From assembly GCA_964017185.1 (NCBI GenBank), contig OZ024878.1, positions 13,463,351 through 13,527,350 on the forward strand: DNA of 64,000 bases, in the 5' to 3' direction. The notes beneath the pieces are model-generated. The model was not told the DNA's origin. It made no database searches and worked only from the letters and a program-made list of their open reading frames with translations. This DNA is from Rugalucina vietnamica. Its lineage: Eukaryota; Mollusca; Bivalvia; Lucinida; Lucinidae. Both the position numbers and the translations under genes were made by a program. Within the stretch, counting starts at the first letter, position 1, and the number at the start of each line of letters is the position of its first letter. Positions 1-64,000 of this stretch are shown one piece after another.

Positions 1-97
1 AGCAAGGCACTGTCATAAACTCCCCAGAGTACTGGTTTATAATAAATAAGCGATGGATCCGTCCCGACACTGCTAAAAACTGTTGACTGGGACGTTA

Positions 98-1848
98 ACA
101 CAGTGTATATCCGAGCGTATGCAGAACAGACGGTTACGGAACGGACAGACGTTTACAGGAGCACGCGCTTTTTCGCGCCAAAAATGTTTTGTACAGTTTT
201 TCATCCAAAACTGTACGCTTCGAATGTATTGTTATATCGGCCTTGCATGTCCATCTACTATCTTCCAAAACACCATAATTTCCGGCATGGAAGCCTTGTA
301 GTTTAAGCAGAATTTTGTTGCTTAGCAACAAAAACATTACGGAGCGGAACAGTCTACAGATTCGTTTATGTTACGGGGCGGAACAGACGTAGCCTACGAA
401 GAAAACAGACGAATCAGCATACGGAGCGGTCACAGACGGCCATGAATACTACATGAACAACACTGTGATGTCAAATATAACACTTTGCGGCAACCTTCTG
501 TATTGTAGCACTCGAACGTGACCAGATGGAATACACCTGGTGACCTGGATCAGCATCGTACATGTATCAGAATAGCATCGACTATGTTGTGAAAACAAAA
601 AGTTGTTTGGGGACAAACAGCAGATCAGAGAGAGAGGGGGGAGAGGTCCCGATAACTCAGTGGTAAAAGCGCCCGCTTCGGGGGCGAGATGTCGTGGGTT
701 CGCCCAGGCCGCGCCATATCAAATGCGTTAAAATGGTACCAATGGCTTCCTTGGTGCTCAGCATCACGAGGCAATCACGGCTTTTCTTCTCCTTTAAATA
801 TAGTATCACTAATAGTGCATATCTAACAATAAATTCTAAAATAAAAGACTGAAAAAAGTCTGAAAAGGTCCGATAATAAGACTCATGTCTGTTTTAACCG
901 GAGGTCTATATGGAAGGCTGGCATTCGTGCTGAATACGTTAGTAATATAGAGACCCTAGAATTTCGGTCAAAAGAAAAGGTTCCCTGTTTGCATACTCAG
1001 TCCTTAAGCAAAGTCATCAAGCGAACACCCACCTCCGTACACACCGGCGGGAGTACTCTCCAAAGCATCGGTCACATATTCCAAAGTCTTTCCATATATG
1101 AATGATGCGTGAGAATCAGCCAAGACGCCGCAAAAGGGAGCTTGCGGCGGGAGATAAAATCTTTGGCGTGATTTGTAAGCATATATGATTCTGTCATGCA
1201 TCTTACTTATTTGATTTACTCGCAGTTTATTACTATTTAGCCATGCTTGTGCATATTAACACGATGAAGCATCGGAATATGAACATGATGAAGCATCGAA
1301 TGAATCCGCTTGAAGCGTCTGTTTCTATCCGTATTCTAAAGCTCGCCTACGTCCGTTCCGTTTCGTATGGAAATGAGTCATTTCGTCTGTTCCGCTCCGT
1401 AACAAACGACTGTACCGTCCCGTAACCATGAAATTACCATAAGCTTCAGAAAAAAAAAATCTTGGCTATTTTTACTGGAAAACATATAAAATATTTAATG
1501 TCTGGTGGTTCAGGACATATTTAACTACATACGGACTAAATCCAAAAGGTTGACAATGGCTTATTTTGCAAGCAATCTCGACACACAGCCAAAAAAAAAA
1601 AACAAAATATGCCATTTTTCACACGTCTTGGGCAGTTATGGCGAACCCCCTGAAAAATCATTGTGCTCTTGAGCACAGACAACTAGACGGGTATGTATGC
1701 AACACATCTGCTCTAGTTTGGTCTCAATATTTGCATTAGTCACTTTAAAAGAACGGAAAAACATTTTTGGCGCGAAAAAGCGCGTGCTCCTGTAAATGTC
1801 TGTCCGTTCCGTAACCGTTTGTTCTGCATACGCTCGGATATACACTGT
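98..1848. mobile_element. Foldback element with about 90-bp inverted ends
   Basis: The segment at 98-188 recurs in reverse complement at about 1757-1848 with only a few mismatches; both begin CACAGTGTATATCCGAGCG when read inward. Inside each end lie several degenerate copies of a motif like TTACGGAGCGGAACAGACG (near 137, 345, 371 and 420 on the left; near 1348, 1384, 1404 and 1800 in inverted form on the right). No transposase frame is visible, so this looks like a non-autonomous foldback element. No clear target duplication was found, and the interior includes an unrelated SINE fragment. Confidence 0.5.
645..790 (+). repeat. tRNA-derived SINE fragment (MESC/RUDI-like)
   Basis: A tRNA-like head contains an A-box-like stretch (AACTCAGTGGTAAAAGCGC) and a decayed B-box (GTGGGTTCG). 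It is followed by GTTAAAATGGTACCA and then TTGGTGCTCAGCATCACGAG, which resembles the conserved core of the metazoan MESC SINEs that include bivalve RUDI elements. The tRNA part cannot fold into a functional acceptor stem, so it is a SINE and not a tRNA gene. The family name is from memory of the core sequence. Confidence 0.45.
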
Positions 1849-2456
1849 GGTAGTTTACTTTCTGAATTAAAAGAAAAAATATGAGGTGGCGTCTTATAAC
1901 TTTTTTTCAGTGTATATTCATAACTGTTAAGACGGTACTATTATATATGTATGCTTAATAGCCAGAATTTCCGTAGGTCTGTAACGGACTTGAAGTATCT
2001 AACTATTAACTTTTGATATTTAATTACGTAACTTACCTGAAAAATGTCTGATTATTTACAGCCATTTCACAAGAGTTTCATTGTTAATGACAACAAAGTC
2101 ATGAAGTCAACGAATAATTTATCATCTTTGTTTCCAAAATATTCAGGTCTTATTTAGACACAACTACACAAAAACACAAAGACTTAATCAATGATCAATA
2201 ATTATTACGTAGGTCAGTGTTTTGTTTTTAAATGTCATTAAACAATAGACATGATCGACTGTGAATACTAATACAATACGAAATCACTTCCGCACTTTTA
2301 AAACGCTTGTAGTAACATATTGTCGTCGTCGCATGCTGTCCTGTCAAAGTAGTCAACATACCAAAGAAATAAATACTGGCTTTCTGTCATCTCTTATTTG
2401 CACAGTTTCAAGGGAAGACTTTTCTTTATAGTTTATTGCATGTACATACAAGTAGC
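1849..2456. other. No recognisable feature
   Basis: AT-rich DNA with no long frame, no inverted repeat and no similarity to the repeats found elsewhere in the window. Confidence 0.5.
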
Positions 2457-2680
2457 GGTCTGAGGGGTTTCCGAACAGGTGCGACACAAACTGAGCTGAG
2501 CTGTACAAGCACAGAAGATGGCTAAAGACTGGAAATTCCGGATTTAGAAAGCAGAGGAGTTGTACTATCCGTGTAGCGAAAACAAAGGCGCTGATCAGCT
2601 TTGCAGTTACTGCAAAGCTGATCTATGCCTTTGTTTTCGCAAAGGCAAAAATCCGGTTTTCTCGTAACCTGGCTCATTTA
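2457..2680 (-). mobile_element. MITE family M1, copy a
   Basis: One of about nine copies of a roughly 235-bp non-autonomous element. Its hallmark is a near-perfect 65-bp palindrome, here at 2576-2640, starting GCGAAAACAAAGGCGC and ending GCCTTTGTTTTCGC, with the centre TTTGCAG-TTA-CTGCAAA. The rest of the consensus, including the stretch around CTGTGACTGTACAG and the ends GAGCC/GGCTC, is recognisable in inverted orientation. No coding capacity. Confidence 0.7.
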
Positions 2681-2885
2681 GATTAGGGCAACATAAGATC
2701 ATTTGATCGACTTTTATCCCCTTGATTTCTACAGTAAACATATATTTCATGAAAGTTGGTTTGACCCATATTTGACGAATGGATTTTCCCCCATCATTAT
2801 AAATTGGGTGAGTCCACTTTCATTTTTAGGAGTGTTAGGAGTGATTTTTAATTTTTATCTCATTTTTCGATGAAATTCCTCTAAA

Positions 2886-2950
2886 CAAACAGAATAGCCC
2901 CAGATGGGACGCCGCGTTCTGCGGCGTCACATCTGGGGCTATTCTGTTTG
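2886..2950. repeat. Isolated 65-nt hairpin
   Basis: A 21-bp perfect outer stem (CAAACAGAATAGCCCCAGATG with its complement), one mismatch, an 8-bp inner stem (GACGCCGC) and a 5-nt loop. Its size is that of a microRNA precursor, but it could equally be the core of a small MITE. No flanking element ends were identified. Confidence 0.6.
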
Positions 2951-3157
2951 CCTATGTCCCATAAAAGGGACACCAGGCTTAAATGAGTTAAGGCAGCGCC
3001 AAACTGATGACAGTTCATATTCGAACAGATTAATTTAAGTATTCAATGATGTATTCCTGTTGTTGTACTTCTTTTATTTGTACCTCCTGTGTGTCATTAT
3101 AACGTTGTAGTGTTCAAACCTTTGCAAACTATTGTTGAATGAATAAAACTCTAGCGG

Positions 3158-3418
3158 TCCCCGTGGCCGAGCGGTTAAGAGCGCTGTTTCTTAATCACTC
3201 GATCATTTCACCGCTGTGTCTGGTGTGGGTTTGAGCCCCGCACTGGCCACATGTGAGACAAATAGAATCCATCATGGGTGGTCAGTGGAGACAGGAAAAT
3301 CTCAACCAGAGGGTCCATCCGTTCCAGTGGGAAACGAGGCTCGCCGAGTTTCCCACTGGAACGATGGACCCGAGGGTTGAGATTTTCCTCTCTCCACTGA
3401 ACAACACTGATGGATTCT
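3158..3418 (+). mobile_element. tRNA-headed SINE with attached foldback hairpin
   Basis: The head at 3158-3250 has a tRNA-like A-box (TGGCCGAGCGGTTAAGAGC) and B-box-like GGGTTTGAGCCC, resembling a Leu/Ser-type tRNA with a long variable arm but without a matching acceptor stem. Directly downstream, 3264-3418 folds on itself: AGAATCCATCA pairs with TGATGGATTCT, and an inner stem pairs TCAGTGGAGA...GTTCCAGTGGGAAAC with its complement around a short loop. The joining of an RNA polymerase III promoter-like head to a foldback hairpin is unusual. Confidence 0.5.
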
Positions 3419-3781
3419 TTTTCTTACATACCCCGATTAGGCCTAAATTCATTTTACCGGTAAAGTAACCTGGTACCGTGTTTTAACTCTGATGACGTAG
3501 TGTTTATTACGGATATGACGTCAAATGTTAATAAATCGTTGTCAAAGTCAAAAGAAATGCAGTTTTGATTTGTTTTTTGTTGAAAACGAGCGTGAATCAA
3601 GATTATACCCAATGAATTCACACCAATTTAGTCTAGTTTTGTTGAACATTATTGCTGCAAGCAGCTGCTTTGGGTTAGAAACGATCGAATTTTAGTCGCG
3701 TGCTTTTCTTATCTTGTATGAGCAACCAAGCCAGCAGTGTAAGATCGATTTATCTACCACCACTAATCTATCTTTATGATA
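3419..3781. other. No recognisable feature
   Basis: AT-rich spacer between the foldback SINE and the next SINE tail. I see no coding frame or repeat here. Confidence 0.4.
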
Positions 3782-3940
3782 GAGGTATGTAAGAAAAGCC
3801 AAGTTCTGCTTGCGGGTGCGCCAGTTGGTTTTTCTCGGGGTTCTCCCGTTTTCGCTGATTGGTCCGTCTCATATGAGCTGAAATAAAATAATCTTGAAAT
3901 GGACCTAAAACTGAATCAATAAAAAAAAAAAAAAAAAAAG
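3782..3940 (+). repeat. SINE 3' tail with poly(A)
   Basis: A stretch beginning near AAGCCAAGTTCTGCTTGCGG and ending in about 19 adenines. A diverged second copy is at about 37922-38060 with the same order of motifs (CCAAGTTCTG, TTCTC, AGCTGAAATAA, AATCTTGAAA), so it is a dispersed retroposed sequence. Confidence 0.5.
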
Positions 3941-3951
3941 AATAAAACTCT

Positions 3952-4762
3952 TGTTACGACCTAGCGTAACTAGACAGGTACAGCGAAAAACAACCAAGTA
4001 ATTTAAACTTAACAATATTTAATCAAACAAATAAATGCTGCAAATACATAAAAACAAACAAACAGATAAGTAAATAAATAAATAAATAACTTACAAAGTT
4101 AATGTCAAATAAGTCCTTGTCCCTCAAATGTAAGTCCACAATCCAGTAACCAGAATATGAGCACATGTATATTTTAATCCACACTTTTATTCTAATCCAA
4201 AACACTAGTGAAACAACCAAAATTATATACTTTAAATCACTTCAAATTTCTGAATACCTACGACTGAATTGGGACCTATATTTATACATCTAAGGAAATT
4301 CTCCAGGTTTCTAGAGAATGATATAATAAACTTTTCTCTAGAAAAGAAACGAACTAAACGAAAGTTCTTTTAAATTCTCCAAAGAGAATTTAGAATTCTC
4401 CAGAGAGAATTCAAGGCCGCAACGACCATCAAGACTAAACGAGAGTCCACTAGACCCTTCGAGATCTCAGTATACATAGTCCAAATATATTTTTAACTTA
4501 TGGTAAAAAAAAACACTCACTCCATTTTCATCTGGAATTATCCACAAAGTGCTCATAGAATTTTCTATACTTCTAAATTATATAACAGTGATAAAAATAA
4601 TCAATGACATTCTTCTACAAAGTTCTAGATAATAAATTGTAGAAACATAAAAAGAAATATATATTAATTAATTGGGTTACTCCCCTTTGATTATATATAT
4701 ATATAAATTATAAGTAATAGCTTTTAAAAGAATCAATATTATTGAATCAATTATATATAACA
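3952..4762 (-). repeat. 3' LTR (811 bp)
   Basis: Begins TGTTACGACCTAGCG and ends TATATAACA on the plus strand, matching 9886-10697 almost base for base. In minus-strand sense it holds a TATA-like box (4279-4286) and a polyadenylation signal AATAAA (complement at 4186-4191), spaced as expected for an R region between them. Confidence 0.95.
4186..4191 (-). promoter_or_regulatory. AATAAA polyadenylation signal of the LTR element
   Basis: AATAAA on the minus strand about 90 nt downstream of the TATA-like box of the LTR. In the 3' LTR it would direct cleavage of the element transcript. Confidence 0.5.
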
Positions 4763-4774
4763 CTTCCCCTCTTC
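4763..4774 (-). promoter_or_regulatory. Polypurine tract
   Basis: On the minus strand GAAGAGGGGAAG lies directly against the 3' LTR. This is the usual position for the plus-strand primer of an LTR retrotransposon. Confidence 0.9.
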
Positions 4775-4846
4775 AACGAAAAGAAAGTTTTGTGAAATAA
4801 AACTTTCTTTTGCAATACTGATATGCAAACATACAAGGCAAAACTG

Positions 4847-7800
4847 TCAAGCTCTTGAAAGGGTGTCTGGAATTATATTATCTCTACCTTTTATGTGTCT
4901 AATGTCAAGATTGTGCTCTTGCAACATGAGACTCCATCTGAGCAAACGCTGATTCTTGTCTTTCATTTTGTGTATGAAGGTCAGTGGATTGTGATCACTG
5001 AAGACGACAATTGGTGAATTTGCAGAAGACAGATACACTTGAAAGTGTTGAAGGGCAAGAATAAGAGATAGACATTCTTTCTCTATAGTAGAATAATTTC
5101 TTTGATGTTTGTCAAACTTCTTTAAAAAGTAACAAACAGGATGATCAATACCATTGTCATCTTCTTGTAACAATACACTGCCTGCACCAACATCACTTGC
5201 ATCCACCGCCATTTTGAATTCTCTGTCAAAGCGTGGTGCTGATAGAACTGGAGCACTCTTAAGTATGGCCTTTAACTGATCAAAAGACTTCTGACAAGCC
5301 TCAGACCAAACATACCTGACCTTCTTACCAAGTAAATTTGTCAAAGGCTCAGCTATAACTGAAAAATTATTACAGAACTTTCTGTAATATCCAGCCATAC
5401 CCAAAAAGCGCATCAGTTGCCGTTTTCCTGTAGGTACAGGAAAATCTGATATAGCCTCAACTTTGGCTTCTACAGGTCTGACCTGACCTTGTCCAACAAT
5501 ATGTCCTAGAAATGTCAAACTAGCATGGCAAAATTCACTTTTCGGTAAGTTTATTGTCAGTTTAGCATCACTGAGTCTTTTGAAGAATTCTCTGATGATC
5601 TCCAGGTGTTGTTTCCACTCTTCACTGTAGATGATGGCATCGTCGATGTAAGCTTTACACCCATCCAGACCGAAAATCAAACTATTAACCAAGCGCTGAA
5701 ATGTTGCTGGAGAGTTTTTCATGCCAAAAGGCATCACTTTATATTGATAAAGTCCATCAGGAGTAACAAATGCCGAGATCTCCTTTGCTCTGTCTGTAAG
5801 TGGAATCTGCCAAAACCCTTTCAAAAGATCGAATTTCGTCACATATTTGGCGTGACCAATGTTGTCGAAGCAGTCATCAATTCTTGGTATGGGAAATGTG
5901 TCCGTTTTTGTGACAGAATTTACTTTTCTGTAGTCTGTGCACATTCGAAATGTCCCATCAGATTTTGGCACAAGTATACAAGGAGAACTCCATTCACTTT
6001 GACTAGGTTCTATAAAGTCATTGTCCAGCAAATACTTAACTTCTTTCCTGAGATATTGTTGTCTTTCAGGATGAAGTCTATACGGATGTTGTTTCACCGG
6101 TTTTGCTCCTTCAATAATGTCTACATCATGGTAGATTTTATCGGTTCTGGATGGAATGTCCGGAAATAAGTGCTCATATTCAAGAATTAATTGTTTTAGT
6201 TCATGTTTCTTGTCCGGATCTAGATGTGACAGTTTCTGATCGAGGTCATGCAGAATGTCAGAATTCTGGAGTTTTGAGGATAATGGTTCACAGTTCACAG
6301 AGTTCATTTCTTCAAAGTCTGTCTGATTTTGTTCATGAGGGACAGAATTAACTATGCTTACTGAGGAAATAACTGAACTATCATTATCACTATCCCTATC
6401 AATGTACTTTTTAAGCATGTTAATATGACATAATTGTTTTTGCTTGCGCCTCCCAGGAGTGTTAATAATGTAATTTACATCACTTAACCTTTTCTCAACA
6501 GTATATGGACCATAATATCTAGCTTGTAATGGCCTGCCAGGAATGGGCAAAAGAGCAATCACCTTGTCTCCAGGGTCAAAATTTCTGTTCTGAGCATTTT
6601 CATCAAAATGCAACTTCATTTTGCTCTGAGCTGACTTAAGATTGGACCGAGCAACTTCCCAAGCGTTTGTCAATCTAGTTTTGAAGTCAGACACATACTG
6701 AAGTAAGTTCAAAGGACTGTCATTACTTGAAAGAAACTTCTCTTTCATAAGTTTTAAAGGTCCACGAACAGTGTGTCCGAAAACAAGTTCAAACGGACTG
6801 AACCCAAGAGACTCTTGTACTGACTCTCTGACAGCAAATAATAGCAAATGTATGCCTTCATCCCAATCTTTTTCGGTGTCAAAACAGTAAGATCTGATCA
6901 TGTTCTTCAAAGTTTGATGGAATCTTTCCAAAGCACCTTGACTTTCAGGATGATAAGCTGATGACTTGTATTGTTTAATGCCAAGTTCATGCATTACTTG
7001 CTGAAATGTTCCTGACATAAAATTGGAACCCTGATCTGATTGGACTGATTTTGGAAGACCTACAAGTGTGAAAAACTTTACAAGGGCCTTAACTATTGTT
7101 TTCGTCTTGATATTCCTGAGTGGAATTGCTTCAGGAAAACGTGTTGAAGCACACATTATAGTCAAGAGATATTGGCAACCTGATTTAGTCTTGGGTAACG
7201 GACCTACACAGTCAATGATAATCCTACTAAATGGTTCATCAAATGCAGGAATAGGCTGTAAATTAGCTTTTGGAATAGTCTGATTAGGTTTTCCTACCAT
7301 TTGACAAGTGTGACAGGATTTGCAATGTTGGGAAACATCAGATTTTAATCCTGGCCAGTAGAAATGCTTGAGAATTTTGTGGTAAGTCTTATTTATCCCT
7401 AAATGACCTGACATGGGAGTTTCATGGGCCAAGCTTAAGATTTCAGGACGATAAGCCTTAGGAACCACAATTTGGTGATTTATGGTCCATTCGTCTTCCG
7501 CTGAAACATCAGGAGGACGCCATTTTCTCATTAAGATGTCATTTTTGACATAAAAACAAACAGGAACCTGAGAAATTTCATTTTCATCTAAAGCCCTTTC
7601 AAATAAAGGCGAGATTTCAGGATCACTGTGCTGTTCTTGACAAAGTTGTGACCTTGACATTTGGTCGTGACCTTGGTCAAAAATTGAAGGTGAAAGGTCA
7701 TTGTCTGACCTTTGATTGTTGAAGTCAGTTTGACTTGAAGAAAGAGATTTTGAAATCTCATCATGAAAAGACTGACCTATAAAAGTGTCAGTTAAGTCAA

Positions 7801-9811
7801 TATCCTGTATCCCATCACTCAATTTGACTTTTTTTGCCATAGCCCTTGTAACGGCACATGAAGGGTAAAGATCAGGAATTTCCTGCTCAATGGGATCAGG
7901 CAATTGATCCTCACAAGGTGTATTGGTCAAAAGTGGGTTTACCACAACCTTATCTCCGGCTAAGTCATTGCCTAATAGCAAGTGAACACCTTTAAAAGGT
8001 AAAGAAGGCCTAATACCTACAGCCACAGGACCAGAAACTAAGTCTGAAGACAAATAAATGTTATGGAGCGGTACATTAACAAATCCACACTCTACTCCCT
8101 GAATAAGGACACTTGTCCCAGTTGAAGTCTTCTCGGAAAAAGGCAGGGTATCTGCTAAAATAAGAGACTGAGAAGCTCCGGTATCTCGTAAGATTTTAAT
8201 AGGGGTAGACTGGGCAGAATCACTAGTAAGTGACACAAAACCTTCTGATAAGAATGGTTCATAAATCTCCATAATACAATCAGTCGCAGACGTTTTGGCC
8301 AAAATAGGATTTTCATCCTGAATAATAGACTGTGGTTTTGACCTTAAAGAAGTAAGACCTGTTGGTCTAGAATTATTTTGATTTTGTCTCTCTTTTCTTC
8401 TTTTCAAAGTTTCACATTCAGAAATGACGTGACCGTCACCTTTACAATAATTGCAAAACAGCCGGGGTGAGTATGAGGATCTTTGACCTTTGTTTTCACT
8501 AGTATCTTTATTTTTAGGATTATGTGAAGGACTGGAACTATCAGCTGTTAGTCCAGCTTGTGGTTGTGGATTAGGTTGAGGAGAATTATTTCTCTGTTGA
8601 GGGTTAAATGGTTTTGACTGAGGTGTATTAGGTTTAAATTGAGGGTTAAAAGGTTTCTTGTAAGGCTTATTTACAAAAGACACCTTATGAGTCAAAGCAT
8701 AATCATCAGCTAATCGTGCTGCTACATCTAAAGTTTCTACTTCCCTTTCGTCAAGAAAAGATTTGACATCAGAGTGTATGCATCGTTTGAACTCTTCAAC
8801 AAGCATGAGCTGTCTTAATTTTGCATGATCAGACTTTACATCCTTTGAAGAACACCACCTATCAAATAATTGCTCCTTAGTTCTAGCAAATTCTACATGG
8901 GTTTGGTCATGTTCTTTCCTACAATTTCTGAATTTCTGCCTATAAGCTTCAGGTACTAACTCATAAGCCTTAAGAATCAGATTTTTGACTGTGTCATAAT
9001 CTGAACTTTGATCAAGTGGAAGCTGAGTGTAAATTTCTCGAGCTTTACCAATAACAACACTCTGTAGAAGCAAGGTCCAATGCTCTTTTGGCCATTTCAA
9101 ATTTTCTGCTACCTTCTCAAAATGTAAAAAGTACTTATCTACTTCTTTTTCTTGAAATGGAGGAACGAGCCTGATATGCTTTGTAACATCAAATACTTTA
9201 CTAGGATCAAAAGACACAGGAGGCATTGATTTACTGCTCAATTCAAGCTCTTTCATTTTTAAACTATACTGCAGTTTTTCTTTTTCAACCTCAATTCTTT
9301 CTTCTTGCTCTAATTTTTCTTTTGCAAGCCTTTCTTCTAACTCTCTTTGTTTTTCTAATCTTTCTTTTTCAAGTCGTTCTTCCATTTCTCTTTGCTTTTG
9401 TTTTTCTTCTCTTTCAAATACTAATTTTTGCTTTTCAAGCTCTAACTTTTCTCTATGCATTCTTTCTTCCCTTTCTTCCTTATCTGCCCTTCTTTTTTCT
9501 TCAAACTCTAATCTTAATTTTTCCAGTTCAAGATGCCTTTTTAATTCTAACTCTTTCAACTGTATGTCGGTTTGTGAGACCATAATAAGAGATGTAGCTG
9601 AGGGTTCAAAAAATTCCTCATCAACAAGAAACTGAATGATAACATTCTTAATTTCACGTTTTAACATAGATGTTTTGACATCAGGTATGCTATAATGACT
9701 AGCAATGTCTAAAAGATCACTCTTTTTGGCCAAGTTTAACAGCTCTTGAGAAGGCGCAGCAATGAAATCTTCAAGTTTGAATAACATGGTTGCTTTTTGC
9801 TGGTATGACAA
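4847..9811 (-). CDS. Gag-pol polyprotein, gag-PR-INT-RT-RNase H
   Basis: A single open frame of 1654 codons makes all proteins needed for retrotransposition. In order: a Lys/Glu-rich coiled coil (about 85-190); a gag domain (about 205-350); a zinc knuckle CX2CX4HX4C (Cys453-Cys466); an aspartic protease with DTGA (Asp543); an integrase with an HHCC zinc domain (from His796), the catalytic Asp867, Asp926 and Glu962 with 35 residues between the last two, and a GPY-type C-terminal module near 1098; a reverse transcriptase (about 1255-1460) with YIDD at 1388-1391; and RNase H with AVDAS (Asp1537). All catalytic residues I can check are present and there is no frameshift or stop. Integrase before RT is the Ty1/copia order, yet the RT sequence is of gypsy type, as in the Gmr1 clade. 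The chosen start gives a 74-nt leader; a Met at residue 9 is an alternative. Gag and pol share one frame, so expression probably relies on proteolysis. Confidence 0.95.
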   Translation of the reverse strand: MSYQQKATMLFKLEDFIAAPSQELLNLAKKSDLLDIASHYSIPDVKTSMLKREIKNVIIQFLVDEEFFEPSATSLIMVSQTDIQLKELELKRHLELEKLRLEFEEKRRADKEEREERMHREKLELEKQKLVFEREEKQKQREMEERLEKERLEKQRELEERLAKEKLEQEERIEVEKEKLQYSLKMKELELSSKSMPPVSFDPSKVFDVTKHIRLVPPFQEKEVDKYFLHFEKVAENLKWPKEHWTLLLQSVVIGKAREIYTQLPLDQSSDYDTVKNLILKAYELVPEAYRQKFRNCRKEHDQTHVEFARTKEQLFDRWCSSKDVKSDHAKLRQLMLVEEFKRCIHSDVKSFLDEREVETLDVAARLADDYALTHKVSFVNKPYKKPFNPQFKPNTPQSKPFNPQQRNNSPQPNPQPQAGLTADSSSPSHNPKNKDTSENKGQRSSYSPRLFCNYCKGDGHVISECETLKRRKERQNQNNSRPTGLTSLRSKPQSIIQDENPILAKTSATDCIMEIYEPFLSEGFVSLTSDSAQSTPIKILRDTGASQSLILADTLPFSEKTSTGTSVLIQGVECGFVNVPLHNIYLSSDLVSGPVAVGIRPSLPFKGVHLLLGNDLAGDKVVVNPLLTNTPCEDQLPDPIEQEIPDLYPSCAVTRAMAKKVKLSDGIQDIDLTDTFIGQSFHDEISKSLSSSQTDFNNQRSDNDLSPSIFDQGHDQMSRSQLCQEQHSDPEISPLFERALDENEISQVPVCFYVKNDILMRKWRPPDVSAEDEWTINHQIVVPKAYRPEILSLAHETPMSGHLGINKTYHKILKHFYWPGLKSDVSQHCKSCHTCQMVGKPNQTIPKANLQPIPAFDEPFSRIIIDCVGPLPKTKSGCQYLLTIMCASTRFPEAIPLRNIKTKTIVKALVKFFTLVGLPKSVQSDQGSNFMSGTFQQVMHELGIKQYKSSAYHPESQGALERFHQTLKNMIRSYCFDTEKDWDEGIHLLLFAVRESVQESLGFSPFELVFGHTVRGPLKLMKEKFLSSNDSPLNLLQYVSDFKTRLTNAWEVARSNLKSAQSKMKLHFDENAQNRNFDPGDKVIALLPIPGRPLQARYYGPYTVEKRLSDVNYIINTPGRRKQKQLCHINMLKKYIDRDSDNDSSVISSVSIVNSVPHEQNQTDFEEMNSVNCEPLSSKLQNSDILHDLDQKLSHLDPDKKHELKQLILEYEHLFPDIPSRTDKIYHDVDIIEGAKPVKQHPYRLHPERQQYLRKEVKYLLDNDFIEPSQSEWSSPCILVPKSDGTFRMCTDYRKVNSVTKTDTFPIPRIDDCFDNIGHAKYVTKFDLLKGFWQIPLTDRAKEISAFVTPDGLYQYKVMPFGMKNSPATFQRLVNSLIFGLDGCKAYIDDAIIYSEEWKQHLEIIREFFKRLSDAKLTINLPKSEFCHASLTFLGHIVGQGQVRPVEAKVEAISDFPVPTGKRQLMRFLGMAGYYRKFCNNFSVIAEPLTNLLGKKVRYVWSEACQKSFDQLKAILKSAPVLSAPRFDREFKMAVDASDVGAGSVLLQEDDNGIDHPVCYFLKKFDKHQRNYSTIEKECLSLILALQHFQVYLSSANSPIVVFSDHNPLTFIHKMKDKNQRLLRWSLMLQEHNLDIRHIKGRDNIIPDTLSRA

Positions 9812-9862
9812 ACAATAAATATCTTTTCAAATTCAGAATAAAATAGGTGCACAAAATGTTCA

Positions 9863-9880
9863 ATCCCGGACGAGCCCCCA
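9863..9880 (-). promoter_or_regulatory. Primer binding site, tRNA-Pro
   Basis: The minus strand reads TGGGGGCTCGTCCGGGAT five bases inside the 5' LTR. These 18 nt are complementary to the 3' end of tRNA-Pro, including the terminal CCA, and equal the primer site known from murine leukaemia-type retroviruses. Confidence 0.9.
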
Positions 9881-9885
9881 AAATC

Positions 9886-10697
9886 TGTTACGACCTAGCG
9901 TAACTAGACAGGTACAGCGAAAAACAACCAAGTAATTTAAACTTAACAATATTTAATCAAACAAATAAATGCTGCAAATACATAAAAACAAACAAACAGA
10001 TAAGTAAATAAATAAATAAATAACTTACAAAGTTAATGTCAAATAAGTCCTTGTCCCTCAAATGTAAGTCCACAATCCAGTAACCAGAATATGAGCACAT
10101 GTATATTTTAATCCACACTTTTATTCTAATCCAAAACACTAGTGAAACAACCAAAATTATATACTTTAAATCACTTCAAATTTCTGAATACCTACGACTG
10201 AATTGGGACCTATATTTATACATCTAAGGAAATTCTCCAGGTTTCTAGAGAATGATATAATAAACTTTTCTCTAGAAAAGAAACGAACTAAACGAAAGTT
10301 CTTTTAAATTCTCCAAAGAGAATTTAGAATTCTCCAGAGAGAATTCAAGGCCGCAACGACCATCAAGACTAAACGAGAGTCCACTAGACCCTTCGAGATC
10401 TCAATATACATAGTCCAAATATATTTTTAACTTATGGTAAAAAAAACACTCACTCCATTTTCATCTGGAATTATCCACAAAGTGCTCATAGAATTTTCTA
10501 TACTTCTAAATTATATAACAGTGATAAAAATAATCAATGACATTCTTCTACAAAGTTCTAGATAATAAATTGTAGAAACATAAAAAGAAATATATATTAA
10601 TTAATTGGGTTACTCCCCTTTGATTATATATATATATATAAATTATAAGTAATAGCTTTTAAAAGAATCAATATTATTGAATCAATTATATATAACA
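9886..10697 (-). repeat. 5' LTR (812 bp)
   Basis: Near-identical partner of the repeat at 3952-4762. As the upstream LTR for the minus-strand transcript it should carry the active promoter. Confidence 0.95.
10213..10346 (-). promoter_or_regulatory. LTR promoter: TATA-like box with upstream palindromes
   Basis: TATAAATA on the minus strand at 10213-10220 is preceded, in transcriptional sense, by four palindromes built on TTCTC/GAGAA (10232-10346): a spaced ATTCTC...GAGAAT, CTTTTCTCTAGAAAAG, and two compact 20-bp palindromes. The same array is in the other LTR at 4298-4412. The repeats of GAA and TTC resemble heat-shock elements, but the spacing is not canonical, so the factor is unknown. Confidence 0.5.
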
Positions 10698-10701
10698 CTC
10701 T

Positions 10702-11199
10702 GAATGCCACCTCTTTGGAACACAGCCTCTCATAAAGATAACATTATATACGCTATGTACCATTTTTACTGTGCCGGTTCCTGGTAATTGTTGACGTTTT
10801 CATGCCACCTTAAATGGATTAATTTGAATCCATATACGGAAGCAAATATAAATACACAGTATATAATGTAAATACATGTCTTCGTCTTAAGGCAAATATT
10901 TTCATATGTTTGGACTGGTCTCGTCAGTGCGAATCTTCTTCAAAAACATTTCTCCACAGAATATGAGAAATCTCATGTGTTTAAGCCATTAATTAGCTGT
11001 GTATTGCGCTGATCCTTGTGATGATTTACATGTATAAGTGGGGTGTACAATAATGAAAATAAAATGTAGCTGAGCGGTTTTTTTCCTTTCCTGTATATCT
11101 TGATAGATCAAATAAATGTTTAAACCGTCTGTGATGTCGAGTGACGCGCAATGTATTAGTGAATGCCATTTTCATTAGATGTACATATTGTATGCAAAG
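10702..11199. other. No recognisable feature
   Basis: Unique-looking AT-rich DNA flanking the LTR element on its right. No frame longer than background and no match to repeats in the window. Confidence 0.4.
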
Positions 11200-11270
11200 A
11201 AAGGTACAAGTAGGCAACGATCAGGAAAAGGCGCAATCAGAAAGAGATTCCCACTCCAAAAAACCGAGGA
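11200..11270 (-). repeat. Naiad 3' tail fragment
   Basis: The last 70 bp or so of the Naiad tail in inverted orientation, starting AAGGTACAAGTAGGCAACGA. It lies just upstream of a plus-strand Naiad fragment, giving the inverted arrangement typical of Penelope-like insertions. Confidence 0.8.
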
Positions 11271-11404
11271 ATCCGACTCTTCATTCGCGATTCATTGGTG
11301 ACACTACTGCGTTTATTCTCCCCGATAAGCATGGCGTCTTACTTAATGGACACGGGCAAACAATGTAGCCCGAGATGGCGCGGCGTCCCATCTTGAGCTA
11401 TATT

Positions 11405-12149
11405 GCGGACTTCTACGCGCGAAATAAATGTTTAACAGCCAAACTTCTCCAGCAGGGCTGTCGGTATCATAAACTTTGAAAACAGTTTTGCAAAATTTTA
11501 TCGCTGACACTATGAATTTAATGATGGGTAAAAGACGCTTTTACATGGGACCTTCGAAACCAGAATTTTATGGTGACTTGGTTTACAAATTTTTAAAATT
11601 ATAGGAAGGAATGATTTTTCTTTTCAGTTCAGAAAAATGATTATACGTTACAGACGTATAGGATATAACTTAAATGCGACATTCTGCATGCTTGATAACT
11701 ATGCTGCCTTCTTTAATTGCACGCTGGTGAATTGGGCGCCAGACACTATGATGGCCCCGACATAAAGCTATTCATTTTAGTTGGTTTTTCCACGAGGTGG
11801 CTCAAATATTGTGAACCATCGCAGAAGATGAGGGTGAGGTTGGGGCCTGTAAAACCGGTTTAAGCCCCCCCCCCCCCAGTATTTTATCACTGATCATTCC
11901 AAGGCGATACTTCTGTTGTGGTTCTGATTGAATTTCTGTGCTGTTTGAACCATGTGTTCGTTTTCTTATTTTAGTTAAGTTCGGGTAACTGAGTGACCGC
12001 CTATTGGGAAATAGTTGCTCACTCGGCTTACGATATGTTTTCTTAGTATAAGTACCTAAGTGTCTATTTAGTTTTTTCCAAACTCGTTTTTATACGGAAA
12101 TTTCTTTCTAATTGCGCCATTTTATGATCATTGCCTTCTTGTACCTTTT
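11405..12149 (+). pseudogene. Decayed 5'-truncated Naiad fragment
   Basis: Matches the C-terminal part of the Naiad frame and its whole 3' tail (compare 53945-54956), from near CGAAATAAATGTTTAAC to CTTGTACCTTTTC. Frameshifts, an internal deletion and many substitutions break the frame. The tail also contains a run of Cs at the position of AAGCCCGCCAG. It is older than the copies at 22.9 and 52.1 kb. Confidence 0.85.
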
Positions 12150-13469
12150 CAAAATCACTCCGGATGTCCCGTAAATGACAGTGGCCTATCCCAATTGATA
12201 AAAATGGACCATTCCATTCGTCTTATATTGATGTTTTGGTCAGAGTTTCGAAAGGGTAACAAAAAAGAACAAAGCTATCGTCCCAAATTGTTTATTGCTA
12301 ACAAATTTAAAACATACTTAACAAATGAATCTACATTCACCTCCAATAGCTATATCTAAAATTTGAATTTATTCTATTCGTGATCTTATATGGTGTTCCA
12401 AATACTTATTACTTGTGGCCAAAATGTATTAAACACATTTTATTTTCAATGTGTCAACTTTTATGTTTTGAAACTTTTGCATTTGGTTTCTAAATACATG
12501 TACATGTATAATGTGTGCATATTTGAACTTTGCTGTTGTGAGAAAGTTTTGTCATCAAGATAGGTATAAAGTAATGCCCGAATTGAGAATCAAGACACGA
12601 TAAGTTAGATATTCTGAAGTGTTCAATGGTGCAAGTCTATTACTACTTTGAAATTTTATAAAGAATTGGCTTATACTGCTTGTTGGTCTGACAAGTATCA
12701 CAGAATAAATAACACATACATAGTCACAAAAACAACATATGAGCAAAATAATGTACTGAATAAAATTTTATATACTTTTAACTCTTTTATATACATGTCA
12801 AAGTCCATATCCATTTACCTCATGATTCCATGTAAGGAGTATTCAAATCATTATCAACGATGATTTACTGATATTAAGTATTTTCAAAAGAAGGAAATAT
12901 AAAAATAAACTTAGTATGCTCTTGAATCATGGAATTAAATACTGAGTACAGAAAGCTTATTGCAACATAATAGCCAGCCGTCGTTAACTGTGTCAACAAA
13001 CATTAGACTATGATTTAATGGCTGTACTAGCAAAACTCTATAAGATGAACATCAATATGTGATGTCCATGCTAACCTAAGGTTTATTAAAGAAAAACATG
13101 TGTAAAAGTACTTGTAAATGTTTATGTTGTAAGGTTCACACGGAGATGTTTCCGTAATGTAAGAATATTTCTCAAGCTGTCACTCCATCAGAAAGTTTTG
13201 GTCAACAAAATATGTAACACATATGTTTAGATAGCACGTATGTTTAGGTCTTACTATGAAACGATAAAGTCAGACAAAATGTAAAAAAAATGTGTACATA
13301 ACAGAATTCTTGTCTCTTCTCGGAAGAAGCATTTTGATAATTTATTATATTACATTTCAGGAAACATAATTGAAGTGCAGCTTGTAGGAAAACAGCAGAA
13401 AATGAGATAAATGCCTCGCAACGTGAGAAAGCACGTGGTGCGCAGATATGTATGTAACATGTATGTACA
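12150..13469. other. No recognisable feature
   Basis: AT-rich DNA without a supported coding region. No palindrome or relation to other repeats was seen. Confidence 0.4.
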
Positions 13470-13520
13470 TCAGGATAACATGTCCGCGAAATGCATACCC
13501 CCTCATACCACACTTTTACG
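13470..13520 (+). repeat. MITE family M2 fragment
   Basis: About 50 bp resembling one end of the M2 foldback family (AACATGTCCGCGAAATGCAT followed by a C-rich stretch and CACACTTTTAC). Confidence 0.45.
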
Positions 13521-13799
13521 AAGGGTGTTAAGAAGTTTGCGGTATAGTGCCATCATGTCCTTATTTTATAAATCAGATGAGTTGTATAGACAAAAACATT
13601 TTGTACTTATACAGCAATTTTATTTGCTCTGGCATGAATACAATGTTAACAACAATTGCTATGGAAACCGTACATCACGATTACCGGAACACTAAAATTG
13701 TTCATTTTTACAAATAGTCGATGTTTACTGATGACGTTGCCTTTGATAGTTTACCGTGCTATTTTCACCAAACTTTGTTTGAGTAAAGTTCAATATGTC

Positions 13800-14086
13800 G
13801 GTGGTAAGCACATGTCGTCACATAATTTTCCTCGAACTTTTTGTACCCCCCTCGTTTATAGTAAAATTGGGGTTTACAGCGGTATACCTATTTTTCTTAT
13901 TTTTGATCCAAAACATAGATTGTGTGTACTCGTTAGAACCGCGTCGCTTAGGCGGTTCTAACATGTATCCACAATCAATGTTTTGAGTATAGAAATAAAA
14001 AATATCAAGTGTGTTCCACTAAAATTTTTAATTTTTACAGCTCTCTGTAGATTGCATTGGCAAGTTTTTCGTAATGAATCGCATAA
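13800..14086 (+). mobile_element. Foldback MITE family M2, copy a
   Basis: The element is built around a long palindrome: TTTTTCTTATTTTTG, an AAAACATAGATTGTG-like stretch and GTTAGAACCGC on one side, and GCGGTTCTAAC, CCACAATCAATGTTTTGAG and an ATAAAAAA-type run on the other. The left flank reads through TAAAATTGGGGTTTACAG and the right end through TTCGTAATGAATCGCAT. No protein is encoded. Confidence 0.65.
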
Positions 14087-14743
14087 TTGCACAGAAAATG
14101 CTTCCACAGTGTTTAGACTCATGTGTATCAGACCTGTCATGGCAAACGTTTACAAACTATTTACAAATAAAAACAATATGTTACTGGCTTAGTTATTTTC
14201 TTAGAAGCTTATAAGGCAGGCTATGTTTTTGTTTGTTTTCTTGTTACTCCCATCAATCAATTTCTGATTATTCTTGGGAGGTGTACATTGCACACTCCGG
14301 TGTGTTTGCAGGATGAGCCTACATGCATGAGGATAGAACCTGTGTAGGTCTCTTTAACCTGCACAGGGGATGACTGTCCCTGCACATGATGTCTGGAGCT
14401 TTGTCAATGTTTTATTCAAGGCTTGAATGTGCATATATATACACGTATAGACAGTTATCAGCAACGGCCCTGCTTGCTAGATCGAACTGACCTAGAGTGT
14501 TAACATATCTATGACATATCTATGACAGTCTCCTAAAAGACTCTGTCACGATAAATTGTTACACAATAGAGCCTACTTGAAAGTAATTTCCTGTCAAAGA
14601 ATCGAGTTGTACAGTTGAAAAGCTTCTGAGGAAACAATTAAGCCAGGATCTTTAAAACAGTGCAAACACAACAAATAGAGATTTATCTACAATTTACAGA
14701 ATCAATTGCTTCTCGGAATATACGTGATATGGCATTATGTTAC
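14087..14743. other. No recognisable feature
   Basis: Between two M2 copies. No coding frame or repeat was identified. Confidence 0.4.
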
Positions 14744-15000
14744 CATCAGGAAAACATTTCCGTGCAATGAATACCCCCTTAAACCCCACTTTTATATAGT
14801 AAAAATGGGGTATGCAGGGCTATACCCATTTTTCTTATTTTTGCTCTAAAACCGCGAGGCGGTTCTAACGTGTACCCACAATCTATGTTTTGAGCAGAAA
14901 TAAGAAAAAATATAAAATATTTTCCTCTGAAAATTATCGATTTTTTAAACTGAAAAAAATTACTGTATATCATATGGGCATGTTTTCGTAATGCATGTCC
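14744..15000 (+). mobile_element. Foldback MITE family M2, copy b
   Basis: Near-complete copy from CATCAGGAAAACATTTCCGT to GCATGTTTTCGTAATGCATG. It includes the central ACCGCGAGGCGGTTCTAACG palindrome and the CCCACAATCTATGTTTTGAG arm. Confidence 0.7.
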
Positions 15001-15990
15001 ATGCAATGAAGACACTTTCAGAGCGAACCACCCAGTCTGTTCTTCAGTTGAACTGCAAATTTCATACATATTTTCTCTATTTTTGTTCAACTCGTAAAAC
15101 ATGGATACATATGCTGAGTAGTGCCTATGTTTAGAGCAAATGAACTTTTGGCGCAATTTCCATCTGGAAATTGTATTTTTGCTTTGAATTGCATGGGTAC
15201 GTTAACATAATGCCATATGGTTCATTTGATTTCTAGGTTCCGTTTGACATCATTCCTTCGCCCACAGTTCTTGTTTGTTTCGTATTTTGCAATCGCCTTT
15301 GTAATCCTGATCGAATCACGTGATCTTTGGCTTCCCGAATGTTCAGAGCTTGAATCATGCTCCTCTTGCGTCGAACTGTAATTATTAAATTAATGTAGTA
15401 GTTAAATAAGCATTAGTTAAATAGCGCATTTTCTACTTGCCAACTCGAGTTACTCGGATAGCAAGTCCGAATAACACGAGTTTCTGTAAAATGCATGCGC
15501 ATGCGTGTTACGAAACTCACGTGTTCGGTTTTGCTACTCGAGGTACGCACCTGGCAAGTTGAAAATGATTAAATACATCTTAGGATTTCATCAAACAACC
15601 CATATAAGTATCTTATTTTTCCGGTAGAGCTTTATTGAACCATCCGATACTTTATAACTGCCGTAGTCTCTCTGTCTAATGCGGCAGTTCAGTTGTTCTG
15701 ACCGTGCTTTATGGTGTGCGTTATTTCTGTATGGTAAAATGCATCGTCTCATTTACATAGTGTTTGCTTTATCTATTCGGCTGTTCCTTGTACTTAATTT
15801 ATGAGGAAAATAGAGGGAGTTCGGAGCATTACCTCTTCTGAACTTGCGCATGCTCCTTTTCAGTTAACTGATCGTGATTCCATGTGGTCTCATTACGCGT
15901 TAATATAAATTGTTGCATACGTTTTTGAAATTATGTTCTAACATCTAGATTTTCTTTTCATTTATCATCTACTAGCACCAACAGATCTGA
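15001..15990. other. No recognisable feature
   Basis: No coding frame or repeat found. A short palindromic cluster around 15450-15560 (ACTCGAG-type and GCATGCGCATGC-type motifs) is the only structure I noticed. Confidence 0.35.
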
Positions 15991-16003
15991 TGTAATAACA
16001 TAC

Positions 16004-16170
16004 CGGGATCGCAAGAACCATCATTCATGCAATCGTCGATGAAGCTAGCCAGAGTCCGGTACAGGGAAGCCCGTCCGGCTTTTACACCCAGGTGGGAGTA
16101 CATGCAGGGAAAAGTGTGACACGCTTTCTTCTGTGGCTCACCATCAGGCTCACTCCTCACCTTGTCTAAC
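16004..16170 (-). CDS. Possible internal exon of a Cys-containing protein
   Basis: On the minus strand a pyrimidine-rich stretch ending TTTCCTCCAG precedes a 167-nt open segment that ends at GATCCCG|GTATGT, a good splice donor. The segment encodes about 55 residues (starting LDKVRSEPDGE) with four cysteines and balanced composition, unlike the AT-rich surroundings. I do not recognise the family. Partner exons were not established: the neighbouring candidate frames do not join in phase with certainty. This is the best candidate for host coding sequence in the window but rests on splice sites and composition only. Confidence 0.35.
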
Positions 16171-16279
16171 CTGGAGGAAAAAAAGCGGACACAATAAAAG
16201 ATACGGTAATCAAGGCATTACAAAAACTTGCAATAAACAGATATTTTTTGAGCTTTGAAAATTGAAAATTTTTTCGGCT

Positions 16280-16415
16280 GATTTTAGGCGGTTCTAACGA
16301 GTACCCACAATCTATGTTTTGGAGCTAAAATAAGAAAAATAAATACACCCCTGAAAATCCCAGTTTTTTGTGTGTTTTTTTTTCTACATAAAAGTGGGGT
16401 TTAAGGCGCCACCTT
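16280..16415 (-). repeat. Half copy of MITE M2
   Basis: Contains only one arm: GGCGGTTCTAACGAGTACCC, ACAATCTATGTTTTGG, ATAAGAAAAATAAATACACC and TACATAAAAGTGGGGTTT. The other arm is missing. Confidence 0.6.
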
Positions 16416-16905
16416 TATTTTGGTCGATTTCTTAGACTGAAATAGACTGGCATTTTGCTGAAAAACAACAGTTAAAACAGAATGTTGAAGCCCTGAATAG
16501 CGATATTCCTATTTTCAAAAGTCGCTCTGTGAGACGTAACATTTTGTAATCTATAATATTTTCAGTTCTTAAGATACATGTCTTGGCAATTAACATGAGA
16601 CTGACGACAGAGATTTACCGTTAGAAATCTGAATGGCATATCTGTTCCTATTGGTCATGTGTATTTATTTCATTTACATTTCAATTGGTTAATCTCCGAC
16701 GTTACTCTCATGTGGATTGCTAAGACCTGTATAGTAGACTCATCAACATGTTTTTGAACAAATAATCAAACATTTTTTGCATTAAATCCGTCGCTATTGT
16801 ACAAATGTTCCACTATCACCTAATTCAAAGTTAGTGATATTTTTTAAAATACATATACTAATATAAAATCTAGTCTTGTCCTGAATAATGTTGAGCTGTT
16901 TACTT

Positions 16906-17263
16906 TTAATGTTCCATACATTTTACTGCTATCTACAATTAGAGTGGGCTAGATTGCGCAAAAATATGTTATCCAACCATGCTGATATATCTATCTTCAT
17001 ACACAAAATGAGTCGCCTCATGAGAAAACCAACAATCTGCATACACGAAAACAAAGGCGCAGATCAGCTGTGCAGTAACTTTTAATGTTCCATACATTTT
17101 ACTGATATCTACATTAGAGTGGGCTAGACTGCGCAAAAATATGTTATCCAACCATGCTGATATATTAAACTTCATACACAAAATGAGTCGCCTCATGAGA
17201 AAACCAACAAGCTGCATACGCGAAAACAACGGCGCAGATCAGCTGTGCAGTAACTGCACAACT
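16906..17263 (+). repeat. Tandem duplication inside an M1 copy
   Basis: About 175 bp beginning TTTTAATGTTCCATACATTT occur twice in direct order (from 16906 and from 17080). The first unit stops in the middle of the M1 palindrome at GCTGTGCAGTAACT, and the second unit reads on into a complete M1. Confidence 0.75.
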
Positions 17264-17405
17264 GATCAGCGCCTTTGTTTTCGCTACATGGATAGTACAA
17301 TCTCTCTTCTTCTTACTTACGAAATTTCAAGTTTCTACCCCGCTTCTGTGACTGTACAGGTCGGTTTGTGGAACCACATTGTTGTTTTTTCCACGAGCTG
17401 GCTCA
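17180..17405 (+). mobile_element. MITE family M1, copy b
   Basis: From GAGTCGCCTCATGAGAAAAC to GAGCTGGCTCAAGG, with the palindrome at 17220-17284 centred on GTGCAG-TAA-CTGCAC. Confidence 0.7.
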
Positions 17406-17409
17406 AGGC

Positions 17410-18321
17410 TGTTTTAATATATATTGCTTTCTTGGCATGCTGATATATGTACAATCAACTCATATATTTATTTAGGCATTTTAAATCAAGGAAATGAGTT
17501 TTGCCCTCTGCTTGCATCACAATAAAACAATTAATCATCCAATTAAAGAGTTCTCGAAATGATCAATGACGTTTCTAAGAACTTATTGACGTCACATGGC
17601 TTTATTTATTAGTTTTCATGTGCCTGAGGGGGCGACATATCATCGCGGGTAAAATGTACAGTTGTATACTAAGCGAATAAATGGTGGGACATGACGATAT
17701 GAGACTTGTCGCCAGAAAAAGCGTTTTCGTTGTTTCCAACTACTAGGATAGAAAGACACCGGTGTCATCAGCTAGAGAGGCTAGTATGGTTCGTGAAAAT
17801 TGAAAAATACTATTGTTTCCCGATAGAGTACAGAGCGATAGATAGAATGCTGAACGGCTCGGGGTGGGGTGGGGGAGCGGGGCTGGGGGGCGTTACAGGA
17901 GTGTCGTCATTTTTCTTCTCCACTAACGTCTTAAGCTAGCTTTCCCAAAATACTCATATTAGCTTCTGACACAAAGACAGTGCGTTATAATGTCTGCGGG
18001 CTAAAATTGTCTAGCTTTATGAATGATTTCGACACTTTCAGGACGTACATAAAATAAGAGAACAATTATAGCTTCTAGAGAATCTTTATTCTAGATGAAT
18101 GGTGGTATTGCCATTTTCCCTTGACCTTAGAATTTGGGCGAATTGTTTGATGACTGGAAAATTTTCGAAAACAATACATAAAATACTGATATTTATGCTC
18201 CTTTAAAAGTTCTAAGAAATGAAAACTTTCATATTTGTTGTCTAAATCCCTAATTTAGTTCTCAAAATAGTTCCATTAAAACAAAAACAACAATAGCAAG
18301 AACAACAAATCTAATAATAGA

Positions 18322-18372
<51 letters not shown>

Positions 18373-19520
18373 AAAATATTACAATGACAAAAATAGTGCA
18401 ATTTATTGTCCAGACCTCGTCTGAATCGCAACCGGAGCAATAAAAATCTATAAATAAAATGAGTTTTTGTGGGGGCGGTTACATATTTTAGATCATTTTA
18501 TTCAAGCGTTAAGACACTTTTTTCGTTTTGTGTGGCCGTTTTAATCAGATGATACATGTAACATGGAAATGTTACCGATAAGAAAATGTTATCAGTGTTC
18601 TTGAAAAACTAATTTATTTTCATTTCAATTTCCAGAAATTAACCTTCTTTAAAATGTTTGTGCAACAATCACCAATTGAACAAGATGCAGAAGATAATTG
18701 AAATTGTTTCATGAATTTTTCATAGCGCTTTCAATCATTTTGTATTTTTCGTTTATTGCACATAAAATAAATGCAAACAATCCTATGGTGCAATTGAAAT
18801 TACCGTGATATGGAAATTGCTGGAGCAGTAACAAAAGATACCTGTATAGTCTGGTTTTCTGAAGAACTTAGAGACAGCGATGCAAAACCTCATTAACTCG
18901 TTGCTTTTAAATTATAATGAAAGGGGAGATCCGAAAAAGAAAAGATGAAAACCGAAAGATGAAAAACAGAATGAGACTCCTCCTGATGCCTGTTCAATCA
19001 AAAATGAACACTCATTAAACTACAAAGAGACTACATAACTTGATATATCAACCACAGCAATTGGACAACACCACCATGTCATGTTTTATAAGTACATTTC
19101 CTTCTTGAGTACGTTTGTTGCTTGTTTCGATACATGTATATTTACTAATAACAGAGCGAACAAAAGTGGAAACAATGCAGATTTTAAATACTAGGGAAGT
19201 ATGCGTCCCAAAACAGGAATTATAAGTCGTGTAAAACGAAAGCCAATAACGTCGTCATCAGCTTATGCATTACGCATATTGATCAATTAAATGGTTAAAA
19301 TGCATAAACATTTTGATGGTTAAAATGCCAAAAAACATTTTGTCTAAATTTCTAGTAGTGAATAGGCTTTTGCCGTTCCTTACGTGGTTTATATTTCAAG
19401 AGATTTCCTCGTCTCAAAGCTCAAGTGTCAGTTGTTTATAACTATCCCACAACATACAACATTAATCTAACTATCGAGGACCCTACGTTGACAATGTGAC
19501 ATTCATTATTGCACTAATTC
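17410..19520. other. No recognisable gene; one ATT microsatellite
   Basis: About 2.1 kb of AT-rich DNA. The only structure seen is a (ATT)n run at about 18322-18371 of some 16 units. No coding region is supported. Confidence 0.45.
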
Positions 19521-19800
19521 TCACAGGAAATCGTTTGTCCCGATCAAGAATGTCTGCGAAAACCGGATTTTTGTTTTTGCGAAAACAAAGACGCTGATCA
19601 GCTGTGCAGAAACTGCACAGCTGATCAGCGCCTTTGTTTTCGCTACTCGGATAGTACAATCCCTCTTCTTATTAAATCCGGAATTTCAAGCGTCTAGCCT
19701 TCTTCTGTGACTGTACTGACCGGTTTGTGTCGGACCTGGTCGGAAACCCCAAATATTATTTTTCTCGCAGGAAATCATTTGTCCCAATCAAGAGTGTCTG
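19521..19800 (+). mobile_element. MITE family M1, copy c, flanked by 36-bp direct repeats
   Basis: The M1 body at about 19557-19764 (palindrome 19579-19643) sits between two direct copies of a 36-bp sequence (19521-19556 and 19765-19800) that differ by four transitions. The terminal GAGCC/GGCTC of M1 are not intact here. Confidence 0.65.
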
Positions 19801-21329
19801 AGTGTACGCTGGGGAATAAGGTAATTGACAGAAAACACCTGCCTTTCAAGTCGCCAGAAAAGGAAACATAAAAAACATGGTCTAAAACTAATGGGCTATG
19901 CAATAAACACCTAGTCGCTTACACGTTTTAACAATGAACATAAGCTCAGTATTTTTTTATATTTTAACTAAGAAAATTTATACATATATACACATTGAGC
20001 TGTTGCACGGACGACGCTTCGGACGGGGATTTACAATGTAACCAAGGAACCAGCTCCAAAAACCTGCTACACTAATGAATGCGCCAGTGCGAACCTCAAA
20101 CTTACACAAAAGGTGACAAATTAGTCTGTATGAATGTGCCAAATGCATAATAGTGGTTCAAGACGTCCAAGACATTTCTATTTTAACATACTGATAATTA
20201 AATATTTTGGCAAAAGCTGCAAAAACTTTATGACGTCGCGGATTTAATTTTTAGTACGAAAAATGTTTGAATGATTTATCAAAGTAGACTGTAGAACAAA
20301 CAAAGTCGTAGTAGTTAGTGAGCTAGGCCCTGATTTTTTGCCATTTGTTACCAGTCGAGGGGACTAAATCTCTTGGCACTTTTTAATAAGTTCAATATCT
20401 ATAGATAATATTTCAGCATGATAGCAATCTCTGATCGGTAGCTTAAGACCTGAAAAAGATCAGTCTTATTGGTACCTTGCAAACAAGAGGTATTTGGGCT
20501 GGTTATAATAAACATGCCCTAAGTAAAAATATAGTTGTGTTTTAAGCAGCACAACGCATCCCTAGCATTTATAAGAGGTCAATGTATATCTAAAAATGAC
20601 TGGCATGCTTTTAGAACATGATAATTCGTGAAAATCTATCATAAAAACAATGCTCAAGGGTAGGATTACCCCACCCACACCCATTATTAAACCAACTTCA
20701 TATTTGTGTGAAACTTTCATGTTAAGACATTAAAATAAATATTTCTCTCTAATATCCTAAACATTTGGATACCATTTAGCATTTCTTACATTATTGTCAA
20801 AAATAAAAACAGTATATGGTTAAATTTGAATATTCATGAGTATTGTAAAAAAAAAACAAATAGAAATAACCAGATGAGCCCTGAATTCTACTGTAGCCAT
20901 TCGATTGATTTTATTACCCTTCTCTGTAATGCAATATTATCAGTTACGTTATGATGATCGTTACATATATCTACAGGATATATCCAATATGTCCAAAAGA
21001 GTCACATAATGCGTAATACCTGTTGGCCCATAGTTTATTTGCCCACCTATGCAAATGTTGTCTCCCTCTACAATCGGTGTTATTTTTACTTTTTTTGGCC
21101 TATACTTTAAATGAGTCATCCTCAGCCCACTCGGTTCCTCTGTTCCGTGATAAGTTGATAACAATAAAACGTAAAGAACAATGCTCAATGAAAAAGCCAA
21201 AAGCCTGTTGGTGTCCTCAATTTTATTCAGAAATATGACAAGACCGACGCATCTAAAACAATAGTTACTGAATCAACATTTCAACAACTGGTTAAATAAA
21301 ACATGATACTTTTTAATGATACGAATTTG
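19801..21329. other. No recognisable feature
   Basis: AT-rich DNA. A minus-strand open frame at 20961-21200 begins with hydrophobic residues but has no ATG at its start, so I do not call it a gene. Confidence 0.35.
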
Positions 21330-22589
21330 TTGATGGGAATACACAGTGGGCGTATGCTCAGCAACTTTACAGTTAGCATATTATAGTGTAAAATACATGT
21401 AGATCATTATATTATGACATGAAAACAACATTAAGTGTTTGCTAATTTCAAAAATGATGCGAAAGTAATTTTCGAAATACGTCAAGAGAATGTTGTCATG
21501 CATGTTACCATAACAAACGACATTAACATCTTCGACATATTTAGATACAAGCAATGCAACATTTCATAACCTCTGGGTAATGTTTTTGTGCATTTTTTCT
21601 GAGATAGACAAAACATTATTCAATCTGAGCACCAACTGACACAATACGTGACAAGGTAAGCATAGACCAGGAACCAGTACATGCACAGCCAACTTCTCCC
21701 AGAAAAAAATACCCTACAAACACAAATAAATTAAATTCATGGGATTTTACACAGAAGAGAGGTTACCCAAAGATGTCGATTTAATTGTATTATTTGAGCC
21801 ACTACATAAGAAAACCAACAAAAGGCTCTGGCGAAAACAAAGGCGCAGTCAGCTATGCGGTAACCGCTGAATCAGCACTTTTTAGCTACAATCCCTCTTC
21901 TACTTAAATACAAAATTTCAAGCCTCTAACCATATTCTGTGACTGTACAGCCTGGTTTGTGTCGAACCAGGTCGGAAACAAAATATGTTGGTTTTCTCAT
22001 GCACAGGCTCATTCTGTTGTGTCTGTCTTTAAAACTTTCTGGGATTCAGGTTGACAATAATTTTCCGCTTTGTTTGACAATGCTCCATTCGTAGGCTTCA
22101 CTGAAAGACAAAACATCTATTCATTCTTGTTCAGATGCAATTAGCATGAACAGCGTGTCTACATAAATTAATCAGAAATCAAGCAAACTAGTCAGACATA
22201 CGGGCGCCTTTACAAAGTCCATAGTTCTTATTTTTGAACTGAAACAAATGACCCTGTTAGCTATTATTTGAGTAAGTTGCCTTTGTTAACTTTGCTCCCA
22301 TTCAGCTATGGCCCAGACAATTGAATGAAAAAGTGGCAGTGTAAAGAACACTGCTTGAACTTGATAACGCCTTCCATCGTGCTTCAGAGGCACTTATTTA
22401 TACTTCAAAGAATCTTGTCTAATCCCAGCATATGGCTTTAACAATAAATAATTGTTCAGTTACACGACAGCTTTTGTATATCTGGGTGCAGCTATGATAT
22501 TTTATTACATATAAAAAGTGTACCTCGGCCAGAAAAGGGCATGGCTAGGACCTTATAACATGTTTAATGTTGCCAATTCTTTGCGTACC

Positions 22590-22590
<1 letters not shown>
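21330..22590 (+). repeat. Duplicated block P, copy A
   Basis: A roughly 1.2-kb block ending at a (TATC)n microsatellite. It recurs at 26848-28345 and, with its two halves in swapped order, at 38945-40110. Recognisable landmarks are CACAGTGGGCGTATGCTCAG, the run AATTAATCAGAAATCAAGCA and CTGGGTGCAGCTATGATATT. Copy A contains an M1 (21799-22015) and lacks the M2 found in copy B. Confidence 0.8.
21799..22015 (+). mobile_element. MITE family M1, copy d
   Basis: From GAGCCACTACATAAGAAAAC to GCACAGGCTC, with a decayed central palindrome (GCGGTAACCGCTGAATC). The copy at 27541-27769 is at the same place in the paralogous block, so this insertion predates the duplication. Confidence 0.7.
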
Positions 22591-22657
<67 letters not shown>

Positions 22658-22680
22658 GTCTGTCTGTCTGTCTATCTGCC
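22591..22680 (+). repeat. (TATC)n/(TGTC)n microsatellite
   Basis: About 16 TCTA units followed by TCTG units. It forms the junction between blocks P and X, as it does at 28347-28470 and, in inverted form, at 61096-61232. Confidence 0.95.
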
Positions 22681-22850
22681 TGCCTGTCGCGTTGTGCATC
22701 TCGTAGGAGTACTCGATTTCATTCAGTATAACCGAATAATTCTGAATGACATAAACACGTGCATTTATATCCTTCTGAAAAGTTATTTCCATTCTAATCT
22801 GTTAACGGCAATATATGATTTTCTGTTTAATGATTCGGCAAAAGATGATC
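22681..22850 (+). repeat. Block X, copy A, left part
   Basis: Starts near CTGCCTGTCGCGTTGTGCAT and ends AAAGATGATC, where the Naiad copy is inserted. It continues without loss at 24951 after the insertion, as shown by the uninterrupted paralogue at 28827-29682. Confidence 0.85.
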
Positions 22851-22853
22851 AGG

Positions 22854-24330
22854 AGCTTGATGGTACCAGGGCTTATCTGGAGACAGATACTGATGAGGTG
22901 TCTGTAGTAAATGCCCACTTAAACGATTTACCTGTTAAGTTTTCTGTTTGTGTCAATGAAGGCCAAGACAAACTTCCTACGATGTATTGGTTACCTAAGC
23001 TTCACAAAAGACCATACAAAGCTAGATTTATTGCAAATTCTAGCTCTTGTACTACCACTGAACTTTCTAAATTATTAACTTCTTGTCTTACTGCTATCAA
23101 ATCTCATGTTATAAGATACTGTGAGACAGTGTATGAAACTTCAAATAAAAATTGGTTTTGGTCAATAAAAAATTCTGGTGAGGTGCTCAGTAAATTGAAG
23201 TGTAGAGGGTTCCGTGCGACAAGCTTGTCCACATATGATTTTTCTACTCTGTATACAACATTACCACATAATCTAATTAAAGAAAAACTTCTGGATTTGA
23301 TAGAGTGGACCTTCAAAAGGGCATTAAAAACTATGGTTCACTTTATTTGGCATGTAATGACAGAAAGGCTTTTTTCACTTCCTCTGACCAAAGTCGGTAT
23401 ACCCTTTGGTCATGTCAGAATGTGTGCGATGCCTTATCCTATCTCCTTGATAATATTTATATTAGATTTGGGACCAAGTTATACAGACAAATTGTTGGAA
23501 TTCCGATGGGTACAAATTGCGCACCTCTCGTAGCTGATTTATTTTTATACTGCTACGAAAGAGATTTCATGGATTCTCTTAACCATGATAATCAAGCTGA
23601 TGTTATCGAGGCTTTTAATTCCACATCTAGGTACCTCTATGACCTTTTGAACATTGACAACCCTTATTTTGAAGGTATGGTCAATCAAATTTATCCACCT
23701 GAACTTCAGTTGAACAAAGCTAATATCTCAGATACCGAAGCCCCCTTTTTAGATCTACATCTTTCTGTTGCAAATGGATTTGTTTCTTCTAAAATTTATG
23801 ATAAGCGCGATGACTTTGATTTTGATATAGTAAATTTTCCTTTTTTGGATGGTGACGTTCCTCGTCGTGCTTCTTATGGTGTATACATTTCGCAACTTAT
23901 TAGGTTTGCTAGAGTCTGCAATCATGTTACAGACTTCAACGCTCGAAATAAATGTTTAACGGCAAAACTTCTCCAACAGGGCTATCGGTATCATAAACTT
24001 CGAAAAACCTTTTCTAAATTTTATCGTAGACACTATGAATTGATTTCCAAATATAATGTTGGGTTAAAGACACTTTTAAGTGAGGGCCTTTCGGAACCTG
24101 AATTTTATGGTGACTTGGTTTACAAATTAAAGAAACTTAAAGGAATAAATGATTTTTCTCTTCAGTTCGGAAAAATCATATCACGTTACAGACGTATAGG
24201 TTATAACTTGAATGTTATGCGACAGTCTGCATGCTTAGTTTTTAACCCAATCATGGTTGATAACTATGCTGCCTTCTTTAATTGCACGCCGGTGGGTCGG
24301 GCGTCAGACTCTATGATGGCCCCGACTTAA
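22854..24330 (+). pseudogene. Naiad reverse transcriptase, broken copy
   Basis: The sequence matches the RT of copy 2 but is inactivated. It lacks the N-terminal part including the CxC linker. One A is missing from the A-run at 23325-23330 (five here, six in copy 2), shifting the frame, and the first catalytic aspartate of YLDD is changed to Tyr (YLYD, codon TAT at 23638-23640). A plus-strand frame that starts upstream at 22694 reads by chance from block X into the RT, so its first 50 or so residues are target DNA and not element. The reading frame ends at a TAA at 24328-24330, inside the predicted SECIS hairpin. Confidence 0.9.
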
Positions 24331-24376
24331 AGCTATTCATTTTAGTTGGTTGGGGCCGGAGCTTCTTGTCTGTTGC
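24301..24376 (+). promoter_or_regulatory. Predicted SECIS element, Naiad copy 1
   Basis: Identical in sequence to the hairpin at 54310-54385 described there: AUGA/GGAG core, ten-pair helix, AA in the apical loop 12 nt after AUGA, and a lower CAGAC/GUCUG helix. Confidence 0.6.
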
Positions 24377-24950
24377 TTGGCCCACCGGGGTCCAACTGGT
24401 GTTTTTCTTTTGCTCCGGAGTTAGTAGGTTATTCGGCGCCCAGGGATCTCCATCGTCGGGCAGCTTACTCAATCTGTGAGTCCTGGTTTTTGATTCATCA
24501 GGATGTTTATCATGATTTATTTGTTTGTTCTTGATGATTCATTGACTAGTTAGAGATTCACCAAGAGGACCGAAGAACTAACTAAATGTTGTGAACCACT
24601 GCAGAAGCTGAGGGTGAGGTTAGGTACCTGTAAAACCGGTTTAAGCCCGCCAGTAACTTTGTGTTACTGATCGTTCCAAGTCGATACTTCTGTGGTGGTT
24701 CTTTTTGTTTTATGTCTTGGTGTTTAAAATTTTTTGTGCTGTTGGCGCCTTAGGTATGTTTTCATATTTTTAGTTAAGTTAAGGTAACTGAGTGGCCACC
24801 TATTGGGAAAATAGCTGCTCATTCGGCTTACGATATGTTTCATGGTGTGAGTGCCTGATTGTTAGTTTGGTTTTTTCCCACCTCGGTTTTTGGAGTGGGG
24901 GTCTTTTTCTGGTTGCGCCTTTTCCTGATCTTTGCCTACTTGTACCTTTT

Positions 24951-25648
24951 CATTGTTCAAATGACATTACTCGGATTGATTCTTTGACAGCTACAAATGC
25001 TGACAAATCTCGATTTAATAGCTCTTGAATTGGTTAGATTCAATGTAAATTTTATTGTTCTTGATTTATCCGAGTCCATTGTTCCACTGTAAACCAGTGT
25101 TGCAAAATTACTAAAAGAGACATTACAATGCCAGAGAAAGTACGACATCTAAGGAGGTAAATTTTACAGTTGCACTTGTAGAATCCATGTTTATTGAATT
25201 TATGACTCTTGCTTGTGCAAAGGAGATCAAAGGACGGTCATAACGAAAGGATTATCATATCTCTGAGAGAGGTAATAAAGATGCTTATAAACGATAATTT
25301 CCTGTTGCACCACTGTCAATTGGTTTTATGGACTCATGTCACACGTGCATCAAGATTGCCTCATCCTATTCATAAGAATATAGGTCTTTAAAGACACACA
25401 TTTTATTTATTAGCACTCTAATGACTAAAATTCCTCAATTCGGCATTCATCGATTCCTGAAATATATTGGACAGCTATCTGAAATTGTTTGCTGGAAACA
25501 TATTGGCACTGGAGTGTGAACGCCATAGAATAATATTAACACAAGCTAAAATATAAAGAACCATAAGTTTTAAGCCTGGCCAGATAAACTATATGGGACA
25601 AGACCTTCTTTCGAAATGAAAATTATGTTTTGTAAAATCAGTTGCAAA
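24951..25648 (+). repeat. Block X, copy A, right part
   Basis: Paralogue of 28991-29682 and, in reverse, of 51246-52077 plus 54957-55400. It contains the sequence ATCCTATTCATAAGAATATA (25364-25383), which is the empty counterpart of the site into which Naiad copy 2 is inserted. Confidence 0.85.
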
Positions 25649-25986
25649 GTATAGGATATAACTTAAATGTTATGCGACAGTCTGCATGCTTAGTTTTTAA
25701 CCTAATTATGATTGATAAATATTCCTTAATTGTACGCCAATGGGTCGGGCGTCAGACTCTATGATGGCCCCGACTTAAAGCTATGCATTTAAGTTGGTTG
25801 GGGCTGGAGCTTCTTGTCTGTTTCTTGGCCCACCGGGATTCGACTGGTGTCTTTCTTTTGCTCCAGATTTTCAGTGTTGTTGTTAGGCGCCAAGGGCTGC
25901 CCATTGACGGGCAGCTTATTGTATCCTATTGTATCTGTGAGTCCTGTTTTTTTTTTTATTTTTTTTTTTTTTATTTTTTTTTTTTT

Positions 25987-26025
<39 letters not shown>

Positions 26026-26838
26026 CGCCAGTGATTTTACATTACTGATGTTCCAAGGCGATACTTCTGTGATAGTTCCTATTGTTTTTTTTTTTTTGTC
26101 TTGGTGTTTAAAAACTTTTTGTGCTGTTGGCGCCTTATGTATGTTTTCAAAATTGTCTACAACTGCAACTGCACGGTTTGAGTCTAGTGGCTTGACCATC
26201 GTGTTAGTAGGATTCCGGGTCGTTTCGCCAAGGACCGTGTAAACACCCAAAAACACCCATGCAAACCTCCCTTTGGTTGGTAACATTTGTACCAAGGGTG
26301 CAGTTGGTACCAAAAATGGGGCAAATTGTAAAATTCGTGGAATTGGTGCATGATTGCATTCTATCTAAGCAACAACGGAATGAAATGAACCGACGGGTCA
26401 CGTATGAAAGCTTTGACCGCGCCCCACCTGTGTAGCCAATTACACTCTATCCAAGCCACAACGGAATGAAATGAATCGACAGTATTGTGACGGTCGATTG
26501 TCAGGTATGAATGCTTTGACCGCGCAGCGTTTTATTTCTGTTCAGACAAATGCACCACGATGAAATGGGAGTACGGTCAGATTCTTTGACATTCTAGTTT
26601 ATATATGCGAAGCGTAGTCCAAGCTTTTTGTTAAAGCTTATACTTGTTTTAGTTAAGTTTAAACTTTAGGTAACTGAGTGGCCACCTATTGGAAAAATAG
26701 CTGCTCATTCGGCTTCCGCTATGTTTTAATGGTATAAGTACCTGATTGTTTATTTAGGTTTTTCCCACCTCGGTTTTTGGAATGGGAATCTTTTTCTGAT
26801 TGTGCCTTTTCCTGATCGTTGCCTACTTGTACCTTTTT
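25649..26838 (+). repeat. Naiad 3' fragment with two interruptions
   Basis: Begins within the last codons of the Naiad frame, includes a SECIS-like hairpin at about 25749-25824, and ends TTGCCTACTTGTACCTTTTT. It is interrupted by a T-rich/(ATT)n expansion at 25949-26024 and by about 490 bp of foreign sequence at 26147-26640 that joins TATGTTTTC to TTTTAGTTAAG of the tail. Confidence 0.8.
26147..26640. other. Unidentified insertion in the Naiad tail
   Basis: Interrupts the Naiad tail between two parts that are contiguous elsewhere. It holds an internal imperfect repeat (around CAACGGAATGAAATGAACCG and CACAACGGAATGAAATGAAT) and GC-richer text than its surroundings. It has no coding frame of note and no recognised family. 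Confidence 0.4.
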
Positions 26839-27056
26839 AAAGCATACACAGTGGACTTATGCTCAGCTACTTTGTAGTTAGCACATTAGGGTGTAAATAC
26901 ATGTCGTTTATATATATTATGGTCTGACTACACTGTTAACTGTTTGCTATTTTCGAACTACGTCAGTAGAATGTTGTGATACCTGGCACCATAATTAAAT
27001 AACGTTTCAAAAACAGCAAGATCATCATCAACAACAAATACAAACAATGCAACAGG

Positions 27057-27325
27057 CATTACGAAAACACGCCCATGTAATATACAAAATTTTCCTAATC
27101 TGTTAAAATTTTAGCTGAAAAAAAAAAGAATATTTTTTTTTTATTTTTGCTCAAAACACAGATTGCGGGTACAAGTTAAAACCGCCTCCGGCGCGAGGCG
27201 GTTCTTACAAGTACCCACAATCTATGCTTTAGATCAAAAATAAGAAAAATAAGTATACCCCTGCAAACCGCAGTTTTTCTATGTAAAAGTGGGGTTTTAG
27301 GAGGTATACTTTTCATGGACATTTT
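27057..27325 (-). mobile_element. Foldback MITE family M2, copy c
   Basis: Full-length inverted copy from CATTACGAAAACACGCCCAT to about CATGGACATTTTTTCTTATG, with the central palindrome around AACCGCCTCCGGCGCGAGGC. The corresponding place in block P copy A (near 21575) has no insertion. Confidence 0.7.
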
Positions 27326-27540
27326 TTCTTATGATAATGTTTTGTGCATTTTTCTGAGATACACGTACAAAAGCATCATTCAATCTGATTACCAGCTGAC
27401 ACAACAAGTGACAAGGTAAGAAAAGACTAGGAACCAGGGCATCCAGAGCCAACTTCCTCCAGAAAAGAAACTCCATAATTTCAATGGGAATTCACACAGA
27501 AGAAATGTTACCCAAAAGATGCCGATTAAATTGTATTACT

Positions 27541-27769
27541 TGAGCCACTGCTTGAGAAATCCAACAAATGCTTAGGCGAAAACAAAGGCGCAGATCAGCT
27601 GTGCAGAAATTGCAAAGCTGATAAGCGCCTTTGTTTTCGCTACACATGTTGTACAATATCTCGTCTATTTGAACCCAAAATTTCAAGTTTCTAGCTTGCT
27701 TCTGTGACTGTACAGACCGGACCAGGTCGGAAACCCAAACTGATGGTTTTCTCATGCACAGGCTCATTT
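27541..27769 (+). mobile_element. MITE family M1, copy e
   Basis: From GAGCCACTGCTTGAGAAATC to GCACAGGCTCA, with a slightly decayed palindrome. Orthologous by position to copy d at 21799. Confidence 0.7.
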
Positions 27770-28346
27770 TGTTGTGTCTGTCTTTAAAAGTTTCTGAGAT
27801 TCAGGTTGACAATAATGTTCCGCTTTGTTCGACAATGCTTCATTCGTATGCTTCGCTCAGACAAAACAGTATTCATCTTGTTCAGATGCAATTAGCATGG
27901 ACGTGTTGTCTACATAAATTAATCAGAAATCAAGCAAACAAGTCAGACATACGGGCGCCTTTACAAAGTCCATAGTTCTTATTTTGAACTGAAACCAATA
28001 GCCCTGTAAGCTATCATTTGAGTAAGTTACATTTGTTAACTTTGCTCCCATTCAGCTATGGCCCAGACGTTTGTATGAAAAATAGCAGTATAAGGAGCAC
28101 TGCTTGAACTTGAAAAACGCCTTCCATCGCGCTTCAAAGGCACTTATTTATACTTCAAAGAATCTTGTCTATTCACAGCATATGGCTTCAACAATAAATA
28201 ATTGTTCAGTTACACGACAGCCTTTGTATATCTGGGTGCAGCTATGATATTTTATTACATATAAAAAGTGTACCTCGGTCAGAAAAGGACATGGCTAGGA
28301 CCTTGTAACATGTTTAATGTTGCCAATTATTTGCATACCATCGTGT

Positions 28347-28774
28347 ATCTATCTATATATCTATCTATCGATCGACCGATCTATCTATCTATCTATCACC
28401 ATGATCGATCATCATCATCATTATCGATCGATCGATCTGTCTGTCTGTCTATCTGTCTATCTATCTATCTATCGTTCCAAGTCGATACTTCTGTGGTGGT
28501 TCTTTTTGTTTCATGTCTTGGTGTTAAAAAAAAAATTTTGTGCTGTTGGCGCCTTATGTATGTTTTCATATTTTTAGTTAAGTTAAGGTAACTGAGTGGT
28601 CACCTATTGGGAAAATAGCTGCTCATTCGGCTTACGAAATGTTTTTATGGTATAAGTACCTGATTGTTAGTTTGTTTTTTCCCACCTCGGTTTTTGGAGT
28701 GGGAATCTTTCTCTGATTGCGCCTTTTCCTGATCTTTGCCTACTTGTACCTTTCTATGACTGTTTCTATCTACA

Positions 28775-28820
<46 letters not shown>

Positions 28821-28822
28821 TT
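28347..28822 (+). repeat. TATC microsatellite split by a Naiad tail
   Basis: Imperfect TATC/GATC repeats at 28347-28470 and TATC units at 28774-28822 flank a 285-bp Naiad tail (about 28472-28754) that runs from GTTCCAAGTCGATACTTCTG to GCCTACTTGTACCTTTC. The tail therefore inserted within the microsatellite. Confidence 0.9.
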
Positions 28823-28826
28823 ACTG

Positions 28827-29682
28827 CCTGTCGCGTTGTGCATCTCTTATGGAGTACTCGATTTCAGTATTAACGAATAATTCAGAATGACATAATCACG
28901 TGCATTTATATCCTTCTGAAAAGTTATTTCCATTCTAATCTGTTAACGGCAATATATGATTTCCTGTTTAATGATTCGGAAAAAGATGATCATTGTTCAA
29001 ATGACATTACTCGGATTGAGTTTTTGACAGCTACAAATGCTGAAAAATCTCGATTTAATAGCACTTGAATTGGTTAGATTCAATGTAAATTTTATTGTTC
29101 ATGATTCATCCGATTCCATTGTTCCACTGTAAACCAGTGTTGCAAAATTACTAAAAGAGACATTTTAATGAAAGGGAAAGTACGACATCTTATGGAGGTA
29201 AATTTTACAGTTGCATTTGTAGAATCCATGTTTATTGAATTTATGACTCTTGCTGGTGCAAAGGAGATCAAATGAATCATAATGAAAGGATTATCCTATC
29301 TCTGCGAGAGGTAATAAAAATGCCTATAGACGATAATTTCCTGTTGCACCACTGTCATTTGGTTTTATAGACTCATGTCACACGTGCATCAAAATTGCCT
29401 CATCCAATTCATAAGAATATAGGTCTTTAAAGACACACATTTTATTTATTAGCACTCTAATGACTAAAATTCCTCAATTCGGCATTCATCGATTCCTGAC
29501 ATATATTGGACAGCTATCTGAAATTGTTTGCTGGAAACATATTGGCACTGGAGTGTGAACGCCATAGAATAACATTAACACAAGCTAAAATATAAAGAAC
29601 CATAAGTTTTAAGCCTGGCCAGATAAACTATATGGGACAAGACCTTATCTCGAAATGAAAATTATGTTTTGTGAAATCATAG
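28827..29682 (+). repeat. Block X, copy B (empty Naiad site)
   Basis: Uninterrupted version of block X. The junction AAAGATGAT|CATTGTTCAA at 28990/28991 is the pre-insertion state of the site filled at 22851-24950. It also has the unfilled equivalent of the site occupied by Naiad copy 2 (near 29413). Confidence 0.9.
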
Positions 29683-29952
29683 GATAAATTTAAATGTTAT
29701 GCGACAGTCTGCATGCTTTGTTTTAACCCAATTATGGTTGATATCTATTCCTTAATTGCATGCCGGTGGGTCGTGCGTCAGACTATATGATGACCCCGAC
29801 TCTAAGCTATGCATTTAAGTTGGTTGGAGCTGGAGCTTCTTGTCTGTTTCTTGGCCCACCGGGGTTCGACTAGTGTTTTTCTTTTGCTCCAGATTTTCAG
29901 TGATGTTGCTAGGCGCCAAGGGCTGCCCATTTCCGGGCAGCTTATTGTATCT
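29683..29952 (+). repeat. Naiad fragment
   Basis: Covers the end of the coding frame, a degenerate SECIS region and the first part of the tail, from about ATGTTATGCGACAGTCTGCA to GGGCAGCTTATTGTATC. The 3' end of the tail is missing. Confidence 0.8.
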
Positions 29953-32480
29953 TATGGTAACTTATCTGAGATACCAAAATAAAGATACAAAATGCATAAC
30001 TTATTCAAGACTCAACGCATCCGCTATCATGTCTGACATTAATTTTGACAAGAAAATCTCAGTAGTATAAAGGAAGAAGCTGATATCAGACACATAACTA
30101 AACGACAATCATTTGAATTATGTCACAAGAAACAAACCATTTTGCTATCCGGACGCTACTGGAAAAGAATCAAACCAACAAAGAGAAATTTAGTTCTTAA
30201 CATTTTGAACACTGGAAAAATCACATATGTGCGCATTTAATTTCTAGAACGGGTCCATCAAGCACTACGTCCGTGTGGATAGTATGTTTCCGTCCATGTT
30301 CCATGACACCTCTGTCACGAGGTACCGAAGTGCTACTAAAACTAGGCTAGCCAACTGATCTAGCCCACATAGTAAAATAATTTTATTTGTTTGGTTTTAA
30401 AATAGGCTTTAAAAGTACAAGAAATGAAACGAAACAAGACAGTTCAAATTGTCTGAGTGACAACTATATATATCTGATCAAGTAAATTAATTGCTTCTTG
30501 CGTAAAACCAGAAAAAGACAAGTAAACAATGTTAAAGGTAATTGTCCTTTTAGATAACAATTTTTAGGCGCAATTCAAGTTTTAATTCTATTGCGGGGGC
30601 TCCTCAAGGAATTATCATTGCAATCAAATCAAAATTTAAATTAAGTATCGGTTCATACATTTTAAAAGTCTTTTTTTCTATTACTGATAAGAGTCTTTTT
30701 AGCTGCCTCGCTATTTTTGTCATATAGTTGAAATACTGTACGCTTCAGAGGGATTGCATTACTATTATAACAACATTCGCCGCCAGTCTGTATCAAGGAC
30801 GTAAAAATTCTCATTTACACAACATGTCAAAAGAAGATTCTTTACCCCTTACATATCGCTTCGGAGTCCGACGTTCTTCCATAGAGTTCATTCCGAAATC
30901 ATGCCCATGCAATATACAGAGATTTTATCAGCTGTAAAGATTTAAAATTTCATCAGAAAATTGTGATTTTTTCTTATTTTTGCTCAAAACAAAGATTTAG
31001 TGTACACGTTAGAACCGCCTCGCCGAGAAAGGTAAGGAAAATAGGTATACTCATGTAAACTTCAGTTTTGCTATATAAAAGTGGGGTATAGTGGGGTATA
31101 CTTTTAATGGACATATTTTCCTGATGCATCTCGCCCCGGAGTCCGACGTTCTTCCACAGAGTTACCACACTCCCCTGATTTTAGATACGTGTAAACGTCT
31201 TAGCTGGATGGCTGCTCATCAATATCCTGAAACTGCGAAATGCCTGTGATTTTTATAGGATTCTTGATTTATTACATTCGTGCACGCAAATTGTCTATTT
31301 CATTGTGTCACTTTGATTTGAAACAGGTATAAGATTTCACGAATTTGATTGCTCTGTAACTTGTATCCGTTGCCTCATCAATTTTTTTTAGATTTACTTC
31401 GTTTTTATAGTTGGATGCAGTATCGTAGCGCAACAATGCCACGTCAGTTGGTCCAATTAAAAGCGACCACCTGCAAATAAAATGTTTTATTTACTGGCAT
31501 AGAGTGGACAATTCCATATAGCACGTATTTAGTTTGTGTGCTTAATTTTTCATTAACACTTCTGACGCATAATCATAGAAAGCATGTGAACTTAATGGTT
31601 CCGAGTTCTAACACTTCTCCGCTCCACATAGATATATTTTACTGAACATCTTCTTTCTTGTCAGAAGACCTCACAATAGTTTACTAAACTAGGACTGTGC
31701 CACGGAGATCGTTATCTACTAAAACAATTAAATGATAAGCTTTGTGTATGTGTCATTTATCCAGATTTGCTCGAAATACAATTAATTTTCTTGATCAGAT
31801 ATACGTACCTCGTATTATAGTTTCATCTTGACATTTAAACTGTTTTAAACTGTTCCAAAGGATCAAGCTTTTATATTTTAATCTTTCAAATTCCCTTCAA
31901 GTGCTCTTTATTTCAGAAAATATATCTTGCTTGTACATTCTACTACATAGGAATGTTCAGACGAAGTTTGAGTCAATCTGTAATAGCGTTGTCTTTCACT
32001 AAACCCGTGCGGTGGAAAAGCATGCTCACCGACCAAGGGTGGTTTGCTGCGCAATATACTCGACACTTTCTCGCTTCACAAAGTTTCTAGTTTGAAATTT
32101 GTATATCTATTTATAGCACACCTTTATAGTGTATTCAATATGTATTTAAGACCTTTTCAGGAGCATTAAAGGACAAAACGAAATAATGTTGTTTTGAGCA
32201 GTTCATTGACAATGTGATACTTAATGTTTTGTTTTCATAACGACCCGATCGACAGTTGCACTCATCAATGGCGTTAACGTCAGAAAATCCCATGAAATAC
32301 GTCTGTCAACTATCATGGTGTGAAACAGGCGACAAGGAGTCGGTACAAGCATAGACAAACACACCTCCATAAAAACTGAGCGGGAAATCACTGAAGGAAC
32401 ATATATGTAAGATAAACTAAAATATGAATTATAACTGTTATATCCAGGGAGTCCCGATAGGTAACCGGTCCTCAACTGTC
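29953..32480 (+). repeat. Left arm of large inverted duplication
   Basis: The sequence recurs in reverse complement at about 45950-49345 (minus a Naiad insertion there). Shared landmarks include TGTCTGACATTAATTTTGAC, the M2 copy at 30895-31130, the stretch around AAAGCGACCACCTGCAAATA and GACAAGGAGTCGGTACAAGC. The arms are diverged by substitutions and small indels, so this is an old duplication or two copies of a dispersed repeat. It holds no coding frame that I can support. Confidence 0.8.
30895..31130 (-). mobile_element. Foldback MITE family M2, copy d
   Basis: Starts CGAAATCATGCCCATGCAAT and ends near ACATATTTTCCTGATGCAT, with a shortened central palindrome (GTTAGAACCGCCTCGCCGAG). Its counterpart in the right arm is at 48345-48570. 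Confidence 0.65.
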
Positions 32481-32884
32481 AATAGAAATCTGAAGTCGAC
32501 AAGTTTATGTAGTTTCTTGACTTGCTTGCTATATACGTTTTTCTCCTTCCAGAACTATTTGCTATTTATCTTTTTTTTATCTTCTGATACTGAGTCGATC
32601 AATTTCCGATCATCACCTCAGGTATGCAAAAGTCCCCTGTTCTTTATTCAAATATAGGTGGTAGAATTCCTATGTATTTACAATGAAAACATTTCTTGAA
32701 TCACTATTTTATGCGATAGGACATCATAATTTTGTGTTTCGTATTGCCACTCGATGACAAGTAATTCTGTTTTGCTGGATGAACACAGGCATCGGCTTGT
32801 AAATCTTTTTGGACACCTTCATTTTGTTATATAATAATACATATGTCTCCCATTGTTAAGACCACGATACTGAGCAATCGAATA
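32481..32884. repeat. Part of dispersed block W
   Basis: About 400 bp related to 62608-62960 (shared AGTTTCTTGACTTGC-like and AACACAGGCATCGGCTTGTA stretches). No coding content. Confidence 0.6.
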
Positions 32885-33639
32885 AAAAGGTACAAGTAGG
32901 CAAAGATCAGGAAAAGGCGCAATCAGAAAAAGATTCCCACTCCAAAAACCGAGATGAGAAAAACTAAATTAACAATCAGGTACTTATACCATGAAAACAT
33001 ATCGTAAGTCGAAAGGGCAGCTATTTTCCCAATAGGTGGCCACTCAGTTACCTAAACTTAACTAAACTATGAAAACATACATAAGGCGCCAACAGCACAA
33101 ACAATTTTAAACACCAAGACATAAAACGAAAGAACCACCACAGAAGTATCGCCTTGGAACGATCAGTAATATAAAATTACTGGCGGGCTTAAATCGATTT
33201 TAAAGGTACCTAACCTTACCCTCAGCTTCTGCAGTGGTTCATAGCATTTAGTTAGTTCTTCGGTCCTCGTGGTAAATCTCTAACTAGTCAATGAATCATC
33301 AAGAACAAACAGATAAATCATGGTAAACATCCTGATGAATCAGAAACGAGGACTCAACATATTCACTAAGCTGCCCGATGATGGAGATCCCTGGGCGCCG
33401 AATAACTTACTAACCCCAGAGCAAAAGAAAAACACAAGTTTGACCCCGGTGGGCCAAACAACAGACAAGAAGCTTCGGCCCCAACCAACTAAAATGAATA
33501 CTCCTAGCTTTAAGTCGGGGCCATCATAGAGTCTGAAGCCCTACCTTCCGGCGTGCAATTAAAGAAGGTAGCATAGTTATCAACCATGATTTGGTTAAAA
33601 ACTAAGCATGCAGACTGTCGCATAACATTCAAGTTATAA
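32885..33639 (-). repeat. 5'-truncated Naiad insertion
   Basis: The complete 3' tail plus the last codons of the frame in inverted orientation, from AGGTACAAGTAGGCAAAGAT to CATAACATTCAAGTTATAA. The SECIS-type hairpin is present with the 3' core changed from GGAG to GAAG and a small insertion in the loop. Confidence 0.85.
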
Positions 33640-33994
33640 TCTGAAATAGTTTGCTCTTTATTTCAGAAAATATCTTGCTGGAACATTCTACTACATAGGA
33701 ATATTCAGACGAAGTTTGAGTCAATCTGTAATAGCGTGGGATTGATTATTTTGACATGTTTATTTTATCTGATCATGTGTTGTTTTGATTAGCAGTGTGC
33801 GCTTATTAGAACAATAGTTTGTTACCTTAACGAATACGGTACATACTATTAACAGGCTTATGAAATCGTTGAAGTATAGTTCGATTCCCTGGATTTTCTA
33901 GTGCTTACAAAACTAGGTAATCCGGCACTGTTAATTTGTTTTTAGCTCGACTGCACGAAGTGCATAGAGCTATTGCAGTCACCCCGGTCGTCCA

Positions 33995-34045
33995 CGTTCC
34001 CGTTCCCGTGTGCGTTCCCGTTCCCGTTCCCGTTCCCGTTCCCGT
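33995..34045 (+). repeat. (TTCCCG)n hexamer array
   Basis: About eight units of CGTTCC/TTCCCG with one GTGTGC interruption, just inside the left end of the composite element. Confidence 0.9.
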
Positions 34046-34060
34046 GCGCGTCACACTTGC

Positions 34061-34895
34061 GTTAAAGTTTTCTAGAAGTCCATATCTTGACAACCACTCA
34101 TCAGAAAGCATTCATACTTGGACCATAGATACCCTGTAGGGTTAGCTTTCATTCTATGGCATCGGGCCCCTGGGTCCAGGCCAGGGGGTGGGGCTGGAGG
34201 TTAAAATCTAGAACACCTTCAAAAATGGCAATTATTGTGTTAAAGTTTTCTAGAAGTCCATATCTTGACAACCACTCATCAGAAAGCATTCATACTTGGA
34301 CCATAGATACCCTGAAGGGTTAGCTTTCATTCCATGGCATCGGGCCCCTGGGTCCAGGCCAGGGGGTGGGGCTGGAGGTTAAAATCTAGAACACCTTCAA
34401 AAATGGCAAATATTGTGTTAAAGTTTTCTAGAAGTCCATATCTTGACAACCACTCATCAGAAAGCATTGATACTTGGGCCATTGACACCCTGTAGGGTCG
34501 GCTTTTATTCCATGGCATCAGATCCCTGGGTCCATGCCAGGGGGTGGGGCTAGAGGTTAAAATCTAGAACACCATTAATAATAATGGCTTTTCTGTGATA
34601 TAGTATTCTAGAAGTCTATATCTTGAAAACTTTTTATCAGAGGGCTTTCATACTCGGACCATAGGTACCCTGTAGGGTTGAGTTTCATTCCATGGCATCG
34701 GGCCCCTGGGTCCATGCCTGGGGGGTGGGGCTGGAGGTTAAAAGCTAGAACACTAAAAAATAGATGTACTGCTGGCATATCTTGACAACAACTTATCATA
34801 AAGCATTCATACTTCATACACTTTAGGTTCCATGACATCGGACCTCTGGGTCGGAGTCAGGGGGGCGGGGCTAGAGGTCAAAATCTAGAACTCCC
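34061..34895 (+). repeat. 178-bp tandem repeat, about 4.6 copies
   Basis: Units begin GTTAAAGTTTTCTAGAAGTC at 34061, 34239 and 34417, with a diverged unit at 34597 and a partial one from about 34770. The first two spacings are exactly 178 bp. Each unit contains TGGCATCGGGCCCCTGGGTC and ends AAAATCTAGAACACC. Divergence rises from left to right. Confidence 0.95.
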
Positions 34896-34949
34896 CGAAT
34901 TTTTTTTCTTTTTATTTCTTAATAGAAACAACTTAGGAGGATGGTTGGT

Positions 34950-36440
34950 CATTCATCTTTTGACTTTGTGACACTGACTTGTGTGTCATGACGGTAAGGG
35001 TCGGTTGACCTACTTTCCATGGTTCAGTGATTTTGCATTATATCTTCACACTCAATTAGTATATTTTCTTACTTCTTTCAGATTATGAGTTAGTACGACC
35101 AGGCCTTTGACCCCAACTTACTTATAGGTCACTGTGACCTAATTTCACGGTTCAGTGATTTTGCCTTATATCTTGACACTCAATTAGTATATTTTCATAC
35201 TTTTTTCAGATTATGAGTGAGTATGACCAGACCTTTGACCCCAATATACTTATAGGTCACTGTGACCTAATTTCACGGTTCAGTGATTTTGCCTTATATC
35301 TCGGTACTCAAATGGTTTATGAACAAACTTCTTTCAAAGTATGTTTGCATATGACAAGACCTTTGACCCTGAAGTAGTCCTATGTCACTGTGACCTAATT
35401 TCACGGTTCAGTGATTTTGCCTTATATCTTGACACTCGATTAGTATATTTTGATACTTTTTTCAGATTATGACTGAGTATGACCAGACCTTTGACCCCAA
35501 TATACTTATAGGTCACTGTGACCTAATTTCATGGTTCAGTGATTTTTGCCTTATATCTTGGTACTCGAATGGTTTATGAACAAACTTCTTTCAAAGTATG
35601 TTTGCGTATGACAAGACCTTTGACCCTGAAGTAGTCCTAGGTCACTGTGACCTAATTTCACGGTTCAGTGATTTTGCCTTATATCTTGACATTCAATTAG
35701 TATATTTTCATACTTTTTTCAGATTATGAGTGAGTATGACCAGACCTTTGACCCCAATATACTTATAGGTCACTGTGACCTAATTTCACGGTTCAGTGAC
35801 TTTGCCTTATATCTCGGCACTCAAGTGGTTTATGAACAAACTTCTTTCACACTGTGTTTGCGTATGACAAGACCTTAGACCCTAAAGTAGTCCTAGGCCA
35901 ATATGACCTAATTTCACGCTTCAGTGATTTTCCTTCATATCTCGGCACTCAATTGGTATATGAACATACTTCTTTCACGATATGTATGAGTATGACAAGA
36001 CCTTTGACCGTAAAGTATTCCTGGGTCACTGTGACCTAATTTCATGGTTCAGTGACTTTGCCTTATATCTCGACACTCAGTAGGTATTTTTTCATACTTC
36101 TTTCTGATTATGAATGAGTATGACCACACCTTTAACCCAAACATACTTATAGGTCACTATGACCTAATTTCGTGGTTCAGTGATTTTGCTTTATATCTCA
36201 ACACTGAATGGGTATATTATCATTTTTCTTTCACATTATGAGTAAGTATCACTAGACCTTTGACCCTGCAATACTTATAGGTCAGTGTGACCTTTTTTCA
36301 CGGTTCAGTGATTTTGCCTTGTGTCTTGGCACTCAGTTGGTATATGAACACACTTCTTTCACAATATGAGTGAGACCTTTAAATCTTAGCTAGTTATAGT
36401 TAACTTTCATGGTTCATTGATTTTGCCTTATTGCATCAAG
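34950..36440 (+). repeat. 128-bp tandem repeat, about 12 copies
   Basis: The anchor GGTTCAGTGATTTTGCC recurs at 35021, 35149, 35277, 35405, 35533, 35662, 35790, 35918 (variant), 36046, 36174, 36302 and 36411. Period is 128 bp in nearly all cases, 129 once and 109 in the last. Two unit types alternate over much of the array. Most units include AGGTCACTGTGACCT and GACCTTTGACCCC. Confidence 0.95.
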
Positions 36441-36545
36441 GCAAAAAGATGTATGAGCATAATGCTTTGGGTTACTGGTTGGGTTTGGCCTTATGTTTGA
36501 CAAAGGTCAGAAGCAGTCGAGCACGCTGTCCTGCGACAGCTCTTA

Positions 36546-37006
36546 TTACTATATCTTTCTAGGTGTTTGTCATTTCCAGGTAAAACCATTACAAACCACG
36601 TGATCAAGGCCAGGCATATTAGTTTATAAAGGCGAGCGATTTGCTGTGTACATGCCATGGTCTCGAGGTTATAAAAAAAAATTTCAAGCTCAGCTCAGCT
36701 GAGCATGTTGTTAACTTTGAAATTAATAGTCAAAAATATTCGAAAGTTTAGTTTCAGAACTCGAAAACTAGTAAGGATCTCTGACGGTGGTAATGGGAGC
36801 CATAATGTATAGCTGCCTCAGATTTTGATAAAAATAAATGTTGGTCAAATGTTTCTGTTTTTGTATGCATGTTTGCTGGTAGTCCATAGTTTATGATATT
36901 GGATTGAGGTTCTTGTTTCTAACGAAGTACTGCTTTATTTTTGGGTTAAAATGGGTATATTTTGTATTAAAAATATAGAAAAATAGAAAAGTATTTATTT
37001 AACATT
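36546..37006. other. No recognisable feature
   Basis: AT-rich DNA without a supported frame or repeat. Confidence 0.35.
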
Positions 37007-37105
37007 GTTCCCCCCCGAGTCCCAAGAAATCGCTTTGCATATGAATGTATTGTCATATTATACATAATATACGTGAATGGCGTTCTGGGACTCGGGGGGG
37101 GGAAC
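37007..37105. repeat. Small element with C-run/G-run inverted ends
   Basis: GTTCCCCCCCGAGTCCCA at 37007-37024 is mirrored by TGGGACTCGGGGGGGGGAAC at 37086-37105, enclosing about 60 AT-rich bases with a TATTATACATAATATA palindrome. It is a hairpin-forming unit of about 100 bp. Confidence 0.7.
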
Positions 37106-38809
37106 AGTACCCTACAGCCCAAAATGTTATCTCAGTACTAGAGCCCAAGTATGTGAACGTGTTTTTAACTTAAAATTAAAAAGAAAACAAAAAGCAGTTA
37201 GGTTGTATGCCATATATAAAGTACAAAAATGGATATATACATTTGTTTCGAAAATTACCCCCAATCTATTTGATTTATAACCACTTTTATGTTCCATTCC
37301 CCAGAAAATGAGGGTACTGTACATTCTGTGGAACAACGTTTTGTAATCATTCTATACTAATACTGTCCACTTGTTTACACGGCCAATAACCTCTTGCACC
37401 ACAAACAGTAACATTGTTGGACTGTTTTCCTATTTTTTTTATATATGTATTAACTTCCAAATCAACAACTTTTCAGTCAGGTCGGTACGATGCCACCACT
37501 GTCTAGGTATTAGCCAGTACCATGGGAACGTAAAATATCTTTGTCATTGGTACAATACAGCGACGTTAAGTTTCAAATCACCAACTTTAAGGGTGTTTAC
37601 TCAATTTTCCATTCATTCTCAAAAAAGTACATTTGCTTATTATATCACGTTCGGCATCAAAACAAGAACCTTTCAGTTCTTTAATGAAATTGAATCTAAA
37701 GAGGCCCTGGGTTTGATACACTCGTGGGAAGTCGTGCTGTGCCCGAGACACACTATACCCCCCTTGAGTACTTGGTACAAGAAGTAATACGTGGCTCAAT
37801 CCCAAAATGATTGAAAAAATGTTCCTATTAAAGGATGCTCGGCCATAATCTAATCAAATCAAAAATAACTTTTATGATTATAATCACTTCAACACAACCA
37901 TTATTTTGAAACGAGACACATGTAAGACAAGCCAAGTTCTGTTTGCGGGTGTGCCTGGAGTTTTTTTCTCTGGGTTCTCATGTTTTCGTCCACCTACTGT
38001 TTGGTAATTCTCATACAAGCTGAAATAATCTTGAAAGAGACATTAAAGCGAATCAGAAAAATAAATACATTGAAGGCCGTGTTGTAACAGGTTTATACGG
38101 TAAATAAATATTCATGCAAGGTTGCTCAGTGTGACCAAGTTTTGTCACAATGGGCCGTGTCTGGAGAAAATGTTTTTTGTTGTTTTGTTTTGGTTAAGAT
38201 CGAACTCTAATCAAGCTGTGCAAGACATAGAAGATGGATTGAAGTTTTGTTCATTAATGACACAATTCTGTGTAGCTGGCTGGTCATCGCTGATCTGGGT
38301 ATAACAGTGCCTTGTATAATGTTTGGTAGTACTAAGACAATAATATTATACAGGTAACTGCTAAAGGTTTGTACCCAAAATGTTGACGTCGTAATATTTC
38401 AATTTTATTTCAATGGCATTATGCATGTTTATCGCACTTTACACAGTGTCGCATGCACAAAATATGATACAATAGTGGAATTAAAGGACTACAAGCAAGG
38501 AAAAGCGAAAAATTAAATTTTTCTCACATATGAAATTTTGACCCCCACCCCCGCTAAAATCGCCTTTTTTACACTATTTGGAGGAAATAGTCAAAACTTT
38601 TAATAGTTGTAGGTTAAGAATACATTGGGCTTTTGCCCTAATCATGAAATACTACCACCAGAGCCTTTGAGACATTGTTATGGTATTTTGAAAACGAGGC
38701 ATAAAACCCCTAAGAATGTCACAGATTCTTTATCCTGCTCATTAATGTTACCTGAGGACCATTGGTCCTGAGAACGCTCACCTGAAGCCTGATCTTGAAG
38801 TATTAAGTC
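37106..38809. other. Mostly unassigned; one SINE tail
   Basis: Contains a diverged copy of the SINE 3' tail at about 37922-38060 (compare 3782-3940). No gene is supported in the rest. Confidence 0.4.
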
Positions 38810-38945
38810 ATCATTAAAGGAGTACCCACAATGTATGTTTTGGATCAAAAATAAGAAAAATAGGAATGCAAACCCATTTTTCTATACTAATATGGGATTT
38901 AAAAGGGTACACATTTCACGGACACGTTTTCTTGACGATAAACCC
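38810..38945 (-). repeat. Half copy of MITE M2
   Basis: Only the arm with GTACCCACAATGTATGTTTT and ATAAGAAAAATAGG is present, ending near CACGTTTTCTTGACGAT. Confidence 0.6.
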
Positions 38946-39822
38946 AATGGGATTTCACACAGAAGAAATGCTACCCAAAGATGCCGATTAAATTGTATTA
39001 TAATGTTGTGTCTGTCTTTAAATATACTGGGATTCTGGTCGACAATACTTTTCCGTTTTGTTCGACAATGCTCCATTCGCATCCTTCGCTCTTCATTCTT
39101 GTTGAGATGCAATTATCATGAACAGCGTGTCTACATAAATTAATCAGAAATCAAGCAAACTAGTCAGACATACGGGCGCCTTTACAAAGTCCATAGTTCT
39201 TATTTTTGAACTGAAACCAATATCCCTGTAAGCTATCATTTGAGTAAGTTACATTTGTTAACGTTGCTCCCATTCAGCTATGGCCCAGACAATTGTATGA
39301 AAAATAGCAGTATAAGAAGCACTGCTTGAACTTGAAAAACGCCTTCCGTCGCGCTTCAGAGGCACTCTTCTATACTTCAAAGAATCTTGTCGATTCACAG
39401 CATATGGCTTCAACAATAAATAAGCGTTCAGTTACACGACAGCCTTTGTATATCTGGGTGCAGCTATGATATTTTATTACATATGAGCCGCCTCATGGGA
39501 AAACCAACAATCTGCATAGGCGAAAACAAAGACGCAGATCAGCTTCGCGGTAACCGCGAAGCTGATCAGCGCCTTTGTTTTCGCTACACGGATAGCACAA
39601 TCCCTCTTCTACTGTAATCCAAAATATCAAGCTTCTAGCCTGCTTCTGTGACTGTACAAGCCATTTTGTGTCAGAGCTGGTCGGTACCCCAAATTGTTGA
39701 TTTTCTCACGCACAGGCTCACATATAAAAAGTGTACTTCGGTCAGAAAAGGGCATGGCTGGGCACTTGTACCATGCTTAATATTGACCGACATATGTTGC
39801 CAATTATTTGCATACCATCGAG

Positions 39823-39854
<32 letters not shown>

Positions 39855-40110
39855 AGCTATTTTGTAGCTAGCACATTAGGGTGTAAATACATGTCGATCA
39901 TATATATAATGGCATGACTACACTGTTAACTGTTTTGCTGATTCCAATAATGATGCGGAAGCAATTTTCGAACTACGTCAGTAGAATGTTGTGACACAAT
40001 TATTAAACAACGTTTAAAAAACAGCAAGATCATCATCAACAACAAACACAAACAATGCGACAGGCATTACGAAAACACGCCCATGTAATATACAGATTTT
40101 TCCTAATCTG
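38945..40110 (+). repeat. Duplicated block P, copy D (halves swapped)
   Basis: The second half of block P (38945-39830) is followed by a TATC microsatellite (39826-39855) and then by the first half of P (39855-40110). The site that holds M1 in copies A and B is empty here (near 39000), while another M1 sits at 39485-39719. Confidence 0.75.
39485..39719 (+). mobile_element. MITE family M1, copy f (complete, with target duplication)
   Basis: A 235-bp copy with ends GAGCC and GGCTC, flanked by ACATAT on both sides (39479-39484 and 39720-39725). The paralogous sequences at about 22505 and 28255 read TTACATATAAAAAGTG without insertion, which fixes the element borders. The central palindrome (39520-39584) has TCGCGG-TAA-CCGCGA. 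Confidence 0.85.
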
Positions 40111-40479
40111 TTAAAACTTATTTATACTTCAAAGATTCTTGTCTATACAGTAATTCTTTTTGGCTCTATGTTGTCAAATCGATGGGGTCACTGAAGAGGC
40201 TTAAGTAGTCGAAACCACGGTATGACCCATCCCCTTTCTCATTAATATGTTCACTACTCTTAAAGGATCTGTTTTATTTTTTTTATTTCTTCTTACACAG
40301 CAAATGACAGTGCATTGTCTAAAACACCATCTCATTTGTTTGTATGTATTTATGATTCTTTTTTTTTTTTTTTTTTTTTTTTGTATCTATCATTTGTGCG
40401 TATGAATTTTTGGACGAATATATTGATTTGTGTAAATTTAATAACATTACAAAGTTTTTGATAACCCAATGTATGTGAT
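40111..40479. other. No gene; poly(T) run
   Basis: Contains a run of about 22 T at 40360-40382 and a short sequence near 40160-40260 that recurs, diverged, at 41330-41420. No coding region. Confidence 0.45.
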
Positions 40480-42156
40480 TTTTCCAATATTCAAAATGTT
40501 TAGCTTCTAACTTTCTCATGGTCGATTTGATTCGTTTCCAGCAACATTCGGCTAGCAAAACGGTTTCTTTCTAGTGACATAATTTAAATGACCGTCGTTT
40601 AGATATGTGTCTGATATCAGCTTCAAGTTACAAAGACGCCAAAGGATCAAACAATAATATTTTATTCATCATGTTACTTATACATGTACAACTGAAATAT
40701 TCTTGTCAAAATAAATTTCAGACATGATGGCGGATGCGTTGAGTCTTGAATACATTATGCATTTTATATCTTTATCTTGGTATCTCAAGTTAGTTACCAT
40801 AAAAAGATAAATGTACATAGGGCCTAGATATTTAATTCCAATCCTCAAGAACCTTATTCTAACTGCGAAAGAAATGTACAACTTCACTATTTCTTTTGAA
40901 AAAAGAAGCACATAAAAAGAAAAGTAAAGTAAATACAGTGCTATAGTTTATACCACATTATATTATAGAACATTTTGATACTGTTCAGTTCACAACAAAC
41001 GGTACATTTTCAAGAACAATAATCACTGCTTTAACACACGATTGAACAATTTTCTTTTGTATCTTCTTGCTTAAATGACACGTTACACTTAAATGATTCT
41101 TTCCACTCTTTCCAATCTTCATTTGCGTTTTGTTCTATATTTCTGCACATCGGAGCAGAGCAAAAGGTGTCAGTTCTTATGAATTTCGCTTCTGGAAACT
41201 ATCGATCTTAAATATACGTACTACATGTATCAATGTTTGATAGTTCTCACGAGTCAAGCCAAATTTCTTGATGAAATGTCACACTAAGCATAATGAAGAT
41301 CTAAAGTTTTAAGTTGCAAAATTACAGTAATTGTCTTTGGCTCCATGTTGCCAAATCTGAAGAGGCTTGAATAGCCGAAGCCGCGGTATGGCCCATCGCC
41401 TGTCTCATAAATATGCTCACTGCTCTTAAAGGATCTCATTTTTATTTTTATCTATTGTTTTAAGCGGCAATGAAAACTTTCCTCGTGGCCGATTACCACA
41501 TATAAGTAATTGACAGTGGCGGCAGCATTTTCGTAGAATGATAGCACTAGATGACATAATGCCAATTAGATTATTTGATAAATGAATGTATTACTCAGAA
41601 ATTTTATAGCTTTATTTAAGGTTGGCTATCACGATATAAGAGTTCTTCTTATTGTGCTTAGTACGCTTGGAGTTGTTTTGAGATGAGCGTTTTCATTTGT
41701 CTCTGCTAAATGACTGACAATAGCGCTAACTGCTTAGTGTGATTGAACTTTGCAACTGATTTTCCAGCAAAACATATTAATTTTCATTTCGAAAACGGTC
41801 TTGTGTTACATAGTGTATCTGACCAGGGTTTACACTTGTGGCTTCCTCATATTTTAGTTTTTATTAATCTTACTCTGTGGTGTTCACTCCAGTGCCAGTG
41901 TGCTATAAGCAATACATTTTAGATGACTGTTCCAAATAATTCAGGAATCGATGCATGCCAAATTGAGGAAATATTTCCCTCTATGCTCTGACGACATAAA
42001 GACGTTAAAGGTTTTGTTTTCATAATACTTGTATTTCTAGAACAAACACTGATTTAACAAGGCAAAATTTACCATGCCAGTAAATCCCAAGTTCTGTGGT
42101 GTCCTCTTGGCGTTCATATGGCTCTACATGGCTGGGCATATAAAATGGATAATGAT
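40480..42156 (+). repeat. Dispersed block Z, copy 1
   Basis: Related in the same orientation to 49100-50190 (shared AACAATTTTCTTTTG-type and AGATTATTTGATAAATGAAT stretches). Its right part (41750-41990) matches 51245-51290 and 51890-52020, showing that blocks Z and X were once joined. No gene supported. Confidence 0.65.
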
Positions 42157-42288
42157 AAGGTACAAGTAGGCAATGATCAGGAAAAGGCGCAATCAGAAAG
42201 AAATTCCCACTCCAAAAACCGAAGTGGGAAAATCTACATTGACAATTAGGCACTTATACTTAGAAAACATATCGTAAGCCGGGTGAGG
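42157..42288 (-). repeat. Naiad 3' tail fragment
   Basis: About 130 bp of the tail end, from AAGGTACAAGTAGGCAATGA to ACATATCGTAAGCCG. Confidence 0.8.
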
Positions 42289-43447
42289 CGTGAGTTTTTA
42301 TTGATTTAAATAACTCCCTCACTGGCATCTACCTTTGAAAAAAGGATCATCTATCTCTTAATAAGTCTTTGTTGCTCCCTTGGTCTATGGTCTACCATTT
42401 GTTCCAATAGGTGTGATCTTTTATTGATTTAAACCACTCCCTCATTGGCATCTACCTTTGAGTATCTATCTCTAAGTGAATCTTAGTTGCTCCCTTGCTG
42501 TACCATTTATATCAATCGTATCGTAAATATTTGTTGCTTAAGGTATTTCCCATTGACGTCATGAAGACATTTGTGCCAGTTCCTGGTCGCTATCTATTTT
42601 TACATTGAAACTGTGTGGGGTCGTGCGGCGTTGGCAGTATATTGAAAACGTTATTTTTTAACTTAAACATACATTTGTCATGTATGTCATGGACACTTAC
42701 GGCTGAGCAGTAAATATGCCGGCTGGACAATAATTATATAGAAATATTCTGGTGATGTATTACAGTTTAGTAGGTACTGGCTTTGTTTCTATTCGTGTAT
42801 GTATACTAAAGGACTTTGAAAACGCCTCACTATACATCGGTTATCATTTTGATTAAAACTGGTTAAAAGTAATCTGAAATATAAAATGCACATAACATAA
42901 AAGTGTGTACCTTGATATGATCAACAATATTTATTCATAAAGATTCGTATGCTAAATTGTTTGCTAATGCTGTTTTCTTCATACGTAACGTTTTTGTTGT
43001 TTTGTCAAAGAAAACCTTAGGACGGCTACAAAAAGGCCTTTTGTGAAAAACAAATCATCTCCGGTGATTGCGTACAACCTTAAGCACAAGAAAAAAGCAA
43101 AATAATAATGGGGACTTTCGATCAATGCCGTTTAAGGAGCTAGCGTTTTCGCTGACGTCAAGCGCAAAGTGGCCATAACACAGACATACCGATTTTCAGC
43201 GCCAAACGTTATGGTATTTTTTAAATAGAGGCTTAAAGTCCTAAACGTTTCTGGCAAATTTATCACTAAATTGTGTACTATAAACGGATGATCCAGTAAC
43301 ACGACATGCTTGCTTTCGGCTGCGATAAAACATGTGATATTCTACAAATCTTTTTAAGCTGAAAGTTATGGTGCCTGATTCTTTATTAAAAGCTAGCATC
43401 ATAGCAGATTTGATGGAAGAATGACATTTAAATAAAATTTATTGATG
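42289..43447. other. No recognisable gene
   Basis: Holds a short direct repeat (GATTTAAATAACTCCCTCAC near 42303 and GATTTAAACCACTCCCTCAT near 42426). I see no other structure. Confidence 0.4.
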
Positions 43448-43672
43448 ATATGTGCCGCATCGTGAGAAAATGTGATTATTGCCTATGCGAAAACAAAGGC
43501 GCAGATCAGCTGTGCAGTAACTGCACAGTTGATCAGCGCCTTTGTTAGTACAATTCCTCTTCTTACTAGATCCGACATTTTAAGCTTCTAGCCTTTATCT
43601 GTGACTCCACAGATCGGTTTGTGTCAGACCTGGTCGGAAACCCCGAAGACCGGTTTTCTTGCGGCGCGGCTC
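43448..43672 (+). mobile_element. MITE family M1, copy g
   Basis: From GTGCCGCATCGTGAGAAAAT to GCGGCGCGGCTC. The palindrome lacks its last ten or so bases (GCCTTTGTTAGTACAATTCC), so it no longer closes. Confidence 0.65.
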
Positions 43673-43902
43673 GTATGATTTCAATATATGTTATGGTTCA
43701 GTGTGTGTTTGGCATTTAACTTCTACAGTTCTATTCATTTTAAATCACTTCATAAGAAACGATGCCTATAGCACGTGCGAAATAAAGCCAGATGTAAGGT
43801 GTGATAGTGGCTCATGTGTTTTGATTTTCCAATTGTATTGATGCTGTACATTCACTGTTAACTATGAAAATTCTTTCACCACTAACCTACAAATGAGAAA
43901 AC

Positions 43903-44183
43903 CAGTAATTTTATATTACTGATCGTTCTAAGGCGATATTTCAGTCGTGGTCCTTATTGATTTATGTCTTGGTGTTAAAACTTCTTGTGCTGTTTGCGCC
44001 TTATGTATCTTTTCATAACTGAGTGGCCAATTATTGGGAAAATAGCTGCTCATTCGGCTTACTATATGTTTGCATGGTATAAGTTCCTGATTGTTAATTA
44101 AGGTTTTCCCCACCTCGGTTTTTAATGAGGGATTCTCTTTCTGATTGCGCTTTTTCCTGACCGTTGCCTTCATGTACCTTTTT
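43903..44183 (+). repeat. Naiad 3' tail fragment
   Basis: From CAGTAATTTTATATTACTGA to CATGTACCTTTTT. It abuts directly an inverted M1 copy. Confidence 0.8.
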
Positions 44184-44375
44184 GAAGAGGTCCGACACAG
44201 ACTGGTCTGTACCGTCACAGAAGATGGCTAGAAGCTTGAAATTTTGCATTTAAAAAGTAGAGGATTGTTCTTTCCGTGTATGGAAAACAAAGGCACTGAT
44301 CAGCTTCGCGGTTACGGCGAAGCTGATCTGCGTGTTTGTTTTCGCTATTCTGATTGTTGGTATTCTCAAGATGGG
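44184..44375 (-). mobile_element. MITE family M1, copy h
   Basis: Inverted copy with the palindrome centred on TTCGCGG-TTA-CGGCGAA (one mismatch), flanked by GACTGGTCTGTACCGTCACA and ending near TTGGTATTCTCAAGATGGG. Confidence 0.65.
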
Positions 44376-44609
44376 ACTCAAAGGCTTTTTTTAATCAGCC
44401 GAAGAATGTCCACATAGAGCTTTTATTTTATCACTTGGAATTATACTATGCTATGTGTTAAACATAATAGTGTTCAACAAAGTCTTATAATATCTAATAA
44501 TCAAAAATTAAAGATGGTCTTTCTAATTAAAGAGAGACGAACCATGATATCTTAACAAATATCCTACAATTACAAAAAGAAAATAAAATAATTCAAATAC
44601 CTGTACGCA

Positions 44610-45702
44610 ACTAAATGTACCCTATCAAAGCGGTTCGTATTCATCGTGGCGTGATTTCTTTATATAAATTGTATATATAATGAAAAAGATTTTAAATAGC
44701 CATATTATAGATTCGGAGGAAGGTCTGAATAAAATATCTTCGCAACTAAAGCACATGATTCGACAGCACAGCTTTGAAAGCGTGCAATCTATTGCATTAG
44801 AATAAAAACACGTGATCAAACTGCATAGCAGTGTTACGTCAGCAATACAATGTGATCTACAATTCTGCCTGAAGAAAGCACATGTATTTCGCTCTTTCTA
44901 AAAAGCTGTTTCCTCCCTCGTCTGTCAATGCATAAAAAAACTTTTTTTTGGCCATGAAAGACGAGCATTGTTCTAATGACATTACTCTGATTCTTTGACA
45001 GTTCCAGATGCTGACAAATTTCGTTTTTATAGCACCTGAATTGGTTAGATACAATATTGAATTTGATTTTCATGGCTTCATGCCCTAGTATAAAACAGTG
45101 CTGCAACATAACAAAACAGCCATGATGTCATGGACATTCGTTAGAATTCAAGGACAAGTATATGGGTTACTTTACATTGACGAGCTAACATGGATTGCAA
45201 TAGAGCTTTACACCGGATAAATCGTCTGGTACAGATGTTAAGGGTGTTATACCATTGCGGGTGCTCTTATTTAGTTGCTCAGTATAGTCGGAAAAACTAA
45301 CAAATGTATTATTATAGCAGTGTACTTTTATCACAAAGTATCCGTGTCCATAAAGATTTACAAGCCAGTGCCTGTGTTCATCTTGCACAACAGAATTTTG
45401 TGTCATCGAGTGACAATGCGAATGACAGTATTATGGCGTCCTATCTCATAAAATAGTGATTCAAGAAATGTCCCCATCGTAAATCCCGATAATTAGCAAT
45501 TCTATTACCCATATTTGAATACAGAACAGGGGGCAGTTGCAATAGCAAATAGTTCAGGAAGGAGTAAAACACATATAGCAAACAAGTCAAGAAACTACAT
45601 CAACTTGTCGACCAGAATTTCTAATGACAGTGTAAGACCAGTGGTCTTCAACTCTCACACAGATGAACACGTACACTACTTCTTATATTCGGGTATACTA
45701 CC
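44610..45702 (+). repeat. Dispersed block W, copy 1
   Basis: About 1.1 kb present in reverse at 62608-63715. Landmarks are AAAACACGTGATCAAACTGC, CAACATAACAAAACAGCCAT and CACAGATGAACACGTACACT. Part of it (around 44960-45110) is related to block X, including a TGACATTACTCTGATTCTTTG-like stretch. No coding frame is conserved between the copies. Confidence 0.7.
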
Positions 45703-45945
45703 CGTTCCAATGCAATACTTCTGTTGTGGTTCTGTTTGTTTGTTTTCTAGTTTTTATATCTTATATAAATATAAGATTTTATATATAAATATAAGATTTT
45801 ATATATTTATTAAAGTCCTGGTAACTGAGTGGTCATCTGTTGGGAAATAGCTGCTCACTCGGTATTTTGCAACCTCTGTTTTGGAGTGGGGCGTTCGTTC
45901 TGACTGCGCCATTTCCTTATCGATGCTTACATTTTACTTTTATAT
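45703..45945 (+). repeat. Naiad 3' tail, diverged
   Basis: From CGTTCCAATGCAATACTTCT to about GATGCTTACATTTTAC, with a short tandem expansion of ATATAAATATAAGATTTT at 45760-45800. Confidence 0.7.
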
Positions 45946-46083
45946 GTAGTTTTTTCTGTCCGAGGCCAGCTGAGATGGCAGAGTAGTTACCTTTCGGGAT
46001 TCTCTTGGTCTAATATTTATTCATATTTTAGATTATCTAACATATATGTTCCTGCAAATATTTCCGGTTTAGTTTTTATGGAA

Positions 46084-46892
46084 AGGTACAAGTAGGCAAA
46101 GATCAGGAAAAGGCGCAATCAGAAAAAGATTCCCACTCCAAAAACCGAGGTGGGGAAAAAACCAAACTTACAATCAGGTACTTATACCATGAAACATATC
46201 GTAAGCCGAATGAGCAGCTATTTTCCCAATAGGTGGCCACTCAGTTACCTTAACTTAACTAAAAATATGAAAACATACATAAGGCGCCAACAGCACAAAA
46301 AATTTTAAACACCAAGACATAAAACAAAAAGAACCACTACAGAAGTATCGACTTGGAACGATCAGTAACACAAAGTTACTGGCGGGCTTAAACCGGTTTT
46401 ACAGGTACCTAACCTCACCCTCAGCTTCTGCAGTGGTTCACAACATTTAGTTAGTTCTTCGGTCCTCGTGGTGAATCTCTAACTAGTCAATGAATCATCA
46501 AGAACAAACAAATAAATCATGATAAACATCCTGATGAATCAATAACCAGGACTCACAGATTGAGTAAGCTGCCCGACGATGGAGATCCCTGGGCGCCGAA
46601 TAACCTACTAACTCCGGAGCAAAAGAAAAACACCAGTTGGACCCCGGTGGGCCAAGCAACAGACAAGAAGCTCCGGCCCCAACCAACTAAAATGAATAGC
46701 TTTAAGTCGGGGCCATCATAGAGTCTGACGCCCGACCCACCGGCGTGCAATTAAAGAAGGCAGCATAGTTATCAACCATGATTGGGTTAAAAACTAAGCA
46801 TGCAGACTGTCGCATAACATTCAAGTTATAACCTATACGTCTGTAACGTGTTATGATTTTTCCGAACTGAAGAGAAAAATCATTTATTCCTT
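46084..46892 (-). mobile_element. 5'-truncated Naiad insertion with empty-site paralogue
   Basis: Holds the complete Naiad tail, the SECIS-type hairpin (46656-46731) and the last 50 or so codons. In the left arm the flanks are contiguous (AAACACACCTCCATAAAAAC near 32370), so the insertion borders are known. No target duplication beyond a couple of bases is seen. Confidence 0.85.
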
Positions 46893-48344
46893 TAAGTGTG
46901 TTTGTCTATGCATGTACCGACTCCTTGTCGACTTTTTCACATTATGATAGTCGACAGACGTATTTCATGTGACATTCTGACGTTCACTTTAGTGATTAGT
47001 GCAACTGTCGGTTGGGTTGTTATGAAAACAAAACATTTAACATCACCTTGTCAGAGAACTGCTCAAAACAATATTACTTCCTTTTGTCCTTTAATTCTCC
47101 TAAAATGCTCTTAAATACATAAGAATATACTGTAACTGTGTGCTATAAATAGATATACAAATTGCAACCTCGAAACTTTGTGAAGCGAGTAAGATTTGAG
47201 TATATAGCGCAGCAAACCACCCATGGTGGGTAAGCATGCTTTTCCATCGATTGGGCATAGCAGTCGCTTGGTTCGGCTCACGTAACATTTTAATTGGAAG
47301 CGGGTGGCTATGTAATGTCAGCTGCCAGCTGCCAGACCGGAGTTGCCATACCAAGGTAGTTCCCAGGCCAAGACTCTGCTCGGACGGAGAAGTAATGTAA
47401 CGGTGTGCTATAAATAGATATGCAAAGTTCAAACTCGAAACTTTGTGAAGCGAGTAAGTGTCAAGTGTATAGCACAGAAAACCACCCATGGTCGGTGAGC
47501 ATGTTTGTTACCCCCGACGGGGTTTAGCGAGAGACAACGATAAAAATATTGATGTCTGAACATTCCTATGTAGTAGAATGTACAAGCAAGATATTTTCTG
47601 AAATAAAGAGCACTTGCAGGGAATTTGGAAACTATAATTCGCGGTACGTATATCTGATCAAGAAAATCAATTGCATTTCGAGCAAAACTGGATAACTGAT
47701 ACATACACAACGCTTATCAGTTAATTGTATTAGTTACTGTAGACAGCAATCTCCGTGGCACAGTCCTAGTTTCGTACTATTGTGAGGTCTTCTGACAAAA
47801 AAGAAAATGTCCAGTAACATATATTTATTTGGAGCGGTGAAGTGTTAGAACTCGGAACCATTAAGTTCACATGCTTTCTCAGAGTCTATTATTATGCATC
47901 AGAAATGTAAATGAAAATTTACGTGCATAAACGAAATAAATGCTATATAGAATTGACTAGTCATGCCAGTAAACAAAACATTTTATTTGCAGGTGGTCGC
48001 TTTTAACTGGACCAACAGACTCGTTTGGAACGACGTGGCATTTTTGCGCTATGATACTGCATCCAACTATAAAAACAAAGTAAATCTATAAAATTGATGA
48101 GACAACGGATATAAGTTAGAGAGCAATCAAATTCGTGAAATCTTATACCTGTGACGAATCAAAGTGACACAATGAAATAGACAATTTGCGTGCACGAATG
48201 TAATAAATCAAGGATCCTGTTAAAATCACAGGCATTTCGCAGTTTCAGGATAGTGATGGGCCACGATCCAGCTAAGACGTTAACACGTATCGAAAAATCA
48301 GGGGAGTGTGGTGACTCTGTTGAAGAACGTCGGACTCCAAAGCG

Positions 48345-48570
48345 AGATGCATCAGGAAAACATGTCCATAAAAAATATAGCCCTTTATACCCCACTTTTA
48401 TATAGCAAAACTGGGGTTTACAGGGATACCCCTTTTTTCCTTATTTTTCTCGGCGTGGCGGTTCTAACGTGTACCCACAATCTATGTTTTGAGCAAAAAT
48501 AAGAAAAATATCAATTTTTACAGCTGATAAAATTTCTGTATATTGCATGGGCGTGATTTTTAATGAACTC
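48345..48570 (+). mobile_element. Foldback MITE family M2, copy e
   Basis: From GATGCATCAGGAAAACATGT to GCATGGGCGTG. It is the counterpart of the copy at 30895-31130 and so older than the inverted duplication. Confidence 0.65.
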
Positions 48571-49099
48571 TGTGGAAGTAAAGCTTCTTTTGACATGTTG
48601 TGAAAATGAAAATCTTACGTCCTTGATACAGACTGGCGACGAATGATGTTATTATAGTAATGCAATCCCTCTGATGCGTACAGTATTTCAACATATGATA
48701 CTTAATTGACATTTTTAGTTGCCTTTCACGATTGCAATGATAATTCCTTGCATAATTCTCCTAAGAAGCCCCGGCAATTAGAATCAAAACTTTCATTGTG
48801 CCTAAAATTGTGCCTTAAATTGTTATCTAAATAGACAATTACCTAAACCGTTGTTTACTTGTCCTTTTCTGGTTTTACGCAAGAAGCAATTTATTTACTT
48901 GATCAGATGTATATATAGTTGTCACCCAGTCGCACTTCAGTACCTCGTGACAGAGGTGTCATGGAACACGAACGGAAACATACTATCCACACGGAAGTAG
49001 TTCCGTTTGATGGTACCGTTATAGAAATGAAATGGGCATGTGTTGTTGTTTGTTTTTGTTTTGTTGTTGTTTTTTTTTTTTTGTTTTCAGTGTTCAAAC

Positions 49100-50190
49100 T
49101 TTTTTACATGTAGCTTCTAAATTCGATTCTTTTCCAGTAGCGTCCGGTTAGCAACACGGTTTGTTTCTAGTGACATAATTCGAAGATATGTGTCTGATAT
49201 CAGCTTGAAGTTACAAAGACGCTTCATCCTTTATACCACTGAGATTATTTTGTCAAAATTAATGTCAGACATGATGGCGGATGCGTTGAGTCTTGAATAA
49301 GTTATCAATTTTATATCTTCGGATCTCAAGTTAGTTACCGTAAAAAGTTATGACATGTACATAGAATGGTACAAGTAGGCAATAGTCAGGTATGACTATA
49401 CCTGAATATATGAATAGCGCTATGAGAAAAAAAATCTCACTCTAAAAACCGAGATGAAAAAAATAAATTGACAGTTAGGTACTTATACTAAGAAAACATA
49501 TCGTATGCCGAGTGAGAGCTATTTCCCAATAGGTGGCTTCTCAGTTACCCAAACCTAAATCAAAATATGAAAACGCACATTAGGTGCAAACAGCACAAAC
49601 AGATGTAAATAAAGTGTTACTTATACCACACTTTATTATGGAACATTGACATTATTCAGTTTACATCAAACGGTGCATTTTCGAAAAACAGTAGTAACTG
49701 CTTTAACACAAGATTGAACAATTTTCTTTTGCATTTTCTTGCTCAAATGTCACGTTAGTAATGTCTGTTAACGCTTAAATGATTCTCTTCACTCCTCATT
49801 TGCGTTTTGTTCTATATATCTGCACATCGGAACAAAGCAAGCAGTGCATGTACGCAAACGATTCTAAAAGTCTCTTCGACGTAACTTTAATATGAAACAA
49901 TTTCAAAAGATACGTGATACCTGTGCATGTTTGGTAGTTGTCAGAGGTCAAGACAATTTTCTTGATTAAATGTCATGTAATTATCAGAATAGCTATTGTT
50001 TTGAGCGGCAGTGAAAATCTTCCTCACGGCCGATTACCGCATGTATTGACAGCGGCGGCAGCATTTTTTCGACAGCACTGGATGACACAATGCTAATTAG
50101 ATTATTTGATAAATGAATGTATTACTCGGAAATTGTACTCTGATAAACTGGTAAATGACTGACAACAGCGCTAACTGCCTAATGCGATTG
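49100..50190 (+). repeat. Dispersed block Z, copy 2, with Naiad tail
   Basis: Paralogue of 40480-41760. A minus-strand Naiad tail of about 245 bp (49366-49610) interrupts it, with a local duplication of AGGTATGACTATACCTGAAT type near 49388. Confidence 0.65.
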
Positions 50191-50195
50191 ATAGG

Positions 50196-51245
50196 GTTAA
50201 AGTGTGCAATGATCAGGAAATGGCGCAACCAGAAAGAAATCCCCACTCCAAAAACCGAGGTAGGAAACATTATTAACAATAAGGTACTTATACTAAGAAA
50301 ACATATAATAAGTGAGTGAGCAGCTCTTTTCCCAGTAGGTGGCCACTCAGTTACCCAAACATTACTAAAATATGAAAACGTACATAAGGTGCAAACAGCA
50401 CAAAAATTCAACACCAAGACATAATACAATAGGATCCACCACAAGTATCGCCATGGAACGGCCAGTCAAATTACTGGCGGGATTATGGCCATGTAAAACT
50501 AGTTTGAGCACGCTAGTAATTTTATATTACTGTCAGATCGTTCCAAGGCGATACTTCTGTTGTGGTTCTTATTGTTTTATGTCTTGCTGTTGAATTTTTG
50601 TGCTGTTTGCACCTTATGTGCGTTTTCATATTTGTGTTAGGTTTATGTATCTGAGTGGCCGCGTATTGGGAAATAGCTGCTCACCCGGCTTACAATGTGT
50701 TTTCTTAGTACAAGTTTCTAATTGTCAATTTAGTTTTTTCCCACTTCGGTTTTTAGAGTGGGAATTTCTTTCTTATTGTGCCTTTTCCTGATCATTGCTT
50801 ACTTGCACCTTTTTACAGGTACCTAACCTCACCCTCAGCTTCTGCAGTTAATCACAGCATTAAGTTTTTGTTCGGTACCCGTGGTGCATCTCCAACTAGT
50901 CAATGAATCATCATAGACAAACAAATAAATCGTGATAACGTCATAGATGAATCAATAACGAGGACTCGCAGATTCAATAAGCTGCCCGACACGGGGGAGT
51001 CCTGAGAGCCTAACAACATTACTGAAAATCTGGAGCAAAAGACAAACACCAGTCTAACCCCGGAGGGCCAAGCAACATACAAGAAGCTTCAGCCCCAACC
51101 AACTAAAAAGAATAGCTTAAGTCTGAGCCATCATAGAGTCTGACGCCCGCCCTACCGGTGTGCAATTAAAGAATATTTGTCAATCATGATTGGGTTAAAT
51201 ACTAAACATGCAAACTGTCGCATAGCATTTAAGTTATATCCTATA
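50196..51245. repeat. Three abutting Naiad tails in alternating orientation
   Basis: A minus-strand tail (50196-50500) meets a plus-strand tail (50515-50815), which meets a longer minus-strand fragment (50816-51245) that reaches into the coding end. The first two form an inverted repeat of about 300 bp per arm. Such tandem/inverted structures are typical of Penelope-like elements. Confidence 0.85.
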
Positions 51246-52077
51246 CTTTGCAACTGATTTTACAATACTTAATTTTTATTTCGAAAAAAAAGGTATTGTC
51301 CCATCAAGCACATAGCATTGACGTTTGAATTGTAGAAGCAAATTAAATATCCATTAATCCCATAGAACCCTTATTTCTGAATCGCTGAGATACGCTCATG
51401 TAATAAATTTATAATGTTCTTACTCTGAGGAATAAGTGAGAAACAATTCTTCTTGCGATTCTTCTGTCTTTCTACTATAACACCGAAACCAAAAAGAAAA
51501 TTGTTTCCCCGTACACCAGACATAGTGATTACATTTTTATTTCGGTCCTTTGAGATCAGTAAAGATATTCAGAGTGTTCAAAACACTCAAGTTTAGAAAC
51601 ATACTTCTAAGCAATGCTGTTATTGTTTGACCCCGTTAAGGAAAGTGTCTTTGATTTAGACTTCTCGAATTAATTCTCAAAATTGCAGCACAATGGTTTG
51701 GCGTTCGTTGTCGATTTTATACTGATGAGGGTTCATTACCCGAAATTGCACAATATAGTCTATACTATCTCCCTTTGAATGTTTTACTGCTTCCAAAGGA
51801 TCAAACCATTATAATTTATTTAGATCATTTTGGACATTTTGGACCTTTTATTTTGTTTGTAAACGTCAATGTCCTGTACATACAGTTTATCTGGCCATGG
51901 TTTAAACATATTTAGCTTGTGTTAATATTACTCCATGGAGTTCACACTCCAGTGCCAATATGTTACCAGCAATCAATTTCAGATGACTGTCCAATATATT
52001 TCAGGAATCGATGAATGCCAAAGTCATTATTAGAGTGCTAATAAATAAAAAAGTGTATTTTTAAAGACCTATATTCT
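51246..52077 (-). repeat. Block X, copy C, distal part
   Basis: Reverse complement of 25380-25648, with about 580 bp of extra sequence at roughly 51303-51880. It ends CCTATATTCT exactly where Naiad copy 2 begins. Confidence 0.75.
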
Positions 52078-54339
52078 AAGGCTAATAGATTTTACGATAG
52101 AAATCATCAAATGTATGACGCTGCACTGTTAACAAGATGTTATACTCAGCATGCTCTTCGTCCATTTATCGATTCCGAATCTAATCACATTAGAAGTTTT
52201 ATTAAAATTCCTTTCATCAATAAAGGAATTGACTTTATTGATTTACCAAGCATATTCCAGGATAAATCAGTGATACAGTCTATACCTACCTACTTCCAAA
52301 ATTCAGAACCTCCTATTATTTGTTACAAATATAACAAACCAATCAGAAATACTATTTTTAATTTCAATAAACTTGTTTCTGATCTTGATATCCATGCTAA
52401 TACTCCTAAGTCTTGAGATTGTAAAGATTCAAGATATGTTTATCAACCAGCTGGACATATAGTTACTGGAAATTTAAAAATAATTTCGGATTCTAGAATT
52501 CGCAAAATTGTTTCTAAAGGTCCGAAATATAGATTCCCTTCCTACATTAACTTCGACAAATGTAGAGAGGAGATTGCATCTGCATTAAATGATTTCGGTA
52601 ATCGATGGTGTAAACGAGAGGGTGTTGAGGATAATGCTCTTAAAGAATGGAAAAGAAGTATCTTCACTATCGTGGATAAACGTATTAAGTTTTATTCACA
52701 AAATACTAATCTTTTACCTCCTAAACCCAAATCGTCATTTAGGCATTTGAAGCAGGGTATCCAAGAATTTCATAGAAAGTATGTCTTGGTTCCGGCAGAT
52801 AAAGCCGCTAACAATGTTGTTGTCGTTTGTAGGCTTCACTACGTTAACACCTTAAAACAGGAGCTTGATGGTACCAGGGCTTATCTGGAGACAGATACTG
52901 ATGAGGTGTCTGTAGTTAATGCCCACTTAAACGATTTACCTGTTAAGTTTTCTGTTTGTGTCAATGAAGGCCAAGACAAACTTCCTACGATGTATTGGTT
53001 ACCTAAGCTTCACAAAAGACCATACAAAGCTAGATTTATTGCAAATTCTAGCTCTTGTACTACCACTGAACTTTCTAAATTATTAACTTCCTGTCTTACT
53101 GCTATCAAATCTCATGTTATAAGATACTGTGAGACAGTGTATGAAACTTCAAATAAAAATTGGTTTTGGTCAATTAAAAATTCTGGTGAGGTGCTCAGTA
53201 AATTGAAGTGTAGAGGGTTCCGTGCGACAAGCTTGTCCACATATGATTTTTCTACTCTGTATACAACATTACCACATAATCTAATTAAAGAAAAACTTCT
53301 GGATTTGATAGAGTGGACCTTCAAAAGGGCATTAAAAAACTATGGTTCACTTTATTTGGCATGTAATGACAGAAAGGCTTTTTTCACTTCCTCTGACCAA
53401 AGTCGGTATACACTTTGGTCATGTCAGAATGTGTGCGACGCCTTATCCTATCTCCTTGATAATATTTATATTAGATTTGGGACCAAGTTATACAGACAAA
53501 TTGTTGGAATTCCGATGGGTACAAATTGCGCACCTCTCGTAGCTGATTTATTTTTATACTGCTACGAAAGAGATTTCATGGATTCTCTTAACCATGATAA
53601 TCAAGCTGATGTTATCGAGGCTTTTAATTCCACATCTAGGTACCTCGATGACCTTCTGAACATTGACAACCCTTATTTTGAAGGTATGGTCAATCAAATT
53701 TATCCACCTGAACTTCAGTTAAACAAAGCCAATATCTCAGATACCGAAGCCCCCTTTTTAGATCTACATCTTTCTGTTTCAAATGGATTTGTTTCTTCTA
53801 AAATTTATGATAAGCGCGATGACTTTGATTTTGATATAGTAAATTTTCCTTTTTTGGATGGTGACGTTCCTCGTCGTGCTTCTTATGGTGTATACATTTC
53901 GCAACTTATTAGGTTTGCTAGAGTCTGCAATCATGTTACAGACTTCAACGCTCGAAATAAATGTTTAACGGCAAAACTTCTTCAACAGGGCTATCGGTAT
54001 CATAAACTTCGAAAAACCTTTTCTAAATTTTATCGTAGACACTATGAATTGATTTCCAAATATAATGTTGGGTTAAAGACGCTTTTAAGTGAGGGCCTTG
54101 CGGAACCTGAATTTTATGGTGACTTGGTTTACAAATTTAAGAAACTTAAAGGAATTAACGATTTTTCTTTTCAGTTCAGAAAAATCATAACACGTTACAG
54201 ACGTATAGGTTATAACTTGAATGTTATGCGACAGTCTGCATGCTTAGTTTTTAACCCAATCATGGTTGATAACTATGCTGCCTTCTTTAATTGCACGCCG
54301 GTGGGTCGGGCGTCAGACTCTATGATGGCCCCGACTTAA
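52078..54339 (+). CDS. Naiad RT protein with in-frame UGA at the CxC motif
   Basis: From the first base of the element 753 codons run in one frame to TAA at 54337-54339, with a single internal UGA (codon 113, 52414-52416). The codons around it read PKS-UGA-DC, which is a CxC motif with UGA in place of the first Cys. A CxC linker between the N-terminal endonuclease and RT is the hallmark of Naiads. RT features: VPADK near 235, LPKLHK at 308-313, YDFSTLYT, GIPMGTN at 477-483 and YLDD at 522-525 with both catalytic Asp present. The N-terminal endonuclease is missing through 5' truncation. There is no ATG needed at 52672; the frame continues upstream through the UGA. If UGA is decoded as selenocysteine (see the SECIS entry) this is one protein; if not, the copy is a pseudogene with one nonsense codon. 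Confidence 0.85.
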
Positions 54340-54385
54340 AGCTATTCATTTTAGTTGGTTGGGGCCGGAGCTTCTTGTCTGTTGC
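54310..54385 (+). promoter_or_regulatory. Predicted SECIS element across the Naiad stop codon
   Basis: Read as RNA: lower helix GCG-U-CAGAC (54310-54318) with GUCUG-U-UGC (54377-54385); internal loop UCU against CUUCUU; core AUGA (54322-54325) opposite GGAG (54367-54370), allowing tandem G-A pairs; upper helix GGCCCCGACU with GGUUGGGGCC (ten pairs with wobbles); apical loop with AA at 54338-54339, exactly 12 nt after AUGA. These are the defining parts of a eukaryotic SECIS. The TAA stop lies at the loop end of the helix. The hairpin is kept at 24301-24376 and 46656-46731 and with changes at 25749-25824. Decoding is not proven. Confidence 0.65.
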
Positions 54386-54956
54386 TTGGCCCACCGGGGT
54401 CCAACTGGTGTTTTTCTTTTGCTCCGGAGTTAGTAGGTTATTCGGCGCCCAGGGATCTCCATCGTCGGGCAGCTTACTCAATCTGTGAGTCCTGGGTTTT
54501 GATTCATCAGGATGTTTATCATGATTTATTTGTTTGTTCTTGATGATTCATTGACTAGTTAGAGATTCACCACAAGGACCAAATAACTAACTAAATGTTA
54601 TGAACCACTGCAGAAGCTGAGGGTGAGGTTAGGTACCTGTAAAACCGGTTTAAGCCCGCCAGTAACTTTGTGTTACTGATCGTTCCAAGTCGATACTTCT
54701 GTAGTGGTTCTTTTTGTTTTATGTCTTGGTGTTTAATTTTTTTTGTGCTGTTGGCGCCTTATGTATGTTTTCATATTTTTAGTTAAGTTAAGGTAACTGA
54801 GTGGCCACCTATTGGGAAAATAGCTGCTCATTCGGCTTACGGTGTGTTTTATGGTATAAAGTACCTGATTGTTACTTTGGTTTTTTCCCACCTCGGTTTT
54901 TGGAGTGGGAATCTTTTTCTGATTGCGTCTTTTCCTGATCTTTGCCTACTTGTACC

Positions 54957-55400
54957 TTCTTATGAATAGGATGAGGCAATTTTTATGCACGTGTGACATG
55001 AATCCATAAAACCAACTGACAGTGGTGCAACAGGAATTTATCGTTTATAGGCATCTTTATTACCTTTATTACCTTTCGCAGGGATATTATAATCATTTCG
55101 TTATGACTGTCCTTTGATCTCCTATGCATAAATTCAATAAAACATGGATTCTACAAACAAATGCAACTGTAAAATTTACCTCCTTAAGATTTCGTACTTT
55201 CTCTTAGTAATATTGCAACGCTGGTTTACAGTGGAACAATGGAATCGGATAAATCAAGAACAATAAAATTTACATTGAATCTAACCAATTCAAGTGCTGC
55301 TAAATCGAGATTTGTCAGCATTTGTAGCTGTCAAAGAATCAATCAGAGTAATGTCATTTCAACAATGATTATCTTTTGCAGAATCATTAAACAGGAAATA
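54957..55400 (-). repeat. Block X, copy C, middle part
   Basis: Reverse complement of 24951-25380. It links Naiad copy 2 on its left and the LINE on its right; the rest of block X resumes at about 60955-61095. Confidence 0.85.
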
Positions 55401-55710
55401 TCATTTTATTATATGGCAAGTGATGAAATATAGAGAAATATGTATTAAATATAACCAATATTTGAAAAAGTTATATTTTCACATGTGAAAATTTTTTAAC
55501 ATAACATAACATAACATAAATTTATTCAGCATTAAACATTTTACAATGTTTTTAGCCTACAAATGATAGTAAAGAGAAATACATTTACAGAGAAGCAATA
55601 CAAATTACATATACTGGATAACATATATACATTATGTGAATTACAATCAATACATATAAGTGTAGCATAATAATGTATTACATGGACAAAATATAATAGT
55701 AAGTCTATGT

Positions 55711-58700
55711 TTAATTTCTAATACGAGCTTTTTCAGCATGGTAGACAAATTTAGCTAAATTTAGAAGGGTTTTCTTTGAACTCGAGCTCATGAGACTATC
55801 AAATTTATTAAGATTTGGCCAATGACAGTAATACGGGGGTAGATATTTACGCCTCAGTTCTAATAAGTTGGGGCAAACTTATAAAAAATGATATTCACTT
55901 TCTACGACATTTAAATTACAAAATTGACAGATTCTATTTTCCCGAGAAATATCAAGATGCCTTCCTTTTTCAATTGCTAGGTTATGAGCTGAAACACGAA
56001 ATTTACACAGGGGTATTCTATATTTCTTTTCTGAGATGCAATCTAAGTATTTTTCTTGTGTGAATGCATGTTTAAATCTGCAATATGAACTAAGTCTAGA
56101 CGAGTTATTTATCTCGGTATACCATGTTTGCTGAAACACATCAATGATTCTCTGTTTTACTGCTGAAAACGGTACACCGTTAACACCTTGGGTTAACCAT
56201 AAATTTGAAAAGCCATGAGACTGTAGTATATCTTTAATTTGCGATGCCCAGTTGGTTCCCCCATAGTTGACATTTTTATCTGCGTCTGATCTAAGCATGC
56301 GATATATCATGTTTGTTAGAGAATTTTCATGGTCATTTACTATTTTGAACCAATATCTGATCATGTTTATTTTTCGTATAACATTAAGTGGTACACGACC
56401 GAGTTCACCATACAAACAACTTAAGTTTGTCGATTGTCTGACGTATAAAATTTTCCTACAAAACTTATTATGGACAATTTCAATGTCATTTGCTTCATGG
56501 CCACCCCAGACTTCTGAGCCGTAATTCAAGATAGATCCTACAAGTGCATCGAACAATTTACATTTTTGGGAGGTGGGTAACTCTACGCGGGTAAACAAAG
56601 AAAAAAGATTATGTAGTGCAAAAGAAGCATGTTCTGCAATGCATTTTTGTGTCCGGTGCCAGTTTCCATTCTTGAAAAAATGCACACCCAGGTATTTAAA
56701 CGACTTTACAACTTCAAGTTTGGTATTGTTAAGATAAAAATCATAACTTGTGTGGCGACCATTTTCAAATATCACTGTTTTTGTTTTTGCAGTATTGATT
56801 TTTAGACCCCATGTTTTACAATATTGTTCAATATCTGATAACATTGCTTGTAGTGTTTCTGGAGACTTAGCAAAAATGACCTGATCATCGGCATATAGAA
56901 GAAGGAATAGTTTAATATCATCTACCGTGAAAATTCCATTAAGATTATCATTTATGCATTGGTTAATATCGTTGATAAACATCATAAAAAGCATCGGTGA
57001 ACTCGGGTCACCTTGTTTGACGCCAATATTTGATTCAATATATTCAGAAAGTCGGCCATTATGTCTTATACAATTTTTAACGACAGAGTACATGGATTTT
57101 AGTGCATTTACCATCTTGCTGCTAACATTTTCTATAAGAAGTTTATGCCACAGCGTAACCCGGTCTATTTTATCGAAGGCCTTCTCAAAATCAATGAATA
57201 CACAATAAAAATTTTGTTTTGAATTAAGAACTTTGGAAATTATAGCTTGAAGGATAAAGATACAATCTGTGGTGGATTTTCCTTTCTGAAAACCAAATTG
57301 GTTCTTGGATAGACTTTCATATTTTTCGGCCCATTTGTTGAGTCGGTTCAACAAAATTTGTGAGTAAATTTTGGATAAAATATTACTTATGGTAATGCCT
57401 CTATAATTTTTTGCCAAACCAGGATCGCCACTTTTGAAGATAGGTGCTATTATACCATGACCCCAATTTTCTGGGTACTGACCAGAGTTAAAAATGTGAT
57501 TAACAATATTTAATAGATGACCTGCAATGAGATCAAATGACGATTTAATGGCTTCAGAACAAACATTATCAGGACCATAAGCTGAGTTATTCTTTTGATG
57601 AAACGTTGCTGACTTTAATTCTTCTAAGCTAATGCTACAGTCCAAGTCGGGGTCAAGTTCATTTCTGTTTAGGGGGACATCGTCATTCTCGGTATGCACA
57701 GTATCGTCTTCATTTGAGTATACTTTTTGAAAATGTTCTAGTAAATCTTTCAATTCTAGTTTTTGTCCATTTCTTTTTTTATTTTTAAGGAACGATTTTA
57801 CTTTACGCCAGAATTTTTTGGGTTGCTTTTTTGCCTCAAAACTAAGTTTCTGACCTTCAGATATTTTATATTTTGTCTTAGCCTTATACTTAATTTTATT
57901 ATATTTGGTACGAGATCTGACAAACGAGCGCCTGTTTAGTTCATTTTTATGTTTCACATAGCAGTTACGCGCTTGTGTGAATTCTTTTTTTGCGTTTCTG
58001 CACTCACTGTTAAACCATGGTGATGCATTTATTTTTTCATTTTTTGCATCCTTGTTTTTCGTATGCACTGTTTTGCCAAAAACTGCACTTGATTTTTCGG
58101 CGAGAAGTGTACTCAAACGCTCAACTTTATCATTTACTGTACAATGTGGGTCATTAAGAGAAAACAAAGAAGGTAATGATTGTTCTATACACTTGCAAAA
58201 ATGGGTTCTTTGTCATTATCCCAGGATAATTTATTTTGTGATGAATTTATGCATTCATTTGTATCATCAATAACATTTCTATGCAGAAAAGAAAACAGTA
58301 AAGGGGAGTGATCTGAAAATTCATTTGGTGGCAATACTTTAAAACTATGAATCGTATTTATGTCACTATTATGTAAAAGAAGATAATCCACAGTGCTTAC
58401 ACCTTGTGCTGAGTGAAACGTTAAGTGCCCAATATTGCGGTCGTCATCCAGGCGACCATTTGCAATTATAAAGCCTGAACTTTTGCATAATTCTAATAGT
58501 TTTCTACCATGTTGGTCTACAAAATGATCTTGATTTACTCGCAATGGTACATGTGACATTTCGGCATATAAATCATTATCTTCCAAATATCTATCAAAAT
58601 CTAAAATATCGGGGAAATCTGATGTACGGCCATTCATATCACCAGTAACGTATACTTTGCCTAAAGATGAATATGATTCTATACCCTTTTCTATTTCTTC

Positions 58701-59378
58701 CCAATAGTTACAATCAGAGGAAATAAATACTTCTGTGGTGGTTCTTTTTGTTTTATGTCTTGGTGTTTAAAATTTTTTTGTGCTGTTGGCGCCTTATGTA
58801 TGTTTTCATATTTTTAGTTAAGTTAAGGTAACTGAGTGGCCACCTGTTGGGAAAATAGCTGCCCATTCGGCTTACGATTGTTTCATGGTATAAGTACCTG
58901 ATTGTTAGTTTGGTTTTTTCCCACCTCGGTTTTTGGAGTGGGAATCTTTTTCTGATTGCGCCTTTTCCTGATCTTTGCCTACTTGTACCTTTCTAGAGTC
59001 TGACGGGGGAATATAAGTACTACAAATAAAAACATCTTCTTTGAAATCAAACAAGTCTGAGTCAATTTTCAACCATAATAGTCCGGCAGAGTTTTTATCA
59101 ATAACCTTTACCCTATCTTTAAGATAGTCTTTTACGTATAACGAAATGCCGCCACTATAGCGGCCTTTCACACACCCGGGCGATTTATTTCCGAACACAT
59201 GTTCACTAGAGTAACCATTAATTTCCAAGTTCATTACGTTATTTCTACCTATCCATGTTTCAGTTAACAAAAGAATTTGGTAGTCATTCACATAATCAAG
59301 AAAATCAGTGTCAGTAAGTTTACGAACTAGTCCATTGACATTCCATGAGAGCAAACGAAGTTGCTTCCCCTGACCACC
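55711..59378 (-). pseudogene. LINE ORF2: endonuclease-reverse transcriptase, broken
   Basis: Reading from 59378 downwards the frame follows the ORF1 stop codon directly. The apurinic endonuclease shows LLSWNVNG, LLLTETW, STYIPPSDS, then (after a 266-bp Naiad tail at 58727-58992) YVTGDMNGRTSD, STVDYLL and FSDHSPL. A one-base loss in a T-run near 58196-58201 shifts the frame before the RT. The RT has FIDFEKAFDKID, GVKQGDPSSPMLF and YADD (56884-56895). The C-terminal CQFC...H motif is cut by TAA at 55879-55881, where the normal codon was probably a Leu; the frame then stays open to 55711 (ending ARIRN). RT and endonuclease catalytic residues are otherwise intact, so inactivation is recent. Confidence 0.9.
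58727..58992 (+). repeat. Naiad 3' tail inserted in the LINE endonuclease
   Basis: Runs from TACTTCTGTGGTGGTTC to GCCTACTTGTACCTTT and interrupts the endonuclease between STYIPPSDS and the DCNYWEEIEKG segment. The host frame appears to be missing little or nothing, so the insertion caused no large deletion. Confidence 0.9.
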
Positions 59379-60557
59379 TCAAGCACTCTCGGTCGCCATC
59401 GCCTCCTCGGTCACCGGGGTAGGTTTGTACAGGTTATCGTTAATATAAAGTTTGTCCCGTACTAACTTCACGGTGTTACCCTTCGCTTTCTCCCTCTCCA
59501 TAACGGCATACAACGGTTTCCTTGCATCGCGGATTTGTTTGGGGCACTGTGTTCCGACACCGATATTGGCCGCCTTAAGCCTTTCGGCATGTTCGAAAGA
59601 TTTGTTTCTGACCATCTCACGTTCTTTGTAATAATGAAACTTAGCCACTATGGGCCGAGTCTTTCCGCGTGCTGGCTGACCAACTCTGTGGACACGGTCG
59701 AAAGTAAGGATACCAGCCCGTGGGACATCTAGATGCTCGCTCATAATATTCTTGATGGCGTCTTCACAGTCCTCACCGTTTTGTTCAGGAACGCCATAGA
59801 ACATTAGATTGTCCCGCATAGATCTGTATTCGAGGTCTACTAGCTTTGCCTCGAGATTGGATTTATCTGCTTCAAGGGATTTTGTTTTATTCTCGAGCTT
59901 GGTACAGGTTCCTTTCAGAGAGTTCAGTTTCGATTTTGTATCGGTCAGTTCCTTTTTATGGTCGTCATATTGCTTGCCGATAAATGAACAGGAATTTTCT
60001 ACCATGGACAAACGACTATCAATGCTAGTGACATTTGTTTCTAAGTCCTGTATCCGGACACAAATTTGATTTACAGTTTTTTGAACATCTTCAATTTTTG
60101 ACACTTGGGTCTTAATGGCTTTAACGTCACTGATCAATTGTGCTGCCCAATCCGGCGGTTGCATGGGAGGCATTGGTTGCATGGGTGGGGGCATTGTGGG
60201 TGAGCCAGAGGGAGTCGGGTATCCGCCCTGGCTACCAAAAGAGAATCCTCCGAACGATTGTTGTGGGAAAGACATGTTTGGTGTAAACACAAAACTACCA
60301 ATGTTACTAGCGTTACTGTAACAGTTACTGCTTTGTTGGCCTTGATTTGTCACAAAAGCACTATTGTTAGTAGCCCCATTGTTAAATTTGTTAGATTTGT
60401 TAGATTTTGACTTCGATTTTGGTTTCACAGATCGCTCACATATCGAGTTCACACCTGATTGATCATTGTCGTTCAATGGCGATGATGCAGGTCGTTTTGT
60501 TTTTCGCTTTTTTCTCGGTTTATTTTCAGTTGTCCTGAACGAATCCTCGCTCGACAT
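59379..60557 (-). CDS. LINE ORF1 protein, L1/Tx1-like RNA-binding chaperone
   Basis: 392 codons from the ATG at 60555-60557 to a UGA at 59379-59381. The N-terminus is basic (KPRKKRKTKRP), followed by an Asn/Ser-rich and a Pro/Met-rich stretch, a coiled coil (about residues 135-235) and an RRM-like domain with DNLMFYGVPE, FDRVHRVGQ and IVAKFHYYKEREMV, as in L1 ORF1p. Such proteins bind element RNA as trimers and help target-primed reverse transcription. The frame is intact. The UGA is followed in the same frame by ORF2 with no ATG in between, which suggests readthrough or reinitiation. An upstream TTG-initiated extension is possible but ATG is the natural choice. Confidence 0.85.
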   Translation of the reverse strand: MSSEDSFRTTENKPRKKRKTKRPASSPLNDNDQSGVNSICERSVKPKSKSKSNKSNKFNNGATNNSAFVTNQGQQSSNCYSNASNIGSFVFTPNMSFPQQSFGGFSFGSQGGYPTPSGSPTMPPPMQPMPPMQPPDWAAQLISDVKAIKTQVSKIEDVQKTVNQICVRIQDLETNVTSIDSRLSMVENSCSFIGKQYDDHKKELTDTKSKLNSLKGTCTKLENKTKSLEADKSNLEAKLVDLEYRSMRDNLMFYGVPEQNGEDCEDAIKNIMSEHLDVPRAGILTFDRVHRVGQPARGKTRPIVAKFHYYKEREMVRNKSFEHAERLKAANIGVGTQCPKQIRDARKPLYAVMEREKAKGNTVKLVRDKLYINDNLYKPTPVTEEAMATESA

Positions 60558-60716
60558 GAACAATACACATATATCACCAATATATCCAAAAATCAGCCAC
60601 AATAATGTTTATTTAGCATTTTTAATCCAGTATAAAAAGTTATACATAACTAAATTTTATAATCTATGCTATTGTTGACGCAATGAACGTTCACACACAA
60701 TAGCGATGTAATGGCG

Positions 60717-60750
60717 TGACGTAATGACGTCATTTAAGATTTTGACGTCA
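60717..60750. promoter_or_regulatory. Cluster of CRE/ATF-like sites upstream of LINE ORF1
   Basis: TGACGTAA (60717-60724) and two perfect TGACGTCA octamers (60725-60732 and 60743-60750) lie 160-195 bp upstream of the ORF1 start; a variant TGACGCAA is near 60676. They could form the internal promoter of the LINE. Confidence 0.45.
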
Positions 60751-60803
60751 TATGCTTTAGTGCGCAACGTTACAATGACTACATGCAATATAATAAAAAG
60801 AAA

Positions 60804-60953
60804 ATTCAAGTTTTTGTCCCGAATATGACTATTATTTCATCTCGTGAAGTGAAAAATTATACATTTCATTCGTGCCTTTGGCACTCATGAAATATAAAAA
60901 ATTTTCACTTCACTCAATGAAATAAAACTCACATTCACTCCAAAAACTTGAAT
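60804..60953. mobile_element. 150-bp MITE with 13-bp inverted ends
   Basis: ATTCAAGTTTTTG (60804-60816) is mirrored perfectly by CAAAAACTTGAAT (60941-60953), with further inner pairing (GTGAAGTGAAAAATT / AATTTTCACTTCAC). It sits between the LINE 5' region and block X and may belong to either. Confidence 0.65.
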
Positions 60954-60954
60954 A

Positions 60955-61095
60955 TCCTCTATATATTGCCGTCAACAGATTAGAATGGAAATAACTTTTC
61001 AGAAGGATCGAAATGCATGTGTTTATGTCAGTCAGAATCATAAGTTAATACTGAAACCAAGTACTCCATTCTTCATAATACGAGATGCATAACGT
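60955..61095 (-). repeat. Block X, copy C, proximal part
   Basis: Reverse complement of 22681-22830, including AACAGATTAGAATGGAAATA and AGATGCATAACG. It joins the GATA microsatellite as copy A joins its TATC run. Confidence 0.85.
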
Positions 61096-61154
<59 letters not shown>

Positions 61155-61155
61155 G

Positions 61156-61232
<77 letters not shown>
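61096..61232 (+). repeat. (GATA)n microsatellite
   Basis: About 33 GATA units with one interruption (GATGTAGATA near 61153). It is the inverted counterpart of the TATC runs bordering the other X blocks. Confidence 0.95.
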
Positions 61233-61336
61233 GTAAAATATGAATAAATATTAGACCCAGGGAGTCCCAAAAGGTAACTACTCTGCTATCTCAGCTGGCC
61301 TCAGACAGAAAATACTACATATAAAACAAGGTTCAT

Positions 61337-62607
61337 GTAAATGTAAACAGCGATCAGGAAATGTCGCAATCAGAACGAACGTCCCACTCCAAAAAACAGA
61401 GGTTACAAAAACTTATTTGACATTCATGTACGAGGTATAGTCGGAAAGTTCCCGGACTCATTCATTTCAAGGGATATTTAACGTCAAATCACTATGAAGT
61501 TTTTCAAAAAACAAGTCACATCAATTTCCTTTATTTTTCGGTTAAATTAAGAAAAGAATATGCAAGAATTGTTTTAAAATGTCGATTAACATACGGCATA
61601 TACGAGGGTACGGAGCACTTTGAAAAACCGCTAAATCGGATTTTTTGATGTTTTGAATTGCTGTCAATTCCTTTATAAAACGGCATCACAATGGCGTGAA
61701 TTTTTGCACGATGTCACATTAATAGTATTTTGATTCAAATTCAAAGAATCAAAGAGATAACATAACAATTACAATTTTGACAGTGTTTTAAACAGACATG
61801 GGTGAATTTTCGAGCGTAAAAAAGCCGACGTCATGGGAACGTACGGAGCAGCGCGCGGTAATCAAGTATGGTAAAAGAGCAGACAAGACCCTACAAACAC
61901 TTAGAAATTCATGAAACCCAAGAAAAAAAATGTAGGAGTCTTGTGTTCCAATTGGATAGGCTAAGGACATGCGGATATTAATGGCAATCGCAAAAGCGGG
62001 AGGCATAGGGATGACATAAAAATCAGATTTTTCACGAAAACAACACCATCCGCTCATCGATTGTAAGATACATTGCCGACTTTTGATTTCAAAGGATACG
62101 AGAGACGATGGCATGCGCCATAAAGCCCCGATTTAGCACCGGTGGATCTTTCCTGGTCTGAAATCTGAGTTTGACGACACGCTCAGATATGAACGTTGTT
62201 AACGGCAAAGTAACGTTGTTAACGCCAAAGTGCTCCGTACGTTGTTAGTGTCCATACTTTGAGCCCTAAATTTTCGGTGGTTTGATGAAAAAGCCCTTAA
62301 ATATATATACTGTTGTGTAGAAAAATGGTTTTCCCACTAGTATGCAAAGTTTTGACTTTCTTCATTGAAAACAAATAACACAACAAGAACTGTCCGGGAA
62401 CTTTCCGACTGTACCTCGTAGTTATACAAAGAGAACATATCGTAAACCGGATGAGCATCTATTTCCCAACAGGTGACCACTGAATTAACCGGACATAACT
62501 AAATATATCAAAACTTATATAAGATGTGCAAACAGCACAAACATTCAACGCCAAAAAATAAAACAAATAGAACCACAACAGAAGTATCGCATTGGAACGG
62601 GTAGTAT
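61337..62607 (-). repeat. Naiad 3' tail split by a mariner
   Basis: Diverged tail from near CAGCGATCAGGAAATGTCGC to GAAGTATCGCATTGGAACGG, interrupted by the mariner at 61431-62418. The preceding 61233-61336 is shared with the right arm of the inverted duplication. Confidence 0.75.
61431..62418 (+). mobile_element. Internally deleted mariner-like element
   Basis: A 988-bp element flanked by TA on both sides (61429-61430 and 62419-62420). The inverted ends of 27 bp start CGAGGTATAGTCGGAAAG and differ at one base. From the ATG at 61798 the first 25 or so residues (including EQRAVIKYG) match the helix-turn-helix start of mariner transposases, and after frame changes SPDLAPVD at 62124-62147 matches the motif with the third catalytic Asp. 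The middle of the catalytic domain is gone and stops are frequent, so it is non-autonomous. Confidence 0.85.
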
Positions 62608-63715
62608 ACTAGTGGTGCATGTACGTGTTCATCTGTGTGAAGGTTCTGGTCCTCCTCTGTCATTAGAAAAATTGAAATCGACGAGTTTTTGCAGTTTCTT
62701 GACTTACTATATACGTTTTTCTTCTTCTCTAACTATTTGCTATTGCATCTGTCCCCTGTTCTTTATTAAGATAGTAGAATTGCTAATTATAGGGGTCACT
62801 ATTTTATGCCATACGACACCATAATGCTCCCATTCGTATTGTCACTCGATGACATGCAATTCCGTTTTGCAATATGAACACAGGCATCGGCTTGTAAATC
62901 TTTTTGGACACGTATACTTTGTGATAAAAGTACACTGCTATAATAATACATTTGTTAGTTTTTCCGACTATACTGAGTAACCAAATAAGAGCATCCCCAA
63001 TGGTATAACACCCTTAACATCTGTACCAGATGATGTATCCGATGTTGAGCTCTATTGCAATCTAAGTTAGCTCTTCAATGTAAAGTCACCCATATACTTG
63101 TCTTGGAATCCTCACGAAGGTCCAGGGCATCATGGTTGTTTTGTTATGTTGCAGCACTGTTTTACACTAGGGCATAAAGCCATGAAAATCAAATTCAATA
63201 TTGTATCTAACCAATTCAAGTGCTATAAAAACGAAATTTGTCAGCATCTGGAACTGTCTAAGAATCAGAGTAATGTCATTAAAGCAATGCCCGTCTTTCA
63301 TGACAAAAAAACAACATGTTTTTATGTATTAGTTTTGACAGGTGAGGGCGGAAACAGCTGTTCAGAAAGAGCGAAATGCATGTGCTTTCCTCAGGCAGAA
63401 TTTAACATTAAAGTCGATCACATTGTATAGCTGACGTAACACTGTTGTGTGCAGTTTGATCACGTGTTTTTATTCTAATGCAATAGATTGCGTGCGTTCA
63501 TAATTGTGCTGTCGAATCATGTGCTTTAGTAGCAAAGTTATTTCATTCGGACCTTTCTCTGAATCTTTTTTTAAATACAGCTGTTCAAAATCTTTTTTCA
63601 TTAAATATACAATTGATACGCACCACGATGCATACGAACCGCTTCGATTGGGTACACGCACCACGATGCATACTTGTACGAACCGCTTTGATTGTGTACG
63701 TTTAGTTGCGTACAT
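62608..63715 (-). repeat. Dispersed block W, copy 2
   Basis: Reverse complement of 44610-45702. Near its end a GTACACGCACCACGATGCAT-type unit is repeated twice (63630-63680), a local 40-bp duplication not seen in copy 1. Confidence 0.7.
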
Positions 63716-63952
63716 GTACTTAAATTATTTTATTTTCCATAAATTACATCTGTAGGCTATTTGTTAAGAGATCATGATTTAATGGGAAAAACCATCTTTA
63801 TTTCTTGATTATTAGATATTATAAGACTTGAACACCATTATGTATAACACATAGTATAGTATACTTTCCAAATGATATAATATAAGCTCTACTTTGATTT
63901 CCAAGCTTAGTGGGACGTTTCGCGTTAAACGACAGCTGAGCAGGTTTTTTTT

Positions 63953-63994
<42 letters not shown>

Positions 63995-64000
63995 GTTTGG
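63716..64000. other. No gene; poly(T) at window end
   Basis: AT-rich sequence related to 44440-44610 in reverse, ending in a long T-rich run (63942-63994) that could be the poly(A) tail of a minus-strand retroposon cut by the window edge. Confidence 0.45.

Follow-up and report, generated by a model that had tools for sequence, protein, structure and literature searches.

A UGA codon that probably encodes selenocysteine in a Naiad-type Penelope-like retroelement of the lucinid clam Rugalucina vietnamica

How should an in-frame UGA be read when it falls on a conserved cysteine codon of a retroelement protein? The question arises in a stretch of 64,000 nucleotides from the genome of Rugalucina vietnamica (contig OZ024878.1, positions 13,463,351 to 13,527,350; the whole stretch is called the window), which carries a Penelope-like element of the Naiad type. 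Naiads have an N-terminal endonuclease, a CxC linker, a reverse transcriptase (RT), a pseudo-LTR/tandem structure and a high copy number. Comparison of sequences makes it very probable that the UGA encodes selenocysteine (Sec). The copy in the window is laid out as follows.

52079..54957 (3' end approximate), + strand: Naiad Penelope-like element, 5'-truncated, without the N-terminal endonuclease (siblings and comparison of element ends)
52079..54339, + strand: truncated coding frame with the linker end, the UxC motif and the reverse transcriptase, closed by the TAA (frame reading)
52414..52416, + strand: UGA at residue 437 of the full frame, the first CxC position, probably decoded as selenocysteine (frame and copy comparison)
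52420..52422, + strand: TGT at residue 439, the motif's second Cys, which is kept (invariant in the six-sequence alignment A1)
52828..52830, + strand: TGT, residue 575, Cys here and an apparent UGA site in relatives (from protein records)

Seven siblings in the same genome match this element at 98.6-99.95%, and since all seven alignments start exactly at 52079, the element is 5'-truncated there; comparison of element ends places its 3' limit near 54957. The reading frame is open from 52045 to the TGA at 52414-52416 and then runs for 640 codons to the TAA at 54337-54339; in the full-length frame of 1077 residues this corresponds to roughly residues 325-1077. Counted from 52079 it has 753 codons, with the UGA at codon 113 as the sole in-frame stop of the window Naiad, within PKS-UGA-D-C (52408-52422 reads AAG TCT TGA GAT TGT, that is K-S-UGA-D-C). 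Re-reading the frame thus agrees with an earlier, sequence-only reading of this DNA, which had placed a single in-frame stop, a UGA, on the first Cys of the CxC motif in a 753-codon frame. That reading also held that a chance nonsense mutation would rarely hit such a codon, yet in the full frame of sibling L018, 139 codons are a single change away from TGA and 28 of them encode Cys, so that a chance hit on a Cys codon is not very rare. The significance of the UGA comes instead from the presence of three UGAs, all on Cys positions, together with a SECIS element, the pattern of selection and the sharing across copies.

The frame of the full-length sibling L018 is 1077 residues long and contains UGA three times, at 133, 144 and 437, but neither UAA nor UAG; some of the other Naiad copies carry frameshifts or extra stops. 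Upstream of the RT, L018 has motifs that look GIY-YIG-like by eye (VYVLT...QYVGQT...R..EH), while Pfam gave no match; the YxDD catalytic motif of the RT, also assigned by eye, is FNSTSRYLDDLLN. A Pfam search of the Naiad protein recognised neither GIY-YIG nor RT, and a PDB sequence search with it returned no meaningful match. The endonuclease motif region reads DLD-U-KSMDLVYVLT-U-NTNNC-RMQYVGQT in L018 and LT-C-YAANVIYAIT-C-KKCKKQYVGET in L029, a distant Naiad (31% identical) whose codons at the equivalents of 133, 144 and 437 are TGT, TGT and TGC. The alignment of the two therefore places the second UGA (144) on what we take to be the first Cys of the CCHH motif of these endonucleases. Between endonuclease and RT, the motif is PKS-U-D-C here and Cys-x-Cys in L029 and in the relatives P0041, P0083 and P0086. 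The Cys partner is kept both at UxC (437/439) and at U-x4-C (144/149). Further UGAs at endonuclease Cys positions had been predicted from the letters alone; full-length siblings have them at 133 and 144, and the window copy, having no endonuclease, does not. L029 was the one relative returned by a search of genome contigs (QIJL01000205.1), where it lies as a Cys-type Naiad in a Flavobacteriales MAG contig, probably through eukaryotic contamination; a search of viral contigs for Naiad relatives found none. A predicted structure of the window protein (alignment A1, 6 sequences) had a mean pLDDT of 49, too poor to place the Sec, and was set aside.

Sec-encoding Naiads are already known from clams and spiders, and the present element adds a further case. 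According to work by Craig et al. in MBE (2021), spider and clam Naiads reportedly became selenoprotein-encoding independently, with several Sec and without canonical hammerheads. The element shares with those clam and spider Naiads, as reported, the endonuclease, the CxC linker, the RT, the pseudo-LTR/tandem structure, the many copies and the several Sec, and it is possibly the very element described there.

How far does the substitution extend among protein relatives? Of the best 120 of 308 relatives of the N-terminal part, 66 (identity 55-99%) stop at position 436 or one residue to either side; the remaining listed ones have W (8), C (9) or S (1) at 437, or end elsewhere (36). Eight of the best 120 of 819 relatives of the RT part span codon 437, five with W and three with C. 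Tryptophan stands at both 133 and 144 in 6 of the 120 listed N-terminal-part relatives, the other 114 of which begin later, and P0122 has it at all three sites (133, 144 and 437). As far as protein records can tell, W in these relatives probably represents TGA translated under a code in which TGA is Trp. This reading is supported by P0012 and P0018, whose non-homologous N-terminal flanks contain W (6 of 61 and 3 of 14 residues, respectively); the flanks of P0007, P0026 and P0087 look homologous and have a W count of 0.

All nine relatives with Cys437 have a computed end at 574, just before residue 575, which is Cys in the window Naiad family and in L029. Among the listed RT relatives, the 48 that cover this site have C (34), W (13) or R (1), and 18 further RT matches start at window-numbered residue 250, two after the residue-575 site. 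The pattern suggests that residue 575 is a fourth site at which Cys and Sec alternate, but W at 575 could be true Trp. Two of the relatives, P0043 and P0047, are filed under Candidatus Thiodiazotropha MAGs. These bacteria are symbionts hosted by lucinid clams, and the naming suggests that related elements exist in lucinid clams.

The mosaic bears on what the Sec is for. It is possible that Sec beside the RT was favoured by selection as a stronger nucleophile or a redox switch, in line with the reactive Sec-X-Cys pair proposed in the sequence-only reading, rather than being a tolerated substitute for Cys. The Cys partners kept at 437/439 and 144/149 speak for selection, as do listed relatives down to about 55% identity that end at 437; against it, the nine listed relatives with Cys at 437 that end just before 575 look like interchange, and within the selenocysteine reading selection for Sec appears rather unlikely.

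Decoding of UGA as Sec calls for a SECIS element, and one sits at the end of the frame, downstream of the UGA in the same predicted RNA.

54314..54381, + strand: SECIS element, Rfam SECIS_1, 39 bits (gathering 35); fold -28 kcal/mol, z -4.4
54337..54339, + strand: UAA stop inside the SECIS, forming exactly its 3-base unpaired bulge on the apical side (predicted fold, alignment and frame)

The window holds three SECIS matches above gathering, each inside a Naiad copy, and 11 of the 12 sibling loci scanned (out of 40 fetched) have at least one, L026 having none; in the distant Cys-type Naiad L029, no SECIS match was found up to E 5. The frame end, ATG ATG GCC CCG ACT TAA, furnishes the AUGA core of the SECIS. 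In the predicted fold the ORF's own UAA is the unpaired apical-side bulge of the element, an unexpected arrangement. It appears to be inherited among relatives, to judge from their C-termini: 61 of the 120 listed protein relatives span this end, and 41 of the 61 finish in SDSMMAPT (26) or SDSMMVPT (15), where MM again means AUGA because Met has one codon. No published description of a SECIS/stop overlap or of a twister-like fold in Naiads was found among the titles and abstracts listed. Mix et al. (2007), as described in PMC6769590, reported a SECIS within the coding frame of the fowlpox virus GPX selenoprotein. The two cases share a SECIS that overlaps coding sequence downstream of the UGA, and differ in that the Naiad SECIS straddles the stop instead of lying within the frame and that the protein is a retroelement's (PMC6769590).

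For the host's Sec machinery the evidence is tRNA-Sec, with two candidate loci over the cut-off in the genome (79 and 71.2 bits); the other 22 listed hits reach at most 46.2 bits and fall under it. The tRNA-Sec model also matched in all 14 control genomes, over the cut-off in 5, so that the two hits rest on their scores. Because a single SECIS has to serve all three UGAs and also overlaps the stop codon, decoding may be inefficient.

Could the UGA instead be a nonsense mutation that arose in a single source copy and spread through its amplification, with intact copies providing the RT part in trans? The sequence-only reading had named its own refutation, namely TGT or TGC at this codon in most other copies; this did not materialise in the copies scored. 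Codon 113 (residue 437), aligned across genome copies as that reading had proposed, is TGA in 39 of 39 stretches, and the codons at 133 and 144 are TGA in 18 of 18 and 19 of 19. These counts come from 45 stretches of more than 250 codons, the window included, with some loci giving more than one; shorter stretches (<=250 codons) were excluded, as were L029 and two duplicate loci, L046 and L047. The loci were fetched around matches of a DNA search (20) and via a protein search (20). In the DNA search, whose 500-base query spanned the codon, the best 40 of 1797 candidates were scored and all were nearly identical. The sample is biased toward near-identical copies, and because those fetched are mostly 97-99.9% alike, the shared UGA is by itself weak evidence; any mutation of the source would be common to all such copies, which favours amplified nonsense, as does the truncation of the window copy itself.

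Searches with protein queries are less biased. With P0012, which has Trp at the site, an in-frame TGA was found in 67 of 67 scored copies (the best of 24,907 first-look candidates), and with P0041, which has Cys there, in 54 of 54 (the best of 23,023), TGA being tallied anywhere in the match, whatever its position. Stops other than TGA occurred in 2 of the 67 (one TAA, one TAG) and in none of the 54; more than one TGA per match was seen in 4 and 2 copies, respectively. P0056, a query lying wholly downstream of codon 437, gave 86 scored copies, none with a stop inside the match. Their open frame is exactly 640 codons in 59, the length expected if the frame starts right after codon 437, shorter in 22 and longer in 5. 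L050, the one inspected among the five longer ones, is truncated downstream of codon 437, and a frame of 933 codons, as expected of a full-length Cys version, was found in none of the 86 scored copies. First-look candidates, an unscored figure, ranged from 23,023 to 31,908 over the three protein queries.

Differences between copies were also compared with the random expectation of 3.1-3.7 non-synonymous changes per synonymous one. Downstream of UGA437, singleton variants are synonymous in 70 cases and non-synonymous in 45, and shared variants in 79 and 32. Between UGA144 and UGA437 (residues 145-436) the figures are 39 and 34 for singletons and 18 and 7 for shared variants. The synonymous excess on both sides of UGA437 indicates that the frame was selected as protein on both sides in the source lineage. 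The few data for the endonuclease part (residues 1-132) are 5 synonymous against 14 non-synonymous singletons, close to random, and 2 against 0 shared variants; no constraint was found there among singletons. Amplified nonsense thus has to face three UGAs that all lie at Cys positions, no sign of a Cys version among the 67, 54 and 86 scored copies (each the best of a larger candidate list), selection on both sides of the codon, a SECIS, and 66 of 120 listed relatives, at 55-99% identity, that end at the same place; it is very improbable.

Equally improbable is a UGA read through as some other amino acid, or kept as a regulated stop giving separate endonuclease and RT products: long open frames lie between the UGAs and, UGA recoding being generally incomplete, shorter products are likely too, but Sec is what the SECIS and the coincidence with Cys positions indicate, and nothing else is needed. 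A partial regulatory role of the UGA may exist beside Sec.

The reading as selenocysteine is therefore preferred, and the proposal of a selenoprotein retroelement made from the letters alone gains support from the shared UGA, the further UGAs, the SECIS and the tRNA-Sec hits. A single Naiad protein would comprise GIY-YIG-like endonuclease motifs, the UxC linker and the reverse transcriptase, with three Sec each replacing a conserved Cys, presumably where the endonuclease and the linker have thiol or metal-binding sites. The one SECIS at the frame end would recruit the host tRNA-Sec machinery during translation. Once a SECIS is present, Cys and Sec codons would be interchangeable by single mutations, which may have produced the site-by-site mosaic seen in the relatives.

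The element is not alone in its surroundings. Two other Naiad pieces in the window carry the remaining SECIS matches.

22766..24372, + strand: second Naiad copy, residues 559-1077, with a SECIS at 24305-24372
46660..46896, - strand: Naiad 3' fragment, with a SECIS at 46660-46727

Directly upstream of the window copy lies a diverged 3' piece of a related Naiad in inverted orientation (50811-51246, - strand), and at 55879-58212 (- strand) there is a 777-codon open frame that looks LINE-type reverse transcriptase-like by eye. Tandem or inverted 3' parts adjoin many of 20 fetched copies, a pseudo-LTR feature. Elsewhere in the genome Naiads form head-to-tail arrays with a constant spacing of 4226 bp, five at G000:C15:40644735-40664170 and three at C11:53184392-53195375.

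Penelope-like elements can carry hammerheads in the repeated pseudo-LTR part, for which dimer action has been reported (PMC7761336). No Rfam match to a hammerhead ribozyme was found in the window or in the sibling loci scanned. The 3' region of the window Naiad has a different predicted fold, possibly a new twister-like one.

54602..54710, + strand: twister-like fold in type-P5 order (fold z -5.8; Rfam twister-P1; covariation)
54602-54616/54696-54710, + strand: twister-like P5
54621-54624/54654-54657, + strand: twister-like P2
54651-54653, + strand: twister-like UAA
54661-54666/54672-54677, + strand: twister-like P3
54679-54682/54691-54694, + strand: twister-like P4
54627-54628/54685-54686, + strand: twister-like T1 pseudoknot

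In this fold a closing stem surrounds one arm plus two hairpins, an arrangement that matches the order of a type-P5 twister. The type-P5 form is named in PMC10085705. The Rfam twister-P1 score of 20.2 bits (17.9 in an older copy) is far below the gathering cut-off of 67.2; covariation is seen at the proposed pseudoknot. Over 16 aligned copies the named structure is paired in 94.2% of cells, compared with 28.6-55.8% when it is slid along the alignment. None of 500 shuffles reached its paired fraction or its covariation score, while the number of pairs with both sides changed was reached by 6 and that of further pair types by 77; the control is soft, such counts being inflated because the aligned copies are related. 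One pair of the proposed T1 is GC in 14 copies, AU in 1 and UA in 1, and so paired in 16 of 16, and a P3 pair is split evenly between CG (8 copies) and UA (8); one T1 position reads as unpaired. The alignment takes 16 of 21 distinct stretches, three being omitted (window 50492, L021 2122, L016 2795) because they could not be aligned along the full length of the fold and two (window 46444, L028 1585) because they are near-identical to rows kept, and its counts use the hand-named structure, the MFE version of the arm being left out.

By eye, no intramolecular P1 supported by variants was found in the 16-copy alignment. At the expected place of P1 (54631-54650) stand two 8-base palindromes, AGGTACCT and AACCGGTT, which in some older copies are changed to other palindromes (ATGGCCAT; AATCGATT, AACTAGTT); self-complementarity is kept in some variants, not in all. 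Palindromes in place of P1 bring to mind the hammerheads of Penelope-like elements that cleave as dimers (PMC7761336). The likeness to those elements lies in a small self-cleaving-type motif in the pseudo-LTR, here predicted from the fold; unlike them, the window Naiad has a twister-like fold and no matched hammerhead (PMC7761336). Truncated twister ribozymes in RTE retrotransposons were announced there as in preparation (PMC7761336). The Naiad motif resembles these in tying a twister to a retrotransposon, and type-P5 forms in its stem order (PMC10085705); unlike the RTE twisters, the putative ribozyme here lies in another class of retroelement and at another location (PMC7761336). The tandem arrays of 4226-bp period would give such a ribozyme a role.

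A wider picture may tentatively be drawn, with doubt somewhat outweighing confidence. The last 650 bases of the Naiad RNA would combine a SECIS whose apical bulge is the ORF stop, so that termination and Sec insertion compete, with a divergent type-P5 twister, possibly dimeric through the palindromes that replace P1. Such a twister would process tandem transcripts to 4.2-kb units, much as hammerheads presumably do in other Penelope-like elements, while Sec and Cys would swap at four sites across relatives.

The locus thus presents a selfish element apparently reliant on host decoding of selenium, and, since this Naiad is abundant and little diverged, one that is directly testable. The stop/SECIS overlap and the twister-like fold are RNA features open to experiment, and with their apparent Cys/Sec mosaic the relatives provide a natural series in which to ask why selenocysteine replaces cysteine.
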